IMG/VR virus record: IMGVR_UViG_3300002460_000025
Coordinates: 1-64,000 of that record
Reading direction: 5' to 3' (one strand)
Length of the DNA: 64,000 nucleotides
Source: a virus
In this document: piece by piece, positions 1-64,000 of the stretch
Layout of the letters: each line of letters starts with the position of its first letter
Numbering within the stretch: position 1 is the first letter of the stretch
Notes under the pieces: generated by a model
Database searches by the model: none
What the model was told of the DNA's origin: nothing
The model's input: only the letters and a program-made list of their open reading frames with translations
Program-made: the position numbers and the translations under genes

Positions 1-93
1 CGACCACAACCTCGACCACGACCCCGACCCCGACCTCGACCACAACCTCGACCTCGACCCCGACCTCGACCTCGACCCCGACCTCGACCCCCT
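1..93. repeat. Hexanucleotide tandem repeat at the window edge
   Basis: The first 93 bases are a degenerate tandem array of six-base units, mainly GACCTC, GACCCC and GACCAC, about 15 copies. It is open in frames reading Arg-Pro or Asp-Leu/Pro dipeptides but has no start codon. It may be the end of a repeat-coding gene cut by the window, or a contig-end artefact. Confidence 0.85.
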
Positions 94-246
94 GAGTTTT
101 CTTTGTATTATCATGATTACCTTCATGAATGCACCGTTCCTCTGAAGGGTGCCAAGTCACGCTCTATTCGCTACCCGTGATGACGTTCTCACGGTAAAGG
201 GCTACACCTCAACCTGGGAAAGGGCAGGGAGGGATGTAGTGGTAGC
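94..246. other. Short non-coding stretch
   Basis: I see no gene with a start and ribosome site here. It lies between the edge repeat and the stop of the first leftward gene. Confidence 0.4.
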
Positions 247-660
247 TCAGGGGAAAATGGTATCTCCATCCCAGGGACAGTCTGGGAGGCAGATCCTCGT
301 GTGGAGAGCCTCAAGGTCTGGAGTGTAGACTCGACCTGCTTTCACCCAGACTCGATAGGCTTCCCCATAGGCTCGACCGGCTTCCCAGGCTAGATAGGCT
401 TCCCAATTATAGACTCGACAAGCTTCCCAATAGGCTCGACCGGCTTCCCAATAGGCTCGACAGGCTTCCCTCCACACCGGGGGAAGCTGATCCACCTCCT
501 CTTCTGTGAGTTCCCTGAGGAGTCGGAGCCTCATTTCGACTTCCCCCTCAGGCTTGTACATCCGGATGTAACTGATCCTGTTCTCGATTGGCTCCGTGAG
601 TAGCTCAATGACCGGACCCTTGTGGTGGACGTGGAGTGCAAACTTCATCGCCATCCTCAT
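247..660 (-). CDS. Repeat-containing small protein (EAxRAYW repeats)
   Basis: A 137-residue protein of unknown function. The C-terminal half carries about six copies of a seven-residue unit close to EACRAYW / EAGRAYW, so it probably forms a regular helical or aromatic-rich array. The start is set at 660 because an AGAGGAG ribosome site lies just upstream; 654 is an alternative with better spacing. Upstream codons would overlap the preceding gene. It is the last gene seen in the leftward early operon. Confidence 0.7.
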   Translation of the reverse strand: MRMAMKFALHVHHKGPVIELLTEPIENRISYIRMYKPEGEVEMRLRLLRELTEEEVDQLPPVWREACRAYWEAGRAYWEACRVYNWEAYLAWEAGRAYGEAYRVWVKAGRVYTPDLEALHTRICLPDCPWDGDTIFP

Positions 661-667
661 TGCTCCT

Positions 668-1039
668 CTAGGCGATCCTCGTCCCCACCGGCTCCGCATC
701 GACGAGGCTCATGTGCTTGAGGTGATGAATGGCACTCTGCACAGCCTTGTCACTGTACGACTTGGCATCCCGAATCTGTCGCACGGTGCAAGGTCCATCG
801 TTGAGGAGATGCGCGAAGATGATCCCCTTGACCGTCGTCTTGCCGATGGCATCCAAGGCTTCCTCAGTCCCGATCGCCCTGTACTGAACCGTGGGCTCAC
901 CTACACGCTTCGTCCCTGCGACACCGACATCCACCGTGACTTCCTCAGTATCTCCAAGAAAGTGTTTCGCTGCCGTGACAAGTGACAACAGCAGCTTTAC
1001 GCCCGTGTCGCCCGTCTCAATCGTGATCTTGTGTTTCAT
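668..1039 (-). CDS. Winged-helix-like small protein
   Basis: 123 residues. The C-terminal half (about 65-123) reads like a winged helix: the segment KGIIFAHLLNDGPCTVRQIR is followed by a second helix and the sequence LVDAEPVGTRIA. The N-terminal half is a beta-rich segment with no recognised family. Its ATG overlaps the stop of the upstream 57-aa gene (ATGA), indicating translational coupling. A DNA-binding early regulator is an inference. Confidence 0.75.
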   Translation of the reverse strand: MKHKITIETGDTGVKLLLSLVTAAKHFLGDTEEVTVDVGVAGTKRVGEPTVQYRAIGTEEALDAIGKTTVKGIIFAHLLNDGPCTVRQIRDAKSYSDKAVQSAIHHLKHMSLVDAEPVGTRIA

Positions 1040-1209
1040 ACCTTCCCCCTCAGTTTACGACGTTGCCGTGTTGCGCCGACATCCTTCCCCAGACGTTTGT
1101 CTAGTGCAGCAAGCTGCTGTGCATTCGATAGCTCATCCCACTTCTCATTCCTCACTTTGGCTTCCTTACGCCGGTCATCACGGTAGGCCGCTCTGGCTTG
1201 TGTTGTCAC
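1036..1209 (-). CDS. Small basic protein, GTG start
   Basis: A 57-residue, Lys/Arg-rich protein beginning VTTQARAAYRDD and ending RKLRGKV. The GTG start overlaps the stop of the upstream gene (GAGTGA) and sits behind AGGTGAGG; its stop overlaps the next ATG. Both couplings support it. Function unknown; the charge suggests nucleic-acid or protein binding. Confidence 0.75.
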   Translation of the reverse strand: MTTQARAAYRDDRRKEAKVRNEKWDELSNAQQLAALDKRLGKDVGATRQRRKLRGKV

Positions 1210-1754
1210 TCCTCACCTTTCACTGTCAAGGCAAGAATCTGATACCCCACAAACCGTGAGATATCTTGCCTCCGCTGTGGCCTGCGACGATTGAAGGTGT
1301 CCATCGCATCGATGTACTTGTCTGCGATCAGGCCCATCAACGGCATCGTCAGACCCATCGTAGGCCATTCGTACCAGTCACCCTGAGGGGTGAACCCGCC
1401 GATAGGTCTCAGTTCCCCTGTCCCGTGACGCTGTTCGAGCATGACGACAGGTCGACGTTCACTCACCGCCCGCATCATCCCCGTCTCGAACGATGTGGCA
1501 CGATCCTTGCCCTGGACGATGAAGATATCCTCAGGTTTGGGCTGGACCGTGATCGGCTCCTCAGCATGTGCCCTGCACACGTTGATCTCCATCACAATCT
1601 CGGAACCTGAAGCGATGTACTCCTCCCCTGAATCGTCGTAATACGTTTGTGGACGCTGCGCCACAACGACGCGGACAGGCTTCTCCCCGCGTTGTGAGGT
1701 GTGTGGCTTGATGCTGCCGTCACTGTGAGTGGTTGGTACTGGACAGGTAAACAT
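1206..1754 (-). CDS. Conserved-looking phage protein, unknown function
   Basis: 182 residues with mixed alpha/beta character and no motif that I recognise. It begins MFTCPVPTTHSDG and contains IVMEINVCRAHAEE. Its start adjoins the stop of the gene upstream and its stop overlaps the next start, so it belongs to the leftward early operon. Confidence 0.8.
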   Translation of the reverse strand: MFTCPVPTTHSDGSIKPHTSQRGEKPVRVVVAQRPQTYYDDSGEEYIASGSEIVMEINVCRAHAEEPITVQPKPEDIFIVQGKDRATSFETGMMRAVSERRPVVMLEQRHGTGELRPIGGFTPQGDWYEWPTMGLTMPLMGLIADKYIDAMDTFNRRRPQRRQDISRFVGYQILALTVKGEE

Positions 1755-2365
1755 TACACTCCATCCTTTCCGAGACGTGCGAGTAAGGCGAAGACATCAA
1801 CCCATGGTTGAATCGCCGTAGGCAACTTGATCGTTTTCGGCTTCCCGACTACAAACTTACGCTCATCTGGTGTCAGTGCATCCCACCGATCACGTTCATG
1901 GATGATGTTGAGTCTGGCTTGCGCCGTGGCAAGCTGTTCCCGTAAGGTGTTCTCCTCGTTGGCCTTACCGACTTCCTCAGCATACAGAGCTAGACACGTC
2001 TGGCAGCCAAATCCTGTCGATGATACTGGAATGACCTTGGTCCGTACTTCCAGCGTCTTACTGTTCAGCCACTTCTCCTCTGGGAACTTGATCAGCCCAC
2101 CGATACGGATGTTCCACGCCTCAGACGTGACTTTCTTTCCATGCGTACCAGTAATGTTTCCACTTGGTAGCTGTTCAGAGGGGAAGTACTCCCCGCACGC
2201 TAGGCAGGTGAACAACACATTGCCAAGAGGCGTAACGGTAGCGTGGTCTGGACGAGCCTTGAGTACCGTTTTCCAGTCCCCATAGGTTGGAAGTGACTTG
2301 ACCATATCCGAGGGGGAGTAGGTGATCACGGTCACGCCGTCTTCACGAGTAGTGGTATAAGCCAC
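1754..2365 (-). CDS. Zinc-binding early protein, start uncertain
   Basis: About 203 residues from a GTG at 2365; the open frame extends to an ATG at 2458 without a ribosome site. A CLACGEYF pair and a later CQTCLALY pair form a likely four-Cys zinc site around an insertion of about 70 residues, followed by a helical segment (EENTLREQLATAQARL). A better start with a strong ribosome site lies upstream in another frame (2468), so this gene may be frameshifted. Confidence 0.7.
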   Translation of the reverse strand: MAYTTTREDGVTVITYSPSDMVKSLPTYGDWKTVLKARPDHATVTPLGNVLFTCLACGEYFPSEQLPSGNITGTHGKKVTSEAWNIRIGGLIKFPEEKWLNSKTLEVRTKVIPVSSTGFGCQTCLALYAEEVGKANEENTLREQLATAQARLNIIHERDRWDALTPDERKFVVGKPKTIKLPTAIQPWVDVFALLARLGKDGV

Positions 2366-2372
2366 GGACGGC

Positions 2373-2468
2373 TTAGAGCTTGACGAATGATCCGAACTGA
2401 CCGTTGTTGTAGACGTAGACCGGATACGGTCCACGTGTATCGATCCATGACAGGACATACTTGATCAT
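2373..2468 (-). CDS. Short frame with strong ribosome site; likely 5' part of the next gene
   Basis: A 31-residue frame (begins MIKYVLSWIDTRGPYPVY) preceded by GGGAGGAGACAACG, the best ribosome site in the area. It ends at a TAA 8 bases before the GTG of the zinc protein, in a different frame. It may be an independent leader peptide, or the true N-terminus of the zinc protein separated by an indel (+1 shift). Confidence 0.55.
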   Translation of the reverse strand: MIKYVLSWIDTRGPYPVYVYNNGQFGSFVKL

Positions 2469-2522
2469 CGTTGTCTCCTCCCTCTAAAGATGTGTGTCGG
2501 TCGGTCCCCGAGCCGACGGCCG

Positions 2523-2551
2523 ATCGTGCCACATGCGGCCGGGATTGTCAA
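2523..2551 (-). promoter_or_regulatory. Leftward promoter, TTGACA-N17-CACGAT
   Basis: On the minus strand TTGACA (2546-2551) is followed after 17 bases by CACGAT (2523-2528) with TGG directly before the -10. The TTGACAATCCC start matches the promoter family seen elsewhere in this genome. It heads the leftward unit starting at 2468. Confidence 0.7.
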
Positions 2552-2562
2552 ATTTCCCACGA

Positions 2563-2578
2563 TTGCACGCGGTTGCAT
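2563..2578 (+). promoter_or_regulatory. TTGCAC-N4-TTGCAT direct repeat, possible regulator site
   Basis: Two TTGCA(C/T) half-sites spaced one helical turn apart lie about 12 bp upstream of the -35 of the leftward promoter. The same ten-base-spaced pair occurs at 5918-5933 and, on the other strand, at 57118-57133. Confidence 0.4.
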
Positions 2579-2585
2579 GGTCACT

Positions 2586-2837
2586 TCAGATCCATTCAAT
2601 GTCAAGCGTTTGGAGGATCGACGAAGCAATGTCAAGTTTGTCAGTTCTCAGTTCTCCATCCTGCCACAGCATACGAGCCTGACTATCAAGCCATTCATAT
2701 AACTCACGGCAGGAGAGGTCGATATTTCCAAGTACGTGACAATTCCTGACACGGTACACACCCTGTGGACATTGAGTCTCGAAGATTGACCTAAAGATGT
2801 CGTAGTCGGGCAGAAATCCATAGGTAAGTCTGATCAT
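2586..2837 (-). CDS. Small acidic early protein, unknown
   Basis: 83 residues starting MIRLTYGFLPDYD, chosen because ATG 2837 follows the stop of the preceding gene by 3 bases with GGAAGGG as ribosome site; the longer open frame would overlap that gene by 85 bases. It contains four Trp/Cys-rich patches but no recognised motif. Confidence 0.65.
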   Translation of the reverse strand: MIRLTYGFLPDYDIFRSIFETQCPQGVYRVRNCHVLGNIDLSCRELYEWLDSQARMLWQDGELRTDKLDIASSILQTLDIEWI

Positions 2838-2842
2838 CTTTG

Positions 2843-3031
2843 CTATCCCTTCCGCAGAGCATCGAAGATATCTTTGCTCCTCAGTTCCACAGTTTTCGTA
2901 CCAAACCTCACGACAATCGATGACCATTCACTGAGATTGATCATCAACTTTGCGGGATCTGCTGCCTTCACCGTCTTCCATGATGCCAGCGGTACCGCGA
3001 ACAGTGTAATGAGGGCTTGTCGTTTCGTCAT
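2843..3031 (-). CDS. Small protein with N-terminal hydrophobic segment
   Basis: 62 residues. The first 20 (MTKRQALITLFAVPLASWKT) look like a short signal or anchor; the rest is a small beta-strand-rich domain. It is the first gene after the promoter at 3119-3146. Function unknown. Confidence 0.65.
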   Translation of the reverse strand: MTKRQALITLFAVPLASWKTVKAADPAKLMINLSEWSSIVVRFGTKTVELRSKDIFDALRKG

Positions 3032-3118
3032 TCCTTATATCCCTTGCCGATAGGTGGTAGCTTTCATACCATAGCTACCTTGCTAGCCTTGTTGTCTTGT
3101 TTTAGGTAACTCTACGGT

Positions 3119-3146
3119 ATTATATGCCGTTCGAGTAGCTAGTCAA
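3119..3146 (-). promoter_or_regulatory. Leftward promoter, TTGACT-N16-TATAAT
   Basis: The minus strand shows TTGACT (3141-3146), a 16-base spacer and a perfect TATAAT (3119-3124), in the 127-base gap between two leftward genes. It should drive the genes at 3031 and below. Confidence 0.75.
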
Positions 3147-3158
3147 GCCGTGTTGTCG

Positions 3159-3359
3159 TCAGCCGTGATAGCCAGTACTCACGCAGGCGTTGACGCCAGG
3201 ACGGAAGCTGCTGAGCATGGCGTACGCGGCTGCATCAGTGCAGAAGTTCATCGACCCTGACTCACCTTCAGGAGTGATCCAGTGGAGACTCACCATTGGA
3301 GGCTTGACACGTTCGACTATGGCTGGACGGTACGGTACGAGTGTTAGTATTCTGCTCAT
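3159..3359 (-). CDS. Small unknown early protein
   Basis: 66 residues beginning MSRILTLVPYRPAIV. The ATG overlaps the stop of the upstream zinc-ribbon frame (ATGA). There is no recognised family; the compact alternating sequence suggests a small beta-strand fold. Confidence 0.6.
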   Translation of the reverse strand: MSRILTLVPYRPAIVERVKPPMVSLHWITPEGESGSMNFCTDAAAYAMLSSFRPGVNACVSTGYHG

Positions 3360-3636
3360 GATACCTTCCCTTCTAGAAGTTGCTTACACGCCGGACACGT
3401 GACAGGTAGGCCGCAGTTCTCGTGTCGACAGTGACAGGCAATCAGTACCTTCGTGGGATCAGGCTCGTCGTCAGCGTTGATCCCACAGAGTGTGACGTCG
3501 GCGTCGAACGTGTCAATATCGCGTCATTCCAGCACCTCAGACTGTCGGGATTCGCGCCAGCAATGACGCGACGGCCGTACACCATGATTGCCGCGAATGC
3601 GGCCGCTAGTGCTGCGAGGATGTGTGTCGATTTCAT
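3356..3636 (-). CDS. Membrane-anchored zinc-ribbon protein, frame broken
   Basis: The 5' part, from ATG 3636, encodes a clear hydrophobic anchor (MKSTHILAALAAAFAAIMVY). The 3' part, in the -1 frame (open 3523-3356), encodes CHCRHENCGLPVTCPACKQL, a zinc-ribbon-like Cys/His cluster, and stops with ATGA coupling to the next gene. The 3' frame has no ATG, GTG or TTG start, so the two halves are probably one gene split by an indel or a translational frameshift. I see no classic slippery heptamer. Confidence 0.55.
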
Positions 3637-3654
3637 GCCTACCCTCCTGCTGTG

Positions 3655-3822
3655 TCAATCAATCCTGAACGCAATGAAATCGATGTCACCGTCGATTTCA
3701 TGTGCATTCTTTACTAGCCAGCGAACTACATCGATAGGTTCGCAAAAACTCTCGATACGATACCAACAGGCGTATCTGTTGAGATAGTATCCGAGGTGAT
3801 AACACTTCAGGTTAGAGTGCAT
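3655..3822 (-). CDS. Small unknown early protein
   Basis: 55 residues starting MHSNLKCYHLGYYLNR behind an AGGAGAAG ribosome site. It is rich in Tyr, Ile and Asp. Nothing in the sequence points to a function; position and spacing fit the leftward operon. Confidence 0.65.
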   Translation of the reverse strand: MHSNLKCYHLGYYLNRYACWYRIESFCEPIDVVRWLVKNAHEIDGDIDFIAFRID

Positions 3823-3873
3823 TTTCTTCTCCTATGCCTGCCTCCGAATGTGAAGAACCGCTCGTCGCGGCCG

Positions 3874-4193
3874 TTACCATTTGGGCTTACCTTCAGGTGT
3901 GAACGAATCTGGGTGTGTGCGCTTGAATTCCTCGAACCGCTCATGTCCGAGTGCTCGGTACGCGCACGTTCGGCCAAACGGGAGACTCCACGGATACGCT
4001 TGTTCTCAGCCTCAGTGTTGGCCCAACGCCAGCATACGCCGTCGAAGGACTGTCGAGTACTGTTGCGCTCACGTTCCAGCCATGAGTCTGAGACTGCTAA
4101 CGGCTTGGAAGTGAATAGGTACTTGAGTGCGTAGTAGATTGCGGTTCCAGTCAGTACGCTTGCGCCTGCAATGACTGGTATGTTCATTGGCAT
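3874..4193 (-). CDS. Membrane-anchored early protein, frame broken
   Basis: The 5' frame from ATG 4193 encodes a membrane helix (PVIAGASVLTGTAIYYALKY) and a charged stretch. The 3' coding signal then switches to the -1 frame (open 4005-3874), which reads FGRTCAYRALGHERFEEFKR and ends KPKW. The original frame runs on to 3807 as low-quality sequence that would overlap the next ribosome site. One gene with an indel around 4000-3955 is the simplest reading. Confidence 0.55.
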
Positions 4194-4291
4194 TACTTTC
4201 CCTGTGCTCGACGGCTTGTGTATCTGTGCTGGTACGCACGACAGAGCACGTCAATCTCGTATGCTGTCAGGTATCTGATCAGTAGATACAT
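4193..4291 (-). CDS. 32-residue peptide
   Basis: It begins MYLLIRYLTAYEIDVLCR and ends RRAQGK; TAATG couples it to the following gene. It may form a short amphipathic helix. Too short to classify. Confidence 0.5.
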   Translation of the reverse strand: MYLLIRYLTAYEIDVLCRAYQHRYTSRRAQGK

Positions 4292-4297
4292 TTGGAG

Positions 4298-4510
4298 TTA
4301 CTCCGTGAGCTTCGGTGCGGTCTTCCATTCCGTGACAGGTTTGAGTCTGTACTCGTAGGTGCCAGTCAGCCCAAGCCCAGTACTCAGCAACAAGTCCTGC
4401 CAGAACCTGACAGCCACATGACGCTTCAGGGCCACTTGACTGATCCGTGTCCATCGTCTGGTCCCACGGATACGCTTGTAGAGGGAGTAGAGTCTAGGTT
4501 GACGCTTCAT
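4298..4510 (-). CDS. Small basic early protein
   Basis: 70 residues, strongly basic N-terminus (MKRQPRLYSLYKRIRGTRRW) and a beta-strand C-terminus. No family recognised; nucleic-acid binding is possible from the charge. Confidence 0.65.
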   Translation of the reverse strand: MKRQPRLYSLYKRIRGTRRWTRISQVALKRHVAVRFWQDLLLSTGLGLTGTYEYRLKPVTEWKTAPKLTE

Positions 4511-4527
4511 CGTTGCCCTACCTTCCC

Positions 4528-4686
4528 TTACTCAGACTGTAACCACTTGACAAGTAGATACCGCATGAGTGCCGAGAGAGATACCGGCGGTACGCCTTGC
4601 TCTCTCGCTATACGGTGCAATTTGAGTGTTGCTGCTTCTATGAGATCCAGTTCGAGCCGAATCGTTTTCATCTGTGATTGCTTCAT
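4528..4686 (-). CDS. Ribbon-helix-helix-like DNA-binding protein
   Basis: 52 residues. A short strand (KTIRLELD) is followed by helix A (LIEAATLKLHRIAREQG) and a second helix (SLSALMRYLLVKWL), the order expected for ribbon-helix-helix repressors such as Arc and CopG. It could regulate the early promoters. It follows a 300-base gap containing hairpins. Confidence 0.65.
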   Translation of the reverse strand: MKQSQMKTIRLELDLIEAATLKLHRIAREQGVPPVSLSALMRYLLVKWLQSE

Positions 4687-4690
4687 GTGT

Positions 4691-4996
4691 CCTTACCTTG
4701 CTACTCCGACCAGATCACGTTACCACATGTTCTCACGATTGCACATCCTGTCATTCTCGGCCCGTTTGGCGGGCCACTTTCGCCCCGATTTTCGCTCCCC
4801 CCGCTACTGCCCCCCCTGCCCGACCCGCGATCGGGCTTCCTGCGGGCTGCCAGGGCCATTCCCGGGCCTGTCTGGCGTCCGGTCCCGATGGCCGTTCGCC
4901 CGTCCGGTCCCGTGTGTCAAGGGGTTGTGACCTTGAACTCCCGCATTACGCGGCAGGGGAGATTACGCTCCCCCACCGTCACTCTGCGATGTGGCC
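4691..4996. other. GC-rich gap with inverted repeats
   Basis: No convincing gene. It contains a hairpin (GGGGAG-ATTACG-CTCCCC near 4955-4975), another (GGCCCG/CGGGCC near 4760), a direct repeat TCCGGTCCCG, one isolated GTGTGTCA (4912-4919), and CACGATTGCAC, which resembles the site near the 2.5 kb promoter. It is probably regulatory. Confidence 0.5.
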
Positions 4997-5434
4997 CTAC
5001 GCGGCCGGGTTCGGTTCCTCCGTCGTTGCTGGCTGCTCGGGCAAGGGGAAGATCTCGTCGACGAAGTAGTCTTCAATCCACGCTTCCACCTTCGCCCTTG
5101 TCTCCGGCGTCTTGTGCGACAGGTCGTCGAAGTTCGTTCGCATGAACCTTACGAGGTCGTCGACCGCGTCGATGAGTCTGCATGCCTGATCGGCATACAG
5201 ATGCACCGGCCATCGTGCGTTGATCCCGTAGATGTTGATGCCGCCTCCCTGGCTGCCCTTGTCGGTCGGCCCGTTCGTTCCAGGCAAGCGCGGAACGCTC
5301 ACCTTGAAAGACAGAGTGCCAGTCTGTTTAGCTGGCGTCGCTTGCGCGATGGAAAGCTGCGACGTGAGACGATCGACGTACTGCTGTAGCTCCGACTTGG
5401 ACATCTTCGACGTGTCTACTGTGTTTGTAGTCAT
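4997..5434 (-). CDS. Conserved-looking early phage protein
   Basis: 145 residues from ATG 5434, chosen for the TTGAGGAAAG ribosome site; an ATG at 5452 lacks one. It has an N-terminal coiled-coil-like stretch (SKSELQQYVDRLTSQL), a Gly-rich middle (KGSQGGGINIYG) and an acidic helical C-terminus. Function unknown. It is the first leftward gene next to the large non-coding array. Confidence 0.75.
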   Translation of the reverse strand: MTTNTVDTSKMSKSELQQYVDRLTSQLSIAQATPAKQTGTLSFKVSVPRLPGTNGPTDKGSQGGGINIYGINARWPVHLYADQACRLIDAVDDLVRFMRTNFDDLSHKTPETRAKVEAWIEDYFVDEIFPLPEQPATTEEPNPAA

Positions 5435-6009
5435 ACTTTCCTCAATTGTCAATGAACACCACGGTCCTGCATGGGGGAGCGTATCTCCCTGTCGCCTACC
5501 GTGTCGGCTCTACACTGGGAGCCCGGTCCCGGACCTGCATGTCCCGTGCCTGCCCATTTGTGCGTATATCTGCATGCATCGACACTAGAACTTCTCACGC
5601 GGCAAGGACCATGCCCAGACTTTCTACCCCTACCGGCATAGACCATGCCATCCACGCCCACTGCACACATATGCCCGCCCTTGCCTACGATGGGGATAGA
5701 GGTCACACACCTGCCTACACGTGCGTATATACATACGTATATACATACCTCTACATACAATGATACATAATGATCATAGAGGTCATACGGCTGCACACTC
5801 TGACCTAGACAAGAGTCATGCCACTGTGCAACGATGAGAAGGGGGGACCCCCTGCAACAACCATGCCATGCCAGGGGCGGTGGGGTCCCTGCGAGGAAAA
5901 TTTTTAGCCAAATTGACTTGCACATAATTGCACTCGCCAGTGAATCGACCCCCCACCTCCGAGGCGAACCGGAGGTACTTACTAGTACGGGAGGTCAACT
6001 CACGACCAA
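5435..6009. other. Non-coding stretch with AT-rich segment
   Basis: No credible gene; open frames here have poor composition. 5724-5776 is an AT-rich run of GTATATAC and ATACATA repeats that could melt easily. 5918-5933 holds TTGCAC-N4-TTGCAC. Together with the adjacent motif array this is a candidate replication origin or control region. Confidence 0.5.
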
Positions 6010-6138
6010 GTGTGTCACTTCCCCCAACACACCCTGACACACCTACATACAAAAATCCAACAAGTGCCATGTTTTCAAGGGCTTACAGGTGTGTCACTTC
6101 ATTTGACACACCCTGACACACCAGTTACATTCTGCAAC

Positions 6139-6180
6139 TGCACAGGAGGGAAACCCCACCCACAGGTGGGTTTCCTGTGT
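6139..6180. other. Imperfect inverted repeat within the array
   Basis: ACAGGA-GGG-AAACC-C-CACC pairs with GGTG-GGTTT-CCTGT around a CACA loop, about 15 base pairs with two bulges. There is no T-run, so it may be a structural element rather than a terminator. Confidence 0.55.
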
Positions 6181-6197
6181 GCTGTGTCACTTTCTGT

Positions 6198-6219
6198 ATT
6201 ATAGGGAGTTTGACACACT
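6198..6219 (-). promoter_or_regulatory. Possible leftward promoter, conserved GTGTGTCAA-CTCCC-TATAAT unit
   Basis: The minus strand shows TATAAT (6198-6203) just downstream of a GTGTGTCA site, with no good -35. The same unit, GTGTGTCAACCTCCCTATAG, occurs on the plus strand at 57246-57265. A regulated promoter for the leftward genes below 5434 is plausible. Confidence 0.4.
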
Positions 6220-6372
6220 TGCATCATTTCCTCGTAACTCGTTGATTCTAAAGGGCCAACAGGTGTGTCACCCAAAAGTGTATAAAACTGTGCAAGATCA
6301 TCAAATTCCTTAGTGTTTTCTGGTGTGTCACGTGATTTGACACACCGACACACATTTGACACACCAGTGGGG

Positions 6373-6402
6373 TTGACAATCCCTCCAGTCGTGTGATAGA
6401 CT
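6373..6402 (+). promoter_or_regulatory. Rightward promoter, TTGACA-N18-TAGACT
   Basis: TTGACA (6373-6378), an 18-base spacer and TAGACT (6397-6402) with an extended TGA before the -10. It starts TTGACAATCCC like the rest of the family and lies directly downstream of the last TGACACACC site. Confidence 0.75.
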
Positions 6403-6411
6403 TACCTACCT

Positions 6412-6504
6412 ATGGAAATCCCTATTCTCCTGAACCTCATTTTCTTCGCACCATTCATGGTCTACGGGCTCTATAAGACGTTCGGTCCCAAGAGTGGCGA
6501 ATAG
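6412..6504 (+). CDS. 30-residue membrane peptide
   Basis: It starts 10 bases after the -10 box, so it may be translated from a near-leaderless transcript. The sequence is one hydrophobic helix (IPILLNLIFFAPFMVYGLYK) with a short charged tail. It overlaps the start of the nuclease gene by 11 bases. Confidence 0.5.
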   Translation: MEIPILLNLIFFAPFMVYGLYKTFGPKSGE

Positions 6505-6796
6505 GAACTACACTGCCGGTCGCTCCTACGAATACAAGGCTAAGAAGGTCTTGGAACGTGAGGGCTACACGGTCACTCGGGCTGCCGGAAGCCATGGGAA
6601 GTGGGATCTCATCGCCGTCAAGGAAGGCTCGTCAGAGCCGGTCAGGTGTATCCAGATTAAGCGTACCAAGACTGAGGCGGGGGTGAAGCAACTATTTGGA
6701 AAGTTCGTCCCAGAAACGAATGGGAATGCCTTCATGCCCTACCGACATGAGTTGTGGGTATGGCTTGACAGGGATGGATGGAGACTTACCTGTTGA
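6494..6796 (+). CDS. Holliday-junction-resolvase-like PD-(D/E)XK nuclease
   Basis: 100 residues from a GTG start. The order of motifs fits the small archaeal/phage resolvase-like nucleases: Glu in SYEYKAKKVLEREGY (about 12-26), Asp in KWDLIAV (about 40), and a QIKR strand (about 56-59) giving the E...D...(E/Q)xK active site. It would cut branched DNA during replication or packaging. The second acidic residue is Gln instead of Glu, as in some family members. It is downstream of the 6373 promoter. Confidence 0.7.
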   Translation: MANRNYTAGRSYEYKAKKVLEREGYTVTRAAGSHGKWDLIAVKEGSSEPVRCIQIKRTKTEAGVKQLFGKFVPETNGNAFMPYRHELWVWLDRDGWRLTC

Positions 6797-6822
6797 CAAT
6801 CTGTGCAGATCCATGCTATACT
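6793..6822 (+). promoter_or_regulatory. Rightward promoter, TTGACA-N18-TATACT
   Basis: TTGACA (6793-6798), 18 bases, TATACT (6817-6822) with an extended TGC before the -10. It overlaps the stop of the nuclease gene and would transcribe tRNA-Gly and the packaging genes. Confidence 0.85.
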
Positions 6823-7049
6823 AGCACTGATCACTATGCTCTAACTAGTCGCCCCGCCTTGCCATTTTGATGCTCGTCCTTCCATCCAATTGCAGGGCAA
6901 ATTGATAGGCTAACCGCTCCAATAGACGGCTCACACCGACGCCGGGGCAAGCGGTAAGCCACTCTTCGTATGCCATTCGCTGTCCGGGAGAGGCAGCGGC
7001 TCCTAACAGGAGATGACGCTTGAATTGACAAGCTGATGGCTCCATTTCA
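6823..7049. other. Leader between promoter and tRNA-Gly
   Basis: No plus-strand gene with a ribosome site. A minus-strand frame at 6845-7045 has passable composition but lies antisense to the transcript and lacks a ribosome site, so I do not call it. Confidence 0.4.
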
Positions 7050-7124
7050 GCGTCTATGGTGTCAAAGGTAGCATCATAGTCTTCCAAACTAAGGGTCTGG
7101 GTTCGATTCCCAGTGGACGCTCCA
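7050..7124 (+). tRNA. tRNA-Gly (anticodon UCC), CCA encoded
   Basis: The cloverleaf can be drawn by eye: acceptor GCGTCTA/TGGACGC, anticodon loop CTTCCAA giving UCC, T-arm CTGGG-TTCGATT-CCCAG, discriminator T and encoded CCA (7122-7124). A G1-C72 pair with U73 is typical of bacterial tRNA-Gly. The first anticodon-stem pair is A-A and the D-stem has two G-U pairs, so the stems are weaker than usual. Confidence 0.85.
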
Positions 7125-7330
7125 ATTCGCTAGCCCGTGAGCGATTCATAAATCAACGGGCATCCCTCCACCCCGACTGAGACGTCAAATCCCCCACCAC
7201 ACACTCCTTCCTTGTCTCCTGATTTACGTCTCATGTCACTTTCCGAATACGACACCTTTTGTTGGAAACAACTCCTCAGAATCAAGTCCCACCTCCAACG
7301 CTCCGACGCTACCGACGAGGAGGTCCGGCC
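7125..7330. other. Gap before the small terminase
   Basis: The small-terminase frame is open from 7259, but its best start is 7331 and I see no other gene. Confidence 0.4.
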
Positions 7331-7939
7331 ATGCACAAACCCGGCTGTATATGTCGGGTATGCGCGGCAGCACGTCGTCGGACACAAACGGCCATCATTG
7401 AGCCAACAGGAGATGGAGGGACAGCCCTCGTCACGATTGATGTGGCCCCGCCAGCGACCGTCCACGACGCAACCGTAAGTAATCCTATCAACGCCGACCA
7501 AATCCTTGTCGCCCCAAGCAAGACGATACGGGATCGTGTCGCACAGTGGATCATTCTTCGCTCCCAGGGACTCAAAAACGCAGAAATCGCCTCCCGCCTC
7601 GGTATCCAGACCGGCACCCTCAACACGATGATCTCCAAAGCCGCCAAGCAAGGGTGGCTGAAAATGGAAAGTCCTGCTGAACGCCTGGAATACGAGCTTG
7701 CCCCTACGGTGGTCGATAACCTGAAAGAGTTCCTCGACGAGAAGGACAAGAAAATCACCGTTGAAGTTGCGAAGGGGATTGGGTTGTTCAAGTCTCACCA
7801 AGCTGTGAAGGTTGAAGGAGATGTGAACAAGGCCATCCTCGCTCTGAACATTGAATTCTCAGGAGAATCTGCTGGACGCAAAGGCAATATCGTGGGTACC
7901 CCAAATGTGATTGATGTCGAGGTCGTCCAGAGCGAGTAA
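7331..7939 (+). CDS. Small terminase subunit-like protein
   Basis: 202 residues from ATG 7331, chosen for the GAGGAGGTCC ribosome site. A Cys pair (CICRVC) lies near the N-terminus. Residues about 75-120 form a helix-turn-helix (LKNAEIASRLGIQTGTLNTM) like those that recognise pac or cos DNA. The position two genes upstream of the large subunit and the HTH support the role. It would bind packaging-site DNA and regulate TerL. Confidence 0.7.
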   Translation: MHKPGCICRVCAAARRRTQTAIIEPTGDGGTALVTIDVAPPATVHDATVSNPINADQILVAPSKTIRDRVAQWIILRSQGLKNAEIASRLGIQTGTLNTMISKAAKQGWLKMESPAERLEYELAPTVVDNLKEFLDEKDKKITVEVAKGIGLFKSHQAVKVEGDVNKAILALNIEFSGESAGRKGNIVGTPNVIDVEVVQSE

Positions 7940-7942
7940 GTC

Positions 7943-8116
7943 ATGCCATTCGAAAGTGAAGCGCAACGACGATTCATGTTTGCTCGACATCCGAAGATTG
8001 CCAAACGATGGGCAGACACCTATGGCATCACTGACGATCTACCCAAGCGGAAAGGGAAGAAGCGTTCGAAGGCTCACCCGGCGGCTGAAGGATTGAAACG
8101 AGCGACACCAAGGTAA
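7943..8116 (+). CDS. Small basic phage protein (FESEAQRRFMFARHP type)
   Basis: 57 residues beginning MPFESEAQRRFMFARHPKIA. This short N-terminal motif recurs in many phage-encoded proteins, often near packaging or head genes. The C-terminus is Lys/Arg-rich. Function unknown; DNA binding is possible. Confidence 0.75.
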   Translation: MPFESEAQRRFMFARHPKIAKRWADTYGITDDLPKRKGKKRSKAHPAAEGLKRATPR

Positions 8117-8119
8117 TCG

Positions 8120-9580
8120 ATGGCAAAATGGCTTGAGCTTGAACGAGAGCCTCTCTTCAGCCAGCCTGATCAGATGGCCTTCCTAGAGGCACTGAGAAGT
8201 CGAGTCTGTCTCTCCTGTCGCACCCCCTATGTTGCTCGTCCTCCACGAGGACTCTGTCCACAGTGTGAACACGCTGGCAGACGGATTTTCGATCGACTCA
8301 CGATCATCGCTGGTCGTCGGTTTGGTAAGTCCAAGATTGGTTCCATTGCAGGGGTCGAAGAATCCTGCTTTGAGAATTCCATCGGATGGGCTTGTGCGCC
8401 GACCATCCCAAAGCTCCATCGATACGTCATCCCTGCGTTCCAGCAACTCATTCCGAATGAGTGGGTTGATGATTGGAACTCTGAGTTCAAAGACCTTCGC
8501 CTCAAGAATGGGGCGCTCATTCACTTCCAGACCCTCGAAGATCCCGATCAAGGTCGAGGACAGGGGCTTGATTGGTTGTGGATTGATGAGGTCTGTGAAC
8601 TGACCAAGGCCCACTGGGATGTAATTCGGCCGTCATTGGCAGGCAATACGACCGCATTCTTTACGACATCCCCTCGCGGCTACGACTGGGTCTACGACGA
8701 ACTCTACAAACCGGCTGAGAACGGCATCCCTGGATACTGGGCAACCATCGCTCGCACGATCGATTCAGCGAATCCCAAGATTAGTGAAGAATTCCTCGCC
8801 CGCGAGCGCCTCCAGATGTCCGATTCGATGTATCGGCAGGAATATGAGGCAGATTTCGTCACCTTCACGGGTGCGGTCTATGGAGACCTGATTTTCCCAC
8901 AGATCCTCCGATCGAGAGAGAAGATTCGTGAACTGCTTCCTGACTATCCCATCATTGAGCCGTGGCGATCGATTACGATTGGTATCGATACGGGGGCTGA
9001 TCACCCGTTTGGTGCTGTCAAACTGGTCGCGACTGATAAGGGACTCGTTGCGGTTGCTGAATATCTAGAGAAAGATCGATCATTCTTCCAGCACGTCACA
9101 GAGTTGAAGCGCCTCGCAGGAATCAATCCTGTCCGGTGGGCGATCAACAAGAATGAACGACAGGCCATCATCGAATTCGCACAGCCACAGTATGGAATCA
9201 TCTGTCAGAAGTCAGAGAATGACCAGCTTGCAGGGATCGAGCGTGTCAAGACATGGCTCCACAATAAGCAACTCTGGATTGTCGAGGATGCCTGTCCACG
9301 TCTCCTCAAGCAACTCCAAGCCCTCCGATGGGCTGATGCACGTAAAGATGGACAAAGCCGGGATAAAGCCATTGTCTACAAAAAGGATGACGAGCTTCCA
9401 GACTGTCTCCGTTATGCCTTGATGTCATGGCCGCAACTCCCAGAGGCTCCCAAAGAAACGACTGTTCGCGATATTAGTCGGATGCCTGATAGTGCTCGTT
9501 GGCAGATTGAACGTATGCGCCGTATTGAGAAACCACCCGACGAGAACCCAACGATGGCGGAATCGGATTTCTGGCTCTAA
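8120..9580 (+). CDS. Large terminase subunit (packaging ATPase/nuclease)
   Basis: 486 residues. An N-terminal zinc-finger insertion (CLSC...CPQC, about 34-52) precedes the ATPase: Walker A AGRRFGKS (about 65-72), Walker B LDWLWIDE (about 150-157) and a TTSPRG coupling segment. The C-terminal RNase-H-like nuclease begins at SITIGIDTGADHPFG with its catalytic Asp. The enzyme pumps DNA into the prohead and cuts concatemers. The N-terminal zinc finger is unusual for this family. Size is in the normal range. Confidence 0.95.
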   Translation: MAKWLELEREPLFSQPDQMAFLEALRSRVCLSCRTPYVARPPRGLCPQCEHAGRRIFDRLTIIAGRRFGKSKIGSIAGVEESCFENSIGWACAPTIPKLHRYVIPAFQQLIPNEWVDDWNSEFKDLRLKNGALIHFQTLEDPDQGRGQGLDWLWIDEVCELTKAHWDVIRPSLAGNTTAFFTTSPRGYDWVYDELYKPAENGIPGYWATIARTIDSANPKISEEFLARERLQMSDSMYRQEYEADFVTFTGAVYGDLIFPQILRSREKIRELLPDYPIIEPWRSITIGIDTGADHPFGAVKLVATDKGLVAVAEYLEKDRSFFQHVTELKRLAGINPVRWAINKNERQAIIEFAQPQYGIICQKSENDQLAGIERVKTWLHNKQLWIVEDACPRLLKQLQALRWADARKDGQSRDKAIVYKKDDELPDCLRYALMSWPQLPEAPKETTVRDISRMPDSARWQIERMRRIEKPPDENPTMAESDFWL

Positions 9581-9593
9581 CATATAGGTAAGT

Positions 9594-9719
9594 ATGGCTT
9601 ACGGTAGTACTCGTACCAACATGATCTTTTGTCCTCGGTGTCGTTCTACCATCTCTCCAGGTAAACCCTGCAAGCGATGTCTTCGTCAGGAACTCGAACC
9701 AAAGGAGTCGAAGTCGTAA
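9594..9719 (+). CDS. Small zinc-ribbon protein
   Basis: 41 residues with CPRC...CKRC, a compact zinc ribbon. The stop overlaps the next ATG (TAATG). It sits between terminase and portal; role unknown. Confidence 0.7.
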   Translation: MAYGSTRTNMIFCPRCRSTISPGKPCKRCLRQELEPKESKS

Positions 9720-10099
9720 TGTGGATTCCCACGCTCGTTGCTGAATATTTGAAAATCTCCAAGGATGCCGTCGACGAACTCCGCATTGAACTCGCAGCCG
9801 TCCGGGCTGAGCGTGATGCCCTGCGCTACCAGCAGGCAACAGATCGTACCAACGCCGACTGGCTCCGTGTCAGAGTGAATGCGCTCGAACAGGAAAATAA
9901 AGCCCTCATTGAACGGGCCTACCAGATCAAACTTCCGGCACCTGAACTCGTTCGTACACCAGCATTCACTACTGGTCAGTGGAGTCCAGCGACAAGGGGT
10001 TTTGACCCTCAGATGCTCCATTCCGGCTTCGACGACATCGGTGAGGATGTCGCTCGTGCCCTTGGACTAGAAAGTTACGAGTCTCCTGAGAAGAAGTAA
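9719..10099 (+). CDS. Coiled-coil protein upstream of the portal
   Basis: 126 residues. Residues about 14-65 form a continuous charged helix (DELRIELAAVRAERDALR) predicted to coil; the C-terminus is less ordered. Position suggests a head-assembly accessory, but no family is recognised. Confidence 0.7.
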   Translation: MWIPTLVAEYLKISKDAVDELRIELAAVRAERDALRYQQATDRTNADWLRVRVNALEQENKALIERAYQIKLPAPELVRTPAFTTGQWSPATRGFDPQMLHSGFDDIGEDVARALGLESYESPEKK

Positions 10100-12355
10100 A
10101 TGGCCGATATTTTTGAGTCATTGACTCCCACACAGACGAACAGTCTGACGGCACCAGACGCAGCCCTTCCTGGGCTGCCGGTCAATGATCCATTCGAGGA
10201 ACAGAAGCTTCTCGCTATCTTCGAGCGATGTAAGAAGGAATCCTTCTCCTCTCGATGGGTGTGGGAACGTGAATGGCTCAGGGACATCTTCTACACAACG
10301 AATCGACAGTGGATCTACTGGCATCCCACCCGTCGCGAATGGGTAGATAAACGTCTCAACAAGAACGTCCCCCGCCCCGTGACCAACAAGATGGCCGAAA
10401 CGGTCCAGTCCCTCCGGGCGACCTTCGGATCCATCGAACTCGGTGTCATCGCGAGGCCGATTGGGCATAGTACAGAAAGTGTCGCCACCGCAGAGGTTGT
10501 CGATAAAATCGCTCCGCTCATCCATGAAGAGCACAAGATGCACATGGTGATGCGAGAGGCCGATTTCTGGTTGATCGTGAATGGCAGTGCTTGTCTTCAA
10601 ACGAGTTGGGACAATGACATCCGATTCAATCGGGCATTCATCCCACACGAACAATGTCAGACCTGTGGGACGATCTCCCCTCCAAAAGCGATTGTGGATG
10701 CAGGGAATACCTGTCCTGTCTGTGGAGGCACCTCGTTTACCAAGGCGATGCAGCCTGATGGGAAACCGGCTGGTGAATGGGTCTCCTATGGCAAGGGAAA
10801 GACAGTTGCGCTCTCCCCGTTTGAATATGCCATTCCACCAAGCGTCACCCGCTTTGACGAAACCCCGTATATCATTCGACTCCGGTGGAGAGATAAAGGC
10901 TATTACGAGGCCAATTACCCAGAGCTTGTCCACAAGCTCATGTTCGAGAAGTCTCCACAGGATCGATCCCTCCAGATTTACAAGTCCCTCTCCCTCGTCA
11001 ATGATATGGGCACCGGGTCGAGTTGGTCATCTCTCTCAATGGGTGGGATGGACACGATCGAAGGCATTACCGAGTATGAACTCTGGATGCGACCCACACC
11101 TGACTATCCAGAAGGGCTTGTTCTTCGTATCGCAGGTGATAAACAACCAGTCCTGATTCGTTCCGAGAAGGAAAGCATCCCAGGTCCGATCCCCTATAAG
11201 GATCGTGATAGCATGGTGATCTTCCCGTTCGCCTTTGCCATCTTCGAGCACATTGGAGGCCGTCTCTACGGTCGAGGGGCTCTTGCTCCACTGATTCAGA
11301 AGCAGGATCAACTCAATCAACTGGATTCCCTCATCCAGATGATCATCCAGCGCACGGCGAATCCTGTCTGGATTGTTCCAGAAGGCGCAGGGATCGATCA
11401 CTTCACTGGTGATCCTGGTCTCGTGATGAAGTGGAACCCTCTCGCCTCGGGTGGACAGGGTAAACCCGAACGTATTTCCGGTGAGAACGTCCCACCGGCT
11501 CTCTTCAGCCTCAGAGAACAGTATCTCAAAGATATTGAGGAGTTGGCTGGTACCTATGATATTATCAAGGGCCAGAAACCATCGGGTGTGGAGGCATTCT
11601 CCGCGCTCCAACTTCTGGTAGAACGCTCTCAGGCTCGATTTACATCAGCCTTCTCGTCTCGCGGGGAAATGTATCGTCAGTGGTTCTCGACGGCCCTCGA
11701 ATTGGAGCGGTCATTCGGTCCACAGGAACGTGTCCTGACCGTTGTCACCCCGAATAAGGGTTATACGTTCCAAGCGTTCCAGCAAGCACAGCTTCAAGGC
11801 AACGTGAGCATCAAAGTGGAAGATGGCACGAACATGCCAAAGACTCCACTGGGTAAACGGGCCGCGATTGAACACGCCAACCAGCTTGGACTGCTTGATC
11901 CAGCCGATCCAGAGCAGCGATATGCCCTTCTGACGGAACTGGGACTCTCGAATCTCTCCCCATCCCTCGATATCCACGTTCAGACAGCCCTCCAAATGCA
12001 AGATGCCTTTGAACGATGGGTCGAAAATCCCGTAGGACCACATCCCCTCGTCATGAAGATGTGGTACGATCCACAAATCCACTACGGTGAGCGAGTCAAG
12101 TGGCTGAATTCAGATCACATGCGTGAACTGATGGTCCAAACCCCCGAACTCGAACAAGTCATTCTGCTCCATTTACAAGAAATCCAGATGATGCTGGCCC
12201 CTCCACCAATGGTGGGACCAGATGGACAGCCGATCGCACCTGAAGCCCCAGAAGGTGTTGGTGCGGGCCGAGCCATGCAGAATTCGAACACAAACGCAGG
12301 AAATCCAGCCGGTAATCCTGCCACACAACCAGCACCACAACCGGCTTCATTCTAA
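10100..12355 (+). CDS. Portal protein
   Basis: 751 residues, in the size range of podovirus P22-like portals. Visible are an acidic N-terminus, a zinc finger (CQTCGTIS...CPVCGG, about 189-213), a conserved-looking core (GRLYGRGALAPLIQKQDQLN, about 388-407) and a Gln/Pro/Asn-rich tail. It should form the dodecameric DNA channel at the head vertex. The zinc finger inside the portal is uncommon. It lies between terminase and scaffold, as expected. Confidence 0.9.
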   Translation: MADIFESLTPTQTNSLTAPDAALPGLPVNDPFEEQKLLAIFERCKKESFSSRWVWEREWLRDIFYTTNRQWIYWHPTRREWVDKRLNKNVPRPVTNKMAETVQSLRATFGSIELGVIARPIGHSTESVATAEVVDKIAPLIHEEHKMHMVMREADFWLIVNGSACLQTSWDNDIRFNRAFIPHEQCQTCGTISPPKAIVDAGNTCPVCGGTSFTKAMQPDGKPAGEWVSYGKGKTVALSPFEYAIPPSVTRFDETPYIIRLRWRDKGYYEANYPELVHKLMFEKSPQDRSLQIYKSLSLVNDMGTGSSWSSLSMGGMDTIEGITEYELWMRPTPDYPEGLVLRIAGDKQPVLIRSEKESIPGPIPYKDRDSMVIFPFAFAIFEHIGGRLYGRGALAPLIQKQDQLNQLDSLIQMIIQRTANPVWIVPEGAGIDHFTGDPGLVMKWNPLASGGQGKPERISGENVPPALFSLREQYLKDIEELAGTYDIIKGQKPSGVEAFSALQLLVERSQARFTSAFSSRGEMYRQWFSTALELERSFGPQERVLTVVTPNKGYTFQAFQQAQLQGNVSIKVEDGTNMPKTPLGKRAAIEHANQLGLLDPADPEQRYALLTELGLSNLSPSLDIHVQTALQMQDAFERWVENPVGPHPLVMKMWYDPQIHYGERVKWLNSDHMRELMVQTPELEQVILLHLQEIQMMLAPPPMVGPDGQPIAPEAPEGVGAGRAMQNSNTNAGNPAGNPATQPAPQPASF

Positions 12356-12391
12356 ATCACCGTCTATCTCCGTCCTGATAGACACTCCAGC

Positions 12392-12409
12392 GCGGTCCTC
12401 TCCGCGATA
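12392..12409 (+). other. Short hairpin before the scaffold gene
   Basis: GCGCGG-TCCTCT-CCGCGA can pair in the 73-base gap after the portal stop. It resembles the other GC hairpins found between virion genes. Confidence 0.45.
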
Positions 12410-12428
12410 CCAAGAGTAGGAGCATCTC

Positions 12429-13262
12429 ATGGGAAGTCCGACCGTCGATCTCAATGTCAACCCCTCGTCCGCGCCTGACGATACAGCCGCACCCACGTCC
12501 GACCCGACGATAACAGGTCAACCCGCTCCGTCTCCAGCGATACAGGGGACACCGGCAGCGAGTCCGACAACTCAGCAGCAACCAGAGCCATCATGGCTCC
12601 GTGGGCGTCTTCAGGAAACCCGCGAAGCCGCCGTTCGTGCAGCCCAGACACAGTGGGAGCAGGAACGACGGATCATGCAGGCTCAATTTGAAGCCCAACA
12701 AGCACAACTCCACGCCCTTGTTGGCGTATCTCCGCAGGAAGATCCAGAAGTCTCAGCCGTTCGTTCCCAGTTCCAGCGCCTCTATCCAGGTCTGGCACAA
12801 CTCGAACAGCGAGCCAAGGATGTTCTCGGAGTCGTCGAGCGATCTGGGGATATTGATTCTCAGACAAAGCATTATTGGAGCAACTACGGGAGACAGACCA
12901 TGGATCGCCTCTACGACATGGCCGGTAAATCCCTCGGGAGCCCAATCGGTGATGATGCCAAGCGTGCCCTCCACGCGGCCTTCTCTGGCTACATTGCATC
13001 ATCTCCAGAAGCGACGAATCGTTACATGCAGGATCCCGCACTGGTCGAGGAATTTTGGAGTCAATTTGAAACCAATTTCATCGGTCCCGTTCGGAGAACC
13101 ACCAATGCAACGGTGCAGTCGAATGTGCAGAATCGTAACCTTCCACAGGATACCCCATCAGGGGCTCCGCAGGTGGGAGTGAACCCGGTCAAGCCAGTGG
13201 ATCTCGACGAACGCACAGCCATGGCATGGGCTTCTTACAGTGCAAACCGGAACCAATCGTAA
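12429..13262 (+). CDS. Scaffold-like protein
   Basis: 277 residues. The N-terminus is disordered and Pro/Ala/Thr-rich, followed by a helical Gln/Glu-rich part (TQWEQERRIMQAQFEAQQAQ). Composition and position between portal and coat fit a scaffolding protein that templates head assembly and leaves before packaging. The assignment rests on context more than on a motif. Confidence 0.7.
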   Translation: MGSPTVDLNVNPSSAPDDTAAPTSDPTITGQPAPSPAIQGTPAASPTTQQQPEPSWLRGRLQETREAAVRAAQTQWEQERRIMQAQFEAQQAQLHALVGVSPQEDPEVSAVRSQFQRLYPGLAQLEQRAKDVLGVVERSGDIDSQTKHYWSNYGRQTMDRLYDMAGKSLGSPIGDDAKRALHAAFSGYIASSPEATNRYMQDPALVEEFWSQFETNFIGPVRRTTNATVQSNVQNRNLPQDTPSGAPQVGVNPVKPVDLDERTAMAWASYSANRNQS

Positions 13263-13289
13263 GGTTCCAGATTTTCGATAGGTACTCTC

Positions 13290-14600
13290 ATGGGTGCAGA
13301 TAAACAGGCTCTCGACGCCATCTTCAAGGAAGTCTTTGAGGATGGTATCGCCGAGGGCGTTAACCAGAAGAACCCGTTACGGGACATCATCAAGACTGAG
13401 AAGTCACCGTTCAAGGGTCGGGAGCACGTCCGTCTGGCTCACACCACACGGAACATCTCCCCAATGTTCGTAGGCGAGGATTCGGCCTTCGCGGACGCTG
13501 GACAGCAGGGCTATTCACGGCTCTTCGTTGACCAGAAGAAGCTGATGGCACGTATTCGTATGACCTGGGAGGTCATGCAGGACTCGACGTCCAACGAAGG
13601 TGCGTTCATCTCAGCACGTAAGTCTGAGATGCAGTACATGATCGACGATATCAGTCGTCGGGATGAACACGCACTCAACACGGATGGTCGTGGGGTACTG
13701 GCGCTCATCGACGAAGCTACTCCATCAGGTAATACCACACTTGAGCTTGATGCTCCTGGTGGAATTACCAATGACAACTTCGGGAATAGGTTCCTCTCGT
13801 CAGGAATGTATATCGGAGCGGTCAATCCATCAACTGGCGCACTCCGCGCTGGTGTGGTCAAGGTGACAGCAGCCAACGCTGACGGTACAGACGTCACGGT
13901 GGACGCGGCACCAAACGCGGCATGGGCGAACAGTGATTATATCGTTCAGGTCGCGAACTCCGCCGTCACCGACGTGCTCGACTCGTCTTACGAGAAGGCA
14001 TGGTGGGGCTTGATGGCCCTGGTCGATGACGGGACATATCGTAACAACTACTTCGGTCTGGACCGTACAGCGGTTCCGGCATATAGTTCTTACGTGACCG
14101 CATCAACCGGCGCACTCTCTACGGACCTCATCCAGCGTGTAGCGGATGTGGTTGATCAGAAGCTGAATGGCAGTATCGACATGATCATCTGTCATCACAG
14201 CACACGTCGACTGGTCGTCCAGTTGACTGACGCTGATCGACGTTACATGGGCGCGAGTCTGCCGAAACCAGATCCTGGTACGGCGGCATTCAAGCAGGGA
14301 GATATTCCATTCGGAACTGTTCCTGTACGAGCCCTCCGTGACTTCCCACTCGACGTGATGGCCTTCTTGGATTTGAAGAACTCAGGTTTCAAGGAGTATG
14401 TCAGCGAGCCGGGTAAGTGGGTTGACGAGGATGGTCAGGTTCTCATTCGTGTCGGAGCGGGCGGAAGCGCCAGCCGAGATGCGTTCGAGGCATGGTATCG
14501 TGTGAGAAAGCAGTACTTCCTGGAATATCCAGCGTATTGTGCTCGTCTCGACGGTATCACTGGTCAGGCACTCGTGGTTGTTCGTCCAGCCGGTCAGTAA
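13290..14600 (+). CDS. Major capsid protein
   Basis: 436 residues following the scaffold. It starts MGADKQALDAIFKEVFEDGI and has the Lys/Gly/Asp-rich N-terminal arm, a central insertion with alternating strands, and a C-terminal part (EYPAYCARLDGITGQAL) expected for an HK97-fold coat. It forms the icosahedral shell. The high codon regularity suggests strong expression. A GC hairpin follows the stop. Confidence 0.85.
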   Translation: MGADKQALDAIFKEVFEDGIAEGVNQKNPLRDIIKTEKSPFKGREHVRLAHTTRNISPMFVGEDSAFADAGQQGYSRLFVDQKKLMARIRMTWEVMQDSTSNEGAFISARKSEMQYMIDDISRRDEHALNTDGRGVLALIDEATPSGNTTLELDAPGGITNDNFGNRFLSSGMYIGAVNPSTGALRAGVVKVTAANADGTDVTVDAAPNAAWANSDYIVQVANSAVTDVLDSSYEKAWWGLMALVDDGTYRNNYFGLDRTAVPAYSSYVTASTGALSTDLIQRVADVVDQKLNGSIDMIICHHSTRRLVVQLTDADRRYMGASLPKPDPGTAAFKQGDIPFGTVPVRALRDFPLDVMAFLDLKNSGFKEYVSEPGKWVDEDGQVLIRVGAGGSASRDAFEAWYRVRKQYFLEYPAYCARLDGITGQALVVVRPAGQ

Positions 14601-14614
14601 TCGTTCACACGTGT

Positions 14615-14635
14615 GGAGGGGGGCTCTGGCCCTCC
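14615..14635 (+). other. Intergenic GC hairpin after the coat gene
   Basis: GGAGGG-GGGCTCTGG-CCCTCC, between the coat stop and the next ribosome site. With no U-run it is more likely a partial terminator, RNA-stability or processing element than a full terminator. Confidence 0.6.
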
Positions 14636-14663
14636 TCTACATTCCTATCGTGAGGAATCGTTC

Positions 14664-15080
14664 ATGCAATATGTGACTGTCGTCAATCGGACCAATGAAG
14701 TACTCGAAGGCACCTGGGATGGAAAGCACTATGACATTCCACCTGGGAAGAGTGAGTATCCGGAAATCGCTGCTATCGCCTTCAAACGCCAGAATCCCGT
14801 TCGTGGAACGAGTGATCCTCGGTATGCCACGAATATGGATCTCATTGTAGGGTCGAGTCAGTATAAGTTGGGAATCGTGGAACACGGGGATCCCTGTGAT
14901 TCACTCGTCACGACCAATAATGAACCCAATGAACCCATCGAACGATGGGATCGGTCGAAGCTCGCTGGTGCGTTACCAACAGAAATTCGTCCAGGTGACA
15001 ATGGCCTCTACGCAGCCCCACGACGGACTATCGGCAGTGAACCACTCTCACCGAATGTCGGATTTACCAATCCTGACTAA
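14664..15080 (+). CDS. Head-associated protein, unknown
   Basis: 138 residues from ATG 14664 behind GAGGAATCG. An N-terminal beta domain (NEVLEGTWDGKHYDIPPGKS) precedes an extended Pro/Asn-rich tail. Directly after the coat, this is a common position for decoration or head-completion proteins, but no family is recognised. Confidence 0.65.
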   Translation: MQYVTVVNRTNEVLEGTWDGKHYDIPPGKSEYPEIAAIAFKRQNPVRGTSDPRYATNMDLIVGSSQYKLGIVEHGDPCDSLVTTNNEPNEPIERWDRSKLAGALPTEIRPGDNGLYAAPRRTIGSEPLSPNVGFTNPD

Positions 15081-15082
15081 TC

Positions 15083-15586
15083 ATGGTCACGTACGGCAAT
15101 TATATTCCTGATATCAATCGTTTCTTCCTCGCTGGACCACCGGGATGGTGGCTCACGAAGTTGTATGAATTCGATACGAGCCTTGTCGTGGTGCCATCCA
15201 GACAGGGCTTCTATTATCGTCTCGCACAGCGTAGGAAGTTGCGACTCCCCGATCACATTGTCAATGATGCCTTGTTCAACGAGTCGGACACGAAGATGTT
15301 GGCATCGTATGGGTTGATTCCCGTCACCACTATCCTCGCCACGGCCAACTGGTCGAATCCACTTATGTGGAATGAACTGGCATCCAGAGCCCCCCACCGT
15401 CAAGGGGGAGCAGATGCCGTGAATGCTCGACTCGAAGCGCAGGATCGTGAAGAGTCATTGAGGAAGGCAGCCGTGATCGACGATATCAAGACACAAACGG
15501 CCAAAGATGGCTGGAAGCTCTATCGAAAAAAGATTGGTCTTGGCCGTACATGGCATGGACCGAACCTCGATCCGAAATTCTCGTAA
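15083..15586 (+). CDS. Virion-region protein, unknown
   Basis: 167 residues. An aromatic N-terminus (RFFLAGPPGWWLTKLYEF) is followed by a charged helical C-terminus (AVNARLEAQDREESLRKAA). It resembles small proteins seen between coat and adaptor genes in other phages, but I cannot name a family. Confidence 0.65.
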   Translation: MVTYGNYIPDINRFFLAGPPGWWLTKLYEFDTSLVVVPSRQGFYYRLAQRRKLRLPDHIVNDALFNESDTKMLASYGLIPVTTILATANWSNPLMWNELASRAPHRQGGADAVNARLEAQDREESLRKAAVIDDIKTQTAKDGWKLYRKKIGLGRTWHGPNLDPKFS

Positions 15587-15655
15587 CATCGTTGATCCTG
15601 ATCAACGCTACCTATCAGGACGCTTACCCACGCGAAGGGGGTTGAGATTTCTCTC

Positions 15656-16138
15656 ATGGCTCTATCTCTTGAAAGTGCAAACCTCGTCCGTCAGAAGGTC
15701 TACACGGCGATCAATGGTCGTGCGGATTCCAAGAATGCGCGTGTATTCTGGGACTCGGCTCGGGCGTTCTTCAACAAACATGTCGACAACGGCAATGCAG
15801 ATCTTCAGTTCATTCCCTTCTCGGAAGCGGATGCGGATGATGACGATGGCACGGCTCTCGCGGATGCGGCGTGCAAGGTCTATCTCTTCTATGTGAAGAA
15901 ACTGGCCTCTGCAACAGCCAACACCGTCAAACTGTTCGACCACGCGACCCTCGATACGACTGCCACTGACCAGACGCTCTCGATTCCTCTCGATGCGGCC
16001 AGTCAGGAAGCTTTTCAGGTTTATCCTGCTGGATTCTCACAGGCGGTCGGTGTCACGGTGACACAGCACACGACCATCGAAGGATCCACTGATGGATCTG
16101 ATGGTGCGGACGGCTTCATCGTGGTTGGTGCAGCGTAA
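15656..16138 (+). CDS. Virion-region protein, unknown
   Basis: 160 residues with an N-terminal helical part and a beta-rich Thr/Ala/Asp C-terminus (ATLDTTATDQTLSIPLDAAS). An acidic run (EADADDDDGTALADAA) is notable. It is possibly a surface decoration protein; inference from position and composition only. Confidence 0.65.
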   Translation: MALSLESANLVRQKVYTAINGRADSKNARVFWDSARAFFNKHVDNGNADLQFIPFSEADADDDDGTALADAACKVYLFYVKKLASATANTVKLFDHATLDTTATDQTLSIPLDAASQEAFQVYPAGFSQAVGVTVTQHTTIEGSTDGSDGADGFIVVGAA

Positions 16139-16236
16139 TGTGGCGTTCGTTGGCTAAGTGGCTTCTCACAAAAATCGCTCCCATCCTCATCAAAGAGGCT
16201 GTGGAGAAGCTTGAAGGGGACACGAAGCCTCAGTAA
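16138..16236 (+). CDS. 32-residue amphipathic peptide
   Basis: It begins MWRSLAKWLLTKIAPILIKE and is coupled to the upstream gene by TAATG. It is predicted to be one amphipathic helix that could associate with membranes. Unknown role. Confidence 0.55.
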   Translation: MWRSLAKWLLTKIAPILIKEAVEKLEGDTKPQ

Positions 16237-16242
16237 CCCTGT

Positions 16243-16314
16243 TGCGGGGTAGTGTAGTAGCGCATGTCTGGCTCATAACCAGATGGACCAGTGCAACCCT
16301 GGCGACCGCAACCA
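16243..16314 (+). tRNA. tRNA-Met-like (anticodon CAU), degenerate arms
   Basis: The anticodon arm is perfect (TCTGG-CTCATAA-CCAGA) and the 3' end reads CCGCAACCA, as in initiator tRNA-Met. The acceptor pairs over five bases (TGCGG/CCGCA), but the two inner pairs mismatch, the D-loop lacks GG, and the T-loop is TGCAACC in place of TTCRANY. It may be a decaying or specialised tRNA. A CAU anticodon could also mean Ile2 after modification. Confidence 0.6.
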
Positions 16315-16328
16315 TTCTCTATCCTACG

Positions 16329-16352
16329 AGGGGAGGGCCGGGACTCTCCCCT
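16329..16352 (+). other. Intergenic GC hairpin
   Basis: AGGGGAG and CTCCCCT pair around a ten-base loop, 22 bases upstream of the next gene. It is one of a series of similar elements in the late operon. Confidence 0.6.
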
Positions 16353-16374
16353 ACTCTAGAAAGGTTTCCCGCTC

Positions 16375-17121
16375 ATGGCAACACGATATCTTCATGATTT
16401 TGCGGCCTCGACGGTCGCACTCGGGCTCCAAAAAGCCAATCTCACGACTCCAGACAAACCGAATGCGTTTGGATTGTTTGCAGTCAACGGCGTCATTTAT
16501 CCAGGCAAGGATAGTGCCTCAACACCGACCAACGTCAACCTCGAATTTCGTACACAGGTACTCTCCAAGACAATCAAGCTCAATAGCCAGACCGACTCGG
16601 ATACTGTATCGGGTGAACTGATTGGGTTCCAGTCAAAGCCACGAACGGGTGTGGCTGGTACGCAGAGTGTCTACGGGTGTCAGATCAGTGCCCAGATCAG
16701 TGATGGGATTGCCCTCACGGGATCTGGATCCATCATCGGTGGACATGTCGATGTCTATGTTCGAGGCACATCGGCAGGCACCATCGCTGGTGACGTGCGT
16801 GGTCTCCAGATTGAACTCACGACCGATGACGCCGGGACACGCGACATTACGGGTTACGTGACGGGCATCAGAATCCGCAAGGTATTCTCTGCCGGAACTG
16901 TGACTGGAGTGCAATCGGCTATCCGAGTTGAGGTCCCAGAAGTGCAGACGAACAGCGAGACCTATACAGGGCTGTTTGACCTGACTGGCACAGTCGGTAC
17001 AGGTACAACAACTGTATGGACAGACGGTGCAGTTACATCGGCGACAGCAGCGGGTGTGCTTGGGATTTATGTGAACGGTAGCAAGCGTTACATCAACCTG
17101 TACTCTGGAACACCTGCGTAA
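16375..17121 (+). CDS. Beta-rich virion protein
   Basis: 248 residues, repetitive short strands rich in Gly, Thr and Val (TGSGSIIGGHVDVYVRGTSA). This pattern is typical of beta-helical or decoration proteins. It begins MATRYLHDFAAST after a tRNA and a hairpin. No family recognised. Confidence 0.7.
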   Translation: MATRYLHDFAASTVALGLQKANLTTPDKPNAFGLFAVNGVIYPGKDSASTPTNVNLEFRTQVLSKTIKLNSQTDSDTVSGELIGFQSKPRTGVAGTQSVYGCQISAQISDGIALTGSGSIIGGHVDVYVRGTSAGTIAGDVRGLQIELTTDDAGTRDITGYVTGIRIRKVFSAGTVTGVQSAIRVEVPEVQTNSETYTGLFDLTGTVGTGTTTVWTDGAVTSATAAGVLGIYVNGSKRYINLYSGTPA

Positions 17122-17139
17122 TTTCTTAGGAGTCCTCGA

Positions 17140-17313
17140 ATGCCCATCACTCGTGAACAACTCATCGAACGAATACACCTTCTCGACGCAGATATCGAAA
17201 CGGCTAAGGCACAACTGCACGCCTTTGATGGGGCTCGGCAAGAGGCATTTTACTGGTTGACACAGATGGTGGACTCTCAGGAGTCTCCATCTCTACCAGA
17301 TAGCACATCGTAA
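17140..17313 (+). CDS. Small helical protein
   Basis: 57 residues, begins MPITREQLIERIHLLDADIE behind TTAGGAGTCC. Predicted to be one long helix with an acidic Ser-rich tail. Unknown. Confidence 0.65.
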   Translation: MPITREQLIERIHLLDADIETAKAQLHAFDGARQEAFYWLTQMVDSQESPSLPDSTS

Positions 17314-17321
17314 CACGAAGG

Positions 17322-17346
17322 GTGGGGGGCGGTTTGCGCCCCTCAC
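17322..17346 (+). other. Intergenic GC hairpin
   Basis: GTGGGGGGCG pairs with CGCCCCTCAC across GTTTG, the most stable of the late-operon hairpins by eye. No U-run follows. Confidence 0.65.
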
Positions 17347-17364
17347 ATTTCAAAAGGAACTCAC

Positions 17365-17781
17365 ATGGGTGCAGGCGACTACCTCCACTGGCAATTCCAG
17401 AAAACCCGCAAGAATCGTGATCTGTTCATGCTTGCGGCCACCGATGACCAGAGCGGTGTCTTGACGGTCAAGACGGCGAATCATCGGCTCTACATCCAAA
17501 AAATCAGCATCAATCCCACGACGTACGCGGCCGTCACGTGGACGTTCCAGGATGATGCGAGTACTCCCGTTCCTATCGCACACATTTCTATTCCTGCGGC
17601 TGCCGTGGCGTTGCCATCGGAGAGTGGGAGTATTGTGTTTGATTTTGGTCCCACTGGTATTCCACTCACTCTTGGGAAGAACCTCGATCTGGAGGTGTCT
17701 GCGGCTGGTGCGGCAGGCGCGATTCACATTGAAGCGTATGAACAGCTAGAGGGCGCTGTCGCCGCAGCATCCACGAACTAA
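17365..17781 (+). CDS. Beta-sandwich-like virion protein
   Basis: 138 residues. The strands and Gly/Ala loops (GIPLTLGKNLDLEVSAAGAA) resemble small jelly-roll decoration proteins. It belongs to a group of beta-rich genes between coat and adaptor. Function unproven. Confidence 0.65.
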   Translation: MGAGDYLHWQFQKTRKNRDLFMLAATDDQSGVLTVKTANHRLYIQKISINPTTYAAVTWTFQDDASTPVPIAHISIPAAAVALPSESGSIVFDFGPTGIPLTLGKNLDLEVSAAGAAGAIHIEAYEQLEGAVAAASTN

Positions 17782-17782
17782 G

Positions 17783-18004
17783 ATGCTCCAGATTCACGAA
17801 GTCGGAGCCCCACTCACCTTCAACCAGGAAGACCTCATGATGGTGATGACCTCACCACATCTTCCTTTCTGGCATAGGATGGTCATTCGAGTTACAGCGA
17901 TATGTCTTACACTTCTGGCCGTCTATTTGCTGGTGAAACAACGGGGATCACGACTTCTGCGGTCGCTGTGTCGACGACCACCACCTACATCCGAGAAGCC
18001 TTGA
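17783..18004 (+). CDS. Small membrane protein overlapping the next gene
   Basis: 73 residues with one hydrophobic segment (MVIRVTAICLTLLAVYLLVK) and a basic tail. The start follows the upstream stop by one base, but the last 103 bases overlap the next gene in another frame. Lower confidence because of that overlap. Confidence 0.45.
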   Translation: MLQIHEVGAPLTFNQEDLMMVMTSPHLPFWHRMVIRVTAICLTLLAVYLLVKQRGSRLLRSLCRRPPPTSEKP

Positions 18005-18174
18005 TTCAAGCAGATCCTTCCAATACCACGAATGTCCTTGTTGGGAATTCGACGGCACAGGAAATCACCTTGACTCCAGGACAAGCCATCACGATTCCAA
18101 TCATTTCCTTGTCCCTCATCTACGTGAAGATGGCGAGTGGGACGGGAATTGTCAACTGGCTCGGCAGAGATTAG
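17902..18174 (+). CDS. Small beta-rich virion protein (pair with 20918 gene)
   Basis: 90 residues with the pattern TTTYIREALIQADPSNTTNV followed by PGQAITIPI and a C-terminal GTGIVNWLGRD. It resembles the gene at 20918 in layout (strand, NDS/PSN turn, FVxxI strand), suggesting related folds. Probably a virion component. Confidence 0.65.
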   Translation: MSYTSGRLFAGETTGITTSAVAVSTTTTYIREALIQADPSNTTNVLVGNSTAQEITLTPGQAITIPIISLSLIYVKMASGTGIVNWLGRD

Positions 18175-18175
18175 C

Positions 18176-19864
18176 ATGTCGAGTATTGGTATCCACGGAC
18201 AAGATCCGAATGCGGCCGGTGGTGGGACTGAAGTCACTGAGGATGATGCTGCCGTTGCCGATCCGAGTGGTGTTCATCTCATTGCCCGGAGACGAGATAC
18301 CCTTGTCTCAGAAGTCGATACTGATGCGGATGTGGTTGCAGTCAATGCGACCGCGAAGGGCGAAGTATACACTAAACACGTCGATCCCATCACGGCTGGT
18401 CAGATCAGTACACTCAACTCGACGTCTGTGCCATTGGTTGGTACAGGTACATTCACAGGAACGGCTGAAGATGTCAGTCGTTATGGATCAGTCACTGTCG
18501 AAATACAATCTGCATCGGCGACCGCAAACTCATCAGCGACACTGTTTGTAGAGTTCTCGCCAGACGCGACAAATTGGGATGTCTCGATCTCAAACAAGAT
18601 CGATGTAGGAACGACGAACAATTTCATCTACCCGGTCATTGCACAATACGTCCGAGTACGTTTGGTCAATGGAAGTTTTGCCCAGACAGCCCTGCGATTA
18701 CAGACCGCGTTCAAGGCTACATCGGCATCTGTCAGTCCGCGTGGGTACGGACCCGTCACCTTCTCAGCCGTCAATGATCGTCTCGATGTACCACTTGGAC
18801 CCAATAGTGGTGCAGGGTTTGTCTATGATCCAGGGACATTCACGGGAACGATTTCTTGTGCGTGGAGCTACGATGGTGGGGTGAATTTCAGTCAGTGGTG
18901 TCCGTTTATCAATCCCCAAACAGGGGGAATCTATAATCAAGCTGGTTATAGTGGGTCGGCGGACACGACCACGGTCCTCTTTCAAATCCTGCTTCCTGCT
19001 GGTGCCACACACGCGCGTGTCTTCTGTTCAGCATTTACTGGAGGGACGGCGGATATTACCGTTGTCACTGGAAACGTCCCGGCCTTCAGCCCCCTATCGT
19101 TTTGTGTGCAGAATGATTTCGTCACCCCAGAACCCTTATCTGGTCTCCAGATTGGTGGTTCCGTTGGTGCAAATAACGAATTCCATGCAGTACATGTCAA
19201 CAATGATCATCCCGCGTTATCTGCATATGGTTTAACGGTTCGCGAAGTCGGGCATTCAGGAGTCAATGGTTCCACGTCTGCGGGATCCCTCCAAATGTTT
19301 TACACAGGAGGACGTGATCCTGTCAACAACCTTCTTCGTGGGTTTGACATCAAAGATGCCGCAATCAGTGCCACTGGATGGAATGGCGTTATCTGCCGTC
19401 CCTATCCAACTCATGATGGTACTCGTGCTGTACCGATGGCTGACGACTTCCTCCGTGCTCGGTGGGTCAGAGATGGAAAGCAACGTCTCCCTGCCGACAC
19501 ATTCAGCCTCGTTCATGAACCTGGGGCAAATGCTCAGGCCACGATTACCAAAGCCGCTGCCGGAGCCGGTATACGGAACGTCTGCACGGCTATCATGGCG
19601 ACCTTGGTATCAGACGGTACGGCTGTCACGCCTGTTCAGGTGTATGTTCGTTTACGAGATGGCGCAACTGGTGCTGGAACTGTTCTCTGGACAGGAGCCT
19701 TGTCTCTCTCCGCAACGGGTGGTGTGAATGCTCCTCCAATCATGCTCTCTGATCTCTGGATTGAGGGAAGTCAGGATACTGCCATGACCTTCGAATTCAG
19801 TGCCGCAGCCGGAGCAAATACTATCGAAACCGTCTCCATGAGTGGTGTGGTTTCAACGGAGTAA
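18176..19864 (+). CDS. Large beta-rich virion protein
   Basis: 562 residues from ATG 18176, one base after the upstream stop. It is rich in short strands, Thr, Ser and Val, with several discoidin-like or jelly-roll-like stretches (SVTVEIQSASATANSSATLF; ARVFCSAFTGGTADITVVTG). It could be a capsid fibre or tail-side protein. No catalytic motif seen. Confidence 0.7.
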   Translation: MSSIGIHGQDPNAAGGGTEVTEDDAAVADPSGVHLIARRRDTLVSEVDTDADVVAVNATAKGEVYTKHVDPITAGQISTLNSTSVPLVGTGTFTGTAEDVSRYGSVTVEIQSASATANSSATLFVEFSPDATNWDVSISNKIDVGTTNNFIYPVIAQYVRVRLVNGSFAQTALRLQTAFKATSASVSPRGYGPVTFSAVNDRLDVPLGPNSGAGFVYDPGTFTGTISCAWSYDGGVNFSQWCPFINPQTGGIYNQAGYSGSADTTTVLFQILLPAGATHARVFCSAFTGGTADITVVTGNVPAFSPLSFCVQNDFVTPEPLSGLQIGGSVGANNEFHAVHVNNDHPALSAYGLTVREVGHSGVNGSTSAGSLQMFYTGGRDPVNNLLRGFDIKDAAISATGWNGVICRPYPTHDGTRAVPMADDFLRARWVRDGKQRLPADTFSLVHEPGANAQATITKAAAGAGIRNVCTAIMATLVSDGTAVTPVQVYVRLRDGATGAGTVLWTGALSLSATGGVNAPPIMLSDLWIEGSQDTAMTFEFSAAAGANTIETVSMSGVVSTE

Positions 19865-19885
19865 CAATTTTCTTAAGGAGTCTAC

Positions 19886-20104
19886 ATGCCCGCATTTGAA
19901 GAAGTCAGTGATACCCCAACTCCCGCATTCGTTGTTGTCGGGAAGCCTTCAGTTGGTGATGGATGGACAATCGTTCCAGGTGGTCTGTACGCAACAGAAG
20001 CTGAGGCAACGCAGGCCGCACAGGCCGCAGTTGGTGATCCAGATAATTGGTACGCTACTCGTGTGTGCCTTCCAACGGGATCGTTGTTCCAGGACGTGAG
20101 CTAA
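19886..20104 (+). CDS. Small virion-region protein
   Basis: 72 residues starting MPAFEEVSDTPTPAFVVVGK behind TTAAGGAG, a strong ribosome site. A compact strand-helix-strand sequence. Unknown. Confidence 0.7.
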   Translation: MPAFEEVSDTPTPAFVVVGKPSVGDGWTIVPGGLYATEAEATQAAQAAVGDPDNWYATRVCLPTGSLFQDVS

Positions 20105-20116
20105 CGTTTCATCGTA

Positions 20117-20143
20117 GGGGGAGGGGAGGAATCCCCTCTCTCC
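20117..20143 (+). other. Intergenic GC hairpin
   Basis: GGGGGAGGGGA and TCCCCTCTCTCC pair around GGAA, 12 bases before the adaptor start. Similar to those at 14615, 16329 and 17322. Confidence 0.6.
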
Positions 20144-20155
20144 TTCTGACATTCA

Positions 20156-20872
20156 ATGGCAACACTTCTTTCATCCATCGAAACACAGGCTCGACGCCAT
20201 CTCATCGAGACGACCGCCTCTTTCTGGTCCTCGGCTGAGATCATCGACATCGAAAATAAGGGGATCTTTGATCTCTGGCGTGACATCGTGAACTTGAAGG
20301 AGGAACATTTCCTCACGATCGACACCACGAATGTCTCCCTCGCCGCAGACACATCGACCCTGACGGGTGTTCCCGCTGATGTCCACAAGGTTTACCTGAT
20401 CGAACCCCTCGATACGTCTCCAGACAGTGACAATCGGAACCTCGAATTCATCCCCAAGGACTACCATCACGTCCTCTTCAAGAATGCTCGCACGCGGGAT
20501 CCAATTGACCCGAGCAACGACACAATTTTCTATGCTCCCATAGGAGCAGGGGCTCCAACGGGTACAGGCTCCACGACGATCCAGGTCGCTCCACAAGTCA
20601 ATGCTGCTGTCAGTTTGAGGTTCTGTTACGTCCCCGTCATCGCGGCACTCACGGCGTCTGGTACCGTCCCCATCCCTGGTGAGGCTGACAATGCCCTCAT
20701 CGCATGGACGGTCGCGTTCGCCCGCGCGAAGGAACGAGAAGATCGATCTCCTGATCCGAGTTGGCTCGCCGTCTATGCGACGGAGAAAGCACATCTCTTG
20801 GAATCATTGGGTTTGAGGCAGTTGCAGGAGCCCAAGATTGTCGATGGACTGTTCGACGATTACTGGTCATAA
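20156..20872 (+). CDS. Head-tail adaptor protein
   Basis: 238 residues. The N-terminal pattern (ETQARRHLIETTASFWSSAE, then IDIENKGIFDLWRDIV) matches the helical opening of short-tail adaptor proteins such as P22 gp4-like proteins. A beta-rich middle and a C-terminal helix (AWTVAFARAKERE) complete it. It should bind the portal and seat the tail hub. This is the main reason I infer a short-tailed virion. Confidence 0.75.
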   Translation: MATLLSSIETQARRHLIETTASFWSSAEIIDIENKGIFDLWRDIVNLKEEHFLTIDTTNVSLAADTSTLTGVPADVHKVYLIEPLDTSPDSDNRNLEFIPKDYHHVLFKNARTRDPIDPSNDTIFYAPIGAGAPTGTGSTTIQVAPQVNAAVSLRFCYVPVIAALTASGTVPIPGEADNALIAWTVAFARAKEREDRSPDPSWLAVYATEKAHLLESLGLRQLQEPKIVDGLFDDYWS

Positions 20873-20917
20873 CAGGAACGATCACGTGTCAGTACCACGT
20901 ATTACTGAGTAATATCC

Positions 20918-21226
20918 ATGCCATTCCTTATTTCTTCTTCCTTTCCTTCCCCTCCAGCGAGTGCAGCGTCAACAACTGTGGCAACAAGTACCACATCTGC
21001 CGAACTCCTGGCAGCCAATGTCAATCGACGACAGTTTTTCGTCCACAACGATTCCAATAGCACACTCTTCGTGGCCTTCGCTGCCACAGCAACCTCCACC
21101 GCATTTGCCGTGAAGATTCCCAAGGATGGGTTGTGGGAGTCATTGACGGATGGGTATACAGGGGTGATTTCTGGGATTCTTTCTGGTGGTGCCGGGAATG
21201 CCCGTATCACTGAAGTCACATCGTAA
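20918..21226 (+). CDS. Small beta-rich virion protein
   Basis: 102 residues, Ser/Ala/Thr-rich N-terminus, then RRQFFVHNDSNSTLFVAFAA and a C-terminal GGAGNARITEVTS. Similar layout to the gene at 17902. Probably a virion component next to the tail. Confidence 0.65.
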   Translation: MPFLISSSFPSPPASAASTTVATSTTSAELLAANVNRRQFFVHNDSNSTLFVAFAATATSTAFAVKIPKDGLWESLTDGYTGVISGILSGGAGNARITEVTS

Positions 21227-21235
21227 GGAACAGCC

Positions 21236-21532
21236 ATGGCTCAAAACGGCCTCGCGGCGATCATTGAATACAAACGGAAGCTGAAGGAAGCCCAGGATGC
21301 GGCCGAGGGGAAAACCCCCAAGGAAGCTCCTGCGGTGACTGGCCTCAAAGCGGCGGTTCCCAAGGAGAAGCCTGCTGAGAAGCCTGTCGAGAAGCCTGCT
21401 CCACCCAAGCCACCGGCCCCCTATGTTCCCATCAAAGACAAGACGGCTGAGGAGAAGGCACAGTTAGCCGAGGAGATGAAAGCTGAAATGGAACTCCGTG
21501 CCGCGAGGGCGAAAGCCAAGGCCAAGAAGTAA
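21236..21532 (+). CDS. Lys/Ala/Pro-rich disordered protein
   Basis: 98 residues with a helical start, a central run of EKPAEKPVEKPAPPKPP and a charged helical end (EEMKAEMELRAARAKAKAKK). Likely a linker, assembly or DNA-associated protein. Low complexity prevents a family call. Confidence 0.7.
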   Translation: MAQNGLAAIIEYKRKLKEAQDAAEGKTPKEAPAVTGLKAAVPKEKPAEKPVEKPAPPKPPAPYVPIKDKTAEEKAQLAEEMKAEMELRAARAKAKAKK

Positions 21533-21540
21533 CACATCTT

Positions 21541-22911
21541 GTGGAAAGGTACGTACACGTGGGCGGGAAGATAGACGTCTATCACATCGGTCTTGGTGGG
21601 GTCAACCTCACGAAGTCGCCGATCCATCTTGATGATGCGGAACTGACTCAGGCACAAAATGCGGAGTTCGATTCCGATTCCAGAGAAGGGGGACTGCGGA
21701 AGCGTGGAGGGATCGATGAATTCACTCCAACCGCATTGAATAGTGGTGCGTCCATCCTCGGGATGTCATATCTGCCGTTGCCCACGACCTATGTCTTGAC
21801 TCTCTATGCATCGTTGGATAGTGGTGCGAACACGTGGTTGACATCCACCAATGGCACAACCTATACAGGCGTTACCACCCCTGCCCGTGCAGCGAGGATT
21901 GATGTCCGCACCACGCCAGTCTTACAGCCCTATGGACACCGCCGCATCACCACCTTCAACAACAAGTTGGTGTATCCGGGTGATGATTATGTTGTCTACC
22001 CAACACTGAACTTTACCAGTCCACCACTTCGTCTGTATGATGGAACGGACGATGTGGAGATTCTCCGGTTGCAGGTAGGCCCAGATGCGGCTGCCCTCGC
22101 TCTACCCTATTCGCTCCTGGATTTCGTCAAAGTTGGAGGGACCCTCTACTTTACCGTCCATGAGCAGTTGGGAAGTACCAATGGAGGACGGGTATTGTCG
22201 ATGGATCTCACGACTGGTATCATCGCACAGGTCGGTGAGACGTTTGGTGGAACGAGCATCTCTCCCACGGCTGGTGCTCCCTATACCTTGGTCAGTCACC
22301 GTGGCGACATCTTCGTTGGTATCAACGGGATCGCAGGTGCATCGGTTGGCAAGATTTACCGCATCACCCCCGGTGGGACCAACTCGTGGACTGCTGACGT
22401 GACCAATCTACAAGGCTACCCTATCTCGATGGCTGAGTTCCAAGGGGATCTCTATGTCGGGCTACAGGGCGATGCGGGTGAAAATGCTCTCGTCGTCAAA
22501 CGTGCTGCCGCGACCGGAGCCTATACGACAAGTGACACGGGTTCAGGTGTGGTTGCTTTTTCTTACTATGGTCCGCTCATTGTGTTTGAGGATGAACTCT
22601 ACACCCCGTTCATCTCTCCCGATCCGGTAGCCGCGTCAGTCGTCAGCACCATTCGGAAGTTTGATGGTACATCCTGGACAACGGATCTCGATATCAAGGG
22701 GACACTCACGCCATCTGGAGTGACAAACTTTGGAGTACATAAGGCGGGACAAGCGACCATCTTCAATGGCGATCTCTACATCGCCTTCGAAACAAATGTC
22801 GGAAGTGCCAATGGATTCATCCTCAAGAAAGCCTCCGGAGGTGCGTGGTCGATTGCTGAAGATGGTATTGAAATCAGTGGGTATCTAGAAGTTCTCAACG
22901 TGCGAAGCTAA
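21541..22911 (+). CDS. Tail hub/nozzle-like beta-propeller protein
   Basis: 456 residues from a GTG start; GTG 21559 is an alternative. The N-terminus (GGVNLTKSPIHLDDAELTQA, then GGLRKRGGIDEF) is typical of proteins at the head of short-tail tubes. Residues about 150-450 show repeated strands with Tyr/Gly (FQGDLYVGLQGDAGEN; FNGDLYIAFETNVGSAN), suggesting a propeller. It lies beside the next hub protein. Confidence 0.65.
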   Translation: MERYVHVGGKIDVYHIGLGGVNLTKSPIHLDDAELTQAQNAEFDSDSREGGLRKRGGIDEFTPTALNSGASILGMSYLPLPTTYVLTLYASLDSGANTWLTSTNGTTYTGVTTPARAARIDVRTTPVLQPYGHRRITTFNNKLVYPGDDYVVYPTLNFTSPPLRLYDGTDDVEILRLQVGPDAAALALPYSLLDFVKVGGTLYFTVHEQLGSTNGGRVLSMDLTTGIIAQVGETFGGTSISPTAGAPYTLVSHRGDIFVGINGIAGASVGKIYRITPGGTNSWTADVTNLQGYPISMAEFQGDLYVGLQGDAGENALVVKRAAATGAYTTSDTGSGVVAFSYYGPLIVFEDELYTPFISPDPVAASVVSTIRKFDGTSWTTDLDIKGTLTPSGVTNFGVHKAGQATIFNGDLYIAFETNVGSANGFILKKASGGAWSIAEDGIEISGYLEVLNVRS

Positions 22912-22912
22912 T

Positions 22913-24526
22913 ATGTCATTCATTCTCGCACAAGCTGGAAATAAGCTCTACAAGGTTAATGTATCGACTGGTGTTGGGACAGAAATCACCCTCCCGACTG
23001 ACGTGACACTGAGTACGACTCGTCTCCCTCGGTTTGCGGTACTTGGACAGTGGGTCGTGATGGTCAATAGTCCAAGTCGGAATCTCGTGATCGACCCGGA
23101 AGGGACATGCCGTGTGCTTGTTCCTCGCCCTCCGGTGAGTACTCCTGTCGTGAGTGGGTCAGGAACGGGCCTGACTGGTGATTATTCTGTTCGATGCTCC
23201 TTCACCATCACGGGACCTGATGATGAGGTGCTGATCGAATCCCCCCTCTCACCCATCAGCAATACGTTTTCCGCGTCCAACCAGGGCCTCCTCTTGACAG
23301 GTGTCCCTATCTCAACGGACGATGTGGATGGTGTGAGATTCTATCGCAATGCAGCCGGTGGGACGGTGTATTTCAGATGGATTGATAAAACTGGGAACGT
23401 TGGAGGCAACATCACCGACAATATGCCCGATGCCTCCCTGAGTATTCTCCCATCCGATGAAGGGACACTCCTCACCCCTCCAGGGACCATTGAAGGGACC
23501 AGGATGCGGGATGTGGTCAGTTGGCAGAACCGGCTTTGGGGTCTTGATAGTGATATCAATCGACGTGATGTCGTCACCTACACGGAAGCAGGATCAACCT
23601 ACAAGTGGGCCAACACGCTCACGGCATCTCCTGCTGGTCAAGACGAATTCGGTGTGCTTGGCTTCCTCCCACGCAAGAACGAACTCGGTCTCGTCAAGAG
23701 GGACGGCATCTGGCAAGTCACAGGTACGTCGTCGAGCAATTATCGTGTGGTCCAGATTGCTGGCGGAGATATTAGAACTCCAGGAGTCGGTGGATGTGTG
23801 GCGACCGCCTCCTGTATCGTCGTCAATAACACGGCCTACTGGCTTGGGAAGGACGGCATCTACGAGTGGGGCGATAATGGCATCAACAACATCTCTCGTG
23901 ATCAAGTCGATCCCTGGTTCACGACAGATACCTACTTCAATCGCGCCAGATTCCCCAATGCGTGGGCGACGTACAACGTCATCCAGGATACCATTTACTT
24001 CCACCTTGCCAATCTCGGGTCGAGTGTGGAGGATCGCTGGATTGGGTTCGATCGGAAGGCGCGTGCGTGGTTTGGTCCTCACAAGACGGATCTCATCACT
24101 CCAACCTGCTCCATTCTCGCTGAAGATGCCAACGATAATTCAACCCTCTACCTCGGTTCATCAGTCGGACACATTTACACGATGAATCGTGCAACGAGGA
24201 CAGATGGTACCGCGACCGCGATCGACTTTGATGTGATTGGGAAGTTCCATGACGCAAACGCCCCAGATATCGACCACTTTTGGGGAGAGTTGGCGATGCT
24301 CTCGCGAGTTGAATCTGGTGGGACGTTGACGATTACCCCGTATGTGGGTCGGCTGTCAGCATCCGCCGGAACCGCGATCTCGCACGACCTCACCACGGGC
24401 CGTCAGCGTCTCCGTCGTATCGGAACTGGTGCCATGGCTCGCCTCCAGTTTGGTCAAGCCACGGCTGGACAGGATGTGACCCTCTTTGGCTACGAGATCC
24501 CATTCTTTGAACTCGGTCGACGCTAA
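22913..24526 (+). CDS. Tail hub / DNA-stabilisation-like protein
   Basis: 537 residues. It has the pattern SWQNRLWGLDSDINRRDVVT and WLGKDGIYEWGDNGINNISR seen in P22 gp10-like packaged-DNA stabilisation and T7 gp12-like nozzle proteins, with an Ig-like N-terminal part. It probably closes the portal channel after packaging. Overlaps the next start by one base (TAATG). The family call is by resemblance only. Confidence 0.65.
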   Translation: MSFILAQAGNKLYKVNVSTGVGTEITLPTDVTLSTTRLPRFAVLGQWVVMVNSPSRNLVIDPEGTCRVLVPRPPVSTPVVSGSGTGLTGDYSVRCSFTITGPDDEVLIESPLSPISNTFSASNQGLLLTGVPISTDDVDGVRFYRNAAGGTVYFRWIDKTGNVGGNITDNMPDASLSILPSDEGTLLTPPGTIEGTRMRDVVSWQNRLWGLDSDINRRDVVTYTEAGSTYKWANTLTASPAGQDEFGVLGFLPRKNELGLVKRDGIWQVTGTSSSNYRVVQIAGGDIRTPGVGGCVATASCIVVNNTAYWLGKDGIYEWGDNGINNISRDQVDPWFTTDTYFNRARFPNAWATYNVIQDTIYFHLANLGSSVEDRWIGFDRKARAWFGPHKTDLITPTCSILAEDANDNSTLYLGSSVGHIYTMNRATRTDGTATAIDFDVIGKFHDANAPDIDHFWGELAMLSRVESGGTLTITPYVGRLSASAGTAISHDLTTGRQRLRRIGTGAMARLQFGQATAGQDVTLFGYEIPFFELGRR

Positions 24527-26241
24527 TGGCAAGCATCGTTCGAGCAAAACCCCACACCCTCCGTGGTGAAGAATGGACATCCTACCAGATTGGTCTGCTG
24601 GAAGAGATGCTCGATGAACTCTACGCGGACCTGGACACGGTCGGGGCAGGGACTGGTCATAATCTTCTGTCTGGTCTCCACACAGACTCCGTCAAGGCAA
24701 GTGTCGAACGCGGGGATCTCATCGTTGGACAACTGATTGGGACATCCACCACGGTGGCTTGGCAACGACTTGAGGTCGGTGCGGCAGCCCGGTATATCCG
24801 ATCCGATGGGGCTGATGTCAGTTGGGCACAGATTAGTGAGACGGATATCCTTGATGGTTCCCTTCTCGCCAGAGTTGCAGATGCAGAAACCATCACGGGG
24901 GTCTGGACTCATAACGCCAATCTCATTCTTGGCTCTGGGTTCTATCTCCGATCACCATCTAATGCATCGACTGGCGCACGTCTTATTGGACAACCCAGTG
25001 CCGGAGGTGCTGTGGATGTTGGAGATGCTATTGCGGCCAACAATACATCCGTTCGTATTTCTACGGTCGGTACAGTAAGATGGACACTATCAGGTGTTAA
25101 CATTACAGCAACGTTACCACGTCTCGGGCCTGTTGGATCTGCAAGCGCACCGACGTACACGGTATCTGGTGGGAGTAATACTGGAATGTACTTTCCCAGT
25201 ACGACATCCATTGGCCTCACGACAGGAGGTACACTGAGGGCCACGATCAATTCGAGTGGGCTTGGTGTTGGGGTGATCCCGACCAGTGGAATCACAGTTC
25301 TTGGTGCGGATTTCGACCCATCGCTCATCATGACCGAGCGATCAAGTGTTGATGCGTCAGGTCCATGGTTTCGGGTCCTCAAATCTCGGAGCGGCGGATC
25401 GGCCAACGTCGCAGACAATCTCGGTCGCTATGGCATGGCAATGCGGAACAGTGCATCTGCTATTATCCCCGTTGTCGCGTTCTCTGGGTATGCCGACAAT
25501 GTGACAGCCGGGACTGAGGCAGGCTACTTCACGATGGAAACGGTCACAGGTGGAAGCGGCCTGATCGAACGTCTCCGTATCGAGTCGGCTGGATCCGTCA
25601 TCATCAACGAACCAGGAAATGATATTGATGTTCGGATCGAGTCGGATACGAATGCCAACCACGTCTCGGTTGATGGTGGGTTGTTTGGTGGTGTGGGAGC
25701 CATCGCGTTCGGAGCCGCCGCCAGTGATGATGCCTTTGTCGTCATCAACGCCCCATCCTTCACCGCATCCGCCGCGACGACGACAGCAAAACTCGCCTTC
25801 AGAGCATCAGGGACAATTACGGTTCCCCTCGGTGCGACGTCCTTGATTGCCACAGTCACCCTCGATGAACCCAACATCATCGCGACAGGAACAATCGATG
25901 ATGCCTACACCCTCGTCATCAACAGCGCCCCAACGGAGGCCACGAGGAATGGAGCCTTCTGGGTTGCATCAGGGCTCTCTCGATTCGATGGACGTCTCCA
26001 GTTCGGTGGCACGACATCGAGCTTCCCTGGTCTCAAGCGGAACGGGACCATTCTTGAAACTCGACTCGCCGATGATAGTGCCTACGCCCAACACACGATG
26101 GAACTCCTCGCGATCACGGATGGGATCACGGCCCCGGGAGCGACGAGTGGTCTTGCAAAAATCTACGTCGATACCGCTGATGGTGATCTCAAAGTCGTCT
26201 TCGGTGATGGCACCGTAGCAACGATTGCACTCGATACCTAA
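24526..26241 (+). CDS. Tail spike/fibre-like protein
   Basis: 571 residues. A conserved-looking N-terminus (RGEEWTSYQIGLLEEMLDEL) could bind the tail. The rest is beta-rich with repeated GSASAPTYTVSGGSNTGMYF-type segments common in phage tail fibres, followed by strand-rich repeats. No chaperone domain is evident at the C-terminus. Likely receptor-binding. Confidence 0.75.
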   Translation: MASIVRAKPHTLRGEEWTSYQIGLLEEMLDELYADLDTVGAGTGHNLLSGLHTDSVKASVERGDLIVGQLIGTSTTVAWQRLEVGAAARYIRSDGADVSWAQISETDILDGSLLARVADAETITGVWTHNANLILGSGFYLRSPSNASTGARLIGQPSAGGAVDVGDAIAANNTSVRISTVGTVRWTLSGVNITATLPRLGPVGSASAPTYTVSGGSNTGMYFPSTTSIGLTTGGTLRATINSSGLGVGVIPTSGITVLGADFDPSLIMTERSSVDASGPWFRVLKSRSGGSANVADNLGRYGMAMRNSASAIIPVVAFSGYADNVTAGTEAGYFTMETVTGGSGLIERLRIESAGSVIINEPGNDIDVRIESDTNANHVSVDGGLFGGVGAIAFGAAASDDAFVVINAPSFTASAATTTAKLAFRASGTITVPLGATSLIATVTLDEPNIIATGTIDDAYTLVINSAPTEATRNGAFWVASGLSRFDGRLQFGGTTSSFPGLKRNGTILETRLADDSAYAQHTMELLAITDGITAPGATSGLAKIYVDTADGDLKVVFGDGTVATIALDT

Positions 26242-26242
26242 G

Positions 26243-26509
26243 ATGTCACTCAATTCCTGGCTACTCGCAGCCGCCATTGGCGCACAAGCGTTTGATATCA
26301 CCACGACCACGATGGGACTTCAACGGGGGTGTGTGGAAACCGTGTGGCCGACCCAGAACCCTTGGATCATCGGAAGTATCAAAGGCACAGGTACGGTGGT
26401 CGTTTCTATCACCCTACGTGGTCGCCCAAAAACATTTCGTGCCGTCATGACTGGACTCACCGTCTCCGGTTTTGTTGGTGGAACCGTCAACCTTCAGTGT
26501 CTTCGCTAA
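26243..26509 (+). CDS. Small membrane protein with D-TTT/NP motif
   Basis: 88 residues. The N-terminal helix carries FDITTTTMGLQRGC...NP, a pattern resembling the DUF5658-type membrane family. Two further hydrophobic stretches follow. Start 26243 is the ATG after the upstream TAA; a TTG at 26225 is less likely. Unknown role. Confidence 0.6.
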   Translation: MSLNSWLLAAAIGAQAFDITTTTMGLQRGCVETVWPTQNPWIIGSIKGTGTVVVSITLRGRPKTFRAVMTGLTVSGFVGGTVNLQCLR

Positions 26510-26511
26510 CC

Positions 26512-26739
26512 ATGTCCAACATCCAACTTGACGAACTCTCGTATCTTCGTATCCGTGCAGCCCTCCAAGCCAAAGACATTTTTGAGTTGAGGATCAAAGA
26601 GGCCGGGAGTCAGATTACATCTGCGATCAATGATGCCTTCATACAGGCAGGTCTTGATCCATCGAAGACCTATACGATCGATCCCGATCCCATCACACAG
26701 ACGTGGTCGGCGACTGAAGTCGATTCACACAAGGAATAA
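26512..26739 (+). CDS. Small helical protein
   Basis: 75 residues, a long amphipathic helix (YLRIRAALQAKDIFELRIKE) and an acidic Thr-rich tail. It sits just before the first of the disordered virion genes. Unknown. Confidence 0.65.
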   Translation: MSNIQLDELSYLRIRAALQAKDIFELRIKEAGSQITSAINDAFIQAGLDPSKTYTIDPDPITQTWSATEVDSHKE

Positions 26740-26742
26740 GTC

Positions 26743-27492
26743 ATGTCTACAGTTGATCCAGCCCGCCTCGAAGCCCTGATGGCGGCAAACGCAGCCGAGG
26801 AATCTCGTCGGCGAGATGCGGAACTGGCGAGGCAGGAACGGGTTCGACAAGAACGCCTGAATCGCCCCCAGGCAGCCGCGAATGTGGGACAGACACAAGC
26901 CAATACACAAGGGACACTTGGCGAAACTCGATATACGACCGATCCCTACGAGCGCACAGGTGTCTCTGGTTATGCCGGGTCTGGGAACATCACCGGCCAG
27001 GAATATGGAGCCCAACAACAGGAAATCCTTCAGTCACAATTGAACCAGGATCTCTGGAATCAACGCTTGAACGCGATTCAAGGGCTTGGTGGGGGGAGTG
27101 GGGGCGTGAGTCCAGGCGGAATGGTCACGCATCCAGGCGCGGGCGTTGCAGGAAATGAACCGGCAGCGAGAGCCGCCGCATTCGCTCGTGCGAAGGAACA
27201 GGCTGGTCTGACAGCACAGTCAGCCCTCCAAGGACTTAGGGAATCCCTCGGGTCGAGAGGCATGCTTGGATCGACTGAGGAAGCCAGGGGGACGGGAGCC
27301 GTCATTGGCGGAGCAGGACAGGGACTGAATCAGTTCACTCGCGACCAGATGATTCTGGATCTCAACCGGGCGGCAGATATCTCTGATCAGGTGTATCAGG
27401 GTAATATCCAACAGCGTGGTCAGAACATTGGAGCACAGCAACAGGCCGTGCAGCAATTGTGGCAGTTGATGGGTTCGGGAAAGTTGTACTAA
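26743..27492 (+). CDS. Internal-virion-like protein, Gln/Gly-rich
   Basis: 249 residues. The N-terminal third is a charged helix (RRRDAELARQERVRQERLNR). The middle is Gly/Gln-rich and disordered, with the short motif SALQGLRESLGSRG shared with downstream genes. The C-terminus is a Gln-rich helix. It fits an ejected or internal head protein; function not proven. Confidence 0.65.
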   Translation: MSTVDPARLEALMAANAAEESRRRDAELARQERVRQERLNRPQAAANVGQTQANTQGTLGETRYTTDPYERTGVSGYAGSGNITGQEYGAQQQEILQSQLNQDLWNQRLNAIQGLGGGSGGVSPGGMVTHPGAGVAGNEPAARAAAFARAKEQAGLTAQSALQGLRESLGSRGMLGSTEEARGTGAVIGGAGQGLNQFTRDQMILDLNRAADISDQVYQGNIQQRGQNIGAQQQAVQQLWQLMGSGKLY

Positions 27493-27493
27493 G

Positions 27494-27964
27494 ATGGCTG
27501 TTTACGGGACGGCAAAATCGGCGAATCCGCAACTAGCTAATACTCTAAATAGACTATCATTTGGAGGGAAATATGCTGGTTCCGTGGGAGGAATAAATAG
27601 TGGTGTACAGGGATCCTCTGCTCCTGCTCCCACATATTATCATTACACACGTACGGAAGCGCCAGATACACCCCAAGCTTATACCCCTAGGAAACCATCA
27701 CCAACACCGGCTACACCCCCTCAACAACCGTATCCATCAAGTCAGTCTGGTGATGCTCAAGCGGCTCCTGCGACTGGCGGAGCCCAAGTCCTCGAAGGTC
27801 TCCAGCAAGCTGCCCCTCCCGGTGGTGGAGGGATGATGATGGGTGATGCTGGACCCGAACCCACTCCAGGCATGGGGATAGGTACAATTGGCACTCGTCC
27901 TGGACTTGGTCGTCGAACCTATCCTATGGAAACTGCCTTGCAAGGGCTTCAACGAGCGTATTAA
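27494..27964 (+). CDS. Pro/Gly/Gln-rich protein with ALxGLQ motifs
   Basis: 156 residues, mostly disordered (TPATPPQQPYPSSQ). It ends in TALQGLQRAY and contains VLEGLQQAAPPGG, two copies of the shared motif. The N-terminal 60 codons are more A/T-rich than their neighbours. Confidence 0.65.
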   Translation: MAVYGTAKSANPQLANTLNRLSFGGKYAGSVGGINSGVQGSSAPAPTYYHYTRTEAPDTPQAYTPRKPSPTPATPPQQPYPSSQSGDAQAAPATGGAQVLEGLQQAAPPGGGGMMMGDAGPEPTPGMGIGTIGTRPGLGRRTYPMETALQGLQRAY

Positions 27965-27966
27965 CC

Positions 27967-28476
27967 ATGGCGTTCAGCAATTTTCTCAAATCCGGGTGGG
28001 GAACATTACCACCACCTCCTGCTCCAGTTCAGCAGACATCAAGTTATGGATTTGCTCCACCCACCCCAACCGTGATGGGCCCCCGCAAACCATCATCATC
28101 GCAACCATCATCGTCGATTGATACGTGGCAAACGAGTACTGATGAGCGTCAAAATCCGTGGGTGACTCAATGGAAACAAGACAATCCTGGTGTTACAGGG
28201 GTCTCTGTAAATGATGCTTATCAGCAGTGGAGAGATAAGCTACGTTCGAAGCAAACGTGGAAACCAGGAGATGCACCAATTCGAGTAGGTTTTGATAAAC
28301 CTGGGCAGCAGGCACAACAAGGACTCCAGCGATCGGCTCCCGCTGCCGCCGTATCTCGTGGTATGAGCTATGCCGCGAAGGTCGGGAGTCCAGGACCAAA
28401 AACCTTCAAGAAACGCGCTTCCGATTTTGGGCCTCCCCAACAAGCAGCCATCACAGGACTTCAACAGGTCTCGTAA
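27967..28476 (+). CDS. Pro/Ser/Gln-rich protein with GLQ motifs
   Basis: 169 residues. A disordered N-terminus is followed by a possible small folded part (WVTQWKQDNPGVTGVSVNDA, then YQQWRDKL). It carries QQGLQRSAPAAAVSRG and ends AAITGLQQVS. Part of the motif-sharing run. Confidence 0.65.
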   Translation: MAFSNFLKSGWGTLPPPPAPVQQTSSYGFAPPTPTVMGPRKPSSSQPSSSIDTWQTSTDERQNPWVTQWKQDNPGVTGVSVNDAYQQWRDKLRSKQTWKPGDAPIRVGFDKPGQQAQQGLQRSAPAAAVSRGMSYAAKVGSPGPKTFKKRASDFGPPQQAAITGLQQVS

Positions 28477-28485
28477 GGAATCATC

Positions 28486-28938
28486 ATGCTAGGTGCAATG
28501 GGGAATTGGAATCCTTGGATGCCTCAGGGACAAGGACAAGGATTACCTGCTGGTAATACCGGATTCACGGGTGGAATGTCCTATGGTGGAGGACCGTCCG
28601 CAGTGGATCCCAGTCGTATGTGGGGACCGATGACGGGCGGGTTCTATCAGAACTTTGATTCCACCGTCAATCGCAACTACCGCCCAGGATCAGCCCCTCG
28701 CGGTCCAGTCGCGCGGGCCGCGATTGGTGGGATCAAGAAAGCCGCACCTCCTCGTCCCATGGCAACCGCGATGGGTGGAGGAGCCCCACGTCCCGCAGGG
28801 GGTGGTTATAATACAGGCGCGACTGGGAGCATGACCTACGGCGGAGCCCGTCCTCAGACAGCCCTCTCACGATTCCGTCAGCAAGAACGCACACCCCAGG
28901 CCGGAGCGGCCCTCAGTGGTCTGCGAGGAAGTTACTAA
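28486..28938 (+). CDS. Gly/Pro-rich protein with GLR motif
   Basis: 150 residues, Gly, Asn, Met and Pro-rich, disordered. It contains AAIGGIKKAAPPRP and ends ALSGLRGSY. A repeated GGxxxNTG(A/F)TG(S/G)MTYGG pattern occurs twice (MSYGGG, MTYGGA). Confidence 0.65.
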   Translation: MLGAMGNWNPWMPQGQGQGLPAGNTGFTGGMSYGGGPSAVDPSRMWGPMTGGFYQNFDSTVNRNYRPGSAPRGPVARAAIGGIKKAAPPRPMATAMGGGAPRPAGGGYNTGATGSMTYGGARPQTALSRFRQQERTPQAGAALSGLRGSY

Positions 28939-28940
28939 TC

Positions 28941-29423
28941 ATGGCAGATATGTATGATCCCCTCGGTGTGGGTGCTCGACAGCGAGCGGCTGACTACCAT
29001 CGACAGTGGGAAGAAGATCAGCGTGAACAGGCTCGCCAACAGGGGCAGTATGTCTCCTTCGGACAGCTAGGACCACTTCGTGATCCCAGTTGGGATGCGT
29101 ACTTTCAGGTCCTCCAGGAGAAGGGTGTAGATCGCCTTGCCGGTGGGTCTCTCCCACAGTGGCAGCCTCCTCGGTCTACGGCTGGTGCTGGACAGACACC
29201 TCTCCCTGCGTACCAGGGATTGATGGCGGCTGGTCCTCGTCGTCTCACAGACCAACCAACACAACGGTTGACGGATCGTCCCACTCAACCAAAAACGGAT
29301 CGTCCCGATCAATCACAGACCGCGATCGAGACACTCCTACGTCTCTTTCAGGGACAGTATGGGGCTCAACAAGAACGCAAGCGTCTCCGTCCACCGACGC
29401 AGGTGATGGGTCCACGAGGATAA
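28941..29423 (+). CDS. Gln/Arg/Pro-rich virion-region protein
   Basis: 160 residues. A charged N-terminal helix (QRAADYHRQWEEDQREQARQ) is followed by a disordered part with three repeats of (Q/R)LTDxPTQ/PKTDRPDQ, then a helix (AIETLLRLFQGQYG). It has only a weak version of the shared motif (PAYQGLMAAGP). Confidence 0.65.
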   Translation: MADMYDPLGVGARQRAADYHRQWEEDQREQARQQGQYVSFGQLGPLRDPSWDAYFQVLQEKGVDRLAGGSLPQWQPPRSTAGAGQTPLPAYQGLMAAGPRRLTDQPTQRLTDRPTQPKTDRPDQSQTAIETLLRLFQGQYGAQQERKRLRPPTQVMGPRG

Positions 29424-29425
29424 TC

Positions 29426-29587
29426 ATGCCCGCACAACCACGATCATGGCAGTACGGTGACTCACCAGCCCCTCGCAATTGGCGTGAAGCGGCTGACGTC
29501 CTGAAACGTCTCCCACGCCCGAACAAGACATCGTCAGTGACGGCTCGTCTCGACACGATTGAACGTCTTCTCAAGGAGAAGAAGTAA
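29426..29587 (+). CDS. Small basic protein
   Basis: 53 residues, begins MPAQPRSWQYGDSPAPRNWR and ends in a helix (TARLDTIERLLKEKK). Overlaps the next start by one base. Unknown. Confidence 0.65.
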   Translation: MPAQPRSWQYGDSPAPRNWREAADVLKRLPRPNKTSSVTARLDTIERLLKEKK

Positions 29588-30360
29588 TGCCTGCTTACGG
29601 TCAACAGCCTCCTTACACGGGGCCATTCGCGCTGAATCCATCCTTCCGGTGGCAACGTCCGTTTGAGGATCAAGAAGAGCTTGAGGCGATTGATGTCGAT
29701 ACACCACCGTTGCCTCCGGCTCCGCAACGATTCCAGTCTGATGTCATGCCTCCACGGCCCGTGCCAGAGGATGCTGATGAGATGATTCGCAACCGATCGG
29801 TCCCGGTGCAAGGTGGATTTGATCCAGAATCTAGTGTGCCTGGGGAGGCTACCTATGGTGGTCCTCGCCTCAACACTGAGGCCGCCCTCGCGGGGCTCAG
29901 GAATGCTCCTGTCAACCCGGAAATTGCCCGTATCCAGAATGCGTTTAACATCCGTTCGACGGGTCGTCCACAGGATCTTGCCTACAGTGGTGGCATCCTC
30001 GGTGATGTCGAGCAGAGCTTTGCTCCACAACGGGCGATGCTTGGTGATGTTGAAAAGTCGATGATGGCACAGCATCCAGCCGTGCGTGCGCTCCAAGAGC
30101 AGGAAGCTCGTCGAAAGGCGATGGGTCAATCAGCGTATGCGGAAGGGCTGGCTGAACAGGCGGAGATTGGGGCTGAACAACGACGCGAAGAAGCGGAGCT
30201 GGACTTTGAAGCCAAGCGTCGTGCAGCCGGGCAGTCGGGTCGTGAAGCACAAATCAAAGCCTACACGGATATCCTCACCAGTCAAGGGGACGACGAGCAA
30301 GCAGAACGTGCTCGCACGTGGGCGCTGGAGAATTTGCTCAACCTCTTTGGTGGACAATAA
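29587..30360 (+). CDS. Helical internal-virion-like protein
   Basis: 257 residues. A Pro-rich N-terminus carries the shared motif (TEAALAGLRNAPVNPEIARI). Residues about 165-240 are a long Glu/Ala/Arg helix (AEQRREEAELDFEAKRRAAG). It directly precedes the 1015-aa internal protein, with which it may act in DNA ejection; inference from position. Confidence 0.65.
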   Translation: MPAYGQQPPYTGPFALNPSFRWQRPFEDQEELEAIDVDTPPLPPAPQRFQSDVMPPRPVPEDADEMIRNRSVPVQGGFDPESSVPGEATYGGPRLNTEAALAGLRNAPVNPEIARIQNAFNIRSTGRPQDLAYSGGILGDVEQSFAPQRAMLGDVEKSMMAQHPAVRALQEQEARRKAMGQSAYAEGLAEQAEIGAEQRREEAELDFEAKRRAAGQSGREAQIKAYTDILTSQGDDEQAERARTWALENLLNLFGGQ

Positions 30361-33300
30361 ATGCCCGAAGATCGAAAGGCTGCACGATCGGCTCGTCGAG
30401 AGGCGAGACGGAAAGAGTTCAATGACTTGATGCGGTCCCTCTCCGCACCTGAACCACCATTCGTTCCAGCCACGCCACTCCCTCCACCAGATCCCACCCT
30501 CTGGGAGAGATCAAAAAAGTTCGCCCCAACGGCTGTGAGGGGCATTGGTGGACTGCTTGGTGTCACTCCCGTGACGGGAGCGATCGGCGGAGGTGTGTCT
30601 GAACTGGCTGCTGAAGCGTTGGAAGGACGCTTTGCTCCCAAGGAAATCGCGACTGCGGCTGGTCTTGGACTTCTTGGTGGTGGAGCGGTCCGTACACTCT
30701 TGAAGAACGTTGGAGCCCCTCTCACAGCAGCGGCTCGAACAGTGCCATGGGCTGCGGCTCAACCTGTCGTGCGATCCCTGTCTGAGGAGGGTGAACTGCC
30801 TGAGGCTGGCGAGGTAGCAACCAGTGTAGGTCTTCAAGCGGGTGTGGCCGGAGGTCTATCGAAATTGCTCGGGACGCTTGGTGTAGGTAAGATTGGTAAG
30901 ATTGGATTAGAGACGGCTCCTCCGGCGGCGAAAGCGGTTCCTCCAGCCCCCCCTGTTCCAAAAGGTCCTGCCCTCCTGACCAATGCGGCCGGTGATGTCG
31001 TTCGTGTGAAGGATGTCCCCCTGACTCCGACAGGACCAATTACTGGCACACCATCTGATATCTCGAAGACGATTGCTCCTCTCATCAGAGGACCAATCGA
31101 GAAAGCATCGAATCTTGCACGGAAGGAGACACGCTCTGCGTTAGAGAAGGCATTAGTTCCAGAACGTGAACCAGCAGGCATTCGTGCAAGTCGTACTGAG
31201 GCGACACGAGTACAGCGTGCAGAGGAAGCGGCTGACCGTGAGGCATTACGTCTGGCAGCGGCCGAGGAAAAGTCAGCTGCGAAAGCAGTAGATGACGCAG
31301 CGGCTCGTCATCGGATTGATGAGGCCAAGTCACAGGGGATGACACCAGCGCCTCCATCAGTCAGTGAGACGGTCTCCGCGAGGATCCCTGGTGGGACAGA
31401 ACGTCTCACCCAGAAGTACCGATTCCCGGAGGAACAGGTCGATGAAGGTGTCGAAGCTCTCGGGAATACCCTTGGCGTGACTCCTCCTCCCCCACCACGA
31501 GGAGTCCCATCAGCCTTACAGACTGAGGTGTCTGAGGAGGTGGCGAAAGAACTTCCACTCGCTCCGAGAGGGGTCACCAGTGATACGGAGGCAGCGGCTG
31601 AGGCCATTACAAAAACTCCAGGACAACCTGCTGTTCCGACTGAACCGATTCCTGCTCAAAATCGAGCCCAACCAGATATCATCCCCGAAACTCAAGCTCC
31701 TCCGATCACCCCACCTGTTCCTGAAACCACTCCACCATTCCTTGGTGGACAGGCGGAAGCTGTGGGCGGGGCCGAAACAACGATCCCCCTCTCTGCCATC
31801 CGTCGTGCGCCAGTCGATATCGCTGGTGAGCACTATCGGGAACTTCAGGGACTCCTCAAGGGTCCAGGACAACAGGTCGGAGCCTTGGGACCAGTGACAG
31901 GTGAAGGATTGGAGAAGGGCACTCGAACGGCTGGACGGGCGCTCCAGCGTGAAGCAGCCCAGGCAGGACTCCCCACGAGGGGGGCTGCTCAAGTCGCTCC
32001 TACGGCCCCTGTAAGCCCTCCAGCAGGCATTCCAGGCGCTCCAGCCACTTCTCCCACAGGACTGAGTTTCGAGGACATGATGAAGCGTGTCCAAACCCTT
32101 GGTCGCCGTCCAGGTGGGGCTGGTCGCTATGGGGAGGAACGCGGAGCCGTCACCCCTGAACTCGCGGCCCGCCTCGGCCTCGGTGTCTCCGGTGCCGTCC
32201 TCGGTGCCGCCTTGAGCCCAGACGAGGATCGTATGATCGGTGCGGCGATAGGAGCCGTTGCAGGCTCGTCCTTGCCGTTACTGCTCTCAAAAATGAGTCC
32301 TGCGGCGATCAAGGCCCTCCCACCATCTGTCATCTCAGATGCCACGCCAGAAGGTCAAAAAACGGCTCTCGAAACCATCACTCGGATGTTCCCCAACCTC
32401 ATCCGATTCAATCTCCTTTCCAGCCCCAATCTGTTTAACAATGCGATTGCTGGTCCATGGGGAGCAGGCAAGATGGCCGGTCTGGAACTTCATCTTGCAG
32501 GCGATCCTCGTGGTCGCGTCGTCCTTGAAGGCATGCGCCCAGAAAATTGGGCGTCCGAGTTCATCAAGAGTTGGCCTGAAGCCAAAACCATCATCGGTGC
32601 GGCGGAGCGTCATGAAGGGCTGTCCATTGCAGAGGCGCCCACATTGCTGGAGCAGTTCCTCGCGGTTCCTGGAACCTTCCTCTCCATGGGTGACATCACG
32701 ACTCGTCGTATTCTGACACAGGCGGGATTGACTGAGGCGGAAGCCAGAATGGTGACCCTCACGAGTGAACCAGAACTCGGCCTGACAAAAGGGATTGTCA
32801 ACCTTCAGAGAAGTGGTGGAATTGTAGGTCATAGCCTCCTCCCCTTCGCTCGAACACTCGCCAACGTCGTTGAACAGGGTGGATACCGTACTCCAGGTCT
32901 TGGTCCGATCCTTCAATCGTATCGAACAAATCCTGCTCCAGCGAAGCTCCAAGCCATGCAACAACTCCTCGGTGGAGCTACCATTGCCGGATCAGGTGTG
33001 GCCGGAGCCGCTATTCCAGCTGGACTTGAAGCCGCAGGTATCTCTCCAGATAATGAACGATTACTGGAACGCACGCTGCGAAGTGGTGTGACCAACGTCG
33101 CTGGTCCTTATGCCCTTCTCGCGGCCATGGGGTATGCCGGTGGGAAAGCTCTTGGACAAGGCGAACCCGCCCGTGTTGCGGCAAGCACGGCCATGACAGA
33201 AGGAATGCGATCCCTCCCACTCCCATCGACAGATATTCCAGAATCCTACAAACAATTCTTCCTCGGCTCTCGCACACAAGAACCATTCCAGAATATCCCT

Positions 33301-33408
33301 GCTGGATCACTCCCAACGTTTGCCGTGGAATTACTCAGACGTGCTGAGCCCGGTCGCAGACCACAGCTTCCACGGCGTCCACAGCGTCACACCCGTAAGG
33401 AACGGTAA
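30361..33408 (+). CDS. Very large internal/ejection-like virion protein
   Basis: 1015 residues, by far the largest gene. It has an N-terminal charged helix, a Gly/Ala-rich hydrophobic region (GIGGLLGVTPVTGAIGGGVS, about 60-80), a long disordered Pro/Glu/Ala middle, and two more Gly-zipper-like segments (LGVSGAVLGAALSP; IGAAIGAVAGSSLPLLLS, about 615-645) plus a hydrophobic C-terminal third. Such segments suit a protein that forms a membrane channel during infection, like podovirus internal proteins. No enzymatic motif was found. Confidence 0.65.
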   Translation: MPEDRKAARSARREARRKEFNDLMRSLSAPEPPFVPATPLPPPDPTLWERSKKFAPTAVRGIGGLLGVTPVTGAIGGGVSELAAEALEGRFAPKEIATAAGLGLLGGGAVRTLLKNVGAPLTAAARTVPWAAAQPVVRSLSEEGELPEAGEVATSVGLQAGVAGGLSKLLGTLGVGKIGKIGLETAPPAAKAVPPAPPVPKGPALLTNAAGDVVRVKDVPLTPTGPITGTPSDISKTIAPLIRGPIEKASNLARKETRSALEKALVPEREPAGIRASRTEATRVQRAEEAADREALRLAAAEEKSAAKAVDDAAARHRIDEAKSQGMTPAPPSVSETVSARIPGGTERLTQKYRFPEEQVDEGVEALGNTLGVTPPPPPRGVPSALQTEVSEEVAKELPLAPRGVTSDTEAAAEAITKTPGQPAVPTEPIPAQNRAQPDIIPETQAPPITPPVPETTPPFLGGQAEAVGGAETTIPLSAIRRAPVDIAGEHYRELQGLLKGPGQQVGALGPVTGEGLEKGTRTAGRALQREAAQAGLPTRGAAQVAPTAPVSPPAGIPGAPATSPTGLSFEDMMKRVQTLGRRPGGAGRYGEERGAVTPELAARLGLGVSGAVLGAALSPDEDRMIGAAIGAVAGSSLPLLLSKMSPAAIKALPPSVISDATPEGQKTALETITRMFPNLIRFNLLSSPNLFNNAIAGPWGAGKMAGLELHLAGDPRGRVVLEGMRPENWASEFIKSWPEAKTIIGAAERHEGLSIAEAPTLLEQFLAVPGTFLSMGDITTRRILTQAGLTEAEARMVTLTSEPELGLTKGIVNLQRSGGIVGHSLLPFARTLANVVEQGGYRTPGLGPILQSYRTNPAPAKLQAMQQLLGGATIAGSGVAGAAIPAGLEAAGISPDNERLLERTLRSGVTNVAGPYALLAAMGYAGGKALGQGEPARVAASTAMTEGMRSLPLPSTDIPESYKQFFLGSRTQEPFQNIPAGSLPTFAVELLRRAEPGRRPQLPRRPQRHTRKER

Positions 33409-33678
33409 ATGGAAGCCCTTCTTTCGCTCCTGACCACACTCAATTCCCTCTCCCCTCTTGCCGTGATCGCCCTCCTCGGAGTGGTGATCTTCATGCTGGT
33501 AAAGCATAAGCCCGCGTCTGAACAAGCCATTACGGAGATCAAAGACAATCACCTCCACGAACTTCCGACCATCGCGATTGATATCAAGATTATCGCAGAA
33601 ACCCTTCAACGTCTCGAAGTCAAGATGAGTGAGGAATTCAGCTACCTGAAAGCTCGCATCAATGGTGGGAGGCCCTAA
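33409..33678 (+). CDS. Holin-like membrane protein
   Basis: 89 residues with one strong membrane helix (LSPLAVIALLGVVIFMLVKH, about 14-33) and a cytoplasmic coiled C-terminus (IAETLQRLEVKMSEEFSYLK). The layout and the next gene being a lysozyme support a holin or holin-associated (XhlA-like) role. Overlaps the lysozyme start by one base. Confidence 0.65.
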   Translation: MEALLSLLTTLNSLSPLAVIALLGVVIFMLVKHKPASEQAITEIKDNHLHELPTIAIDIKIIAETLQRLEVKMSEEFSYLKARINGGRP

Positions 33679-34160
33679 TGTCTGTTATCGATGATATCAT
33701 CACGGACGTGATCAGGAGGGAGGCGGGTTACTCCAATGACCCTGCCGATGGAGGAGGTCGAACTGACAAAGGGATCTCCGAGCGATCACACCCAGATGCC
33801 TGGGCTGATGGGAAAGTCACGGACCAGGAAGCCCGTGATATATACTTGAAAAAGTACGTCCTCGGTCCTGGGTTCGATAAGATTCCTGATCCGCACCTCA
33901 TGGCTCACCTCGTCGACTATGGTGTCAACAGTGGCCCCCTCATTGCGGTCCAGAAGCTCCAGACATTGGTTGGGGCTGATGTGGATGGTGTGCTCGGTCC
34001 CCAGACACTTGGCAAGCTTGCACAGTTTGACATGAGGACCATCAATAACCTCCTCGTCGGCGAGCGCGTCCGGATGATTGGGCGGATTGTCAAGAAAAAT
34101 CCATCTCAACTGACGTTCCTGAATGGCTGGTTAGCACGAGCCACGGAGTTCCTACGCTAA
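33678..34160 (+). CDS. GH108-type lysozyme (endolysin)
   Basis: 160 residues. The N-terminus shows REAGYSNDPADGGGRTDKGI, the hallmark of glycoside hydrolase family 108 muramidases with the catalytic Glu in REAGY. The C-terminal part (VGADVDGVLGPQTLGKL) resembles the peptidoglycan-binding 3 domain usually attached. It cleaves the host wall at lysis. Length is typical. Confidence 0.9.
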   Translation: MSVIDDIITDVIRREAGYSNDPADGGGRTDKGISERSHPDAWADGKVTDQEARDIYLKKYVLGPGFDKIPDPHLMAHLVDYGVNSGPLIAVQKLQTLVGADVDGVLGPQTLGKLAQFDMRTINNLLVGERVRMIGRIVKKNPSQLTFLNGWLARATEFLR

Positions 34161-34606
34161 TGCCAAATCCTGCACTTGAAGGACTCCTCAACATCTTCCG
34201 ACGGGAAGGTCCTCCCAACCTCTCTGAACGAGCCGCTGCCGACTATCCTGAGATGGAAGCGGCGTGGGCTGCGAGTCAGATCGAGATGCCGAAACAGGCA
34301 CAATGGGTCCGATCCATTCGTCCTATGAATGTGTTGGAACGTTTTCTCAAACCACAAGCCCAAGCCATCACCCATCCATGGGGAACCATTGCCTACTCCC
34401 CACGCAAACTGCGTGAGGAGCAAGCAGACCTTGGTGATATGTTGGCCCACGAACTCACGCATGCGGGTCAATACCAACGTGAAGGGACTCTCGGGATGCT
34501 CAAGAATATCCTCACAGGAAAGAGTTCAGCTTACGAAGATGAGGCGTGGGGAGCCGAACAGAAGCGTCCCGTCCGTCGAGGTGATATCCAACTCCCACCA
34601 GACTAA
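34160..34606 (+). CDS. HExxH metallopeptidase-like protein
   Basis: 148 residues. HELTHAGQ (about 96-103) is a zinc-metallopeptidase HExxH motif, in a setting (DLGDMLAHELTHAGQYQREG) like DUF4157-type peptidases. The N-terminus contains ALEGLLNIFRREGPP, a version of the motif in the 27-30 kb genes. It may process virion proteins or assist lysis. Confidence 0.7.
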   Translation: MPNPALEGLLNIFRREGPPNLSERAAADYPEMEAAWAASQIEMPKQAQWVRSIRPMNVLERFLKPQAQAITHPWGTIAYSPRKLREEQADLGDMLAHELTHAGQYQREGTLGMLKNILTGKSSAYEDEAWGAEQKRPVRRGDIQLPPD

Positions 34607-34649
34607 TGCTCACGTCACGTGTTGATGTGGATCGCTCGCCAGTCGACCG

Positions 34650-34679
34650 TTGACAATCCCGTTCGTTTCGTGATATGAT
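34650..34679 (+). promoter_or_regulatory. Rightward promoter, TTGACA-N18-TATGAT
   Basis: TTGACA (34650-34655), 18 bases, TATGAT (34674-34679) with extended TGA. It lies in the gap between the metallopeptidase and the exonuclease gene and matches the early-promoter family. Confidence 0.85.
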
Positions 34680-34708
34680 TGTCGGACACCATCACACTAG
34701 GAGGCAGT

Positions 34709-35419
34709 TTGGATATTCTAGCCTACGATATCGAGGCGAGTAACCTCAACGCAGACTTCGGCATTGTCCTCACGTTTGGTTCCAAGTTCGTTGGAAAGGG
34801 TCGCACGGAAGTCCTCAACATCCTCGACTATCAAGACACATCCAAGGATCTCATCAAGGCTGAACGACGTCTCCTCATCGATGTGTCCGAACGCATGTTG
34901 AGCGCGGATGTCTGGTTGGGTCACTATTCGACATGGTATGATCTCCCCTTCCTCAATTCGCGTCTCCTCTATCACAAGCTCCCCATCCTCCCGCCCAATT
35001 TCAGTCAACTCGATACCTGGAAGATCGCCAAGAATCGTCTGAAGCTCCGGAATAACCGTCTCGTGACGATTAGCGAATTCATCGGGACCAGAGACGAAAA
35101 GAATGCGATCAAGCCGGAACAATGGCTTCGCGCTTTGTCTGGACATCGTCCATCGATGGACTACATTGTCGAACACAATCGCCGAGATGTCCTCGTGCTT
35201 GAAGAGGTGTACAATCGTCTGCGCCCTCTCGTCCTGGATCACCCCAACAAGGGCCTGATCGATGGTCGTGGTGGATGTGCCGTCTGTGGAAGCAAGAGAC
35301 TCCAACGTCGCGGATTCCACGTGACGAGGACTCGCAAGTATCGTCGTCTACAGTGTCAGGACTGCGGTGCGTGGTCCAAGGAAACGAAACCGATCGAGAT
35401 CGCATCAGCGGCCCCGTAA
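34709..35419 (+). CDS. DEDD 3'-5' exonuclease with C-terminal zinc ribbon
   Basis: 236 residues from TTG 34709, behind AGGAGG; the open frame reaches back into the promoter, so earlier starts are excluded. ExoI motif DILAYDIEASN, ExoII WLGHYSTWYDLPFLNSR and ExoIII HNRRDVLVLEEVY form a DnaQ-like active site (RNase_H_2 type). A Cys4 ribbon (CAVCGSK...CQDCGAWS) ends the protein. Likely acts in replication or repair. It is an early-type gene inserted in the late region with its own promoter. Confidence 0.85.
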   Translation: MDILAYDIEASNLNADFGIVLTFGSKFVGKGRTEVLNILDYQDTSKDLIKAERRLLIDVSERMLSADVWLGHYSTWYDLPFLNSRLLYHKLPILPPNFSQLDTWKIAKNRLKLRNNRLVTISEFIGTRDEKNAIKPEQWLRALSGHRPSMDYIVEHNRRDVLVLEEVYNRLRPLVLDHPNKGLIDGRGGCAVCGSKRLQRRGFHVTRTRKYRRLQCQDCGAWSKETKPIEIASAAP

Positions 35420-35440
35420 CTCCAGAAAGGATCTATTGCT

Positions 35441-35782
35441 ATGGCATTTTCAGTGACAGCACGGAATGAAGCCCTCGACGGCATTCTCGTTGATCGGGTC
35501 TCCCTCCACAGTGGAGACCCAGGCACGACTGGGGCGAACCTCATTGTAGCCGGAGGCAAACTGGCAGCAACATTCAACGCGGCAGCGAGTGGTGAACGTC
35601 TCCTCAGTGCTGATGTCGCCTTCAGTGGGATGGTAGCCAGTCAGGCCGTGACACATTTCGGTGTCTGGTTGAACACGGGGGACGTGTTCAAGTGTGGGAA
35701 TACGCTCACGGGTGACCAAGCAGCCAACACAGCTGGTGAATACACCCTGAAGGGCACCACGACCAAGATCACGGCAGCGTAA
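35441..35782 (+). CDS. Small beta-rich fibre-like protein
   Basis: 113 residues, alternating strands with Thr/Ala/Gly. It contains VSLHSGDPGTTGANLIVAGG and FSGMVASQAVTHFGVWLN, a pattern frequent in small phage tail-associated proteins. Followed at once by the repeat protein, so it may cap or support that fibre. Confidence 0.65.
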   Translation: MAFSVTARNEALDGILVDRVSLHSGDPGTTGANLIVAGGKLAATFNAAASGERLLSADVAFSGMVASQAVTHFGVWLNTGDVFKCGNTLTGDQAANTAGEYTLKGTTTKITAA

Positions 35783-35794
35783 TCGAGCGAGACG

Positions 35795-36859
35795 ATGGCT
35801 CAAGAGCGGCTCGCACCTGATGCGCTTCTAGAACAGACGAATCTCTCGGGCACCGTCGCTGACATCGACGACGACCCGGATTCGCCTGATGGCGCATGGC
35901 TGACGGCTCCGGGCAGTAACAACAACACCACCGCCCGTGTCTCGTTTCCGCTCCCGAGCGGCGTCCCGACCATCGGAACAGGTCTCCAGGAATTTCGCGT
36001 CCTCGTTCGCAAGACCAACCACTCGACCAACCCGACATGCGATGTCGAGTTGTACGAGAGCGGCGTGCTCGTCGCCACACTTATCAATGATCAGGCCATC
36101 AGTTCCACGTCCGGTGTAGTGCTGAGTGGGGCCTGGAATGCGAATCTGCTCACCGGAAGCGACGGCGGGAATGTCGAGTGTCGGGTTACGGGAACCGTCG
36201 GCGGGGGGAGTCCTGGGAACCGCGCGAGCCTCGAAGTTGGGGCCGTCGAATGGAATGCGGAAATTGATACCGCTGCACCATCCGGGTCGGGCGTTCCTGC
36301 ACTCACGCTCGGTGCATCCGGTGAGGGACGGACGGTTCAAAACGGATTCGCCATCGCCGCCCTGACGCTGGTCTTGGCAGGAGTTGGGACGACTATCCAC
36401 AGCGGAAACGGGACGACCGTGCTTGTCCTTCAGGCCAGTGGGCAGGGGCAGACAGTCCACACGGGCTCGGGGACGGCAGGGCTCTTCCTGGATGCACAAG
36501 GCGAGGGTACAGTTCCCGTCCCATTTGGTGATGGGGCGGCATCCATCGTCTTGGGGGCGAGCGGTGAGGGAGAAACTGTTCATTCCGGCTTGGGCACTCT
36601 TGCCCTCTCGCTGTCGGCTTCAGGGGTCGGCGACACCGTCCACTCTGGCAGTGGTTCACTCGCCCTTGTGCTTGGTGCCCAAGGCGAGGGTGACACGCTT
36701 CATTCCGGATCGGGCACGAGTCCACTCGTCCTCACCCTTCAAGGCGAGGGCAGTAATAGCAGCTACTCACCTCCCCCTCCACTGACCCTGTCTGTCGTGG
36801 TGACCATCCCGTCTGTGAAGAACTTCACCGTCTGGGTGGATGATTTTGGACTCCGTTAA
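35795..36859 (+). CDS. Repeat fibre/adhesin-like protein
   Basis: 354 residues. Residues about 1-160 are a beta-sandwich-like domain (VELYESGVLVATLINDQAIS). Residues about 165-330 carry seven to eight tandem units of about 21-25 residues, consensus LxASGxGxTVHSGSGTxxLxL. A strand-rich C-terminus closes it. The regular repeat suggests a beta-solenoid shaft on the particle surface. Confidence 0.75.
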   Translation: MAQERLAPDALLEQTNLSGTVADIDDDPDSPDGAWLTAPGSNNNTTARVSFPLPSGVPTIGTGLQEFRVLVRKTNHSTNPTCDVELYESGVLVATLINDQAISSTSGVVLSGAWNANLLTGSDGGNVECRVTGTVGGGSPGNRASLEVGAVEWNAEIDTAAPSGSGVPALTLGASGEGRTVQNGFAIAALTLVLAGVGTTIHSGNGTTVLVLQASGQGQTVHTGSGTAGLFLDAQGEGTVPVPFGDGAASIVLGASGEGETVHSGLGTLALSLSASGVGDTVHSGSGSLALVLGAQGEGDTLHSGSGTSPLVLTLQGEGSNSSYSPPPPLTLSVVVTIPSVKNFTVWVDDFGLR

Positions 36860-36882
36860 GAGAGCACCAAGGAGAAACATCT

Positions 36883-37176
36883 ATGACTGTTGGAGATGTC
36901 GGTGTGGTGATCCGGTTCACCGCCTTGCGGGATGGACTCCCTGCGAACATCAGCGCCGTGGTCGCAAAAGCGTTTCACTTCACCCCACCGTCAGGACCAG
37001 CTTTTACACGACCGGCGGTGTTTACTACTGATGGGTCGGATGGGAAGCTGGAGTATACCATCACCACGGGAGACGTGACAGTGCCAGGACAATGGACAGT
37101 CAGAGCCCACCTCACCGACTTGGGCGGCTTTACGGGCTATTCGACGAAAATCCTCCTCAGCGTCGACGATGTCTAA
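36883..37176 (+). CDS. Ig-like small protein
   Basis: 97 residues with the alternation of an immunoglobulin-like fold (DGLPANISAVVAKAFHF; GKLEYTITTGDVTVPGQWTV). Similar domains are common next to phage fibres. It follows the repeat protein behind AAGGAGAAA. Confidence 0.65.
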   Translation: MTVGDVGVVIRFTALRDGLPANISAVVAKAFHFTPPSGPAFTRPAVFTTDGSDGKLEYTITTGDVTVPGQWTVRAHLTDLGGFTGYSTKILLSVDDV

Positions 37177-37202
37177 ACGCTACGAACGAATCGGGGTTCC
37201 CC

Positions 37203-37601
37203 ATGTCGGGTACGAAGGTCATCGAACAGAAGCACGACTGGGATTGTGGAGTTGCCGCCATTGCCATGCTCCTCAATCTCCCCTACGGAGATGTCGCCAA
37301 AGTCGTTCGTGATACCATTGATGACCCACGTCTCAAAAGCCGTGGGCTCATCCTCCGGCAGCTAGAGGATGTGATTCATGAATACCAACTGGAGACAAAG
37401 CGAGTCTACCGGAAGGAAGGCTATCTTGATGGGGCGACTGGGATTCTTGGTTTAAATGGTGGGACGTGTAGTCCTTCAGGACATTGGGTGGTCGTGAAGT
37501 CAGGAATGATCCTCGATCCGAGTGATGGGATGGCGTGGGATCCAGACGACTACATGACAGATGCCAAATGTCGTCCAGCGACCATGGTGGTGATCACCTA
37601 A
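37203..37601 (+). CDS. C39-like cysteine peptidase
   Basis: 132 residues. WDCGVAAIAMLLNLPYGDVA gives the nucleophilic Cys and following helix of papain-like C39 peptidases; SGHWVVVKSGMILDPSDG gives the catalytic His and Asp. It may trim virion or host-surface proteins. ATG 37203 is chosen over earlier starts that overlap the previous gene. Confidence 0.7.
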   Translation: MSGTKVIEQKHDWDCGVAAIAMLLNLPYGDVAKVVRDTIDDPRLKSRGLILRQLEDVIHEYQLETKRVYRKEGYLDGATGILGLNGGTCSPSGHWVVVKSGMILDPSDGMAWDPDDYMTDAKCRPATMVVIT

Positions 37602-37942
37602 TGATCCTCACCATCCTCCTCACCCTCTTCCTGAGCCACTCCTCCGTCCCCACCATCGCCGTATCTCATTCATTTGGATTTGCTCCACTCCGCGTCACGG
37701 TTCGTGTTCGACTTCCAGAACATGTGGATCGGGTGTGTATCCGATTCCAGGTCGATGGAAGTGAGTGGAGTTCCTGTTTCGCTGACGATCCTCGATTCCT
37801 CAGTTACCAACGTTCCTACACCCTTGACGTGGGTGACTACACAGTCTTTGCCACGACAGAATCAGGTTCCACCACGAGAAAGTCTGAATCACTTACCATC
37901 ATCGTTGAACAACCTGGAGGACGCCCTCCAGTAGACGGGTAA
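37601..37942 (+). CDS. Secreted Ig-like protein
   Basis: 113 residues. A signal peptide-like start (MILTILLTLFLSHSSVPTIA) precedes a small beta-sandwich with one Cys pair (CIRF...SSCFAD). The stop-start overlap with the peptidase gene (TAATG) couples them. Probably exported to the periplasm or surface. Confidence 0.6.
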   Translation: MILTILLTLFLSHSSVPTIAVSHSFGFAPLRVTVRVRLPEHVDRVCIRFQVDGSEWSSCFADDPRFLSYQRSYTLDVGDYTVFATTESGSTTRKSESLTIIVEQPGGRPPVDG

Positions 37943-37946
37943 TTCC

Positions 37947-38540
37947 ATGAAGCTCCTCATTACTACTCTGGCTGCCCTCCTTCTCGCAGCCGTCGTCTTC
38001 GCTACAGACATTACTCCACGATCAGTTGTGGCCCTTCGAACACCTGATGGGAGAACCTATTGTACGGGCTTTGTCATTGACAATGTGCGGAAGTATGTGG
38101 TCACGGCTGACCACTGTATCGACGCATTTCCACACCCGTTTATTAATGGACAGCAGTCGAATGAAATCTTCCACGACCCTGACCTTGATGTGGCTGTTCT
38201 CAATGCTCCAGGCGTGAACGCGGAGGCATTTGCTCCGGCTGACGCAACACCTTTCTATGGTTCAGACCTCACATCGGCGGGATATGCCAATGGTGGGGAC
38301 CTCAAGATCATGCAGCACAAGGTGATGCTGAGAGCCCTGAGTGTGGAGGAGATTTCAGGACGATGGGTCGCCTACAGCACGGCTGTCATCATGGGAATGA
38401 GTGGTGGGCCTGTGCTCAATGCTGAAGGCAAGGTCGTGGCGGTCGTACAACTGACTGATCAGGACAACAATTACTCCGTCAGTCGTATGATTGAGGATGT
38501 CTATCCAGTCACAGCAGAGTACTGGGAAATCAAGCAGTAA
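37947..38540 (+). CDS. Secreted trypsin-like serine protease
   Basis: 197 residues with a signal peptide (LLITTLAALLLAAVVFA). The catalytic triad is visible: His in VVTADHC (about 52), Asp in DPDLDVAVL (about 76) and Ser in MGMSGGPVL (about 152). A secreted chymotrypsin-fold protease is unusual in a phage and could degrade host envelope proteins at lysis or act on progeny particles. Confidence 0.85.
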   Translation: MKLLITTLAALLLAAVVFATDITPRSVVALRTPDGRTYCTGFVIDNVRKYVVTADHCIDAFPHPFINGQQSNEIFHDPDLDVAVLNAPGVNAEAFAPADATPFYGSDLTSAGYANGGDLKIMQHKVMLRALSVEEISGRWVAYSTAVIMGMSGGPVLNAEGKVVAVVQLTDQDNNYSVSRMIEDVYPVTAEYWEIKQ

Positions 38541-38563
38541 CTCATCACTCGTCTAGAGACACG

Positions 38564-38602
38564 AAAGCCTCCTTGGGAGTAATCCCTTGGAGGCTTTTTT
38601 TG
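38564..38602 (+). terminator. Strong intrinsic terminator of the late operon
   Basis: AAAGCCTCCTTGGGA and TCCCTTGGAGGCTTT pair around GTAA with two T-T mismatches, followed by seven Ts. It lies between the last rightward gene and the convergent leftward thyX. Confidence 0.9.
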
Positions 38603-38699
38603 TGTACCGTGTTACTGTGACTGACGAGTCTCCCAGGCATGGCAATCTCGACAATCCCTATAGATCACGATTTTGGTTCGGCGGGACCACGGCCCCCAT

Positions 38700-39455
38700 C
38701 TATGACGATGTGGTTTCTTCCCAGAGCGCGAAGGTGCGGGGGAAGGTTTCTTCGATGATGTCAGCGACCGCTGTGGCATATTGTCGGATCTCCCATTGTG
38801 CGTGGTCAGCCGTCCTCAGGGTGAGGAAGGCGAGCCAGTTTCTGAGGTTCGCGCTTGCTCGCATTCGACTATATTGATTCACCGGCACGACGAGGCGAGC
38901 CAGTTCGCGTGCGACACCATCCTTCAACAACATCTCATAGCAATCTCTCGCGTATGCCGTCGCTGCATAGATGGTATTCAGATGAGTCTGTGCATCCCAC
39001 CTAGTGAATCCTTCAGTTGAACCTTGCTTGTTTGTCGTGGCCTGTTTCCCGGACATCAACCTCTCTATCGACGGAACGTAGAACAGGTCAGGAAGTTCCG
39101 TGTACCGGCCACTCAACTCGTTGTAAGACTGTGTGCGATGTCTGTGCCACTCCCTGAACACGAAGATAGGTGCTTGGACTTCGATGGTCAGTCCTGCCAT
39201 CTCAAAGGGGGTATGGTGCTGGTTCTTCCAGAGGTAACGAAGCAACTTCGTATCACCCTCCATCATGCCTGAACCCTTACACGTCTTGCAGGTGGGCATC
39301 TTGACAGGGATCTGATAACACGTCTCGCAGGGTCGAGGTTCCCATCCCCGGAATCCTTGTGACGTGGACATACGAGCCGCCTCTATGATACGCTCATCAG
39401 ATCCCCAATGCTCGATGTACGTGACGTACCCATGATCTAGAACTTTCCGAGCCAT
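38700..39455 (-). CDS. thyX: Flavin-dependent thymidylate synthase with zinc insert
   Basis: 251 residues from ATG 39455 (TGATG overlap with the upstream gene). The ThyX signature RHRTQSYNELSGRYTEL is complete, giving methylation of dUMP with FAD and NADPH. Unlike typical ThyX, residues about 28-60 hold an extra Cys4 cluster (CETC...CKTCKGSG), like a DnaJ zinc finger. It is the last gene of the leftward nucleotide-metabolism unit. Confidence 0.9.
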   Translation of the reverse strand: MARKVLDHGYVTYIEHWGSDERIIEAARMSTSQGFRGWEPRPCETCYQIPVKMPTCKTCKGSGMMEGDTKLLRYLWKNQHHTPFEMAGLTIEVQAPIFVFREWHRHRTQSYNELSGRYTELPDLFYVPSIERLMSGKQATTNKQGSTEGFTRWDAQTHLNTIYAATAYARDCYEMLLKDGVARELARLVVPVNQYSRMRASANLRNWLAFLTLRTADHAQWEIRQYATAVADIIEETFPRTFALWEETTSS

Positions 39456-39931
39456 CAGTCCAACTTCCTGAACCATTGAGTTTCCTCTTCTGTCCACTCG
39501 ATCAACGATCGTGAATGGGATGTCGTCAAGGCTGCGATCAATTCATCGACACTTATAAATACCCCATCAGCAAACTGATACATCACATCCCATCTGTCTG
39601 GGTTGTTGTCGAGGAGTATATACCCTGGTCTTCTACGACCGATGACATATCCAAGTTCGAGGTGTCCGGATTTGCCAGCAGGAAGAAGTAGGACAGCAGC
39701 ATCGGCTCGATCAAGGTGAGTTTTATCGAATTGGAATACGTTCTTTGCCGCATGTCCTCGCAGGCCCTCAATGTAGCTATGTCCTCTGTCCTGTTCGTAT
39801 TCGCGCCAGCAGTCATCAGCTTCTGGACCAGCGGCGTACCAGTCATCGAAGACCTCGAAACCTGCGTTCCGGATCGTCTGAGCAATCGCAGGAACGTATG
39901 GATTTCTCAGTGATCCGATCAAGTAGATCAC
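39455..39931 (-). CDS. Nucleoside 2-deoxyribosyltransferase-like protein (1)
   Basis: 158 residues. The N-terminus (MIYLIGSLRNPYVPAIAQTI) and DRADAAVLLLPAGKSGHLELGYV fit the family that swaps bases on deoxyribonucleosides; the Glu in HLELGY is the expected nucleophile. It may salvage or edit deoxynucleotides. A second copy-like gene lies at 40973. Confidence 0.75.
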   Translation of the reverse strand: MIYLIGSLRNPYVPAIAQTIRNAGFEVFDDWYAAGPEADDCWREYEQDRGHSYIEGLRGHAAKNVFQFDKTHLDRADAAVLLLPAGKSGHLELGYVIGRRRPGYILLDNNPDRWDVMYQFADGVFISVDELIAALTTSHSRSLIEWTEEETQWFRKLD

Positions 39932-40485
39932 AAACGCTTCCCACCATGCAGCATCGGTCTCGTCTCGTTATAGGCCATCTTCTCCTCAATCATCTTTTCA
40001 CGGACGTATTCTGCTCCATTGACGTTGAACATGACCGCAGCGGCGTGATCCTCGTCCACATCCCCGTTCATCCATTGGGCGAAGTGGCGATCCGCCGATG
40101 CCTTGAAGCGAAAGAGTTCTTCTTCTCCAGCTGCGAGGGTCCAGTTGGGTGTCCCTGTCGTGATGTCAGGATACTTGGTTGCCCCTTTAGTCATATGGAT
40201 CGCCCACCGCTTCAACATGGGGCCTATTCGCACCCTCCACCAGTCAATCTTCCCTTCCTGGGTGTCCCGCACCATTCCCCCACTGAATTCCTGCCGCTTG
40301 CCGGAATCCTTGATCACAAACGCTGTATCTGCCTCTAGACTCATCCCAGGTCCCTCCAATACATGTTGAGCCAGTTGTCGTGTCTTGTAATTCCACTCGT
40401 GTACATCTATCACTGCCTGACATGCCGCACAACGAGCGTCTGGGTTGTCTGGGAAAACTCGAACACAACATGGCGGTCTCTTCAT
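39928..40485 (-). CDS. dATP/dGTP diphosphohydrolase-like (DUF5664-type) protein
   Basis: 185 residues. FSGGMVRDTQEGKIDWWRVR, KGATKYPDITTGTPNW and the FAQWMNGDVDEDHAAAVMFN segment match the PF18909-type domain, related to MazG-like folds and described from phages that control purine dNTP pools. A Cys pair near the N-terminus (CAAC) may bind metal. Its position between ThyX/NDT genes and a helicase-polymerase set fits pool editing. Confidence 0.7.
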   Translation of the reverse strand: MKRPPCCVRVFPDNPDARCAACQAVIDVHEWNYKTRQLAQHVLEGPGMSLEADTAFVIKDSGKRQEFSGGMVRDTQEGKIDWWRVRIGPMLKRWAIHMTKGATKYPDITTGTPNWTLAAGEEELFRFKASADRHFAQWMNGDVDEDHAAAVMFNVNGAEYVREKMIEEKMAYNETRPMLHGGKRL

Positions 40486-40488
40486 CTG

Positions 40489-40647
40489 TTAGCCTTTCAT
40501 CAAATACACACCCACCTGCAACACGGCGGCTCCACCCCAGTAGAATAATTTCCCAGGGGAACGGTCCGTACACAGGTGGACAATGAAGATCGTGACATTC
40601 AGTGCCACCGCGACGAGTTCAATGTGTTCCAACAGGACCGTTGTCAT
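40489..40647 (-). CDS. 52-residue two-helix membrane protein
   Basis: It begins MTTVLLEHIELVAVALNVTI, has two hydrophobic stretches and a short loop, and overlaps the 3' end of the upstream gene by 29 bases. One of many membrane microproteins in this genome. Confidence 0.6.
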   Translation of the reverse strand: MTTVLLEHIELVAVALNVTIFIVHLCTDRSPGKLFYWGGAAVLQVGVYLMKG

Positions 40648-40969
40648 CGTCTTCCTCGGCATTCACCACCTCTTCATTCTCCACCGCTCGCTGCCAGTCG
40701 AGGACCTCAAGGACCATCATGAGGCGTTCCATGAGCACCGTGTCAATGGACGTGACGAACTCATCGTTGATATCATAGATCATCCAAGCTGCACGTTCCT
40801 GGTCAAATCTCATCTCCGTGGCTTCGATGTTGTAATTCCTCCGGAGGAACGACCTCAACCAGGATGAGGCGAGTTCGATCAACCCTGGATTGAGATGTTT
40901 CAGGGGATCAACCACAGCCTTTTTCGGACGTGGCATGGAGGCGTACTCGTCATGAGCCCCGTACGCCAT
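40619..40969 (-). CDS. Small acidic protein, unknown
   Basis: 116 residues with a basic start (MPRPKKAVVDPLKHLNPGL at residue 12; M1 also possible) and an acidic tail (ENEEVVNAEEDDDN). Predicted alpha/beta. Unknown role in the nucleotide-metabolism unit. Confidence 0.7.
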   Translation of the reverse strand: MAYGAHDEYASMPRPKKAVVDPLKHLNPGLIELASSWLRSFLRRNYNIEATEMRFDQERAAWMIYDINDEFVTSIDTVLMERLMMVLEVLDWQRAVENEEVVNAEEDDDNGPVGTH

Positions 40970-40972
40970 GAC

Positions 40973-41392
40973 TTACTCCTCCTCCCTCACCACCACCCGA
41001 CATGCCTCGATCGCATCCTCAATCGAATCAACCTTCCGCACGGTGTCGAGGAAGTGGAACACATTGGTCGGTCCCCCAACCATCACGACATCTTTCCCCA
41101 TCGCGAGAGCCATTCCTGTTTCCACAGCCTTCCCTGATGTCTCAGTCCCTCGTGCTTGAAGATTCAATAATACGAGTATGTCAGCAGCCATGACATCTTC
41201 AATGTCATTGAGGGCCTCTCGTTGGAGCTTCACCGGGTCGAGTTGTAACCCATCACTCGATGTCCCCTCATGGAAATCAATCCACCGACTGACCACATCG
41301 AATCCCGCAGCCCTGAAGTCCTTCGACACTTCCTTCGCATAGGCTTTCTCCGCCCACGGGGCCGCGATGTAGATCTTGATCTGATCATTCAT
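40973..41392 (-). CDS. Nucleoside 2-deoxyribosyltransferase-like protein (2)
   Basis: 139 residues. MNDQIKIYIAAPWAEKAYAK and SGKAVETGMALAMGKDVVMV match the same fold as the gene at 39455, with Glu in VETGMA as likely nucleophile. Start 41392 is the ATG after the polymerase stop, with GGGGGAGG upstream. Two such genes in one operon are uncommon. Confidence 0.75.
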   Translation of the reverse strand: MNDQIKIYIAAPWAEKAYAKEVSKDFRAAGFDVVSRWIDFHEGTSSDGLQLDPVKLQREALNDIEDVMAADILVLLNLQARGTETSGKAVETGMALAMGKDVVMVGGPTNVFHFLDTVRKVDSIEDAIEACRVVVREEE

Positions 41393-44229
41393 TTCATCCT
41401 CCCCCATACAGGACCGGATTTCCCTTCCGTCCCAATAGACAACATCGCTCCCATGTTCCAGGACGCAGGAAGTGGAAGTTCAGGTACGGGCTTTTCCATT
41501 TCTTCCTTCAAGATATCATCGAGGGTATCGACATACGACTCTGGGCACTCAGAGAAGACCTCATCATGCACCTGTAACCTCAAATATTGTCCAGCATCCT
41601 CGAATCGATCATTATAGAGCCTCAAGAGAGCTTCCTTGATGATCCCTGCCGCATTCGATTGCGGTCTGAAGGCAAGCACGGCCTCTGCATCATCTCCAAG
41701 TACCCGTGTCCATGTCCCGAATTCCTTCTTCCAACTGAACACGCGATTGAATCGATGCACATATCCGAAGGCATTCCTCAGATACCCATCATCAGCTGCC
41801 TGCATGCGAATCGTGTGATGCCACTTGGGAATCTCAGGAAACAACTCCCGGTAGATATCCATCACCCTCGCGATCAGCTTCGTCTCATGGAGGACCTGTG
41901 TTTCCTTGAGGATCTTCTCTTGAGCACCAGATGCACCTTGGCCGAAATTGATGGCATGGGTCAGATGCTTATACAATGAGTTCCGATCATGCTTCAGGAG
42001 TGCCTTGAAGTGTGCCAGATGACTGAACAGCTTATCGTCATCCCATGATAACAATGGTAAGTCAGCAGATGAGACTCGTGGATCTTCCAGTCCGTAGAGC
42101 GCATACAAGGTATAGAACGTGTGAACATCCTGTTTCGCCAACCGGATATATCCAGGGCTCTTTGCCTCATACCCTGCCAGAACCGCCTCGATTCCGCCGA
42201 AATCGCGAGCGACAAACACACATCCCGGACCCGCGACGATCAAATTCCGAATAATCGATTGAAGATCATCCTCTTTCCCTGGACGAGGGAGATTCTGGAG
42301 GTTCGGATTCTGGGAAGCGAGTCGAAGAGTCGACGGATTATGGGTAAAAATTGTATGGATACGTCCATCTCTCCCTACCGGCATGCCCCCACGAATGCGT
42401 CCGCCCTCCCCGGTCACACCAATGTAGGTTCCGAGGAGTTTCTGGATCTCCCGATGCTCCCCGATAATCCGATACAGAGGATCCTCCGGATACCGCTTCT
42501 GTAACATCGTCAACGCATTCGCATCGAAGGTGATCTTATGATCCTTCCTCGACAACACGGCTTGATGCTTGAGCACCTTCTGGTATGTCTGGAGGCTGGT
42601 ATTGCTGATCTTGAATTCTAATCTCTTGGTCCATAACGGGACCAGAATCTCTGCTGGCTGTTGTCCTGCTCCCAGACACGGGTTCTCCACGCCTCCAGCT
42701 TTGAGGGCTTTCTTGCCGATGGACTTCGTGTGCGAAGCCAGTGGAGCCACAACACCACATCGATCACAGACACGAACAGGGACCATGGTGTCCTGGCGAA
42801 ACAGTCCCAACTCCGTCGCACGAGCCTCCAACGCATCACCATCAAGTCCCTTCAGTTCCTTGGGAACCCTCTTGTAGACCTTGACCTTCCTCGCATCATT
42901 CGGGACAACGGCAGCCATTCGTGTTTCCACGCCATCGAGGAGGGTAGAGAGTTTCGCTTCAGCCGCCGCCCTCGCAGGTTCATCCCTCAGGACACCTTTC
43001 CCTGACATGTAATTGAGCGCATAATTGAGCGTGACGACATGCCTCTGGAACACGCCCCACAGGTTGTTCGCGATGAGATCCCGCTTGATGCCATAGAAGT
43101 TGGCGATTGTGTAGTTACTATCAGCCGCGTTGTAATAGGCAGGTTGTGAATCGCTGAGATGCTTCCACATGGGTGCGTTCTGTGTGTAGAATGGGGTGAC
43201 GAATCCCAATCCTTTCGGGAGGGATGTATTCAACACATGCCATGCGAGCATCCCGTCGACCATCGATCCACGCACGGGGATCTGGGCGGTGATGCGAGGA
43301 TCATCATATATTGTGGAGTTCCACCCAACCTTCAGTCCGTCGACACTAAAGAGTTCCTCCAGTCCGGCCATGTATTCAGCCCGCCACGGGATTGAGATGG
43401 CCTCACCTGGACGATAAGCAAAGGAGCACCTCAAGATGGTGTAGTCATCATCCTCTTCCTTCGCAATCTCTTCCTCATTTTTTCCAGACTTGTAGGGGGT
43501 TTCGATGTCATAGGCGAGAGCGATTTCATCCTTGTCAGCTTCCCAGGCTCGAATGTAATCCTGAATCCAGACTGCAAATGTTGATGGGGAGGGATCACAC
43601 AGATACGAGGGAGCATCATAGGTACACCCGTGCTCTGCGACCTCCAATGCCCGCCGTGTGGCGAACTGGAGAATCGGGAGCCTCGAACTCTTGCCCTGCA
43701 TGAGGTGGGATGGGTGATCTGCCGCTACGACCCATGCCTGATACTTCTCATTCCTATGGATGTAGCATTGGTAGTCCTCCCGCATCACCGGGTGACGATC
43801 ATCATACCCCATGATCCGTTTGAAGGCGGTCTTCCCTAATGCGAGGATCGTGAAGTGACGCTCACTCTGCCGACAGCGTTCAGCCATGTCAGCGATCGTC
43901 TCATCGAGGAGGGGAGCGCAGTGATCGATGGCGAGCCGCTCGTAGGGCATCTTGACGAGTTTATTTCCAGGCGGCTGACAACTTAGTACGTTGTGAATCC
44001 GAAATCCCTCCCGATCAATATCCACCCGCTTGAGGTTGCTGAACAGATACTGTCCTGCCGCACCTACCACGGGGATCCCTGATGCCGCCTCATCCTTCCC
44101 TGCCGCTTCGAGGACGATGAGGACACCATTGTCCCCGGTGCCGTGAGCAGGAACATACCCCTGCATCGACCCAAATGGGGGGCAGCCGAGAATGCAGGTA
44201 GAGCAGGGGATTTCAGGCTTTGAAAGCAC
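41389..44229 (-). CDS. Uracil-DNA glycosylase / exonuclease / DNA polymerase A fusion
   Basis: 946 residues. From GTG 44229 (ribosome site TGAGGA; TTG 44241 is an alternative) the N-terminal 200 residues match family-4 UDG: Fe-S Cys at about 9, 12, 84 and 104, motif EAAGKDEA, SCQPPGN and DHPSHLM. A 3'-5' exonuclease follows (AYDIETPYKSG, about 240), then family A polymerase motifs A (VARDFGGIEAV, about 675), B (NFGQGASG, about 760) and C (QVHDEVFSE, about 888). It is the replicative polymerase. The glycosylase part may be active or only structural. Confidence 0.9.
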   Translation of the reverse strand: MLSKPEIPCSTCILGCPPFGSMQGYVPAHGTGDNGVLIVLEAAGKDEAASGIPVVGAAGQYLFSNLKRVDIDREGFRIHNVLSCQPPGNKLVKMPYERLAIDHCAPLLDETIADMAERCRQSERHFTILALGKTAFKRIMGYDDRHPVMREDYQCYIHRNEKYQAWVVAADHPSHLMQGKSSRLPILQFATRRALEVAEHGCTYDAPSYLCDPSPSTFAVWIQDYIRAWEADKDEIALAYDIETPYKSGKNEEEIAKEEDDDYTILRCSFAYRPGEAISIPWRAEYMAGLEELFSVDGLKVGWNSTIYDDPRITAQIPVRGSMVDGMLAWHVLNTSLPKGLGFVTPFYTQNAPMWKHLSDSQPAYYNAADSNYTIANFYGIKRDLIANNLWGVFQRHVVTLNYALNYMSGKGVLRDEPARAAAEAKLSTLLDGVETRMAAVVPNDARKVKVYKRVPKELKGLDGDALEARATELGLFRQDTMVPVRVCDRCGVVAPLASHTKSIGKKALKAGGVENPCLGAGQQPAEILVPLWTKRLEFKISNTSLQTYQKVLKHQAVLSRKDHKITFDANALTMLQKRYPEDPLYRIIGEHREIQKLLGTYIGVTGEGGRIRGGMPVGRDGRIHTIFTHNPSTLRLASQNPNLQNLPRPGKEDDLQSIIRNLIVAGPGCVFVARDFGGIEAVLAGYEAKSPGYIRLAKQDVHTFYTLYALYGLEDPRVSSADLPLLSWDDDKLFSHLAHFKALLKHDRNSLYKHLTHAINFGQGASGAQEKILKETQVLHETKLIARVMDIYRELFPEIPKWHHTIRMQAADDGYLRNAFGYVHRFNRVFSWKKEFGTWTRVLGDDAEAVLAFRPQSNAAGIIKEALLRLYNDRFEDAGQYLRLQVHDEVFSECPESYVDTLDDILKEEMEKPVPELPLPASWNMGAMLSIGTEGKSGPVWGRMK

Positions 44230-44431
44230 GTATGTCCTCAATGAGAGATTGAAGTTCTTGGTTGATCACCTTCCACCATCGTTGACTTCGAATCCTACCC
44301 CACGTCTTTGCTTTATGTTTATCAGATAGACTGGACATTCTACGACTCAGTTCACGATCACGTTCAACAGCAGTCCTGATCGACTCCTCACTTATAATGA
44401 TACGAGCGTATATGTTGCGTTGGGTCAACAT
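44213..44431 (-). CDS. Small basic helical protein
   Basis: 72 residues from ATG 44431, helical and basic (RTAVERDRELSRRMSSLSDK), overlapping the polymerase start by 17 bases. Unknown; possibly co-translated with the polymerase. Confidence 0.6.
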   Translation of the reverse strand: MLTQRNIYARIIISEESIRTAVERDRELSRRMSSLSDKHKAKTWGRIRSQRWWKVINQELQSLIEDIRAFKA

Positions 44432-44673
44432 CTTTCGCGAGCATGACATTTACAACGAGTGGTGAGGTAACACTTCTGGCACACATTCAACGGCCAGTTG
44501 TCGTCCTTCAGGAGGTCTAGTGCCTCCCGTATGTCCAGATAGACTTCGTGAAATTTCGTCAACCATAGATGCAAGTCTTCATCGATCACGAGGGTGTCTG
44601 GCAGCCGATATTCCTTCCCATTTGCGATCCACACGATGGAGTGCCAGTCAGATTTCGTCAACATCATCATCAA
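44425..44673 (-). CDS. Small Cys-rich protein
   Basis: 82 residues. A Trp-rich alpha/beta part precedes a C-terminal Cys cluster (CQKCYLTTRCKCHARERC), a likely zinc site. Overlaps the following start by 7 bases. Confidence 0.65.
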   Translation of the reverse strand: MMMMLTKSDWHSIVWIANGKEYRLPDTLVIDEDLHLWLTKFHEVYLDIREALDLLKDDNWPLNVCQKCYLTTRCKCHARERC

Positions 44674-44830
44674 TAATAGAACACTTACATCTCTTAGGAA
44701 TATCCCAACACCCTACACATACTCGTCTGGGCCAGAAGCGTGGACATGAACACGGAACACACAACTCACCTGCTACATCCCAAGCGTACTCATGCGGACA
44801 ATGTGGGTGATGCGCGATAGTTGTTTTCAT
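44648..44830 (-). CDS. Cys/His-rich zinc protein
   Basis: 60 residues with ten Cys/His residues in pairs (HPHCPH, CVPC, CVGC, CKC). Probably binds two zinc ions. Unknown partner. Confidence 0.65.
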   Translation of the reverse strand: MKTTIAHHPHCPHEYAWDVAGELCVPCSCPRFWPRRVCVGCWDIPKRCKCSIIDDDVDEI

Positions 44831-45063
44831 CGACTACCATGATTAACTAATATCTGTACTGCCATCTCCAAATCCTTGGCGGCGAACGGGCTTTCATCCC
44901 TATTTCTAAGGTATTCTGCACATACTTTCACACAACGTCTGGCCTCAGCTACATCCATGGACGAAGGTGATATAGATTTCTCGTCCTCACACGCATGACA
45001 TTTTCTATTTGGAGTCCCTCCATCATCGAGAATGCACGTATGTCTCACTGAGATTCTCCCCAC
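44827..45063 (-). CDS. Small zinc-binding helical protein
   Basis: 78 residues. RHTC...CHAC forms a short zinc site; the rest is helical (EARRCVKVCAEYLRNRDESP). Coupled to both neighbours by short overlaps. Confidence 0.65.
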   Translation of the reverse strand: MGRISVRHTCILDDGGTPNRKCHACEDEKSISPSSMDVAEARRCVKVCAEYLRNRDESPFAAKDLEMAVQILVNHGSR

Positions 45064-45683
45064 CTATAGATGAGATAGTAACAATGTGCCCGGCGAAAAT
45101 GATACTGGTTTTTCCATCTCGGATCTCTCATCCTCGGGGAGGGCGAGTGTTGAATCAGAATGTCTGTAGGCATCCCCATCCCCATCTCACGAGCCATTTC
45201 CATGACATTGAAGGACCACCAGTCAGGTTTGTTGACAATCAGGTCTTGTCCTTTGAGAATGAGCCCCTGAGTCGCGATCGTGCGTTGCTCGAAGATGCGG
45301 CGATAGTGGGAAAGGAGATCAATGGGATTCTTTGGCCTAACAAGCATCTGTATACTTGCATCATCTGACCATTCAAAAAACCGCTTAGTTCCCATTACTC
45401 TGCTGATTCCTGGAGAGAATATGAACATCGGATCAAAGCACATTACATCAAAAGTATCCTCTGTAAATGGAAGATTCCTGTAATCTGCTTTTAGAACACC
45501 TTCATTTTGTGGTGAAATATCCACTCCTGTAACAGCAAGGTGGTGATCCCACTTCCAGAATCTGCCTGCCCCATAGGTCGTGTCGAGGACAGTCCTCGCG
45601 TCTGGGAAGTGGAGGGTAAATATGTCCTTGACACATGCGGCTGTGTTGCCTTGGCGAATGGATTCGAGACCAAGGTAGGCCAT
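45045..45683 (-). CDS. SAM-dependent DNA/RNA methyltransferase-like protein
   Basis: 212 residues. Motif I-like LDTTYGAGRFW (about 35), GVDISPQNEG, and motif IV-like VMCFDPMF (about 86) are typical of N4/N6 amino-methyltransferases, with Met in place of the second Pro of DPPY. It could methylate phage DNA to avoid restriction. Target unknown. Confidence 0.75.
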   Translation of the reverse strand: MAYLGLESIRQGNTAACVKDIFTLHFPDARTVLDTTYGAGRFWKWDHHLAVTGVDISPQNEGVLKADYRNLPFTEDTFDVMCFDPMFIFSPGISRVMGTKRFFEWSDDASIQMLVRPKNPIDLLSHYRRIFEQRTIATQGLILKGQDLIVNKPDWWSFNVMEMAREMGMGMPTDILIQHSPSPRMRDPRWKNQYHFRRAHCYYLIYRWGESQ

Positions 45684-45907
45684 CAGAAATACGTCACACT
45701 ATGGAAACCTATAGGACATGCTGTTGTGCCGCCAGGGTGGGATGGATGCCCCCCACATACTGGACAGACTGTCTGCGAACTCCCTGTATTATTTGTTGGC
45801 ACACTCTGTGTTGGACGTGAACAAGTACATTGCTGCACGAATGGTGCCCACACTATTCCACATCGTGGACACTCCCACCCAGTCCATGCTGGACCGTTAA
45901 CGAATTC
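45683..45907 (-). CDS. Double zinc-ribbon protein
   Basis: 74 residues from ATG 45907, with CPRCG...CTC and CPVCGG...C pairs forming one or two ribbons. The longer open frame is discarded because it overlaps the methyltransferase-like gene. Unknown partner. Confidence 0.65.
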   Translation of the reverse strand, partial: EFVNGPAWTGWECPRCGIVWAPFVQQCTCSRPTQSVPTNNTGSSQTVCPVCGGHPSHPGGTTACPIGFHSVTYF

Positions 45908-46448
45908 CATACAATCTCTCAAAGACCGTGAACCATCTAGCTCGATTATTTCTCCCGGTCCCCACAGCAACAACTGCCACCTCCTGTCCATACTTTCCTG
46001 GATGCGGCCACACATAATCAATGACCCCCACCCGATGTCCTTCAGGCACCGCGAGGAGAGACCGCTTGAGGAGATCATTGATAGCAGGAAGTGTCTCCGC
46101 TCCTGGCACATACTTCGCGGCATCCGCCTCCGTGTAGGGACGATCAATCAAAATCGCAGGCCACAGGCCGTGTAATGTATCATAAGGATTCTGGGGAAGT
46201 GGATCCCTCGCATCTTGGAGGAAATCAGGAACGCATGCGGGATCCAGATCAAGAGTGAAATCGAAGTTCCCCAATCCCCTGAATGGGTAATCTTTCACCT
46301 TTCCTGCACACACGTGCAAGATCCCATCATCAGGGTTCACCCCAAGGAGGGCTCTCGCACGATGGAGGAATCCCGCAGGGAAGGCACCGTAAAATGGTAC
46401 TTTACTCCTCGCGAGTATCCAGACATCTGTGATAGGTCTATAGGACAT
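45897..46448 (-). CDS. Methyltransferase-like protein (2)
   Basis: 183 residues from ATG 46448. HVCAGKVKDYPF and FDFTLDLDPACVPDFLQDAR form the SAM-site-like region, and ILIDRPYTEADAAKY resembles a DPPY active-site loop with Arg. It resembles phage DNA methylase-like proteins that may modify bases. Two methyltransferase-like genes lie side by side. Confidence 0.65.
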   Translation of the reverse strand: MSYRPITDVWILARSKVPFYGAFPAGFLHRARALLGVNPDDGILHVCAGKVKDYPFRGLGNFDFTLDLDPACVPDFLQDARDPLPQNPYDTLHGLWPAILIDRPYTEADAAKYVPGAETLPAINDLLKRSLLAVPEGHRVGVIDYVWPHPGKYGQEVAVVAVGTGRNNRARWFTVFERLYGIR

Positions 46449-46534
46449 CACTTCAATCCAAACAGGAGACACACGAGAAACAAGATGAGTGCGAAGGCAT
46501 ACAATACGAAGCTCGTGTTCGACGTCCGATCCAC
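46448..46534 (-). CDS. 28-residue membrane peptide
   Basis: GTG start directly after the upstream TAG, one hydrophobic helix (FVLYAFALILFLVCLLFGLK), and TGATG coupling to the methyltransferase gene. Confidence 0.5.
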   Translation of the reverse strand: MDRTSNTSFVLYAFALILFLVCLLFGLK

Positions 46535-46834
46535 CTAGTTGACCTGACTGTTAGGCAGATCAGCCAGTGAGAGCATCAAATGCTGAGACGTCGTCGTGAT
46601 GGTACGTTCAATCGTGTCTGTCGATGCGTCCGGCTTCAGGATAAAGCAACACGCTGCTAGGAGGGACATGACGGCCAAGGGGATAGGAAGTCCATCGATC
46701 GCAGGCCCTAGGCGTTCGTTCATCACCTGTACGATGGACTCACCACTGACTTCGATCTTCTGTAAGGTGGGATGAACGACGGGCTGTGGTTCGATCGTCG
46801 CGTCGTCCGGTGGGATGAGGGTGTCGTCTGCCAT
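46535..46834 (-). CDS. Small protein with one membrane segment
   Basis: 99 residues. An acidic Pro-rich N-terminus, a hydrophobic stretch (LPIPLAVMSLLAACCFIL, about 49-66) and a Thr-rich tail. Unknown. Confidence 0.65.
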   Translation of the reverse strand: MADDTLIPPDDATIEPQPVVHPTLQKIEVSGESIVQVMNERLGPAIDGLPIPLAVMSLLAACCFILKPDASTDTIERTITTTSQHLMLSLADLPNSQVN

Positions 46835-46878
46835 TCAGGCTCCGTTACAGATCCACGCAGGATCTGGTTAAATGAGTT

Positions 46879-46902
46879 GGGGAGGACCGGATGATCCTCC
46901 CC
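46879..46902 (-). terminator. Possible attenuator hairpin
   Basis: GGGGAGGA and TCCTCCCC form a perfect 8-bp stem in the gap downstream (leftward) of the SSB-like gene. No U-run follows, so partial termination or RNA stabilisation is likelier. Confidence 0.5.
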
Positions 46903-46936
46903 TGAAAGCGCCGCAGGATTCTAGTCCGAGTTGATG

Positions 46937-47524
46937 CTAGCTGGTCACTGGCACGAAACGCTTGATGACCACGTTCGCCCTCAGCATGACAGGCTCACCT
47001 GTTTCTGGGTTGGTCTGTGTCTTACTTGGGATATAGGGCAGATAACCCCCCTTCCCATCAGATGGGAAGTTTTCCATCCCTTCCTTGATGAGATTGGCAC
47101 CATCCGTATCATGTCCCTGACCATACAACCGCCAATCCAGATCAGCCTCATAGGTCAGGTTCGCTGTGGCCTCAACGGCATCCGCGAGTTCCTGATCATT
47201 GTTGATGACACCCTTCCGTCCAAAGGCACGAAGGTAATCACCCATCTTGCTGGCTGGCACGCCGTCACGAGGATAGGTCTTGGCACTCACGCGGATGAAC
47301 TTGAGTGGGAATCCCTCGTTGGTGGGACCGACAATGACCGGATCAATCTGGGCCTGCAATGCTCCAGCCTGAGACCGGGTGAAGGAGGTCGGCGGAAACG
47401 ACTCAGGCGCTCGAAGTGTGTAGCGTCCTTTCTTGGGAAAGGGGCGGGGACCACCAAAGTCCTTGTAGATGTCGAGGTTGAGTGGCTCTGACTGAACCAT
47501 ACCGAGTTTTGCGATGTCTGCCAT
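46937..47524 (-). CDS. SSB-like / recombination accessory protein
   Basis: 195 residues, beta-rich with charged loops, downstream of the Sak4-like ATPase. In many phages the gene beside Sak4 encodes a single-strand DNA binding partner, and the sequence (IKRFVPVTS end, YEADLDWRLYGQ) fits an OB-like protein. Family not proven. Confidence 0.55.
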   Translation of the reverse strand: MADIAKLGMVQSEPLNLDIYKDFGGPRPFPKKGRYTLRAPESFPPTSFTRSQAGALQAQIDPVIVGPTNEGFPLKFIRVSAKTYPRDGVPASKMGDYLRAFGRKGVINNDQELADAVEATANLTYEADLDWRLYGQGHDTDGANLIKEGMENFPSDGKGGYLPYIPSKTQTNPETGEPVMLRANVVIKRFVPVTS

Positions 47525-47547
47525 TGGTGATGTGTACTCCTGTTGAG

Positions 47548-47712
47548 TTATGGGTTGACGCTTTGTGAGGTAAGAGTGGCGATGATCACTATTGGATCAG
47601 CATTTGGGAGAGGACCGAATGTGACACCGACGATAGAATATCCTTCATCTGTTAATTTGTTCAGTACGGATTGTAGTGTCTGTATAGACGCAACCTCAAC
47701 TTTCCATCTCAT
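47548..47712 (-). CDS. Small alpha/beta protein
   Basis: 54 residues beginning MRWKVEVASIQTLQSVLNKL, strand-helix-strand. Its start overlaps the ATPase stop. Unknown. Confidence 0.65.
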   Translation of the reverse strand: MRWKVEVASIQTLQSVLNKLTDEGYSIVGVTFGPLPNADPIVIIATLTSQSVNP

Positions 47713-48590
47713 AGCCCTAACCGCTCGGCAATCTTTTTCTTCGCTGCCTCCTTCGCATCATCCCGGACCAGCTTGAGGGCCTTCACGATGTCGGCTGGTT
47801 CAATGGTGAGTTGTGTGAGTGGTGGGGCATCGAGGGGACGTCTGATGTTCCCCAATGCGGTGGCATTTCCTGTATTCACATCCTGATGGGTGCCTAGATA
47901 GAGGACGTGCCTCGTTGGCTTTCCTTGGACCGGGACTGCATCCTGTCTGAAGGTGTAATTGAAGTCCATTGGCAACGAACTCGTGAGCATCTTCCCAATG
48001 ACATCAGGACCGACAATACGTGTCGTGTTGATCTCATCATCATCCTTGTTCACGCCTGCCGTCCACAGCACGTACTCTGCATCCAGCTTGAAGGACTCTA
48101 CCATCTCCTCATTGACACGGGTTTGAGGAATCGCAAACTTCTGGTACCCCTTCGTCGTGCCGATCTTCAGCGTCTCGCCGTCCCCTGTGGTTTGGAAGCT
48201 CGTGTTCGCATCGCCACCAATGTTGATCCCAAGAGCCGCCTTGTGCTCCATGTCTGACTTGAGGAGCTTGGCGATAGCGTGGGCAGACTCGAATGCGTAG
48301 AAACCAATAGTCGCGTTTGCAGCCTTATCCAACACCCACTTCCCACTCGCATCCCTAATGTAGCCCTGAACAACCTTGTTCAACCAAATCCAGGGATCTG
48401 TTTTGCCGAGGAAGACGGGATGGATGATCCCCAAGTCGACGTAGGAGGCAATCGTGTCGAGTCCTCCATTGTCTGCGGTGTAGAGACGGGTATCCTTTCC
48501 AGTGGTGGCTTTGATATGCTCAGCGAGGACGCCAATCTGGGTGGTTTTCCCAGATCCCGTCCGGCCGTACAACAGTATGGTTACTGCCAA
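47709..48590 (-). CDS. Sak4-like RecA-fold ATPase (recombinase mediator)
   Basis: 293 residues. Walker A YGRTGSGKTTQI (about 8-18) opens the protein as in Sak4-like phage recombination ATPases; a Thr/Gly-rich central loop (TGDGETLKIGTTKGYQKF) and a helical Lys-rich end follow. It would load with an SSB-like partner in strand annealing or DNA repair. A promoter lies 40 bases upstream. Confidence 0.75.
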   Translation of the reverse strand: MAVTILLYGRTGSGKTTQIGVLAEHIKATTGKDTRLYTADNGGLDTIASYVDLGIIHPVFLGKTDPWIWLNKVVQGYIRDASGKWVLDKAANATIGFYAFESAHAIAKLLKSDMEHKAALGINIGGDANTSFQTTGDGETLKIGTTKGYQKFAIPQTRVNEEMVESFKLDAEYVLWTAGVNKDDDEINTTRIVGPDVIGKMLTSSLPMDFNYTFRQDAVPVQGKPTRHVLYLGTHQDVNTGNATALGNIRRPLDAPPLTQLTIEPADIVKALKLVRDDAKEAAKKKIAERLGL

Positions 48591-48630
48591 TAGAGGCTCC
48601 TGTCAGGGAAATTGTTGAGTGATGTGAACA

Positions 48631-48659
48631 ATCGTATCATGAACGGGCTGGATTGTCAA
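48631..48659 (-). promoter_or_regulatory. Leftward promoter, TTGACA-N17-TACGAT
   Basis: On the minus strand TTGACA (48654-48659), 17 bases and TACGAT (48631-48636) with extended TGA. The spacer core CCCGTTCATG also occurs in the promoter at 52838. It serves the ATPase gene. Confidence 0.85.
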
Positions 48660-48997
48660 GCGGGCTTGGAAGGTGCAAGGGAGTCCTGGTAGCCAAAACA
48701 ATGTGGATTCCCATCAGCATCCAGACCCCCATCCTCATTACACCCAAAGTACTCACACTCCTGCGGGATGGAGTACTCACGGTGCCCATCAGTGGTCAGG
48801 TATCGTCCCAAACGGACTACCATCCCAAGATGATGGTCTTCCCACGAGTGCCCACAGATGCACACACCTGATCGATTCGGTCCCCCATAGATGGGTTCAC
48901 GCCTCTCAACACCTTCATCTGGGGTCCAGTCACACTTGACACACCAATGATGTCCATCAACGGGATCATTCGACATGACGTGTTCACAGTTTTGCAT
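48656..48997 (-). CDS. Cys/His-rich zinc protein
   Basis: 113 residues with NCEHV, HHWCVKCDW, VCICGHSWEDHHLG and a Cys-His end, several possible zinc sites. Its 3' end runs into the promoter of the next unit. Unknown. Confidence 0.7.
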   Translation of the reverse strand: MQNCEHVMSNDPVDGHHWCVKCDWTPDEGVERREPIYGGPNRSGVCICGHSWEDHHLGMVVRLGRYLTTDGHREYSIPQECEYFGCNEDGGLDADGNPHCFGYQDSLAPSKPA

Positions 48998-49443
48998 TAG
49001 AAGGGTGTCCTATCATCGACAGTACGCTCCTCTAACCTCTTCCTCACAGCAGCAATTATGTTAAAGCAATGCCATCCAAATGGGGCAATGACTGCGTCCC
49101 ATCCACCCGTCTTGAGAATCTTTGCCATCCTCGCCGCCCCTTCCGGGTTGTAGGAATGGAGCACAATTGTGGGATTCCCTTTGATCACCTTGTAGTCGAC
49201 TATGTCCGACACAAACGTCGTCCCTGAATCTTCGTGGTCTTCTAAGAACCCACCAACTGCCACAACTACCTGTCTCCCACCGAGATCGTGATCGAGGAGG
49301 ATCAGATCATAGGGCTGACCGTCATGGAATCGTTGAAAATCCTGACAGGTATCGATGATATCCACTGTGTCCACATTGGGATCAAAGTGTTTCTGGAATT
49401 CCTCAAGTCTCTCCGGAGAATCTTCGAGAATGAAGACCTTCAT
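48997..49443 (-). CDS. Receiver-like (cREC) protein
   Basis: 148 residues. It starts MKVFILEDSPERLEEFQKHF and has YDLILLDHDLGG, the pattern of the cyclic-phosphate-processing receiver (cREC) family instead of a phospho-acceptor response regulator. Members are linked to RNA or cyclic-phosphate chemistry in genome surveys. A nearby phosphoesterase and nucleotidyltransferase make that context plausible here. Confidence 0.75.
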   Translation of the reverse strand: MKVFILEDSPERLEEFQKHFDPNVDTVDIIDTCQDFQRFHDGQPYDLILLDHDLGGRQVVVAVGGFLEDHEDSGTTFVSDIVDYKVIKGNPTIVLHSYNPEGAARMAKILKTGGWDAVIAPFGWHCFNIIAAVRKRLEERTVDDRTPF

Positions 49444-49682
49444 GGATGCACTCGCTTGAAAAATGGGTTGGACACGTTGATGAGGTCGCTGCTGTGAGGA
49501 ACATATGCATTCTTCATAATTTCATTTACCCGCTCAAAGGTGAGAAGTTCACGTATCCACCTATGCCCCTGACTACACGACCATTCATCTTTCCAATCAG
49601 GCAACATCTGTGTTCGCCAGCAGTGCCTGTTGCGCTGACAGACATCACATCGTATAAGTCGATATCCTTTACGTGGTCTCAT
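49440..49682 (-). CDS. Small zinc-ribbon-like protein
   Basis: 80 residues. RCDVCQRNRHCW and WSCSQGHRW form a ribbon-like cluster, then a helical tail. Coupled by short overlaps to both neighbours. Confidence 0.65.
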   Translation of the reverse strand: MRPRKGYRLIRCDVCQRNRHCWRTQMLPDWKDEWSCSQGHRWIRELLTFERVNEIMKNAYVPHSSDLINVSNPFFKRVHP

Positions 49683-49974
49683 TGATGTACTCTACTTGGA
49701 GTGACTTCATGGGAACACCAGTAAAGGTCATGGGCCTGACAGGCTTTCCATCGTCGAAACGAGCAATCCATTTGCGTACTTTCATAGGTAATGGAAACCG
49801 TTCATAATAACCTCTTTGCCCCAATTGAACCGCCCATGGATCAACCCACACTCGCTTCAACCGTAACCGACGTTTGACTGCCAATGCTACCGGACACGAA
49901 CACACTCGAAAGCGTTTACCCTTCTTGATGTCTGCCGCTGTCACAGTAAATGTGATCCGTCTACCCTTCTTCAT
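49669..49974 (-). CDS. Small basic protein
   Basis: 101 residues from ATG 49974 (MKKGRRITFTVTAADIKKGK), Lys/Arg-rich, beta-strand pattern. Overlaps the nuclease gene end by 14 bases. Possibly nucleic-acid binding. Confidence 0.65.
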   Translation of the reverse strand: MKKGRRITFTVTAADIKKGKRFRVCSCPVALAVKRRLRLKRVWVDPWAVQLGQRGYYERFPLPMKVRKWIARFDDGKPVRPMTFTGVPMKSLQVEYINETT

Positions 49975-51088
49975 GTACCGGCTCCTCTCCAATCCATGCT
50001 GCTCGATGACTCGTATCTCTCAAGACAAACCCTGACGCGAGGGGATCCACACCCTCCGGCCCATGACAGAGCTTCCTGAACTTACAGGGCCTCCCGAAGG
50101 ATGGGATGCACTGATTGAAACGTTGTGGAAAGACTGCATCGAGGATTCTCGATCCCATGTAACTAGCGGTGTGGGGATCACGTAATTCCGACGACCCCTG
50201 ATAAATCTCACGTTCCCTCACCACCCGTTGCCGGAAGAACGCATCAATCAGGTGTTCCTTCAGGAAGATGGGAGGTGTCTGGGGGAACTGTTCAGCCAGC
50301 ATCCCCTCCGGCATCCCATCAATCCATGCCTTCACTCCTCCTGGTCGCTCCCAGATGGGATATTTCTTCAATCCCTGCTTGTATTCATAGCTCCATCGAG
50401 CTTGTGTGAAGGGAGGGTTGGCAGGGGAATAGTAACCATAACAGAAGGGACTTGTTTGTTTCCCGTACGAGACGTACCCCTTATAGAATCCCTGTACAAT
50501 CACCCCCATCACCTTCTCCCCAAGCAACTGCTCAACGGCCCTCACCGAGGAATGCAACTGCACAGCCGTCGACCAGGAGTTGATCCATTCCTCTTTCTTG
50601 GAGGAGGTCGATTTATATTCAACGTACCAGAGATTTCCCTCGACATCCCTCGGAAGCAGGTCGGGCTTCGCCATGAACCTGAAGATCTCATCGTGGGTGT
50701 AGATCAGTTCCTTCTCATGACCCACGAGGGTAGGAAACTGTTGTCGAAACCTCGGCCAGACGTGCTTGTGATAGCCCCTCAACATCCCCTCAGTCAGGGT
50801 TGCCTGCTCAGATGCGAAGATGTCTGCATCCATCTCTCCGCCCATCTGATCGAGGAGTGTCCCTCGAATCTGCTGGAACGCGGCTCCAGCGATATCATCA
50901 ATCGGGACATCCCGTGCAATCGCAGCGAGACCATCATGGAGGACTTGCCCAATCAGGTATTCGAGGGATGTCTCTCCGGTCTGAAGGCCGACACCCTGGT
51001 ACTCATGTCCCCAGTAGCGGGAACGAGGACACGTCCAGTCCTCTTGCACCCCGGAGTTGGAGTAGTAGATGAGTGGCGATGTGCTCAT
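49961..51088 (-). CDS. RecB-like PD-(D/E)XK nuclease
   Basis: 375 residues from ATG 51088 (ATGA overlap). The core shows HDEIFRFMAKPDLLPRDVEG and YVEYKSTSS, the D...ExK site of the RecB/Cas4-like family, and C-terminal Cys residues (CIPSFGRPCKFRKLCHG) together with CPRSRYW that may hold an Fe-S cluster. A role in recombination or end-processing is likely. Lies between a membrane peptide and small proteins. Confidence 0.8.
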   Translation of the reverse strand: MSTSPLIYYSNSGVQEDWTCPRSRYWGHEYQGVGLQTGETSLEYLIGQVLHDGLAAIARDVPIDDIAGAAFQQIRGTLLDQMGGEMDADIFASEQATLTEGMLRGYHKHVWPRFRQQFPTLVGHEKELIYTHDEIFRFMAKPDLLPRDVEGNLWYVEYKSTSSKKEEWINSWSTAVQLHSSVRAVEQLLGEKVMGVIVQGFYKGYVSYGKQTSPFCYGYYSPANPPFTQARWSYEYKQGLKKYPIWERPGGVKAWIDGMPEGMLAEQFPQTPPIFLKEHLIDAFFRQRVVREREIYQGSSELRDPHTASYMGSRILDAVFPQRFNQCIPSFGRPCKFRKLCHGPEGVDPLASGFVLRDTSHRAAWIGEEPVHEEG

Positions 51089-51246
51089 GAGACGAAGGTG
51101 GCGTAGAGGCCAATATAGGTCATTGTGATGATTGTTCCTATCATGACAAACAAGGCAAGTGGGTGTTGTATGAAAAGAAGGATGATGAACAGGAGGAATC
51201 CTACAACACATGATCCTGCCGCGAGGTGTGCTTTCGTCTTAGTCAA
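51085..51246 (-). CDS. 53-residue two-helix membrane protein
   Basis: TTG start behind GGAGATCACAA, overlapping the phosphoesterase stop. Two membrane helices (CVVGFLLFIILLFI and LALFVMIGTIITMTYIGLYA). Its stop overlaps the nuclease ATG. Confidence 0.55.
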   Translation of the reverse strand: MTKTKAHLAAGSCVVGFLLFIILLFIQHPLALFVMIGTIITMTYIGLYATFVS

Positions 51247-51907
51247 TTGTGATCTCCATGTACCTCTCAGGGTAAGGGTTGTATCGATCATCCACGCTCG
51301 CCACATTCCACACCATGCCTCCCCAATCAGCCTGACTCGATCCTCTCCCACCATGGAGATGACCACATACGAGGTGCTTCGGCGTGATCTCTCGACACCA
51401 CAAGAGAAGGTTCTTCGAGCCGACATGGAAGTCGCCATCATCATTTGGTGTTGGAGCCACATCATGATAGCCATAAGGTGGGCCGTGAGAGATGAGGATA
51501 TCCAGATTGTGAGGAATCTCACCAACCAGTGTCATGGGAGTATCTCCGACGTGCATGAATGCCCACTTTGGCATTGTGGGAGGTCCTGGTGTCCATGGAT
51601 ATCCGTAGATCATCAACCCGTTGACGACTGTGGTCTCGTCTGTCAACATCTCAATATATCCAGACAACTCGGGACGATTGGCTGCATACTTCGGAAGCCC
51701 TATGAAATCATGATTCCCCCAGATCCCGACAATCTTCACTGCGGGTTGTGCTTTCAACCAAGGGATGAACACCCTCTCCAACCATTCCCCCTGCCTCACA
51801 ATGGGACGATTGTCTGGACAGATATCTCCAGCAATGATGAGGAGATCACACGGTTCACAGGGAGGTGGGAGTTGACCGTGCAGGTCAGCGGTTGCGATGA
51901 TCTTCAT
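51239..51907 (-). CDS. Calcineurin-like metallophosphoesterase
   Basis: 222 residues with the family motifs in order: TADLHGQL (DxH), IIAGDICPDN (GDxxD), IWGNHDFIGL (GNHD), LISHGPPYG (GH...), and CGHLHGG (GHxH). A two-metal phosphatase or phosphodiesterase acting perhaps on nucleotides or RNA ends. Substrate unknown. Confidence 0.9.
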   Translation of the reverse strand: MKIIATADLHGQLPPPCEPCDLLIIAGDICPDNRPIVRQGEWLERVFIPWLKAQPAVKIVGIWGNHDFIGLPKYAANRPELSGYIEMLTDETTVVNGLMIYGYPWTPGPPTMPKWAFMHVGDTPMTLVGEIPHNLDILISHGPPYGYHDVAPTPNDDGDFHVGSKNLLLWCREITPKHLVCGHLHGGRGSSQADWGGMVWNVASVDDRYNPYPERYMEITID

Positions 51908-52086
51908 TCGTGCTCCAGATCGAGGGGAATCTCTGTCGGGAGGAGGTGGTAGTAAATCCTATAGAGGTTGATGGAGTGGTTCCACTTATCATGTCCGTAC
52001 GTGACGACAATCGCTCCATGACGAGGAAGAATTGAGGCCATGAAGAAATCGAGTTCCTTCTCACCTTTGCACAACTTGACTCTCAT
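51904..52086 (-). CDS. Small unknown protein
   Basis: 60 residues from ATG 52086 behind GGAGGGAGGC. It begins MRVKLCKGEKELDFFMAS. Overlaps both neighbours. Unknown. Confidence 0.65.
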   Translation of the reverse strand: MRVKLCKGEKELDFFMASILPRHGAIVVTYGHDKWNHSINLYRIYYHLLPTEIPLDLEHE

Positions 52087-52264
52087 GCCTCCCTCCAAAC
52101 ACTTTGCCAATCAAGACAATCGGCAAGAGAATCCCCATCATCATAAATAGTGTACCGACTGACAGGAGGCCCCATATCGTCAACAGAATGTTGACTATGA
52201 TGTGCCAACCATCATATAATGAATCAAAGTAATTATCTAGATACGGATGTTTACGTATATCCAT
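52061..52264 (-). CDS. Small membrane protein
   Basis: 67 residues from ATG 52264, with two hydrophobic helices (VNILLTIWGLLSVGTLFMMM and GILLPIVLIGKVF). One of the membrane microproteins after the 52416 promoter. Confidence 0.65.
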   Translation of the reverse strand: MDIRKHPYLDNYFDSLYDGWHIIVNILLTIWGLLSVGTLFMMMGILLPIVLIGKVFGGRHESQVVQR

Positions 52265-52334
52265 CAGGCCCTCTTGGTGGTACCAGCAAGGCAATAATAA
52301 TCACAGTCAGTATAGTGATGCCAAGCCAGATCAT
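52251..52334 (-). CDS. 27-residue membrane peptide
   Basis: From ATG 52334 behind GAAGGAAGG: one helix (WLGITILTVIIIALLVP). It is the first gene after the promoter at 52416 and overlaps the next gene by 14 bases. Confidence 0.6.
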   Translation of the reverse strand: MIWLGITILTVIIIALLVPPRGPDGYT

Positions 52335-52415
52335 GCGGCTACCTTCCTTCAATGTGGATGCCCGCGATCGAGTGATCCCCGCGATCGGGCGGGCGAAATT
52401 TTTGGTGGATGCCGA

Positions 52416-52445
52416 ATCGTAGCACGAGCGAGCCGGGATTGTCAA
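52416..52445 (-). promoter_or_regulatory. Leftward promoter, TTGACA-N18-TACGAT
   Basis: Minus strand TTGACA (52440-52445), 18 bases, TACGAT (52416-52421) with extended TGC. The sequence TTGACAATCCCGG is identical at its start to the 2523 promoter. It overlaps the stop of the upstream gene. Confidence 0.85.
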
Positions 52446-52654
52446 GCCCCCTGCAACCGGCTCATGATTTCACGTACATCCATCTGCAACCGCATAGCCC
52501 TGTTGGGCCTCAAGGCTGTGGGATCATGTGATTCCCACGGTAGTGGGGGGAAGTCGTCGCTACTCGCATCCGCTTGATCATTAAGGAAATCGTCAATTTT
52601 ATTGAGTAAATCCATCAATTCATCAAAATCCCTGTTCATCACAAACCTCACCAT
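52442..52654 (-). CDS. Small acidic helical protein
   Basis: 70 residues from ATG 52654 (MVRFVMNRDFDELMDLLNKI), acidic middle (NDQADASSDDFPP). Upstream frame is rejected since it overlaps the zinc gene. Unknown. Confidence 0.65.
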   Translation of the reverse strand: MVRFVMNRDFDELMDLLNKIDDFLNDQADASSDDFPPLPWESHDPTALRPNRAMRLQMDVREIMSRLQGA

Positions 52655-52833
52655 TGCACATCCTCCTTCATCCGCTCCTCCGGTGTCCCCTGGTCGGCCC
52701 TCAGAAACCCATCCTTCAACATTCCCCAACAACACGAGATGCAGCACCAATCGACGACTCGACCTGACATCACAATGAGGGGGACCTGTCGCTTCGCGGC
52801 TTTCCCACAATACGGACAATCTGGGTGTTTCAT
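52648..52833 (-). CDS. Small zinc-ribbon protein
   Basis: 61 residues with CPYCGK...CCISCC, a compact ribbon. Its start lies just left of the divergent promoter at 52838. Confidence 0.65.
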   Translation of the reverse strand: MKHPDCPYCGKAAKRQVPLIVMSGRVVDWCCISCCWGMLKDGFLRADQGTPEERMKEDVQW

Positions 52834-52837
52834 CGCG

Positions 52838-52867
52838 TTGACAATCTCCTCCCGTTCATGCTATCAT
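52838..52867 (+). promoter_or_regulatory. Rightward promoter, TTGACA-N18-TATCAT
   Basis: TTGACA (52838-52843), 18 bases, TATCAT (52862-52867) with extended TGC. It drives the single rightward helicase gene. Confidence 0.85.
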
Positions 52868-52975
52868 CCCAAGATTCCAACTCACATCTGCCCTCGACGG
52901 TCACACGGGCTGACGACCACTCACAGGATTGTTCATGGATAGCATCCTTCCAGCAATCTTTCCAGTCGGGGTCGC

Positions 52976-53929
52976 ATGTCGCTGATTACCCTCGATACCT
53001 ACCTCAACCTCCCGAGAGACCATAATCTCTGGGTGTTAAAACCCTTGATTCCAATCTCCGGGAAGGGACTCCTGTACAGCCCTGCGAAGGTCGGAAAATC
53101 GAGTCTCGCCATCCAACTCGCCCAAGCCGTGTCCGGAGATGCCCAAGATTTCTTGGGATTTCCCGTCGTGACACACGGGCGTGTCCTTTATATACAGATC
53201 GATACCCCTCGCGCCACGTGGGCCGATCGTTTCGTGACCCTCCGGAAGAACGGACAGGTGTTCAACTCCGACAACCTCTGTATCGTCGACACGGAATATC
53301 TCGGCGAAGAACTCCAATGCTATCCCCCTGACATCCTCCAACCCCGCACGACTGACATCATCTTCAAGCTCGTGAGGGACCATGATCCCGTCCTGGTCAT
53401 CGTCGATACCCTCCGCAAATTCCACACGGGGGATGAGAATTCCTCCACCCCCATGACACAGGTCATGAACAACATCAAGAAAGCCTGTCATCCCGCCGCT
53501 GTGCTCCTCATCAGCCACGATAGCAAGCCTCAACCCGACGTGGAGAGAGATGTGATCTCAGGTCACCGAGGCTCAACGGCTGTGGTTGGTGAGATGGATG
53601 GTGTCCTCCAACTCACGCCCGCACGCCTCAAGTACGCAGGTCGCTCCGTCGAACAAGGATCGATCAAACTTAAAAAGCAAGTGATCGTGGGGGAGAAATC
53701 GAATACGATCCTCTGGTTCCCCGATCCCACCGAACATCACACCGAGATCCAACAGGTCCTCAACAACCCCCTCCTGGAGACCCTCCGTGGACATGGACGC
53801 GCCCTCGCTGAGTTGACTGGGAAGAATGAAGACACCGCGACATCAGTCATTCGACGATGGCTGGAGCATCATGGGGTGAGCTTGAGTGATGCCAAGAGGG
53901 GGTTATATCCGGCGAAGGCTGTTAAGTAA
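52976..53929 (+). CDS. RepA-like replicative helicase/ATPase
   Basis: 317 residues. Walker A YSPAKVGKSSLAI (about 34-46) and Walker B VLVIVDTLRKF (about 140-150) place it in the RecA-fold, AAA_25/RepA-like SF4 helicases; LLISHDSKPQ is a motif-3-like strand, and a C-terminal winged-helix-like end follows (ALAELTGKNEDTATSVIRRW). It likely unwinds DNA at replication forks. It is the only rightward gene in the right arm and has its own promoter. Confidence 0.8.
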   Translation: MSLITLDTYLNLPRDHNLWVLKPLIPISGKGLLYSPAKVGKSSLAIQLAQAVSGDAQDFLGFPVVTHGRVLYIQIDTPRATWADRFVTLRKNGQVFNSDNLCIVDTEYLGEELQCYPPDILQPRTTDIIFKLVRDHDPVLVIVDTLRKFHTGDENSSTPMTQVMNNIKKACHPAAVLLISHDSKPQPDVERDVISGHRGSTAVVGEMDGVLQLTPARLKYAGRSVEQGSIKLKKQVIVGEKSNTILWFPDPTEHHTEIQQVLNNPLLETLRGHGRALAELTGKNEDTATSVIRRWLEHHGVSLSDAKRGLYPAKAVK

Positions 53930-54259
53930 GGACCGAGCAGCAACGACTGCTTTTGAATCACCATCAGGATATTCGTTTTCAGCGGCTCCGATGAGGCGCG
54001 CAAGGGCTTCTCGGAGCTTTCTATTTTCAGCCTTCACATCTCTATAATCTGATTCCGAATGGATACACAGCAACGCATTGAATGGCACTGTTGTTACTCC
54101 TAGTGCTTTTGATGCGATCGTGATCGCTCTCCCAAGCGAATCATGTTCATCAGTCGAGCGAATCTCCTCCAGTGATTTCTTCAACCGATCATGTGCATCT
54201 GTGCAATCAGACAGATCCTGTCTGAGTTCGTCAAGCTGACTCCGCAGGCCCCAACTCAT
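53903..54259 (-). CDS. Coiled-coil small protein
   Basis: 118 residues from ATG 54259. Helical start (LDELRQDLSDCTDAHDRLKK) and end (ENRKLREALARLIGAAENEY). It converges with the helicase gene and overlaps its end by 27 bases. Unknown. Confidence 0.65.
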   Translation of the reverse strand: MSWGLRSQLDELRQDLSDCTDAHDRLKKSLEEIRSTDEHDSLGRAITIASKALGVTTVPFNALLCIHSESDYRDVKAENRKLREALARLIGAAENEYPDGDSKAVVAARSLLNSLRRI

Positions 54260-54408
54260 CGTCGTGCCCATGCGTATAGAATGTTCATCACTGTCCCTAC
54301 AATGAGTGTGATGATGATATTGTGCAAGCCAAATGATACTCCAGTAATCATGTCACCAATGATTGTTCCAACGAATGACCCAATGAAAACCAACACGTAG
54401 AACATCAT
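54256..54408 (-). CDS. 50-residue two-helix membrane protein
   Basis: Starts MMFYVLVFIGSFVGTIIGDM; two hydrophobic helices, ends WARR. ATGA coupling to the gene downstream and a GGAGGA ribosome site. Confidence 0.65.
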   Translation of the reverse strand: MMFYVLVFIGSFVGTIIGDMITGVSFGLHNIIITLIVGTVMNILYAWARR

Positions 54409-54563
54409 TCCTCCTCCTCATCCTCACCTGCCTCCGCAAAATACCACACCACCGTCGCCACGAGGGCAGACGTCACCACATTGATCCACCCTAACGGTTC
54501 CTGCATCCCCAAGCACACGAGGGCCGTCGCCCCGAACGTCAAGAAAAACCATGCAACCCACAT
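54405..54563 (-). CDS. 52-residue two-helix membrane protein
   Basis: Starts MWVAWFFLTFGATALVCLGM, second helix VVTSALVATVVWYF, acidic tail EDEEEE. Overlaps the next microprotein by 4 bases, forming a tandem pair. Confidence 0.65.
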   Translation of the reverse strand: MWVAWFFLTFGATALVCLGMQEPLGWINVVTSALVATVVWYFAEAGEDEEEE

Positions 54564-54742
54564 TATCCTACCCTCCTTCTCCAGTTATAGAGTCGATACG
54601 CCGCATTCCATCCCCGTGCCCACACGATTGAGCACTGTTCTGAACAGAACGTGACCTTCCTTGCTGTCATCCTCCATCGGACGGTGCGATACACTCGGTC
54701 ACACCCTGTACATCTCCTCTTAGTCCAAAGGCGGAAAGTCAT
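54563..54742 (-). CDS. Small basic zinc protein
   Basis: 59 residues from ATG 54742, with CTGC and FCSEQC pairs and many Arg/Trp. Likely a zinc-binding nucleic-acid binder. Confidence 0.65.
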   Translation of the reverse strand: MTFRLWTKRRCTGCDRVYRTVRWRMTARKVTFCSEQCSIVWARGWNAAYRLYNWRRRVG

Positions 54743-55529
54743 GAGCACGCCTCGCTGACCAGGAATAAAAGTACGTCCTCAGCATCCAGTCCTCCACGGG
54801 TTCGATGGTAGGTTCTTCGGGAAGTGGAGATGTCTCACGCAGATCCTTCAATTCATCCTCGAACCGTCCTGCATCTGTCAAGACGGCGTCCAACGCCTTT
54901 TCTCCACGCCTCACTGCACGAATGTACTCCCTCTCCATCTCCGGCATTGGGAGGGTAAACTGCCCCGTCTTCATCAACTCAATCCCCTGTAACCCCAGAC
55001 GGAGCATGTGACTGGCGTACTTGGTATCGTACCCAAACGCCTCAACCAACCCTCGCCTCGGTTGTCCATGTCCTCCATTCCCCCTCTCGCCTAGCAGTCG
55101 TTGACGTTGAGCATGAAGATACCCCAGGAAGGCCCCTCCAGCTTTCCGGCTCACGATGTAAGGTGTGAGTTCCCTCAGTCCCATCCCCCTCGCATCTGCT
55201 ATGATCAGCTGATCATTCGGTACGAACAGTAAGGTGAGTACCGTGGGATTCCCCTTGAGAGCGAGACGGATGTATTTCCTCAAACTATAGATGGTCAGAT
55301 CCAAGTCCCCTGCCTGTGATGGCTCATCCTGTTTCCCAGTCCTCTCGTGGGCTGAGCGATAGACGTATTGTTCAAACGGAGCCCCAATCCCCATCGCCTC
55401 ATCCATCGACTCAATACAGATTCCCATCTCGTCTCGGTCCTCGATGCCATCCTGGATGTTGATTCCATGAACTGTGGACCCTACTGTGGCACGGAGGATG
55501 GTCTGCTGCTCAGCGTGCTGTCTTGTCAT
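54720..55529 (-). CDS. RlaP-like predicted nucleotidyltransferase
   Basis: 269 residues from ATG 55529 (ATGA overlap). ATVGSTVHGINIQDGIEDRD carries the GS...D-x-D signature of DNA-polymerase-beta-fold enzymes of the PF10127 (RlaP) type; a helical C-terminal part follows. Relatives are linked to RNA repair in surveys. With the cREC and phosphoesterase genes it may answer host tRNA-cleaving defences. Confidence 0.7.
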   Translation of the reverse strand: MTRQHAEQQTILRATVGSTVHGINIQDGIEDRDEMGICIESMDEAMGIGAPFEQYVYRSAHERTGKQDEPSQAGDLDLTIYSLRKYIRLALKGNPTVLTLLFVPNDQLIIADARGMGLRELTPYIVSRKAGGAFLGYLHAQRQRLLGERGNGGHGQPRRGLVEAFGYDTKYASHMLRLGLQGIELMKTGQFTLPMPEMEREYIRAVRRGEKALDAVLTDAGRFEDELKDLRETSPLPEEPTIEPVEDWMLRTYFYSWSARRAHDFPPLD

Positions 55530-55651
55530 AGTCGTAATCCCAACCACAACCACACCACGAGGAAACCAAAACCCAACCATGAACCTACTAAGAAGATAGC
55601 AAGTAGTATTCCAGCGACAAACTCTAGCTTATCAATCTTTTCTCTGTGCAT
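55526..55651 (-). CDS. 41-residue membrane peptide
   Basis: Begins MHREKIDKLEFVAGILLAIF, one long hydrophobic helix. TGATG overlap with the upstream gene and ATGA with the downstream one. Confidence 0.65.
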   Translation of the reverse strand: MHREKIDKLEFVAGILLAIFLVGSWLGFGFLVVWLWLGLRL

Positions 55652-55791
55652 CACGGCCATCCACCTATTCTCTTTGACAGATATTGTTCCATTCGACGAC
55701 AGTATAATCGCATGTCGAGTTCCGATGTGAGACCGACGTAATAATAATCTTCATTGATACCTCTTGGTGATGCCCACGATAGTATACGCAC
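55651..55791 (-). CDS. Small unknown protein, start uncertain
   Basis: A 46-residue frame from GTG 55791 ending KRIGGWP; the stop overlaps the next ATG (TGATG), which supports the frame. There is no good ribosome site, and another frame from ATG 55759 (MKIIITSVSHRN) has one (AAGAGG), so this locus is unresolved. Confidence 0.35.
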   Translation of the reverse strand: MRILSWASPRGINEDYYYVGLTSELDMRLYCRRMEQYLSKRIGGWP

Positions 55792-55846
55792 ATGCCCAAG
55801 GCATAGAGGAGGTGAACAGGAACGTGCGATAATAGTAAAGATTCTT

Positions 55847-56062
55847 TTAGGTACAGCTATGATCATCATCCAACACATCCAACAACTGCTTTGCACACAA
55901 AGCAAATACACGTTCCTCTGCTTCTGCAACGTCTGCCTGTGCATCATCCTCCCGTTTCAGAGCACGAATCCGTAGATCACGTGCTTCTCCTCCATAGATA
56001 AACCACCGTGTCACAAGTGCATCGAGTTTCTCTCGGAGCATCACATGCCTTTCTTCGTTCAC
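55847..56062 (-). CDS. Small helical protein
   Basis: 71 residues from GTG 56062, which overlaps the stop of the upstream gene (GGGGTGA). Helical, Glu/Ala/Arg-rich (DDAQADVAEAEERVFALC). Unknown. Confidence 0.65.
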   Translation of the reverse strand: MNEERHVMLREKLDALVTRWFIYGGEARDLRIRALKREDDAQADVAEAEERVFALCAKQLLDVLDDDHSCT

Positions 56063-56214
56063 CCCTTACCCTTGAATCGCAGGGAGGCAGCCGTCACCAC
56101 TTTTTGTGCCATGTGCCCACACGTACACGGTACATCCTCCAAATGGTCCGTCATGGGCGCCAGTACTTCATACAACTTCCCGCAGGCTGCACATGTATAC
56201 ACGTAAAGTGGCAT
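56059..56214 (-). CDS. FmdB-like zinc-ribbon protein
   Basis: 51 residues: PLYVYTCAACGKLYEV...CTCGHMAQKVV matches the FmdB-type zinc ribbon (CxxC...CxCG). Such proteins are common in phages and act as small regulators or adaptors of unknown target. Confidence 0.8.
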   Translation of the reverse strand: MPLYVYTCAACGKLYEVLAPMTDHLEDVPCTCGHMAQKVVTAASLRFKGKG

Positions 56215-56216
56215 CC

Positions 56217-56744
56217 CTACCTCCCAAACACACGATCCAGATCATCCACCAATTGACTCAACTGCCACTGAGGATCAAACCCATTAGGGGGAGTGTCCGT
56301 GGCCCTCATAATCGCCACGACATGATTTCGTATCCTCTGTCCCTCCTCTTGGAGATGTGTCACTTCCCCAGTGAGGGACGCGATCTGTCTGTGCAACTCA
56401 GCCGCCTCCGCTGAGACAGCAGGATCGAGTGCCAGACGTTGATTATGAACGATGAGGTCCCCAATCGCTTTCCTCGGATTGTCATCATGTTCCTTCGTGT
56501 AGATCCAATCAACCACACACGCATCGATGACGGCATCACGCCACGGATTGGGTGTGGGGACGGTCTCAAGAGGTGCATGTACAGGAAGATCCTCAATCAC
56601 CTTCATCTGATTGTCATCGTGCTCCTTCATGTAGATCCAATCCACCACGATTGGAGCCACAACATCCACGGTACCGGGGAATGCACGGTTCTGCACAGGA
56701 TCTCCCAACCACCATTCTAGGATCCTCTCAATCATCCTCATCAT
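56217..56744 (-). CDS. Protein with internal WIYxKEHDDN repeat
   Basis: 175 residues from ATG 56744. VVDWIYMKEHDDNQMKVIED and VVDWIYTKEHDDNPRKAIGD are two near-copies 40 residues apart, so it arose by internal duplication. A coiled-coil C-terminus (EAAELHRQIASLTGEVTHLQ) follows. Unknown. Confidence 0.7.
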   Translation of the reverse strand: MMRMIERILEWWLGDPVQNRAFPGTVDVVAPIVVDWIYMKEHDDNQMKVIEDLPVHAPLETVPTPNPWRDAVIDACVVDWIYTKEHDDNPRKAIGDLIVHNQRLALDPAVSAEAAELHRQIASLTGEVTHLQEEGQRIRNHVVAIMRATDTPPNGFDPQWQLSQLVDDLDRVFGR

Positions 56745-57088
56745 TCTAGGATCCTCCACGCCCCGTGCTTGTCAATAAACTCTACACTGGCTATCTGGCT
56801 TGCCAGGATGACCTGTAGGCAACGATCTTCACATGGCCGAGAGTAGACCCAACTCCCATTCCTCCGCCCCGCTACGGTCAACGTGGAGCCCCTGAGACGC
56901 TTCCGGTTGGCTCTCATGATGGCATGCTCCTCTGCATGGAGCCCCATCCCATCCAATCCAGGGTGATTCCACCCCCAACTCACGACCCTCCCACAGGGAT
57001 CAGTGATGACGGCTGCCACCTGTACTCGACAGGGGCTCCTCCGTGTCAAGTCCTTTGCTAATTCCATCCGGTCCACTCGCGTGTTCAT
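56741..57088 (-). CDS. Cytidine/dCMP deaminase-like protein
   Basis: 115 residues. GLHAEEHAIM and SRPCEDRCLQ are the zinc site (HAE...PCxxxC; here PCEDRC). It could supply dUMP to ThyX. Smaller than usual dCMP deaminases (about 150-190). A GGTGTGTCAC site lies 13 bases upstream of its start, in the right motif array. Confidence 0.75.
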   Translation of the reverse strand: MNTRVDRMELAKDLTRRSPCRVQVAAVITDPCGRVVSWGWNHPGLDGMGLHAEEHAIMRANRKRLRGSTLTVAGRRNGSWVYSRPCEDRCLQVILASQIASVEFIDKHGAWRILE

Positions 57089-57100
57089 GTCCCCTCCACA

Positions 57101-57294
57101 GGTGTGTCACTGATGTTGTGCAATTTCGTGCAAATTCCTTGTAAGTCGTTGAAAAATATGGGGTGTGTCACGACACACGGATTTCGACGGAAAGTGACAC
57201 ACTCGAAGTCCATTGTTTTCAATAGGTTACAGCCATTTTCCAGGGGTGTGTCAACCTCCCTATAGTGCATTTAGACACGACACACCTGTGTCAC
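57101..57294. repeat. Second array of GGTGTGTCA / TGACACACC sites
   Basis: At least seven sites (57101, 57162, 57171, 57195, 57245, 57279, 57286). Between them are stretches also found in the 6.0-6.4 kb array: TTCCTTGTAAGTCGTTGA versus TTCCTCGTAACTCGTTGA, TGTTTTCAATAGGTTACAG versus TGTTTTCAAGGGCTTACAG, and GTGTGTCAACCTCCCTATAG versus its minus-strand counterpart. GTGCAA-N4-GTGCAA occurs at 57118-57133. Confidence 0.85.
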
Positions 57295-57411
57295 GACAGG
57301 GAGGCGGAGCCTTCCCGCTCCGGCCTCTACGCTCCGCTTGGGCTACGCTCCGAGCCCTCGCTCACACCCGCTATGCTGGCTCCTGGCACTCCCTCGCGCG
57401 GAGATGACACA
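57295..57411. other. GC-rich gap with TACGCTCCG repeats
   Basis: No gene. It contains CTACGCTCCG twice, and inverted pieces (GGAGGCGGAGCC, GGCTCCTGG), which could fold. It lies at the head of the leftward unit's repeat array. Confidence 0.4.
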
Positions 57412-57609
57412 TCAGGATGGGCAACACTTCCCAGTGTCGTCGTGCGCGCCAGGACCGCGACCACACTGAGAACAGACTCGATCGAGGCGATCGAGGGAAT
57501 CAAGCTCCCGTTGAAGCCACGCTGCTTGTTCATCCTTGAGACGATCCTCTTCCGTCTTCCAGCGATTGATCAGATCAGCGGGGGTGAGGAAATCCCAAAA
57601 ATTGCTCAT
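57412..57609 (-). CDS. Small zinc protein
   Basis: 65 residues from ATG 57609, helical start (NFWDFLTPADLINRWKTEED), then CSQCGRG...CC. Likely zinc-binding. Overlaps no neighbour on the downstream side, which is the array. Confidence 0.65.
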   Translation of the reverse strand: MSNFWDFLTPADLINRWKTEEDRLKDEQAAWLQRELDSLDRLDRVCSQCGRGPGAHDDTGKCCPS

Positions 57610-57611
57610 AC

Positions 57612-57803
57612 TCACTCCTTGGTTTGCTGAGAAACCTCCGTGATCACGTCAACTGCCGCACGAGCAGCACGTCTGGCACTGACTCTATCAGTGGCTTGCT
57701 GTGCCGCTGCATAGGGTGAGACACCACGCGCAATCAAGCGGATCTGTTCCACGCTGACTTCTCTCTCCCACGATTCAATAGCCTGTCGTAACTCGTATCT
57801 CAT
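57612..57803 (-). CDS. Small helical protein
   Basis: 63 residues (MRYELRQAIESWEREVSVEQ), helical, Ala/Arg-rich. 4-base overlap with the upstream gene. Unknown. Confidence 0.65.
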   Translation of the reverse strand: MRYELRQAIESWEREVSVEQIRLIARGVSPYAAAQQATDRVSARRAARAAVDVITEVSQQTKE

Positions 57804-58000
57804 AACTCCTCCGTGAGCGCCGCCGTCAGGGCATCACGCCACGCTGCCACGATCATGATATCGAGACTGTCGTCCTCGTGTTCTAGCCCGTCCGCCACGT
57901 CTGCGTTCATCGCATCCCGCACCTGGGCCACGGCCGCCCTCAGGTGTGTGTGCTCTGCCTGGAACTTGGTTCGCTCAGCATGGAGGCGATCAATTGCCAT
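57800..58000 (-). CDS. Small acidic helical protein
   Basis: 66 residues starting MAIDRLHAERTKFQAEHTHL, helical throughout. Unknown. Confidence 0.65.
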   Translation of the reverse strand: MAIDRLHAERTKFQAEHTHLRAAVAQVRDAMNADVADGLEHEDDSLDIMIVAAWRDALTAALTEEL

Positions 58001-58214
58001 GTTGCTGCGGCGATTCCGCTTCCGCTTTGGCGACTGCCGCCATGGACACGCACTGCACGCATTCGCCGCAGGCCCCGTCCACGCCGAGCAACATGCACGT
58101 CTGCTCGTGCGTCAGCCATTCCTTTAGCGCCTCCAGCAGATCAGGGGCAGCGGCAATCAATCTCGCCCGCGCTAAGTCCTGCACCTCGGGGGGCAGGGGT
58201 CGTTGCTTCTTCAT
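57990..58214 (-). CDS. Small phage protein with RLIAAAPDLLEAL motif
   Basis: 74 residues. ARARLIAAAPDLLEALKEWL is a motif shared by many small phage proteins of unknown role; CGECVQC follows. GC-rich codon use stands out from neighbours at 49-55 kb. Confidence 0.7.
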   Translation of the reverse strand: MKKQRPLPPEVQDLARARLIAAAPDLLEALKEWLTHEQTCMLLGVDGACGECVQCVSMAAVAKAEAESPQQHGN

Positions 58215-58224
58215 ACAGCCCTCC

Positions 58225-58410
58225 TCAAGCCGGTGTCGCTGCGTCCTCTGGTCGATGGTTGGGACACGTCACCAACGTCCCATCCAGATAGACCCGACAT
58301 CCACAGTCAAGCTCCCACAGAGAGGACGCCTCGTCAGCGGCAGCATTGACCTCCCGCTTCAACCATGCGCGCCAGCGGTCGAATTCGTCTTTCTCTGCTT
58401 GGTTAGCCAC
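58225..58410 (-). CDS. Small zinc-ribbon-like protein
   Basis: 61 residues from a GTG start (ANQAEKDEFDRWRAWLKREV). The C-terminus CGCRVYLDGTLVTCPNH suggests a zinc site. Overlaps the next gene by 52 bases. Confidence 0.65.
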   Translation of the reverse strand: MANQAEKDEFDRWRAWLKREVNAAADEASSLWELDCGCRVYLDGTLVTCPNHRPEDAATPA

Positions 58411-58736
58411 GCTTTGAGCCTCCCCCGATCAACTGCCCACGCGAAATGGACAATACGATGCTTTGTATTGGGATTGATGAAGACATGCGAACGCCTCACG
58501 CTCCCAAGCTTCTGATCCTCAATGTACCTCGCCAACACTCGACCATAGTCAGTGGCTGTGACAAATCGTTTCTTGGGTTGCTTGGGAATCACCCCTGTAA
58601 ACGTGACCAGCCCAACCCTACTATCGAGGATTCTATTGGCTGTCTGGCAGAGCACAGTTCGTGGTTGAGGTTTATCATAACTAATCCCTGACAGTTCCCC
58701 AACACCACAACACTGTGTATGATGAAGTTCAGTCAT
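58359..58736 (-). CDS. Small unknown protein
   Basis: 125 residues. A CCGVGELSG opening, a basic middle and RYIEDQKLGSVRRSHVFINP. Alpha/beta by eye. No family recognised. Confidence 0.65.
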   Translation of the reverse strand: MTELHHTQCCGVGELSGISYDKPQPRTVLCQTANRILDSRVGLVTFTGVIPKQPKKRFVTATDYGRVLARYIEDQKLGSVRRSHVFINPNTKHRIVHFAWAVDRGRLKAWLTKQRKTNSTAGAHG

Positions 58737-58744
58737 ACCCCCTC

Positions 58745-58942
58745 CTACACATCCTCCCTATACACCGACGATCGAAGCTCATCCTCGAACCGTCCAATCA
58801 CGTCCTCAAGCTGCTCTGCCAACTCGTTGAGCTGACTGTTCAGCCCATCTATCTTGTCCTCCAGAAGATCGAGGCTCACCCCGACATCCTTCTGAAACAC
58901 CCCAAACTCCCTCAACATCTTCTCAGCCTGTTCAATCGTCAT
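58745..58942 (-). CDS. Coiled-coil protein
   Basis: 65 residues, almost wholly a coiled coil (LDLLEDKIDGLNSQLNELAE) with no catalytic residues. Unknown partner. Confidence 0.65.
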   Translation of the reverse strand: MTIEQAEKMLREFGVFQKDVGVSLDLLEDKIDGLNSQLNELAEQLEDVIGRFEDELRSSVYREDV

Positions 58943-59220
58943 ACGGACTCCTTCGGAATCTCCTGAATACCAGGAGATGGTAGCTTGGTTTTGAACTCTC
59001 CCACATGCCTTCCCGTGAATGTGTACTTCCTCTTCGGTGGTTCCGGTTCATCGTCGGGATCCAACGAGGGCATCAACTTTAACAATTCATCCTCCTTACT
59101 CGCCCGGTCTGGGAGTAACTCTCCTCCAGACCACACCACGACTGGTCGTTCCTCACTATCCCGGAACCGCTCACCCGCCTCGATTCTCCTCTGCCTCTCC
59201 ATGACCTGTTCAAATGTCAT
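58939..59220 (-). CDS. Small acidic protein
   Basis: 93 residues, charged helical start (EQVMERQRRIEAGERFRDSE) and a Pro-rich disordered end. 4-base overlap with each neighbour. Unknown. Confidence 0.65.
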   Translation of the reverse strand: MTFEQVMERQRRIEAGERFRDSEERPVVVWSGGELLPDRASKEDELLKLMPSLDPDDEPEPPKRKYTFTGRHVGEFKTKLPSPGIQEIPKESV

Positions 59221-59525
59221 TGTATCATTCCCATTGGCGCGATAGCCGTAATGGTATGCTTCTTCAATTCCTCCGCCCGCTGCACGGCCATATCAATCCG
59301 TTCACGCTGCTTCGCCAACAGGGACTTCAGGATTACCGTCGTCCGATCAGGATCCTCATTGAACCGTGTGATGATCCCGATCACATGTTTCCGTCTCTCC
59401 GGCGTCAACTGGAGTAACGCTGACAACACGATCCCCTCCTGGATGTTCTGAAGGGATCGAATGGATGTGATCACATCATCTTCCGTGATCACCGACTTTC
59501 CCAGGAAAAACTCTTTGACTGTCAT
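59217..59525 (-). CDS. Small helical protein
   Basis: 102 residues from ATG 59525 behind GAGGAGG; helical (SIRSLQNIQEGIVLSALLQL, then AKQRERIDMAVQRAEELKKH). No family recognised. Confidence 0.65.
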   Translation of the reverse strand: MTVKEFFLGKSVITEDDVITSIRSLQNIQEGIVLSALLQLTPERRKHVIGIITRFNEDPDRTTVILKSLLAKQRERIDMAVQRAEELKKHTITAIAPMGMIQ

Positions 59526-59536
59526 GATTAACCTCC

Positions 59537-59782
59537 TCACGCTACCGGCTCATCCGTGTCGAGCCACTGAATCCGTGTCCGCCCCTCGTGTCCGTGAATC
59601 GTTTCAATGGCCTCAATCGGAGGAACCACCGCCTCGATCGTAGGAACGACCTCGATTGTATGGAACCTGCCTAACCAACTGAGGACACATTGTCCATCAT
59701 GGAACTCTACACCTTCCGCGACTACTCCCGTCCCACTCACGCCTGAAATGTCCTCACTCCTCACGAGAAGGAATCGTTTCAC
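59537..59782 (-). CDS. Small protein with IEAVVPPIEAIET repeats
   Basis: 81 residues with a short repeated pattern (IEVVPTIEAVVPPIEAIETI) and a beta-rich start. It overlaps the ATP-grasp stop by 4 bases, so it may act with that pathway. Confidence 0.65.
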   Translation of the reverse strand: MKRFLLVRSEDISGVSGTGVVAEGVEFHDGQCVLSWLGRFHTIEVVPTIEAVVPPIEAIETIHGHEGRTRIQWLDTDEPVA

Positions 59783-60468
59783 TCGACCTCCCTACTGTCG
59801 GCCCACTCCCGAATCGCTTTGGCATACACCCCCACTGTGCCATTTTCTATTCCAGGTGCCCGATTGACCTCCAATACGATCAATGTCTTATCCTTCAACT
59901 GCCCAATATCGACAGCACCAAAGTCCAGCCCAAGCGCCTCAATTGCCCTGTGTGCGAGATCACGATGCTTCTGCTTCACTGACTCACCATCGTAGCTGAT
60001 CCTCCATCCACCATCCCACGAGCGAATCCACTCATGAGGGGTCTCGAACCCCGTGCGATGCACCTTGATCCCGGCCCTCAGTGATCGTCCCTTGAAGGAA
60101 TGCACGCGAAATTCCTTAACAATCTCCTCACGTTTCACCCAATAATCCACCGTTCGTGGAGGCCAGAGGAGATCATTCCCACCGACGTGGTGATTTGATC
60201 GTCCAATCCATCCATCTTGATGTGTCCTCGACACCGTGATCGTCGGCACACCAGCGTTCGTGAGGATCTCCGCATCGGTAAACTTTCCCCTTACCAGGAT
60301 CCCATTGAGGACTTTGCATCTCAGTGCAGGTACTCTCACACCCCACCCAATGACGACATCTTGTCGGATCAGCTTCTTCGGGATGTGACTGACTTTTCTC
60401 CCCTCGACAGCAGCAGCCAGCGCCCTCGCACTCTCCGATGGAACAGGTCTGTAGATATAGATCGCCAC
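59779..60468 (-). CDS. ATP-grasp ligase-like protein
   Basis: 229 residues. VPTITVSRTHQDGWIGRSNH, EFRVHSFKGRSLRAGIKVHR and DFGAVDIGQLKDKTLIVLEV leading to EVNRAPG match a RimK-type ATP-grasp core with the final E-x-N metal motif. It should couple ATP hydrolysis to amide or peptide bond formation. It stands in one leftward unit with a glutamine amidotransferase and an amidoligase. Confidence 0.8.
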   Translation of the reverse strand: MAIYIYRPVPSESARALAAAVEGRKVSHIPKKLIRQDVVIGWGVRVPALRCKVLNGILVRGKFTDAEILTNAGVPTITVSRTHQDGWIGRSNHHVGGNDLLWPPRTVDYWVKREEIVKEFRVHSFKGRSLRAGIKVHRTGFETPHEWIRSWDGGWRISYDGESVKQKHRDLAHRAIEALGLDFGAVDIGQLKDKTLIVLEVNRAPGIENGTVGVYAKAIREWADSREVE

Positions 60469-60471
60469 CCT

Positions 60472-60795
60472 CTATGTCTCCTCGTCCTCATCGAACGTGA
60501 TGCTATACGTTACCATGAATTCATTGATGGCGTCCATGATCTTGTCCATCTTGGCAATGATCGGCGTCGGGATGGTGGCAACGTCTGTCAGGTAGACATC
60601 CACCAATGAGTCGAAAATCTTGTAGCACCCGTCCAGCAGTACCGTTGAGTGATGGAGGGCATCATCAGCGATATCCCCATCATCCTTCTCAAATTCCTCT
60701 TCAGCTTCACCATCAACGTCGGTTCGTCCAGGAGGAAGCAGAAGTGGTTGCTTCCGTTTGACGAAGGTGAGCGTTTCGAGATCAGCGATTCTCAT
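60472..60795 (-). CDS. Small acidic protein
   Basis: 107 residues, acidic (EAEEEFEKDDGDIADDALHH), with helical C-terminus (AKMDKIMDAINEFMVTYSIT). No family recognised; a substrate or partner of the ligase set is possible. Confidence 0.65.
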   Translation of the reverse strand: MRIADLETLTFVKRKQPLLLPPGRTDVDGEAEEEFEKDDGDIADDALHHSTVLLDGCYKIFDSLVDVYLTDVATIPTPIIAKMDKIMDAINEFMVTYSITFDEDEET

Positions 60796-61597
60796 CGCGG
60801 CCCTCGCGGTCCATGTCTCTGACGACTTGGGCCAGTGAACGAGGGGCTCTCTCCGTCATCTGTTCAATATTGGTAAAAATAGACTGGTTCGAGCGACGTG
60901 ATGCTGGTGGAGCGAACGCAGGAGTATCTCTTGGAGTTACAGTAGGTCTTGAATTACCCTGAGGAGCCTGTGGAGCCTGTAGTATGCGCCATCCATTACT
61001 GTCAAACACAACATTGCGAGTAGCACGTGATAACGGCGGTGGCATGTCAATTCCTTCCTCCATCACACTAGTACCTACGGCACCAAAGTCCAATGCTGCC
61101 TCCCCACCGATTGGAGGGGCCTCCACCTCAACAGGTATTGGTCTCCCATTGTAAATGTCATCACACGTCTTACACTTGATCCGAGACAGCTTGACCCCAG
61201 TCGTGTGTCCTTCAGAACATCTTACCACTTGTATGATCCGACACCCCGTACAGAGAATCGAACCTTCAGCGACGACTACCCCCTCATTCTCTACAAACAT
61301 CTGTTGACAGTGATCACAGGCCATCGTCGTTGCCAATCTCACAAGTCCATTGACTTCACGAGGTGACAGGATTGCCCTCCGAATGGTTGTGAGAAGTTGA
61401 CTGGAAAACCCACTCCCTGGCTTCTGCCGCCTGCCGATGGTTGCAAGGCGATCGATCAGATCCACATCATGCGTGGGATGATCCAATTGCTCTCGCAATT
61501 GCGTGAGGACAGCTTGCGCGTCTGGGTGGAGATGATCAACCATCCCCTCCAACTCAGTGAGAAGTATGGTTCCTTGTTTTGGTGTGAGTCTCAGCAT
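60782..61597 (-). CDS. Zinc-finger protein
   Basis: 271 residues. A helical N-terminus (about 1-85), a double zinc site (CDHCQQM...CTGC and CSEGH...CKTCDDIY, about 93-145) and a disordered Pro/Arg-rich C-terminus. Unknown. It lies between ATP-grasp and amidotransferase genes. Confidence 0.7.
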   Translation of the reverse strand: MLRLTPKQGTILLTELEGMVDHLHPDAQAVLTQLREQLDHPTHDVDLIDRLATIGRRQKPGSGFSSQLLTTIRRAILSPREVNGLVRLATTMACDHCQQMFVENEGVVVAEGSILCTGCRIIQVVRCSEGHTTGVKLSRIKCKTCDDIYNGRPIPVEVEAPPIGGEAALDFGAVGTSVMEEGIDMPPPLSRATRNVVFDSNGWRILQAPQAPQGNSRPTVTPRDTPAFAPPASRRSNQSIFTNIEQMTERAPRSLAQVVRDMDREGRDENR

Positions 61598-61600
61598 GGG

Positions 61601-61699
61601 TTATTTCCTCAAGGCATAGATACATATGCCGGTAACCAGCAAGGTTACCAGTCCTACAAACACAGCTATCAGAACGAACGCCATCTCCGGATTGGTCAT
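61601..61699 (-). CDS. 32-residue membrane peptide
   Basis: Begins MTNPEMAFVLIAVFVGLVTL; one helix, short basic end. Ribosome site GGGAGATG. One of the membrane microproteins. Confidence 0.65.
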   Translation of the reverse strand: MTNPEMAFVLIAVFVGLVTLLVTGICIYALRK

Positions 61700-61710
61700 T
61701 GACATCTCCC

Positions 61711-62817
61711 TTACATCTGACACACAATCTGGATGCCCCTCTTGCTGGCATCACGGATTTTCTCACGTCGCTTCAACTCCTCGATGTCAGTCAACTCAAC
61801 AGCTGTACCCATAATCCTCGGGCGATCCTTCTTCATCCAACACGTACCGCAGATCCATTCAAACGTGCCTGCCAGACGATGATTGGCGTTGTGAACATCC
61901 TTGGGATCACAGAAATCACACATCCCACTTTTTGAGTGGATTGTGAGCACAGCTGGCTTCTTCTGGTAGCAATCCCAACACTGAGCCACATTATTGGAGG
62001 TTGTCCAAATTCCCGCCACCTTCCCACAGGCACAGTGCTTGTCACGTTGGGCTAGCGCCGTGACCTTTTGCGTTTGTGTGATCGTCCCGTCGCCTGTGCC
62101 AGAAGTTGCCGCATCAGTCGATTGTATTTCTTTCTCCCGATCCTTCCAGTAGCCAGCAGATCCTCCAGTTCCTCGAAACGATGTCTGGTCGGAGGCACCT
62201 CTACCCCCTCGATGGCCCCCCATTGAGAACGGTGGTGTCAGATAGTGAGATACATGTTTCCACTCCGTATTGGAGTACCACACCCCATCATCGTATGTCC
62301 AATCACCAAACAATTCGATGTCATCTGTCTTGAACACCGCCACCTTTTCGTTGATCAACTCCAACAACCCGAGACCGAGATAATTGGACGCCAAGGCTAG
62401 TGCCCTCGTGTCTGTCCACGACCCAGTAGGGAGCTTGAACGGCACCTTACAGGCCAACTCGATGATCTTGTTCTTCCAATCACTCCACATCCCATTGTGG
62501 AACAAGACAGCACCATCGATTGTCCCCTCCAACGTCGTATCAGCGTCAGGGCTGATAGGGAATGGATGACACCCAAATGGCCCAAGCGCAGTACCTACAG
62601 ATGGATTCCTGAAATGCAGCACGTACGGGAGAGGGATTGTCTTGTTCAGAGTCACGACCTCCTCAAGGGTCAGCCCTTTACTCCACCGGACAGCTTTCCT
62701 CCCGTCCTTCTCCTCCAGCCATGCTGCTCCAGCCCCGGAGGGATGCTTCTCAAACCCCTTCTTTACACTATCCTCGGTGATTCTCGTATCCCCGTTCGCC
62801 ACCATGATCACGCACAT
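61711..62817 (-). CDS. Class II glutamine amidotransferase with zinc ribbons
   Basis: 368 residues. MCVIMVANG places the catalytic Cys at position 2, as in class II (Ntn) glutaminases; YVLHFRNPSVGT and VLFHNGMWSDWKNKI are the expected substrate-site segments. The C-terminal third carries zinc-ribbon pairs (CACGK...CWDC; CDFC...CGTC). It should release ammonia from glutamine for the neighbouring amidoligase or ATP-grasp enzyme. The zinc tail is unusual. Confidence 0.85.
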   Translation of the reverse strand: MCVIMVANGDTRITEDSVKKGFEKHPSGAGAAWLEEKDGRKAVRWSKGLTLEEVVTLNKTIPLPYVLHFRNPSVGTALGPFGCHPFPISPDADTTLEGTIDGAVLFHNGMWSDWKNKIIELACKVPFKLPTGSWTDTRALALASNYLGLGLLELINEKVAVFKTDDIELFGDWTYDDGVWYSNTEWKHVSHYLTPPFSMGGHRGGRGASDQTSFRGTGGSAGYWKDREKEIQSTDAATSGTGDGTITQTQKVTALAQRDKHCACGKVAGIWTTSNNVAQCWDCYQKKPAVLTIHSKSGMCDFCDPKDVHNANHRLAGTFEWICGTCWMKKDRPRIMGTAVELTDIEELKRREKIRDASKRGIQIVCQM

Positions 62818-62819
62818 GA

Positions 62820-63632
62820 TTAGATCCTCTCCTGATAATGGTTGATCTCAGCAGCGCCGAGAGCGACCTGTGCCAATTTCCGTGGTTCTCTCTCACGCAT
62901 CTTGGAGAGGAACTGATTCGTGATGCTCAAGACTGTCCTCACTGCCCGAGTGGCTTGTTCCGGCGTCTCCATCATGGGGAGGAGACGACATTCGACCGTT
63001 CGATGTTGTGCAAAACAGTAGTTGAGGGCAGTATAGCGATTGTGAGGCTTTCCCCGACTGTGGAAATCTTTTTTCTCTATTTTTACCTGTTCATCGCCAC
63101 AGTACTGATGAGCACAGTGATCGTGATTCTTCCTCGTCAGTCGATCCCAGATAGGGTGATCCTTTGCCAATCGCTCCGTTCCTGCCCAGTCGAGGAGTCT
63201 CACCACCATCTCCATCGTGAATCGAGGGGTCATGAGGCGTTGGTAATTCAAGCGATTGACCAATCCCATATGAACGTGTAACCCACACGTTTCGTTCACG
63301 TGGTGGGGATAGTACTTCATGATCGCTCGTTCCAACTCATCAGTTATCACGGCAAAAGGACCGAGAGGGATCTCACCAATCCCAACCTTTGGATAGGCCA
63401 TCCCCACATCCGCAGGGAGATCAACAGGTTCCATCGTCCTCATGTTCACGTAACGGTTGTTCCCATCATCGAATCCTATACCAGGAGGTAACTTCGGTCG
63501 TGGGAAGACCAGACTCCCATCTCTGAGGAGTTTGACACCCTTTGGGAGTTTGTCCCACCCTCCCTCCAACTCGATTCCCACCGTGTCGATACGGTTTGGG
63601 ATACCATCAATCCTGACGCGCTTCTTCGCCAC
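62820..63632 (-). CDS. Amidoligase (PF12224-like)
   Basis: 270 residues. TVGIELEGGW, LLRDGSLVF, NETCGLHVHMG, RYTALNYCF and TVECRLLPM are the conserved blocks of the glutamine-synthetase-fold amidoligases that join amino groups to carboxylates. It begins two bases after the amidotransferase stop region, indicating co-translation. Confidence 0.85.
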   Translation of the reverse strand: MAKKRVRIDGIPNRIDTVGIELEGGWDKLPKGVKLLRDGSLVFPRPKLPPGIGFDDGNNRYVNMRTMEPVDLPADVGMAYPKVGIGEIPLGPFAVITDELERAIMKYYPHHVNETCGLHVHMGLVNRLNYQRLMTPRFTMEMVVRLLDWAGTERLAKDHPIWDRLTRKNHDHCAHQYCGDEQVKIEKKDFHSRGKPHNRYTALNYCFAQHRTVECRLLPMMETPEQATRAVRTVLSITNQFLSKMREREPRKLAQVALGAAEINHYQERI

Positions 63633-63642
63633 CCTGCTCCTC

Positions 63643-63972
63643 CTATATCTTGGTGTACGACGACACCGTAATCTGTGCCTTGACAGGCTTCAGGTAGTCA
63701 GTGAAGAACCGAGCAGCCATCCTCGTGATACGGTCATTGAGGCGATCATGTTGTTCACGAGATGCGACCTCCTCAGACACAAACGTCACGCCCTCAGGCC
63801 CACTGGCACCGACAAGCCTGAGGAATGAGAGGTTGATGGGCTCACTAAGCAGGCTGCTCCCAAGTGAATTGAGATCATATGGGTTCTCATACGAGATGGT
63901 CCCATCAGGGAGCATCCATGCCGTGAGGGCTCCAGACTTTGGAATCCACAGACGCCCAAGTGACACGGACAT
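63643..63972 (-). CDS. Small protein upstream of the amidoligase
   Basis: 109 residues, begins MSVSLGRLWIPKSGALTAWM and ends SSYTKI. Alpha/beta, charged helix near the C-terminus (REQHDRLNDRITRMAARFFT). No family recognised; first gene of the ligase set inside the window. The unit probably continues beyond the edge. Confidence 0.65.
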   Translation of the reverse strand: MSVSLGRLWIPKSGALTAWMLPDGTISYENPYDLNSLGSSLLSEPINLSFLRLVGASGPEGVTFVSEEVASREQHDRLNDRITRMAARFFTDYLKPVKAQITVSSYTKI

Positions 63973-64000
63973 ATCGATCTTTTGGTCGATCGCCCAGTGA

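Follow-up and report, generated by a model that had tools for sequence, protein, structure and literature searches.

Paired arrays of short sites with a constant IHF-like element in a family of tailed phages: candidate iteron-type replication origins

In P4, ori and crr are separated by about 4.5 kb. A winged-helix origin-binding domain is ascribed to P4 in the title of a reference in PMC4234260. For the origins of PICIs, two sets of iterons around an AT-rich region were described, located 3' of rep (PMC6092414), and IHF has been identified to assist several iteron origins (PMC4980987). Stoperators, in comparison, are dispersed through the genome, mostly in one orientation (PMC6550527). For most uncultured phages the origins are unknown; with a constant, searchable element that marks arrays of lineage-specific iterons, many could be predicted from sequence.

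The DNA analysed here is a window of 64 kb, taken from a viral record of 71,620 bp (G000) which codes for terminase, portal, DNA polymerase A with a UDG domain, a Sak4-like protein and other tailed-phage proteins. In the polymerase gene (41389-44241, minus strand), an N-terminal domain of the uracil-DNA-glycosylase family is fused to DNA polymerase A. A conserved cluster from 59779 to 64000, continuing to record position 65336, codes for RimK-like, amidoligase-like (weak), COOH-NH2 ligase and GGACT proteins, which suggests peptide or capsid modification.

A first-pass annotation, made from the sequence, had described two distant arrays of one nine-mer, and both were identified as real. The exact sequence GGTGTGTCA occurs 12 times in the 71,620 bp, with eight copies in the left array, three in the right array and one at 48937, so that 11 of the 12 lie inside the arrays; a high frequency of the nine-mer in coding DNA, which would have refuted the first-pass reading, was not observed. 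The left array (6009..6365) contains 11 sites with the core TGTGTCA, five on the plus and six on the minus strand, including three units of three sites that begin at 6009, 6088 and 6322. The right array (57101..57293), located upstream of a leftward deaminase gene (56741-57088), has the seven sites that had been claimed, namely five TGTGTCA cores (57103+, 57164+, 57195-, 57247+ and 57287+) and two TGTGTCG sites at 57171-57179 and 57278-57286. A scan of the entire record confirmed that the 25-bp palindrome GGTGTGTCA-N7-TGACACACC is present in exactly two copies, at 6088..6112 and 6322..6346; a degenerate third copy was found at 6009-6033. The top 8-mer count per 400 bp is 10 here, compared to 3-4 in dinucleotide shuffles (n=30), and the best match of the right array elsewhere in the record falls in the left array.

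We lean, with somewhat better than even confidence, towards reading the arrays as paired replication origins of the iteron type, or as a single bipartite origin, in a tailed phage, where a phage initiator would bind them and IHF-type bending would assist. Multiple short repeats around an AT-rich core, as in iteron origins, are present. The TA-rich core TATTATAGGG (6197..6206), which is TATATAGGG in the relatives, has inverted TGTGTCA sites on either side and is a candidate melting site. It lies beside a GC hairpin, GGGAAACCC...GGGTTTCC (6141..6179), identified by eye; by eye also, a hairpin with differing yet complementary stems was found at the matching place in L004, L022, L037, L039 and L033. 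For GC content, the lowest 60-bp windows in the arrays rank within the bottom 0.04-1.8% of their records. At the left edge of the left array, an AT block, AGGAAAATTTTTA (5894..5906, by eye), is kept in the relatives as AGAAAAATTTT, again by eye. The core, the hairpin, the edge AT block and a promoter-like sequence are landmarks which were seen again, by eye, in relatives.

Some further elements were observed near the left array. Just to its left, a GC-rich structure-like block, GGGGACCCCC..GGGACTCCAGCGAC..GGGGGTCC (5838-5890), is conserved in the relatives L007, L036, L019 and L088; no Rfam match was found for it. A Type-P5 twister ribozyme was identified at 4919-4988 on the minus strand of the window (37.8 bits at a cut-off of 37.6) and at 1788-1855 on the minus strand of L033 (54.8 bits), in both cases about 1 kb left of the array and on the same strand as the leftward genes. 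G002, a relative described below, has about 18 tRNA genes separating the array from the terminase genes (L033 3957-6454); the window has one tRNA-Gly.

The left array is located between a leftward block and a rightward block coding for a resolvase-like protein, tRNA and terminase, a location also expected for operators or a pac site, which speaks against an origin. Immediately past its last site, a rightward promoter-like TTGACA-N18-TAGACT was found at 6373..6402 on the plus strand, as a consensus match, and several array sites overlap TTGACA. A phage regulator acting at both arrays might therefore control both the divergent blocks (6 kb) and the leftward operon (57 kb), the promoter DNA being shaped by IHF. 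A change of the sites between phages would fit as well, since the stoperator sequences of Cluster A phages also shift with their repressors (PMC6550527). However, we regard such operators as unlikely. The sites are in just two compact arrays and in both orientations, neither dispersed nor mainly in one orientation, which disfavours a stoperator network in particular; eleven sites and two IHF-like sites are much for one promoter region; and module 2, described below, adjoins RepA-like helicase genes together with repeat clusters in unrelated phages. Neither an HTH_3 repressor nor an integrase, as would mark a temperate phage of the stoperator type, was found in G000: the families PF00589 (integrase), PF01381 (HTH_3) and PF13614 (ParA) gave zero matches, with PF00589 as the integrase family covered. 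A conserved promoter as the full explanation was rejected, because promoter-like sequences adjoin the array but module 2 and the second array are left unaccounted for. Between the two mechanisms initially offered, the paired or bipartite origin is thus favoured over the operator/stoperator network, and an operator function may coexist with the origin.

The DNA between the sites had been described as shared spacer. This similarity is real, but it consists of a second repeated motif in both orientations and not only of a duplicated block. The motif, designated module 2, is GTAAGTYGTTGATTCTAAAGG and its inverse, and each array has two copies in inverted orientation. In the left array, a degenerate copy lies at 6063..6089 on the minus strand (PWM score 21.9) and a copy with the sequence CTCGTAACTCGTTGATTCTAAAGGGCC at 6231..6257 on the plus strand (31.2); in the right array, the copies are at 57138..57164 on the plus strand (25.4) and, inverted, at 57207..57233 on the minus strand (25.8). 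The copies were gathered with a matrix made by eye from the first ones, and the conservation in the family is in part a result of this selection; exact-pattern scans and a rank test are free of this weakness. With the exact 21-mer, 69 matches were found in viral_contigs, compared to 0 for the same core with shuffled flanks. Of 50 unrelated loci, 13 have their strongest local cluster of 7-mers at module 2, where about 2.5 are expected by rank, and each of these 13 carries another repeat. By the proteins tested, most of the viruses with module 2 are not relatives of the window, and only 4 of 57 copies are inside an open reading frame of at least 110 aa.

When reversed, module 2 reads CCTTTAGAATCAACNACTTAC and contains WATCAANNNNTTR, the consensus of IHF sites (PMC10380432), as an exact match. 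On this reading AATCAANNNNTTA is the core within module 2. The relaxed IHF core is kept in 23 of 28 family copies, which were picked by PWM, and the four positions left free in the IHF consensus belong to the more variable ones of module 2. In contrast to IHF sites, module 2 is conserved well past the IHF core and is often extended to a 27-bp imperfect palindrome. A search for an HU or IHF gene in the phage found none. Judged from its sequence, module 2 would be a site for IHF or an IHF-like host protein, and a host bending protein at this site would explain why module 2 is constant while the first motif changes. It is also conceivable, though we hold this as a tentative and on balance doubtful idea, that module 2 is something other than an ordinary IHF site: it might be the widespread constant part, of about 27 bp, of a modular origin used by phages, where one conserved factor reads the element and each lineage adds initiator repeats of its own, and the present phage family would have two such origins in every genome. 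As an origin part, module 2 would be previously undescribed; a literature search with its sequence did not identify a relevant paper.

Module 2 is also found outside of phages. Among bacterial genomes 14 matches were identified, 9 of them in Acidobacteriota, and some of the bacterial matches adjoin a tRNA gene or a 3' sequence resembling that of a tRNA. In bacterial and viral contigs taken together, this location was seen for L175, L180, L182, L186, L107 and L147, and these copies sit where IHF-assisted integration sites would be expected. The isolated Acidobacteriota phage Tunturi_3 of Tunturiibacter (L162) has a noncoding region of 1.66 kb (3614-5273) with copies of module 2. Its presence in Acidobacteriota genomes and in an isolated Acidobacteriota phage hints at the hosts, but the link is indirect. 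A search of the MCP against bacterial genomes, made to find a host, gave no match. Module 2 gave no match among plasmids.

Relatives were collected by a portal search, resulting in 68 related viral loci; a blastn search of the left array against isolated phages found nothing. By de novo k-mer clustering, TGTGTCA-type arrays were identified at the same place in L004/L010, L022, L037 and L039, where they stand upstream of the terminase and portal genes. In other relatives the motif differs. G002, of 73.8 kb, is syntenic with G000 in reversed direction, and in both of its arrays (41912-42517 and 69958-70206) TGTGTCA is replaced by TGGGTCA, with module 2 unchanged. One of these arrays lies in the divergent region, the other 28 kb away at the position where synteny puts the right array. 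G004 has a third motif, again in two matching regions, the left of which matches the second with 77% identity across 93 bp (E 2e-13 when compared to the remainder of the genome). Thus, in three phages paired regions are present whose variable motif differs between the phages and agrees within one phage, which is strong evidence that a single trans-acting factor reads both arrays. That the arrays belong together, as the first-pass annotation had proposed, is strongly supported by this joint change and by the mutual match in G004. The family also offers a natural experiment on the co-evolution of an initiator with its sites.

The gene order of G000 is circularly permuted in comparison to G002, and therefore the arrays are separated, on a circle, by about 21 kb in G000; in G002 the distance is 28 kb. 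An 82% identical tandem-repeat stretch, GGCTTCCC..GATAGGCT, is shared by both ends of the record, at 251-474 and in the final 250 bases of the 71,620 bp. Given this shared end repeat and the permuted synteny, the record probably broke inside a repeat gene.

The permuted order also fits headful packaging, and the left array is about 1 kb upstream of a TerS-like HTH gene (7259-7939) and TerL. The cosB site of lambda uses IHF. The left array might in the same way be a pac/cos packaging site bound by the small terminase, with the right array as a secondary or boosting site. We consider this improbable, since the second array is part of the early region, at a large distance from the terminase genes, and since packaging leaves the adjacency of AAA_25 genes in other phages unexplained. 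In addition, the HTH of TerS varies strongly among phages sharing TGTGTCA, a switch specific for G002 was not seen, and no clear covariation of this domain with the site motif was identified.

A small RHH protein is encoded near the left array at 4528-4686, and inverted sites clustered beside such a gene resemble those of the ParG/omega type. The arrays could on this view be centromere-like or incompatibility elements for plasmid-like maintenance. This is very improbable, because the ParA family (PF13614) required for a ParABS system is absent from five related records and the RHH gene was not found in array-bearing relatives. The RHH protein and a winged-helix protein (668-1039) had both been proposed as binders of the sites. 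The former was rejected, since a homologue is absent from every array-bearing relative searched, and so was the latter, which was found among the relatives only in G002 and not in G001, a phage with the motif of the window.

A better candidate for the binder, not named initially, is a RepA-like AAA_25 protein of 317 aa, encoded at 52976..53929 on the plus strand (Pfam AAA_25, E 6e-24). Its nearest PDB entry is 1g8y, RSF1010 RepA (E 3.4e-11), and by sequence it is a RepA-family hexameric helicase of the RSF1010 type. The structure model has a mean pLDDT of 50, too poor for a fold search, except for the C-terminal helices 251-298 with a pLDDT of 65-79; a primase domain is not present. The right array of the window is 3.2 kb away from this gene, which counts against the origin. 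In G002, however, the gene abuts the right array, ending about 250 bp away, and in G004 the second region lies about 350 bp past it. The same adjacency was found in several unrelated phages: AAA_25 genes are located about 60-600 bp from module 2 in L104, L157, L114, L118 and L164, the latter being Stutzerimonas phage STP9 with the element 58 bp past the stop codon, and in L168, where the search was begun from AAA proteins, several copies of module 2 are present in the 500 bp before the gene. The distance is 1.3 kb in L145. A search of the viral contigs with the single AAA_25 protein found nothing, and a search with an alignment yielded four further contigs, one of them with module 2.

Other observations weigh against an origin. 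The AAA_25 gene is 9 kb off in L121, and no module 2 was found near it in the three distant relatives L169-L171. Some copies of module 2 have neither repeats nor replication genes around them, and near the element no clear gene enrichment was identified across unrelated loci, terminases being about as common as helicases. A primase or a classical Rep initiator was not found in G000. The GC skew, which had been suggested as a check, follows the coding strand in G000 without a clear bidirectional switch, so that it is uninformative.

For the favoured origins, the following mechanism can be envisaged. A phage-specific initiator, for which the AAA_25 protein or a partner of it is the probable candidate, would bind the TGTGTCA sites around the TA-rich core and melt it. 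The AAA_25 helicase would be loaded at the core, or might itself be the initiator via its C-terminal HTH-like part. An IHF-type host protein would bend the DNA at module 2, so that the array folds and inverted groups of sites meet. The sequences themselves establish the two arrays and their conservation, the motif change common to both, the constancy of module 2, its agreement with the IHF consensus and the AAA_25 genes beside such elements in several unrelated phages; origin activity, the identity of the binder, binding of IHF and the firing or cooperation of both arrays are what we infer.

Among the known systems, the stoperators of the Cluster A mycobacteriophages L5 and Bxb1 are similar in being short sites with TTGACA on one strand and a motif that varies by phage; they are, however, distributed genome-wide and mostly in one orientation (PMC6550527), while two compact arrays with two orientations are present here. 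The PICI origins likewise have two sets of short iterons around an AT-rich melting region beside the initiator gene (PMC6092414), a layout to which the STP9 locus corresponds, with its RepA-like gene ending before the element. Here, a PICI-type Pri/Rep protein was not found, and in difference to PICIs there are two arrays per phage, without a recognised integrase and with IHF-like elements and a hairpin. With oriV of RSF1010, the locus shares iterons, AT-rich DNA, a hairpin and an AAA_25 protein to which RSF1010 RepA is the nearest among solved structures; the sites are, however, 7-9 bp long and in both orientations instead of long direct repeats, and homologues of the RepC initiator or RepB primase were not among the proteins scanned, which are part of the open reading frames. 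As for ori and crr of P4, the same short repeats are present in two separated regions of one genome in G000, G002 and G004. In contrast to P4, the arrays are about 21 kb apart on the circle, the AAA_25 protein is without a primase domain, and module 2 is present.

Follow-up and report, generated by a model that had tools for sequence, protein, structure and literature searches.

The capsid targeting sequence of phage T4 is an N-terminal signal that is cut off by the prohead protease. The T4 internal proteins have been described as having only this sequence in common, and it directs their entry into the scaffolding core (PMC3012670). In P22, incorporation of the ejection proteins has been reported to need the scaffold and not the portal (PMC4992974), and the accessible part of the literature on this requirement names no recognised peptide on these proteins. 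The small ejected virion protein gp7.3 of T7 is described as being anchored by its C-terminal loop to two adjacent nozzle subunits, with six copies of the loop anchored on the nozzle (PMC11784390). How different ejection proteins are gathered at the portal vertex of a podovirus is poorly understood, and a sequence-predictable tail common to unrelated proteins would be a direct handle on their incorporation, and would allow unannotated small genes to be flagged as likely virion cargo. In the accessible portion of the open-licence literature we found no description of podovirus proteins with the motif or the tail described here.

The window analysed here is a 64,000-nucleotide stretch of viral DNA (positions 1 to 64,000 of IMG/VR record IMGVR_UViG_3300002460_000025), and its late structural region has the gene order g033-g034-g037 to g044, in which small genes are followed by a large one. 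The run at 26743-30360 contains seven genes as called by our own script, whose starts and small genes may be mistaken; all features given below are on the plus strand. The first gene, g037 (26743-27492; 249 aa), founds a family that is found conserved throughout this group of phages and is predicted to be mostly long helices (6-40, 87-116, 139-171 and 178-244 in an AlphaFold model with a pTM of 0.37); it ends in the tail AVQQLWQLMGSGKLY and carries ALQGLR (peptide SALQGLRES) at 27223-27240. A motif scan located the internal copy VLEGLQ of g038 (27494-27964; 156 aa) at 27788-27805, in the peptide VLEGLQQAAPP, and the C-terminal tail of the same protein, RTYPMETALQGLQRAY (27914-27961), has ALQGLQ at 27935-27952. 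The low-hydropathy protein g039 (27967-28476; 169 aa) has an internal AQQGLQRSAP and a C-terminal AITGLQQVS, with AITGLQ placed by the scan at 28447-28464, while g040 (28486-28938; 150 aa), which ends in Tyr, has an internal AIGGIKKAAPP (AIGGIK at 28720-28737 in the scan) and a C-terminal ALSGLRGSY (ALSGLR at 28909-28926, likewise). The loose form AYQGLM (29208-29225, in AYQGLMAAGP) is the only one found in g041 (28941-29423; 160 aa), which also carries AIETLLRLFQGQ at 29322-29357; g042 has the motif in neither strict nor loose form, and g043 (29587-30360; 257 aa) has ALAGLR at 29884-29901 and the C-terminus ALENLLNLFGGQ. Outside the run, loose copies occur in g031 (21236-21532; 98 aa; AVTGLK at 21332-21349) and near the C-terminus of g014 (7943-8116; 57 aa; AAEGLKRATPR, with AAEGLK at 8081-8098).

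The strict form, A[LI]xGL[RQ], has five sites within the 1194 residues of the seven genes, one each in g037 (residue 161 of 249), g038 (148 of 156), g039 (161 of 169), g040 (142 of 150) and g043 (100 of 257), and it is absent from the remaining 15938 residues of the other 83 genes that we called. Residue shuffles gave a mean of 0.019 sites, none of 5000 equalled the observed count, and three of the five sites stop exactly three residues short of the C-terminus. The pattern was picked after viewing the sequence. An unsupervised check counted 35 between-protein 8-mer pairs (BLOSUM62 score of at least 26), some of which are not the motif, compared with a shuffle mean of 13.7 and a maximum of 29 in 300 shuffles, none of which reached the observed value. 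These results confirm the shared short motif first noticed in a sequence-only reading of this DNA, whose listed peptides are all present in the window; neither shuffles nor the other proteins match its frequency in the block. The same reading counted five genes with the motif, and there are five strict carriers, but the copy in g037 is located in a conserved helical domain (family consensus ALxxLxxxxxxRGxxGSGxE) and so is unlikely to be a free linear motif. It is probably a different kind of element from the other copies and may be unrelated to them. The description of the run as disordered fits g039 to g043 on a simple charge-hydropathy plot, and fails for g037 and g038, which fall just on the ordered side.

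A single-protein search of viral contigs with g044 returned no relatives, and relatives were reached via the terminase, capsid and g033 genes. The first set held 61 loci, 38 of them with a g037-family gene detected by profile; the other 23 comprise 14 with less than 3.4 kb beyond g033, six without a g033 call and three (L074, L080 and L129) that continue for about 10 kb past this gene. We left out seven loci as near-identical (L131, L114, L083, L121, L095, L123 and L116), judging by eye from g037 scores that were the same or almost so, which gives a counted sample of 31 loci plus the window. From a further set, 15 of 56 loci were used; the contig of L142 was also part of the first set, L160, L171, L142 and L151 gave no g037 hit, L163 repeats L162, and the tails of L152 and L184, and of L155 and L161, are alike. 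Searches of a cultured phage collection with g033 and a g037 relative found no match, and cultured phages gave distant capsid and portal matches only. A g033 pattern search of bacterial genomes found no relative, so no host was identified.

In the small proteins of the block from the 31 held-out genomes, with the window excluded, the loose form [ASPV][LIM].GL[RQKLM] occurs at 17 sites in 103 proteins, compared with a shuffle mean of 2.06 and with a count that none of 500 shuffles reached, whereas the reversed motif used as a control showed no enrichment (2 against 2.07 expected). The strict form is weakly enriched there (3 against 0.38, a count reached by 5 of 500 shuffles). Five of the 17 loose sites end at most seven residues from the C-terminus; a few sites in relatives lie near the N-terminus (for example, residue 27 of 169 in G007). 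When the relatives were scanned at a threshold of 11 with a matrix derived solely from the seven sites of the window, it found 12 sites in the 103 block proteins (against 2.15) and five in 20 proteins of the g031 slot (0.05 expected), two of those five being one protein on two contigs; in some relatives this slot, which lies between the homologues of g029 and g032, holds the strongest held-out matches. In MW202554, a distant environmental relative, the motif was absent from the seven genes examined.

The loose form also exceeds shuffles beyond these small proteins, threefold in the relatives' large proteins (6 against 2.1; 11 of 500 shuffles) and about twofold in their other genes (17 against 9.1; 4 of 200 shuffles). 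Ordinary helix-like sequence therefore accounts for some of the signal. The twofold excess outside the block, together with the post hoc choice of the pattern, is what speaks for chance, in which proteins rich in Ala, Leu, Gly and Gln would simply yield ALxGL often. Chance as the sole cause is contradicted by the residue shuffles and unsupervised 8-mer pairs in the window, by the held-out relatives with their reversed-motif control, and by an aromatic tail that a tail-blind model recovers, and we consider it highly improbable.

That C-terminal tail is a deeper feature than ALxGL itself. Among the phages of this group it most often consists of a short run of Leu, Ile or Met, then a few small or basic residues, and last a terminal Tyr or Phe. 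Members of the g037 family end in Tyr or Phe in 31 of 32 genomes, as do all ten further members found with the tail-blind model, against a background of 77 in 1333 that includes the next genes. The gene after g037 has such an end in 17 of 30 genomes, compared with 42 of the 1046 remaining genes (59 of 1076 if the next genes are included); in the further set, only 3 of 10 genomes have a next gene with a terminal Tyr, and of the six genes of the window run that bear the motif, with the loose g041 counted, only three end in Tyr. In principle, such ends could arise at the nucleotide level: the next gene often follows directly on these genes, and its ribosome-binding site and spacer might shape the terminal codons and leave Tyr and the preceding Arg or Gly as by-products, and the terminal Tyr is encoded by TAC in 48 of 53 cases compared with 148 of 236 internal Tyr codons (42 genes, 21 pairs). 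However, of 355 background genes spaced 0-12 bases from the next gene only 16 end in Tyr or Phe, and nine of ten g037 members with a gap of more than 40 bases have the aromatic end. The spacing control, which does not account for the TAC bias, contradicts such a constraint as the sole cause, an explanation that we find scarcely credible.

The seven block proteins do not match one another in phmmer even at E 10. The ALxGL copies in the window differ in their synonymous positions, and none of the ALxGL sites is covered by a direct repeat of at least 14 bases; recent DNA duplication as the sole cause is rejected because the copies are unlike at the DNA level. A much older duplication, after which the bodies diverged beyond recognition and left short, mostly C-terminal peptides as a trace of ancestry, would need no common partner. 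It would be consistent with the longer peptide shared by g040 and g043 (TYGG[AP]R..T..AL..LR), with the LL.LF.GQ carried by both g041 and g043, and with the tails of the next gene, which have a common, orthologue-like consensus of about 18 residues (R..P....AL..L....Y). With their tails removed, the 17 aromatic-ended next-gene proteins match neither one another nor g037 at E 0.01 or below. The tails of g037 and the next gene are more alike when both come from one genome than when they come from different ones (43 of 20000 permutations for 17 pairs; 160 of 20000 for 21 pairs), a likeness that is not seen in body and N-terminal controls and that weakens to 1053 of 20000 once the terminal residue is omitted. 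The lack of likeness among the copies as DNA and of homology at E 10 nevertheless weighs against old duplication, as does the occurrence of the motif at internal positions, as two copies in a single protein and in the distant g031 slot. Ancestry also leaves the survival of the tail alone unexplained, so that a constraint on the tail would be needed anyway, and we regard old duplication as a serious though rather unlikely account.

Our preferred reading, to which we give evenly balanced confidence, is that the block at 26743-30360 is an internal or ejection-protein module of an uncultured podovirus, with a shared helical docking tag. Its flanks, the late structural genes g033 and g034 on one side and the large g044 (30361-33408; 1015 aa, with a basic C-terminus) that closes the block on the other, would fit such a module. 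The presence of the block proteins in the virion, and their ejection, are suggested by gene order and by two distant relatives of g044, L087 and L091, which a profile connects to it (9e-19 and 3.6e-9) and which match phrog_6651, an internal virion protein (6.2e-38 and 7.6e-31); the window copy of g044 gave no phrog_6651 match against PHROGs. The PDB matches of the g044 model are all below a Z of 8, led by membrane-exchanger helices, and a viral fold library gave one unnamed match (E 1.5e-8). PHROGs entries for 'virion structural protein' and 'internal virion protein' are matched by g033, for which no solved structure was found. PHROG and Pfam scans of six run proteins (g037-g041 and g043) gave no match, nor did g037 match the PDB, and fold searches with its model in viral and PDB libraries returned no match with an E value under 0.001. 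Entries named 'internal virion protein B' and 'DNA transfer protein' came up among the viral matches of that search at E 0.29-2 only. A counterpoint to the module reading is provided by L074, L080 and L129, which extend well beyond g033 without a g037 hit.

The common docking site proposed in the sequence-only reading is the best-supported explanation, given the loose motif in the relatives' block and g031 slot, its non-homologous carriers and its overlap with the aromatic tail. We have dropped the accompanying suggestion that a metallopeptidase cuts near the motif, since several copies already lie three to seven residues from the encoded C-terminus (three of five strict sites in the window, five of 17 in relatives). 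The candidate, g047 (34160-34606; 148 aa), is HExxH metallopeptidase-like, with HELTH present and ALEGLLNIF near its N-terminus (34172-34198); it scores 19.5 bits against Pfam eCIS_core (PF13699), below the cut-off of 22, and ALEGLL is replaced by PLDYLR in the relative G010, both of which weaken the claim further.

We infer that ALxGL belongs to the same element as the aromatic tail, although they may be two, and ALxGL would then represent a local variant of a short amphipathic docking tag. That proteins with unrelated bodies bear it suggests that all of them bind one common partner, most likely in the procapsid, which could be the scaffold or the portal barrel with its ejection-protein cluster. 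A procapsid partner would imply loading at the portal vertex, with the tail channel as the second candidate site. The tag might instead seat the proteins in that channel, at the nozzle or adaptor, with their low-complexity bodies plugging it or holding the DNA end. The anchored gp7.3 loops of T7 (PMC11784390) and the strong motif copies in the g031 slot, a stretch expected to hold tail genes, are consistent with such seating, but gp7.3 lacks both ALxGL and an aromatic end, and a nozzle gene is not established in the window. The labelling of g033 as a P22 gp10-like nozzle was not borne out (hhalign probability 2.3%), and for that reason we mark seating in the tail channel down to distinctly unlikely.

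A broader proposal, that podoviruses in general recruit many virion cargo proteins by a docking code of interchangeable aromatic-ended C-terminal helical tails, is speculative and in our view unlikely. ALxGL would be one dialect of this code, and a single ring-shaped hub at the portal vertex would read it. If it were true, P22 gp7, Sf6 gp11 and LUZ24 gp53 would be single-copy cases, and phages could gain new cargo merely by acquiring a tail.

By analogy, the docking tag may work like the T4 capsid targeting sequence or like the anchored tail of T7 gp7.3. The likeness to T4 is a short peptide common to otherwise diverse proteins, which here would presumably also be internal; unlike the N-terminal T4 signal, the sites of the window run are C-terminal or internal. 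T7 gp7.3 and gp6.7 are small ejected virion proteins, described as mostly unresolved and docked to the tail ring by a C-terminal loop (PMC11784390). However, gp7.3 ends in GGGINI and has no ALxGL, which limits the likeness to architecture, and T7 has one such protein whereas the phage studied here has several. In P22 and Sf6, small genes and then a large one (gp7, gp20, gp16) also close the structural genes, and the P22 order 10-26-14-7-20-16 parallels g033-g034-g037 to g044 in order only, with no detectable homology between g037 and gp7, g044 and gp16, or g033 and gp10. P22 gp20 has ALTGLR at residue 52 and Sf6 gp12 has ALQGLS at 53. Among the P22 proteins examined an aromatic end is found in gp7 only, which terminates in GLLGSLF; Sf6 gp11 terminates in GLLSSLF and LUZ24 gp53 in GGLLF.

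Our results confirm a concentration of the motif A[LI].GL[RQ] (ALxGL) in the block of seven genes g037-g043 (26743-30360, plus strand), where the sequence-only reading had described variants of it in five genes: of the 90 genes called in the window, those of the block hold five sites in 1194 aa and the other 83 hold none in 15938 aa. That reading had proposed a comparison with shuffled proteins, and the count of five clearly exceeds it, with a mean of 0.019 when each protein is shuffled and none of 5000 shuffles reaching five. Because this strict pattern was picked post hoc, similar 8-mer pairs among the seven proteins (BLOSUM62 score of at least 26) were counted without any pattern, which gave 35 pairs; 300 shuffles averaged 13.7 and peaked at 29. 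At three of the five strict sites the motif stops three residues short of the C-terminus. Synonymous codons differ between the motif copies, none of the direct repeats of at least 14 bases that were sought spans an ALxGL site, and phmmer found no match of the seven block proteins to one another, even at an E-value of 10. Part of the peptide likeness within the window resembles the trace of an old duplication, as with TYGG[AP]R..T..AL..LR, common to g040 and g043. A second shared peptide of the block resembles [MA][ST]YGG and occurs as GMSYAAK, GMSYGG, SMTYGG and EATYGG in g039, g040 (two copies) and g043. The 53-aa block protein g042 (29426-29587) lacks the motif and has relatives of 57 aa each in G007 and G011.

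Relatives of the window were reached through the capsid (38 loci) and through g033, the late structural gene upstream of the block (61 loci). A held-out set of 31 genomes, with the window excluded, provided 103 block genes encoding fewer than 500 aa and lying within 5 kb after the g037 homologue and before the next large gene. In these genes the looser motif [ASPV][LIM].GL[RQKLM] occurs at 17 sites versus a shuffle mean of 2.06 (0 of 500 shuffles), and the strict form is weakly enriched (3 versus 0.38; 5 of 500), with no enrichment of the reversed motif (2 versus 2.07). The looser motif was also counted in the g037 family of the relatives (10 versus 0.91; 0 of 500), in their large proteins (6 versus 2.1; 11 of 500) and in 531 other genes (17 versus 9.12; 4 of 200). 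Ten further genomes gave three sites in the block versus 0.55 (7 of 500 shuffles) and three in upstream genes versus 2.2 (185 of 500). The strongest held-out matches to a motif matrix built from the seven window peptides alone lie in the slot of g031, a 98-aa gene outside the run (21236-21532), that is, in small genes flanked by the homologues of g029 and g032. Such matches include AVLQGLKKAA, AALLGLKQAA and, near the C-terminus, ASLTGLRKAA and RSLGGLQKAA; the window's own g031 has AVTGLK. At a matrix threshold of 11 the slot has five sites in 20 proteins versus 0.05 in shuffles, two of these sites being one protein on two contigs, and 13 of the 20 proteins have no site even at a threshold of 9. 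The large protein of one relative (L109:16929-21509) has five matrix matches at threshold 9.

The g037 family is conserved at a helical region, A..AFARAKD..G.....AL..L......RG..GSG.E, and at the very end, where 31 of 32 members terminate in Tyr or Phe. The gene directly after the g037 homologue has such an end in 17 of 30 genomes, each gene offset from -6 to -1 and from +2 to +8 has 0-3, and the remaining genes have 42 in 1046. A profile trained without the last 30 residues, and run on equally trimmed proteins from loci outside the training set, recovered ten new g037 members, every one ending in Tyr or Phe; the next gene in those ten genomes has a Tyr end in three. In the window, Tyr ends occur in three of the 90 genes, namely g037, g038 and g040, and Phe ends in g017 and g066. 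The g037 tail has the shape ...LLxLxxG(R/L)Y and that of the next gene R.(Y/L/M)P...(A/S)L..L....Y. The tails METALQGLQRAY, NPALTGLLQVRTY, PPSLAGLLQVRAY and SPSLAGLRSLY suggest that ALxGL is one form of this aromatic tail.

An aromatic end could in principle be a by-product of the ribosome site of a closely following gene. This is unlikely: when the neighbouring gene starts 0-12 bases further on, a Tyr or Phe end is found in only 16 of 355 cases, whereas nine of ten g037 members separated from the next gene by over 40 bases have one. Among terminal Tyr codons of the g037 family and next genes, 48 of 53 are TAC, a higher share than the 148 of 236 inside such genes. As to shared ancestry, the 17 aromatic-ended next-gene proteins, with their tails removed, match neither each other nor g037 at an E-value of 0.01 or below. 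The tails of g037 and the next gene are more alike within than across genomes (43 of 20000 permutations for 17 pairs; 160 of 20000 for 21 pairs), marginally so when the terminal residue is left out (1053 of 20000), and body and N-terminal stretches show no such likeness. This within-genome effect would be expected if both tails served one partner that varies among phages, but local gene conversion could cause it as well.

The suggestion that a metallopeptidase cuts near the motif found no support. The gene concerned, g047 (34160-34606), encodes HELTH and an N-terminal ALEGLLNIF, but it scores under the Pfam cut-off, its G010 relative has PLDYLRNIF in place of that peptide, and related HExxH genes sit elsewhere in relatives; nothing ties g047 to motif cleavage. 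An HEGTH gene in the g031 slot (L077:7393-7932) and an HELTH gene immediately ahead of the g029 homologue (L056:13052-13546) suggest that a metallopeptidase-like gene moves about among relatives. Another tail-like form is AL(E)xLLxLF, seen as AIETLLRLFQGQ at 29322-29357 of g041, ALENLLNLFGGQ at the g043 C-terminus and ALEGLLNIF in g047.

The window belongs to an IMG/VR virus record of 71620 bases. Genes for terminase, portal (g017), tail fibre, endolysin and DNA polymerase can be recognised, g018 is the presumed scaffold, and the capsid gene g019 matches the NCBIfam podovirus capsid model (E 2.3e-23). The nearest deposited relative found was the environmental record MW202554 (40% capsid identity), and searches of the phage collection with g033 and with a g037 relative gave no match at the thresholds applied. 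The PHROG matches of g033 are 'virion structural protein' (1.1e-9) and 'internal virion protein' (2.7e-7), with no match to P22 gp10 or any solved structure. The gene order is comparable with that of P22 (10, 26, 14, 7, 20, 16), and homology tests of g037 with gp7, g044 with gp16 and g033 with gp10 found none. In the family of g044, the 1015-aa protein closing the block, six of 17 matches have a net charge of at least +5 in the last 15 residues, and among 1234 other genes 4% have +4 or more there; infectivity depends on positively charged residues at the C-terminus of T7 gp16, according to a passage in a review (PMC8954989). A profile built from the closer g044 relatives reaches two distant ones, L087 and L091 (9e-19 and 3.6e-9), and these match PHROG 'internal virion protein' (6.2e-38 and 7.6e-31). 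From the P22-like order and these PHROG matches we infer that the block is probably an ejection module.

The hub onto which such tails would dock is proposed to lie at the procapsid's portal vertex; the tail channel is the next candidate. Passages in earlier papers describe P22 ejection proteins entering procapsids with the help of scaffold, not portal (PMC4992974), a docking site at the inner end of the scaffold columns in a recent procapsid structure (PMC12005531), an ejection-protein helix intercalating in the portal crown of phage PhiM1 (PMC11440229), diverse T4 internal proteins whose common feature is a targeting sequence only (PMC3012670) and a C-terminal loop anchoring T7 gp7.3 to the nozzle (PMC11784390). 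By analogy, the tails fit a scheme in which many carriers use one short peptide to reach a single hub. T7 proteins 6.7, 7.3 and 13-16 have neither ALxGL nor an aromatic end, and T7 scaffold gp9 has a Phe end. P22 gp20 (L134) has ALTGLR at 52 and Sf6 gp12 (L136) has ALQGLS at 53, nearly the same position, and P22 gp14 and its Sf6 counterpart have AMIGLK. The gp7-like proteins end in GLLGSLF (P22 gp7), GLLSSLF (Sf6 gp11) and GGLLF (LUZ24 gp53, L137); on these few cases, which carry no chance estimate, the aromatic end on a gp7-like protein may predate this clade.

Follow-up and report, generated by a model that had tools for sequence, protein, structure and literature searches.

A tightly spaced run of minus-strand genes in this phage sequence has been read as a set for making amide or peptide bonds, and it raises two questions: which proteins make up the set, and what might they modify? 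The window considered here is a stretch of 64,000 bases, the first part of a 71,620-bp virus record; operon genes past position 64,000 were read from the full record.

Gene content and organization of the operon

A P22-like portal, the terminase, and the major head protein are encoded on the plus strand of the record, and replication genes are encoded on the minus strand. The cassette, which is encoded with the early/replication genes of this tailed phage, lies farthest upstream in the part of the minus-strand operon that falls inside the window, whose edge cuts the operon. All six ORFs of the initial annotation are present on the minus strand at the positions listed here. Its end of the operon, at 63632, proved premature: reading on in the record adds the winX ORF, a COOH-NH2 ligase, and a gamma-glutamyl cyclotransferase. 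The three enzyme families it had proposed are found where it placed them, while the number of enzymes rises from three to five. The order in the full record, followed by one adjoining gene, is as follows.

65299-65769, beyond the window, minus-strand operon: gamma-glutamyl cyclotransferase (PF06094, E 6e-27)
64116-65336, beyond the window, minus-strand operon: COOH-NH2 ligase (PF14395, E 8e-12)
63643-64128 (63643..64000 inside the window), minus strand: winX, 161 aa, predicted fold without a known match, between the COOH-NH2 ligase and the amidoligase
62820..63632, minus strand: putative Amidoligase_2-type (GS-fold) carboxylate-amine ligase, 270 aa (relatives, motifs, GS-like predicted fold)
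61711..62817, minus strand: putative class II (Ntn) glutamine amidotransferase (GATase), 368 aa, with invariant catalytic residues and two C-terminal Cys-pair (zinc-ribbon-like) motifs
61601..61723, minus strand: single-span membrane peptide, 40 aa (hydropathy 2.87 over 19 residues)
60782..61597, minus strand: ZF, 271 aa, with a Cys4-type zinc-binding core (C-x2-C ... C-x2-C, conserved in relatives)
60472..60795, minus strand: AC, strongly acidic, 107 aa, immediately upstream of the ATP-grasp gene
59779..60468, minus strand: RimK/LysX-like ATP-grasp ligase, 229 aa (phrog_2599, E 3e-25)
59537..59782, minus strand: phrog_7499 protein, 81 aa, adjoining the ATP-grasp gene (phrog_7499, E 4e-28)

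The six ORFs noted originally are spaced by -14 to +10 bp, a spacing like that of a translationally coupled operon, and across the whole operon adjoining genes either overlap by 4-38 bp or lie no more than 10 bp apart. By these predicted genes, the five enzymes belong to one tightly packed operon. The phrog_7499 protein is probably not specific to the cassette; it occurs in 4 of 8 related loci (the clade described below) and is common in Streptomyces phages.

Assignment of the enzymes

The reading of the set as one that makes amide or peptide bonds is supported by the families to which its members can be assigned. The COOH-NH2 ligase is of type 2 and scores 45 bits against PF14395, for which the cut-off is 25; an alignment with 8 phage homologues contains 20 invariant columns. 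The cyclotransferase also lies above the Pfam cut-off for its family. A pattern scan with its single sequence found one close relative.

Two other enzymes, the amidoligase and the GATase, do not reach the Pfam cut-offs or have no match there; their assignment draws on relatives, motifs, and fold. The amidoligase itself scores 15.2 bits against PF12224, where 22 are needed (E 0.02). However, in an alignment of 14 relatives, 11 have a PF12224 match, and the window protein keeps every invariant residue of the family. The ExE and HVH motifs, whose absence in relatives would have counted against the family named at the outset, are invariant in all 14 sequences, as is E-x-R. Its structure, predicted like the others here from a shallow alignment, has a pLDDT of 77, and the top twelve PDB hits in a fold search are all glutamine synthetases (best E 8e-3, probability 0.94); a predicted glutathione synthase/YbdK and the Pup ligase PafA rank lower. 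Single E-values in this search are modest (8e-3) and TM-scores are low, so that the weight lies in the consistency of the hits. The model lends support to a glutamine synthetase (GS) fold for the amidoligase.

For the GATase, the window protein has no match in Pfam, and a pattern scan with its single sequence found no close relatives. The family is reached instead through a profile, whose alignment with phage class II GATases spans residues 1-113 (E 3e-5, probability 73%); among ten relatives, three match PF13230 and two match PF13522. An alignment of 8 sequences shows no variation at C2, H68-x-R70, G75, P85-F86, N108-G109, and D136, and some of these positions are only nearly invariant in a second alignment. 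Thus, the Cys2 on which the original assignment depended is retained in the relatives. The Cys pairs at the C-terminus are another matter. The initial annotation took this zinc-ribbon tail as a sign of a binding partner, a suggestion weakened by the finding that the pairs are not conserved within the clade: they are present in the window protein and in L012, L094, and L014 and absent in L013, L015, L091, and L092. Given their absence in half of the clade, the idea that zinc ribbons define the GATase was rejected. Cys-pair tails also recur in many other phage GATases, so that they may be kept only loosely; they do not set the window cassette apart.

The ATP-grasp protein, which carries the motifs DFGAVD and EVNRAPG, was recovered by profile searches, as expected from the initial annotation. 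Its best PHROG is 2599, 'ribosomal protein S6 glutaminyl transferase' (E 3e-25), and a family profile of nine sequences finds RimK (5zct, E 2.4e-9) in the PDB, with cyanophycin synthase and D-Ala-D-Ala ligase as the next hits. A match to rimK_fam (E 7e-7) lies below the family cut-off. On these sequence matches, the protein belongs with the RimK/LysX glutamate ligases, and MptN is likewise among its group. In the cassette enzymes as a whole, the predicted active-site residues are intact.

The GATase and the cyclotransferase may be tied together more closely than by position. In phage C75C1 the two are fused in one protein, and MW202828 has a homologue, 41% identical, that spans both domains. 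Because both domains sit in one protein there, the two activities appear to be linked, which supports the idea that they would act on a common intermediate.

winX, AC, and other accessory proteins

winX has homologues on 7 other IMG/VR contigs, all 7 of which bear a cassette (8 of 8 cassettes with the window), as judged by a scan that relied on one conserved motif and may miss divergent copies. No match was found in 50,697 phage records. The structure predicted for winX (pLDDT 83) matched no known fold in the PDB or BFVD. The LUZ24-type 'X' protein, which occupies the same place in its cassette, was also considered and is not homologous (probability 0.2%). In two cassettes, L015 and L092, winX lies downstream of the ATP-grasp gene.

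AC was merely listed by the initial annotation, and it is a more interesting partner than the zinc ribbons of the GATase. Each of the 8 clade cassettes has, in the interval separating the ATP-grasp gene from the cassette gene before it, an acidic ORF of about 90-145 aa. Among the small proteins of its locus, this one ranks first in acidity in 7 cassettes and second in one; in the window phage it comes first among 29 early small genes. Sequence similarity among the AC proteins is clear for some pairs only. Their C-termini are not conserved, and they have neither a conserved Cys nor a LysW-type zinc motif. Outside the clade there is no acidic bias upstream of the ATP-grasp gene (p 0.43), and an acidic protein at this place was rejected as a general cassette feature. 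We infer that the RimK-like ligase may have in AC a partner or acceptor peculiar to this clade. As a separate observation, the small gene downstream of the ATP-grasp gene is somewhat acidic outside the clade (p 1e-4).

The other accessory proteins are less constant. ZF occurs in 6 of the 8 clade cassettes, and membrane peptides comparable to that of the window are found in 3 other clade cassettes and in none of the rest at the same cut-off. A C-terminal tag shared by neighbouring small proteins is real in some cassette phages and absent in the window phage; a degenerate DNA scan of IMG/VR for such a tag found nothing. A link to 2-aminoadenine DNA was likewise dropped: a PF18909 protein is present, but the record has no PurZ.

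Distribution and inheritance of the cassette

IMG/VR scans with family alignments, combined with profile searches at those loci, group eight cassettes into one clade, all from uncultured viruses: the window, L012, L013, L015, L091, L092, L094, and L184. The COOH-NH2 ligase, the amidoligase, the GATase subfamily, the ATP-grasp protein, and winX are each present in 8 of 8. The cyclotransferase is seen in 3 of the 8, some of these loci being truncated, as the contigs behind all such counts often are.

The broader distribution indicates that the association extends well beyond this clade. Among 79 IMG/VR loci found by the COOH-NH2 ligase alone, many of them on truncated contigs, 70 have the amidoligase, 67 the ATP-grasp gene, and at least 66 the GATase within 10 kb. 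A class I C26 (PuuD-like) GATase is present in 56 of these loci and 'X' in 47; these two are frequent companions of the cassette, not strict criteria for it. The same five enzymes occur in similar order beside primase and polymerase genes in the phages PaP3, phiEco32, O4 (where the cyclotransferase is not annotated), LAh_9, Vp_R1, T5S1, and Slicky01, and phage records include 303 with the COOH-NH2 ligase and 226 with the ATP-grasp gene. By the counts from the 79 loci, the enzymes co-occur more often than chance would allow.

The nearest virion relatives of the window phage are groundwater contigs and actinophages, and its nearest terminases include those of a haloarchaeal virus and of Arthrobacter phages. 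A genome scan for the host returned only metagenome-assembled contigs. Four of the seven cassette relatives share the virion lineage of the window, with terminases 58-67% and capsid proteins 74-77% identical, whereas the other three have neither the terminase nor the capsid gene in detectable form. Nevertheless, cassette similarity is equal within and between virion lineages (0.38 versus 0.39 for the COOH-NH2 ligase; 0.33 versus 0.33 for winX). The distance matrices of winX, the COOH-NH2 ligase, the amidoligase, and the GATase agree with one another (r 0.45-0.66, Mantel p 0.0005-0.015), and ATP-grasp distances are uncorrelated with those of the other four genes. Since the four matrices agree while the virion genes differ, the block would therefore be kept as a functional unit and move between phage lineages. 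This moderate evidence, from eight taxa, suggests that the two ligases, the GATase, and winX move as a unit and that the ATP-grasp gene is exchanged separately. In keeping its enzymes and swapping accessory proteins, the clade separates a core (two GS-fold ligases, GATase, and ATP-grasp) from replaceable parts.

What the cassette may modify

From the families, three enzymes, the RimK/LysX-like ATP-grasp protein and both GS-fold ligases, would each use ATP to activate a carboxylate and couple it to an amine. The class II GATase would either provide ammonia from glutamine or cleave a gamma-glutamyl amide, and the cyclotransferase would take off gamma-glutamyl groups as 5-oxoproline. Acting together, the enzymes could both build and trim an amide based on glutamate, carried by an acceptor in the cytoplasm. 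More tentatively, the RimK-like ligase of the clade might act on or with AC, which is encoded just before it, and winX might serve as a structural or acceptor partner of the block formed by the COOH-NH2 ligase, the amidoligase, and the GATase.

The final target is a matter of graded belief, with a cell-wall precursor placed first, though doubtfully, followed by AC or another protein as a possible target, a small metabolite as a rather unlikely one, and anything else as improbable. Peptidoglycan precursors are cytoplasmic, and the enzymes could, in an infected cell, add or change amide links of the stem peptide and thereby bar competing phages from adsorption or lysis. Small membrane peptides in about half of the clade cassettes fit such a role; that they are not universal counts against it, as does the position of the cassette among replication genes and not among lysis genes. 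A proposal of this kind has been published for RIO-1-like, phiEco32, and LUZ24-like phages (PMC10580990, PMC5498523, PMC11945000), but a literature search found no experiment behind it. That reading is favored by a small margin only. A protein target, which is conceivable and ranks behind the wall, would have the RimK/LysX-like ligase add glutamate or another amino acid to AC; the remaining enzymes would lengthen or trim what results.

RimK acts on ribosomal protein S6 and LysX on LysW, and the grouping of the phage enzyme with RimK, LysX, and MptN, together with the constant place and acidity of AC (directly before the ATP-grasp gene in 8 of 8 loci, most acidic in 7 of 8), argues for a target of this sort. 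Against it stand the variable C-termini of AC and its lack of a LysW-type zinc motif, the want of an acidic partner upstream of the ATP-grasp gene in other clades, and the failure of ATP-grasp distances to track the rest of the cassette. A specific form of the idea, in which the cassette modifies its own proteins, the ATP-grasp enzyme loading amino acids onto AC and winX being the acceptor or scaffold, so that the outcome is peptide tagging and not a change in the wall, is unlikely. A small gamma-glutamyl or peptide product, serving amine scavenging or as a signal and made by Puu- or butirosin-like protection and removal, seems rather less plausible than a protein target. It would account for the gamma-glutamyl cyclotransferase of the window cassette and for the PuuD-like hydrolase that 56 of the 79 other cassettes carry, two enzymes that are partly alternative to each other (Fisher p 0.025, a statistic that ignores kinship), and it agrees with the GATase-cyclotransferase fusion; however, it leaves the conserved, non-enzymatic winX and AC unexplained, and no transporter or tailoring enzyme lies beside the cassette. 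Finally, the variable presence of the cyclotransferase, ZF, and the membrane peptide is what would be seen if the genes were chance neighbours or decayed genes with no common function. This is very improbable given their co-occurrence in IMG/VR loci, the active sites kept intact at 30-50% identity, the correlated distances, and the transfer between virion lineages.

Hundreds of sequenced phages carry the cassette, whose function has for years been a matter of guesswork. With winX and AC as two named candidate partner proteins, the question of the target can be tested with a few purified proteins.

Comparison with known systems

Descriptions of such cassettes in the literature reportedly follow Iyer et al. 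2009. The initial annotation regarded this locus as its best candidate for a new system, a view that has to be given up: the same set has been named a peptidoglycan modification cassette in the phiEco32, PA11, tf, LUZ24, PaP3, CW02, and RIO-1 phages (PMC5498523; PMC11945000; UFV-P2, PMC3890496), with a proposed role in superinfection exclusion (PMC5498523; PMC11945000; PMC10580990; UFV-P2 gene list, PMC3890496). Its remark that phage examples are uncharacterised does stand, in that the literature search for a functional experiment on a phage cassette found none and no example with biochemical characterisation.

Judged by its genes, the window cassette is probably a complete, divergent member of this known phage amidoligase cassette. 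Like the phiEco32/LUZ24/RIO-1 cassettes, it combines a COOH-NH2 ligase type 2, an Amidoligase_2, a class II GATase, a RimK-like ATP-grasp protein, and a gamma-glutamyl cyclotransferase in one early operon, and those cassettes also have a protein of 160-220 aa between the two ligases, although it is not homologous to winX. Unlike them, the window genome lacks the class I C26 GATase, 'A', and 'X' (searches for peptidase C26, 'A', and LUZ24-type 'X' proteins in the whole 71,620-bp record gave no hit), its GATase is of another subfamily, and ZF and the acidic protein are added. The COOH-NH2 ligase is about 25-31% identical to those of cultured phages. Among phage records, the GATase subfamily closest to that of the window (26%) is found in C75C1 and MW202828, together with a related cyclotransferase domain; there, however, the domains are fused rather than encoded by separate genes, and no ATP-grasp protein or COOH-NH2 ligase is annotated beside them.

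The RimK/LysX alpha-L-glutamate ligases share the ATP-grasp subfamily of the phage protein and are its best PDB and NCBIfam relatives, but the phage protein falls below curated cut-offs and is shorter (229 aa). The LysX-LysW pathway resembles the window in having a RimK/LysX-family ligase beside a small acidic protein. AC, in contrast, has neither a conserved C-terminal Glu motif nor zinc-binding residues, and a direct LysW link, or a LysW-like carrier role for AC, was rejected on the C-terminus and the zinc motif. In gamma-glutamyl protect-and-release systems (PuuA/PuuD; BtrJ/BtrG of butirosin), a ligase is paired with a gamma-glutamyl hydrolase or cyclotransferase. The oxidase, dehydrogenase, and acyl-carrier domain of those pathways were not found beside the window cassette. 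The window shares with them a GS-fold or ATP-grasp ligase and a gamma-glutamyl hydrolase or cyclotransferase, and it differs in having three ligases and a class II GATase.

C-terminal peptides shared among small proteins

In two Rhizobium phages whose early region carries an amidoligase cassette, many small proteins end in a common C-terminal peptide.

ORFs with the common C-terminal peptide
L191 (Rhizobium phage RHph_N3_19), 6385-23192: 16 ORFs
L193 (RHph_I3_11): 12 ORFs

Sixteen distinct small proteins of RHph_N3_19 are closed by the near-identical peptide Q-x-GD-[TR]-[ED]-[ED]-DI-stop, and many of these begin with an SH3-like 'VGDxV' start. The bodies of the tagged proteins have no similarity to one another detectable by BLAST. 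The codons of the shared peptide, where checked, differ mostly synonymously, the peptide is found at no internal position in the genome, and all tagged ORFs lie in the early region around and including the cassette. The peptide is a shared C-terminal tag and could conceivably serve as a tail for recognition or modification. It is absent from the phiM6 stretch (L194) and from the window phage.

Pairs of small SH3-like proteins with a common C-terminal tail specific to the contig are present in further cassette-bearing contigs.

Tail pairs
L077, 9748-9975 and 11796-12035: KVSTFKGNK
L014, 2541-2750 and 3397-3627: PN[SN]KI[LV]IQE
L149, 8973-9293 and 9259-9576: RRKEQGYAF

A shared tail is missing from one control that has no cassette (N4) and also from several cassette phages (phiEco32, LAh_9 and the window phage), and thus a link between tail and cassette is not established.

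Variation within and beside the cassette

In cassettes outside the divergent clade of eight that includes the window, the small protein encoded just after the ATP-grasp gene tends to be more acidic than the products of other small genes (median -0.04 per residue vs 0; p 1e-4). In phage C75C1 (39 kb), the class II glutamine amidotransferase and gamma-glutamyl cyclotransferase reside within a single polypeptide (L003 10001-10897), whose homologue in the uncultured podovirus MW202828 (L190 7001-8218) is 41% identical across both domains.

Other genes of the window phage

The record of the window phage closes with an ORF of degenerate repeats (EAYRVWGEAYRAYGEAYRVYGEA...), which is interrupted by the contig end (L002 18349-18620 = record 71349-71620). 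The phage also encodes an RNA-repair set, consisting of an RlaP nucleotidyltransferase, a cyclic-phosphate receiver domain, an RNA ligase and a polynucleotide kinase-phosphatase (window 54720-55580 and 48997-49443; L002 13400-14428 and 15788-16816).

Nucleotide-pool and replication genes (window)
38700-39497: ThyX
39928-40485: dATP/dGTP diphosphohydrolase N-terminal domain
40973-41407: nucleoside deoxyribosyltransferase
41389-44241: fusion of a family A DNA polymerase with a uracil-DNA glycosylase of family 4

PurZ is absent from the whole record. The presence of the diphosphohydrolase domain, the deoxyribosyltransferase and ThyX suggests altered nucleotide pools in the window phage. Within the phage collection, the full-length match to the polymerase-glycosylase fusion comes from a virus that is assigned to Methanomicrobiales.
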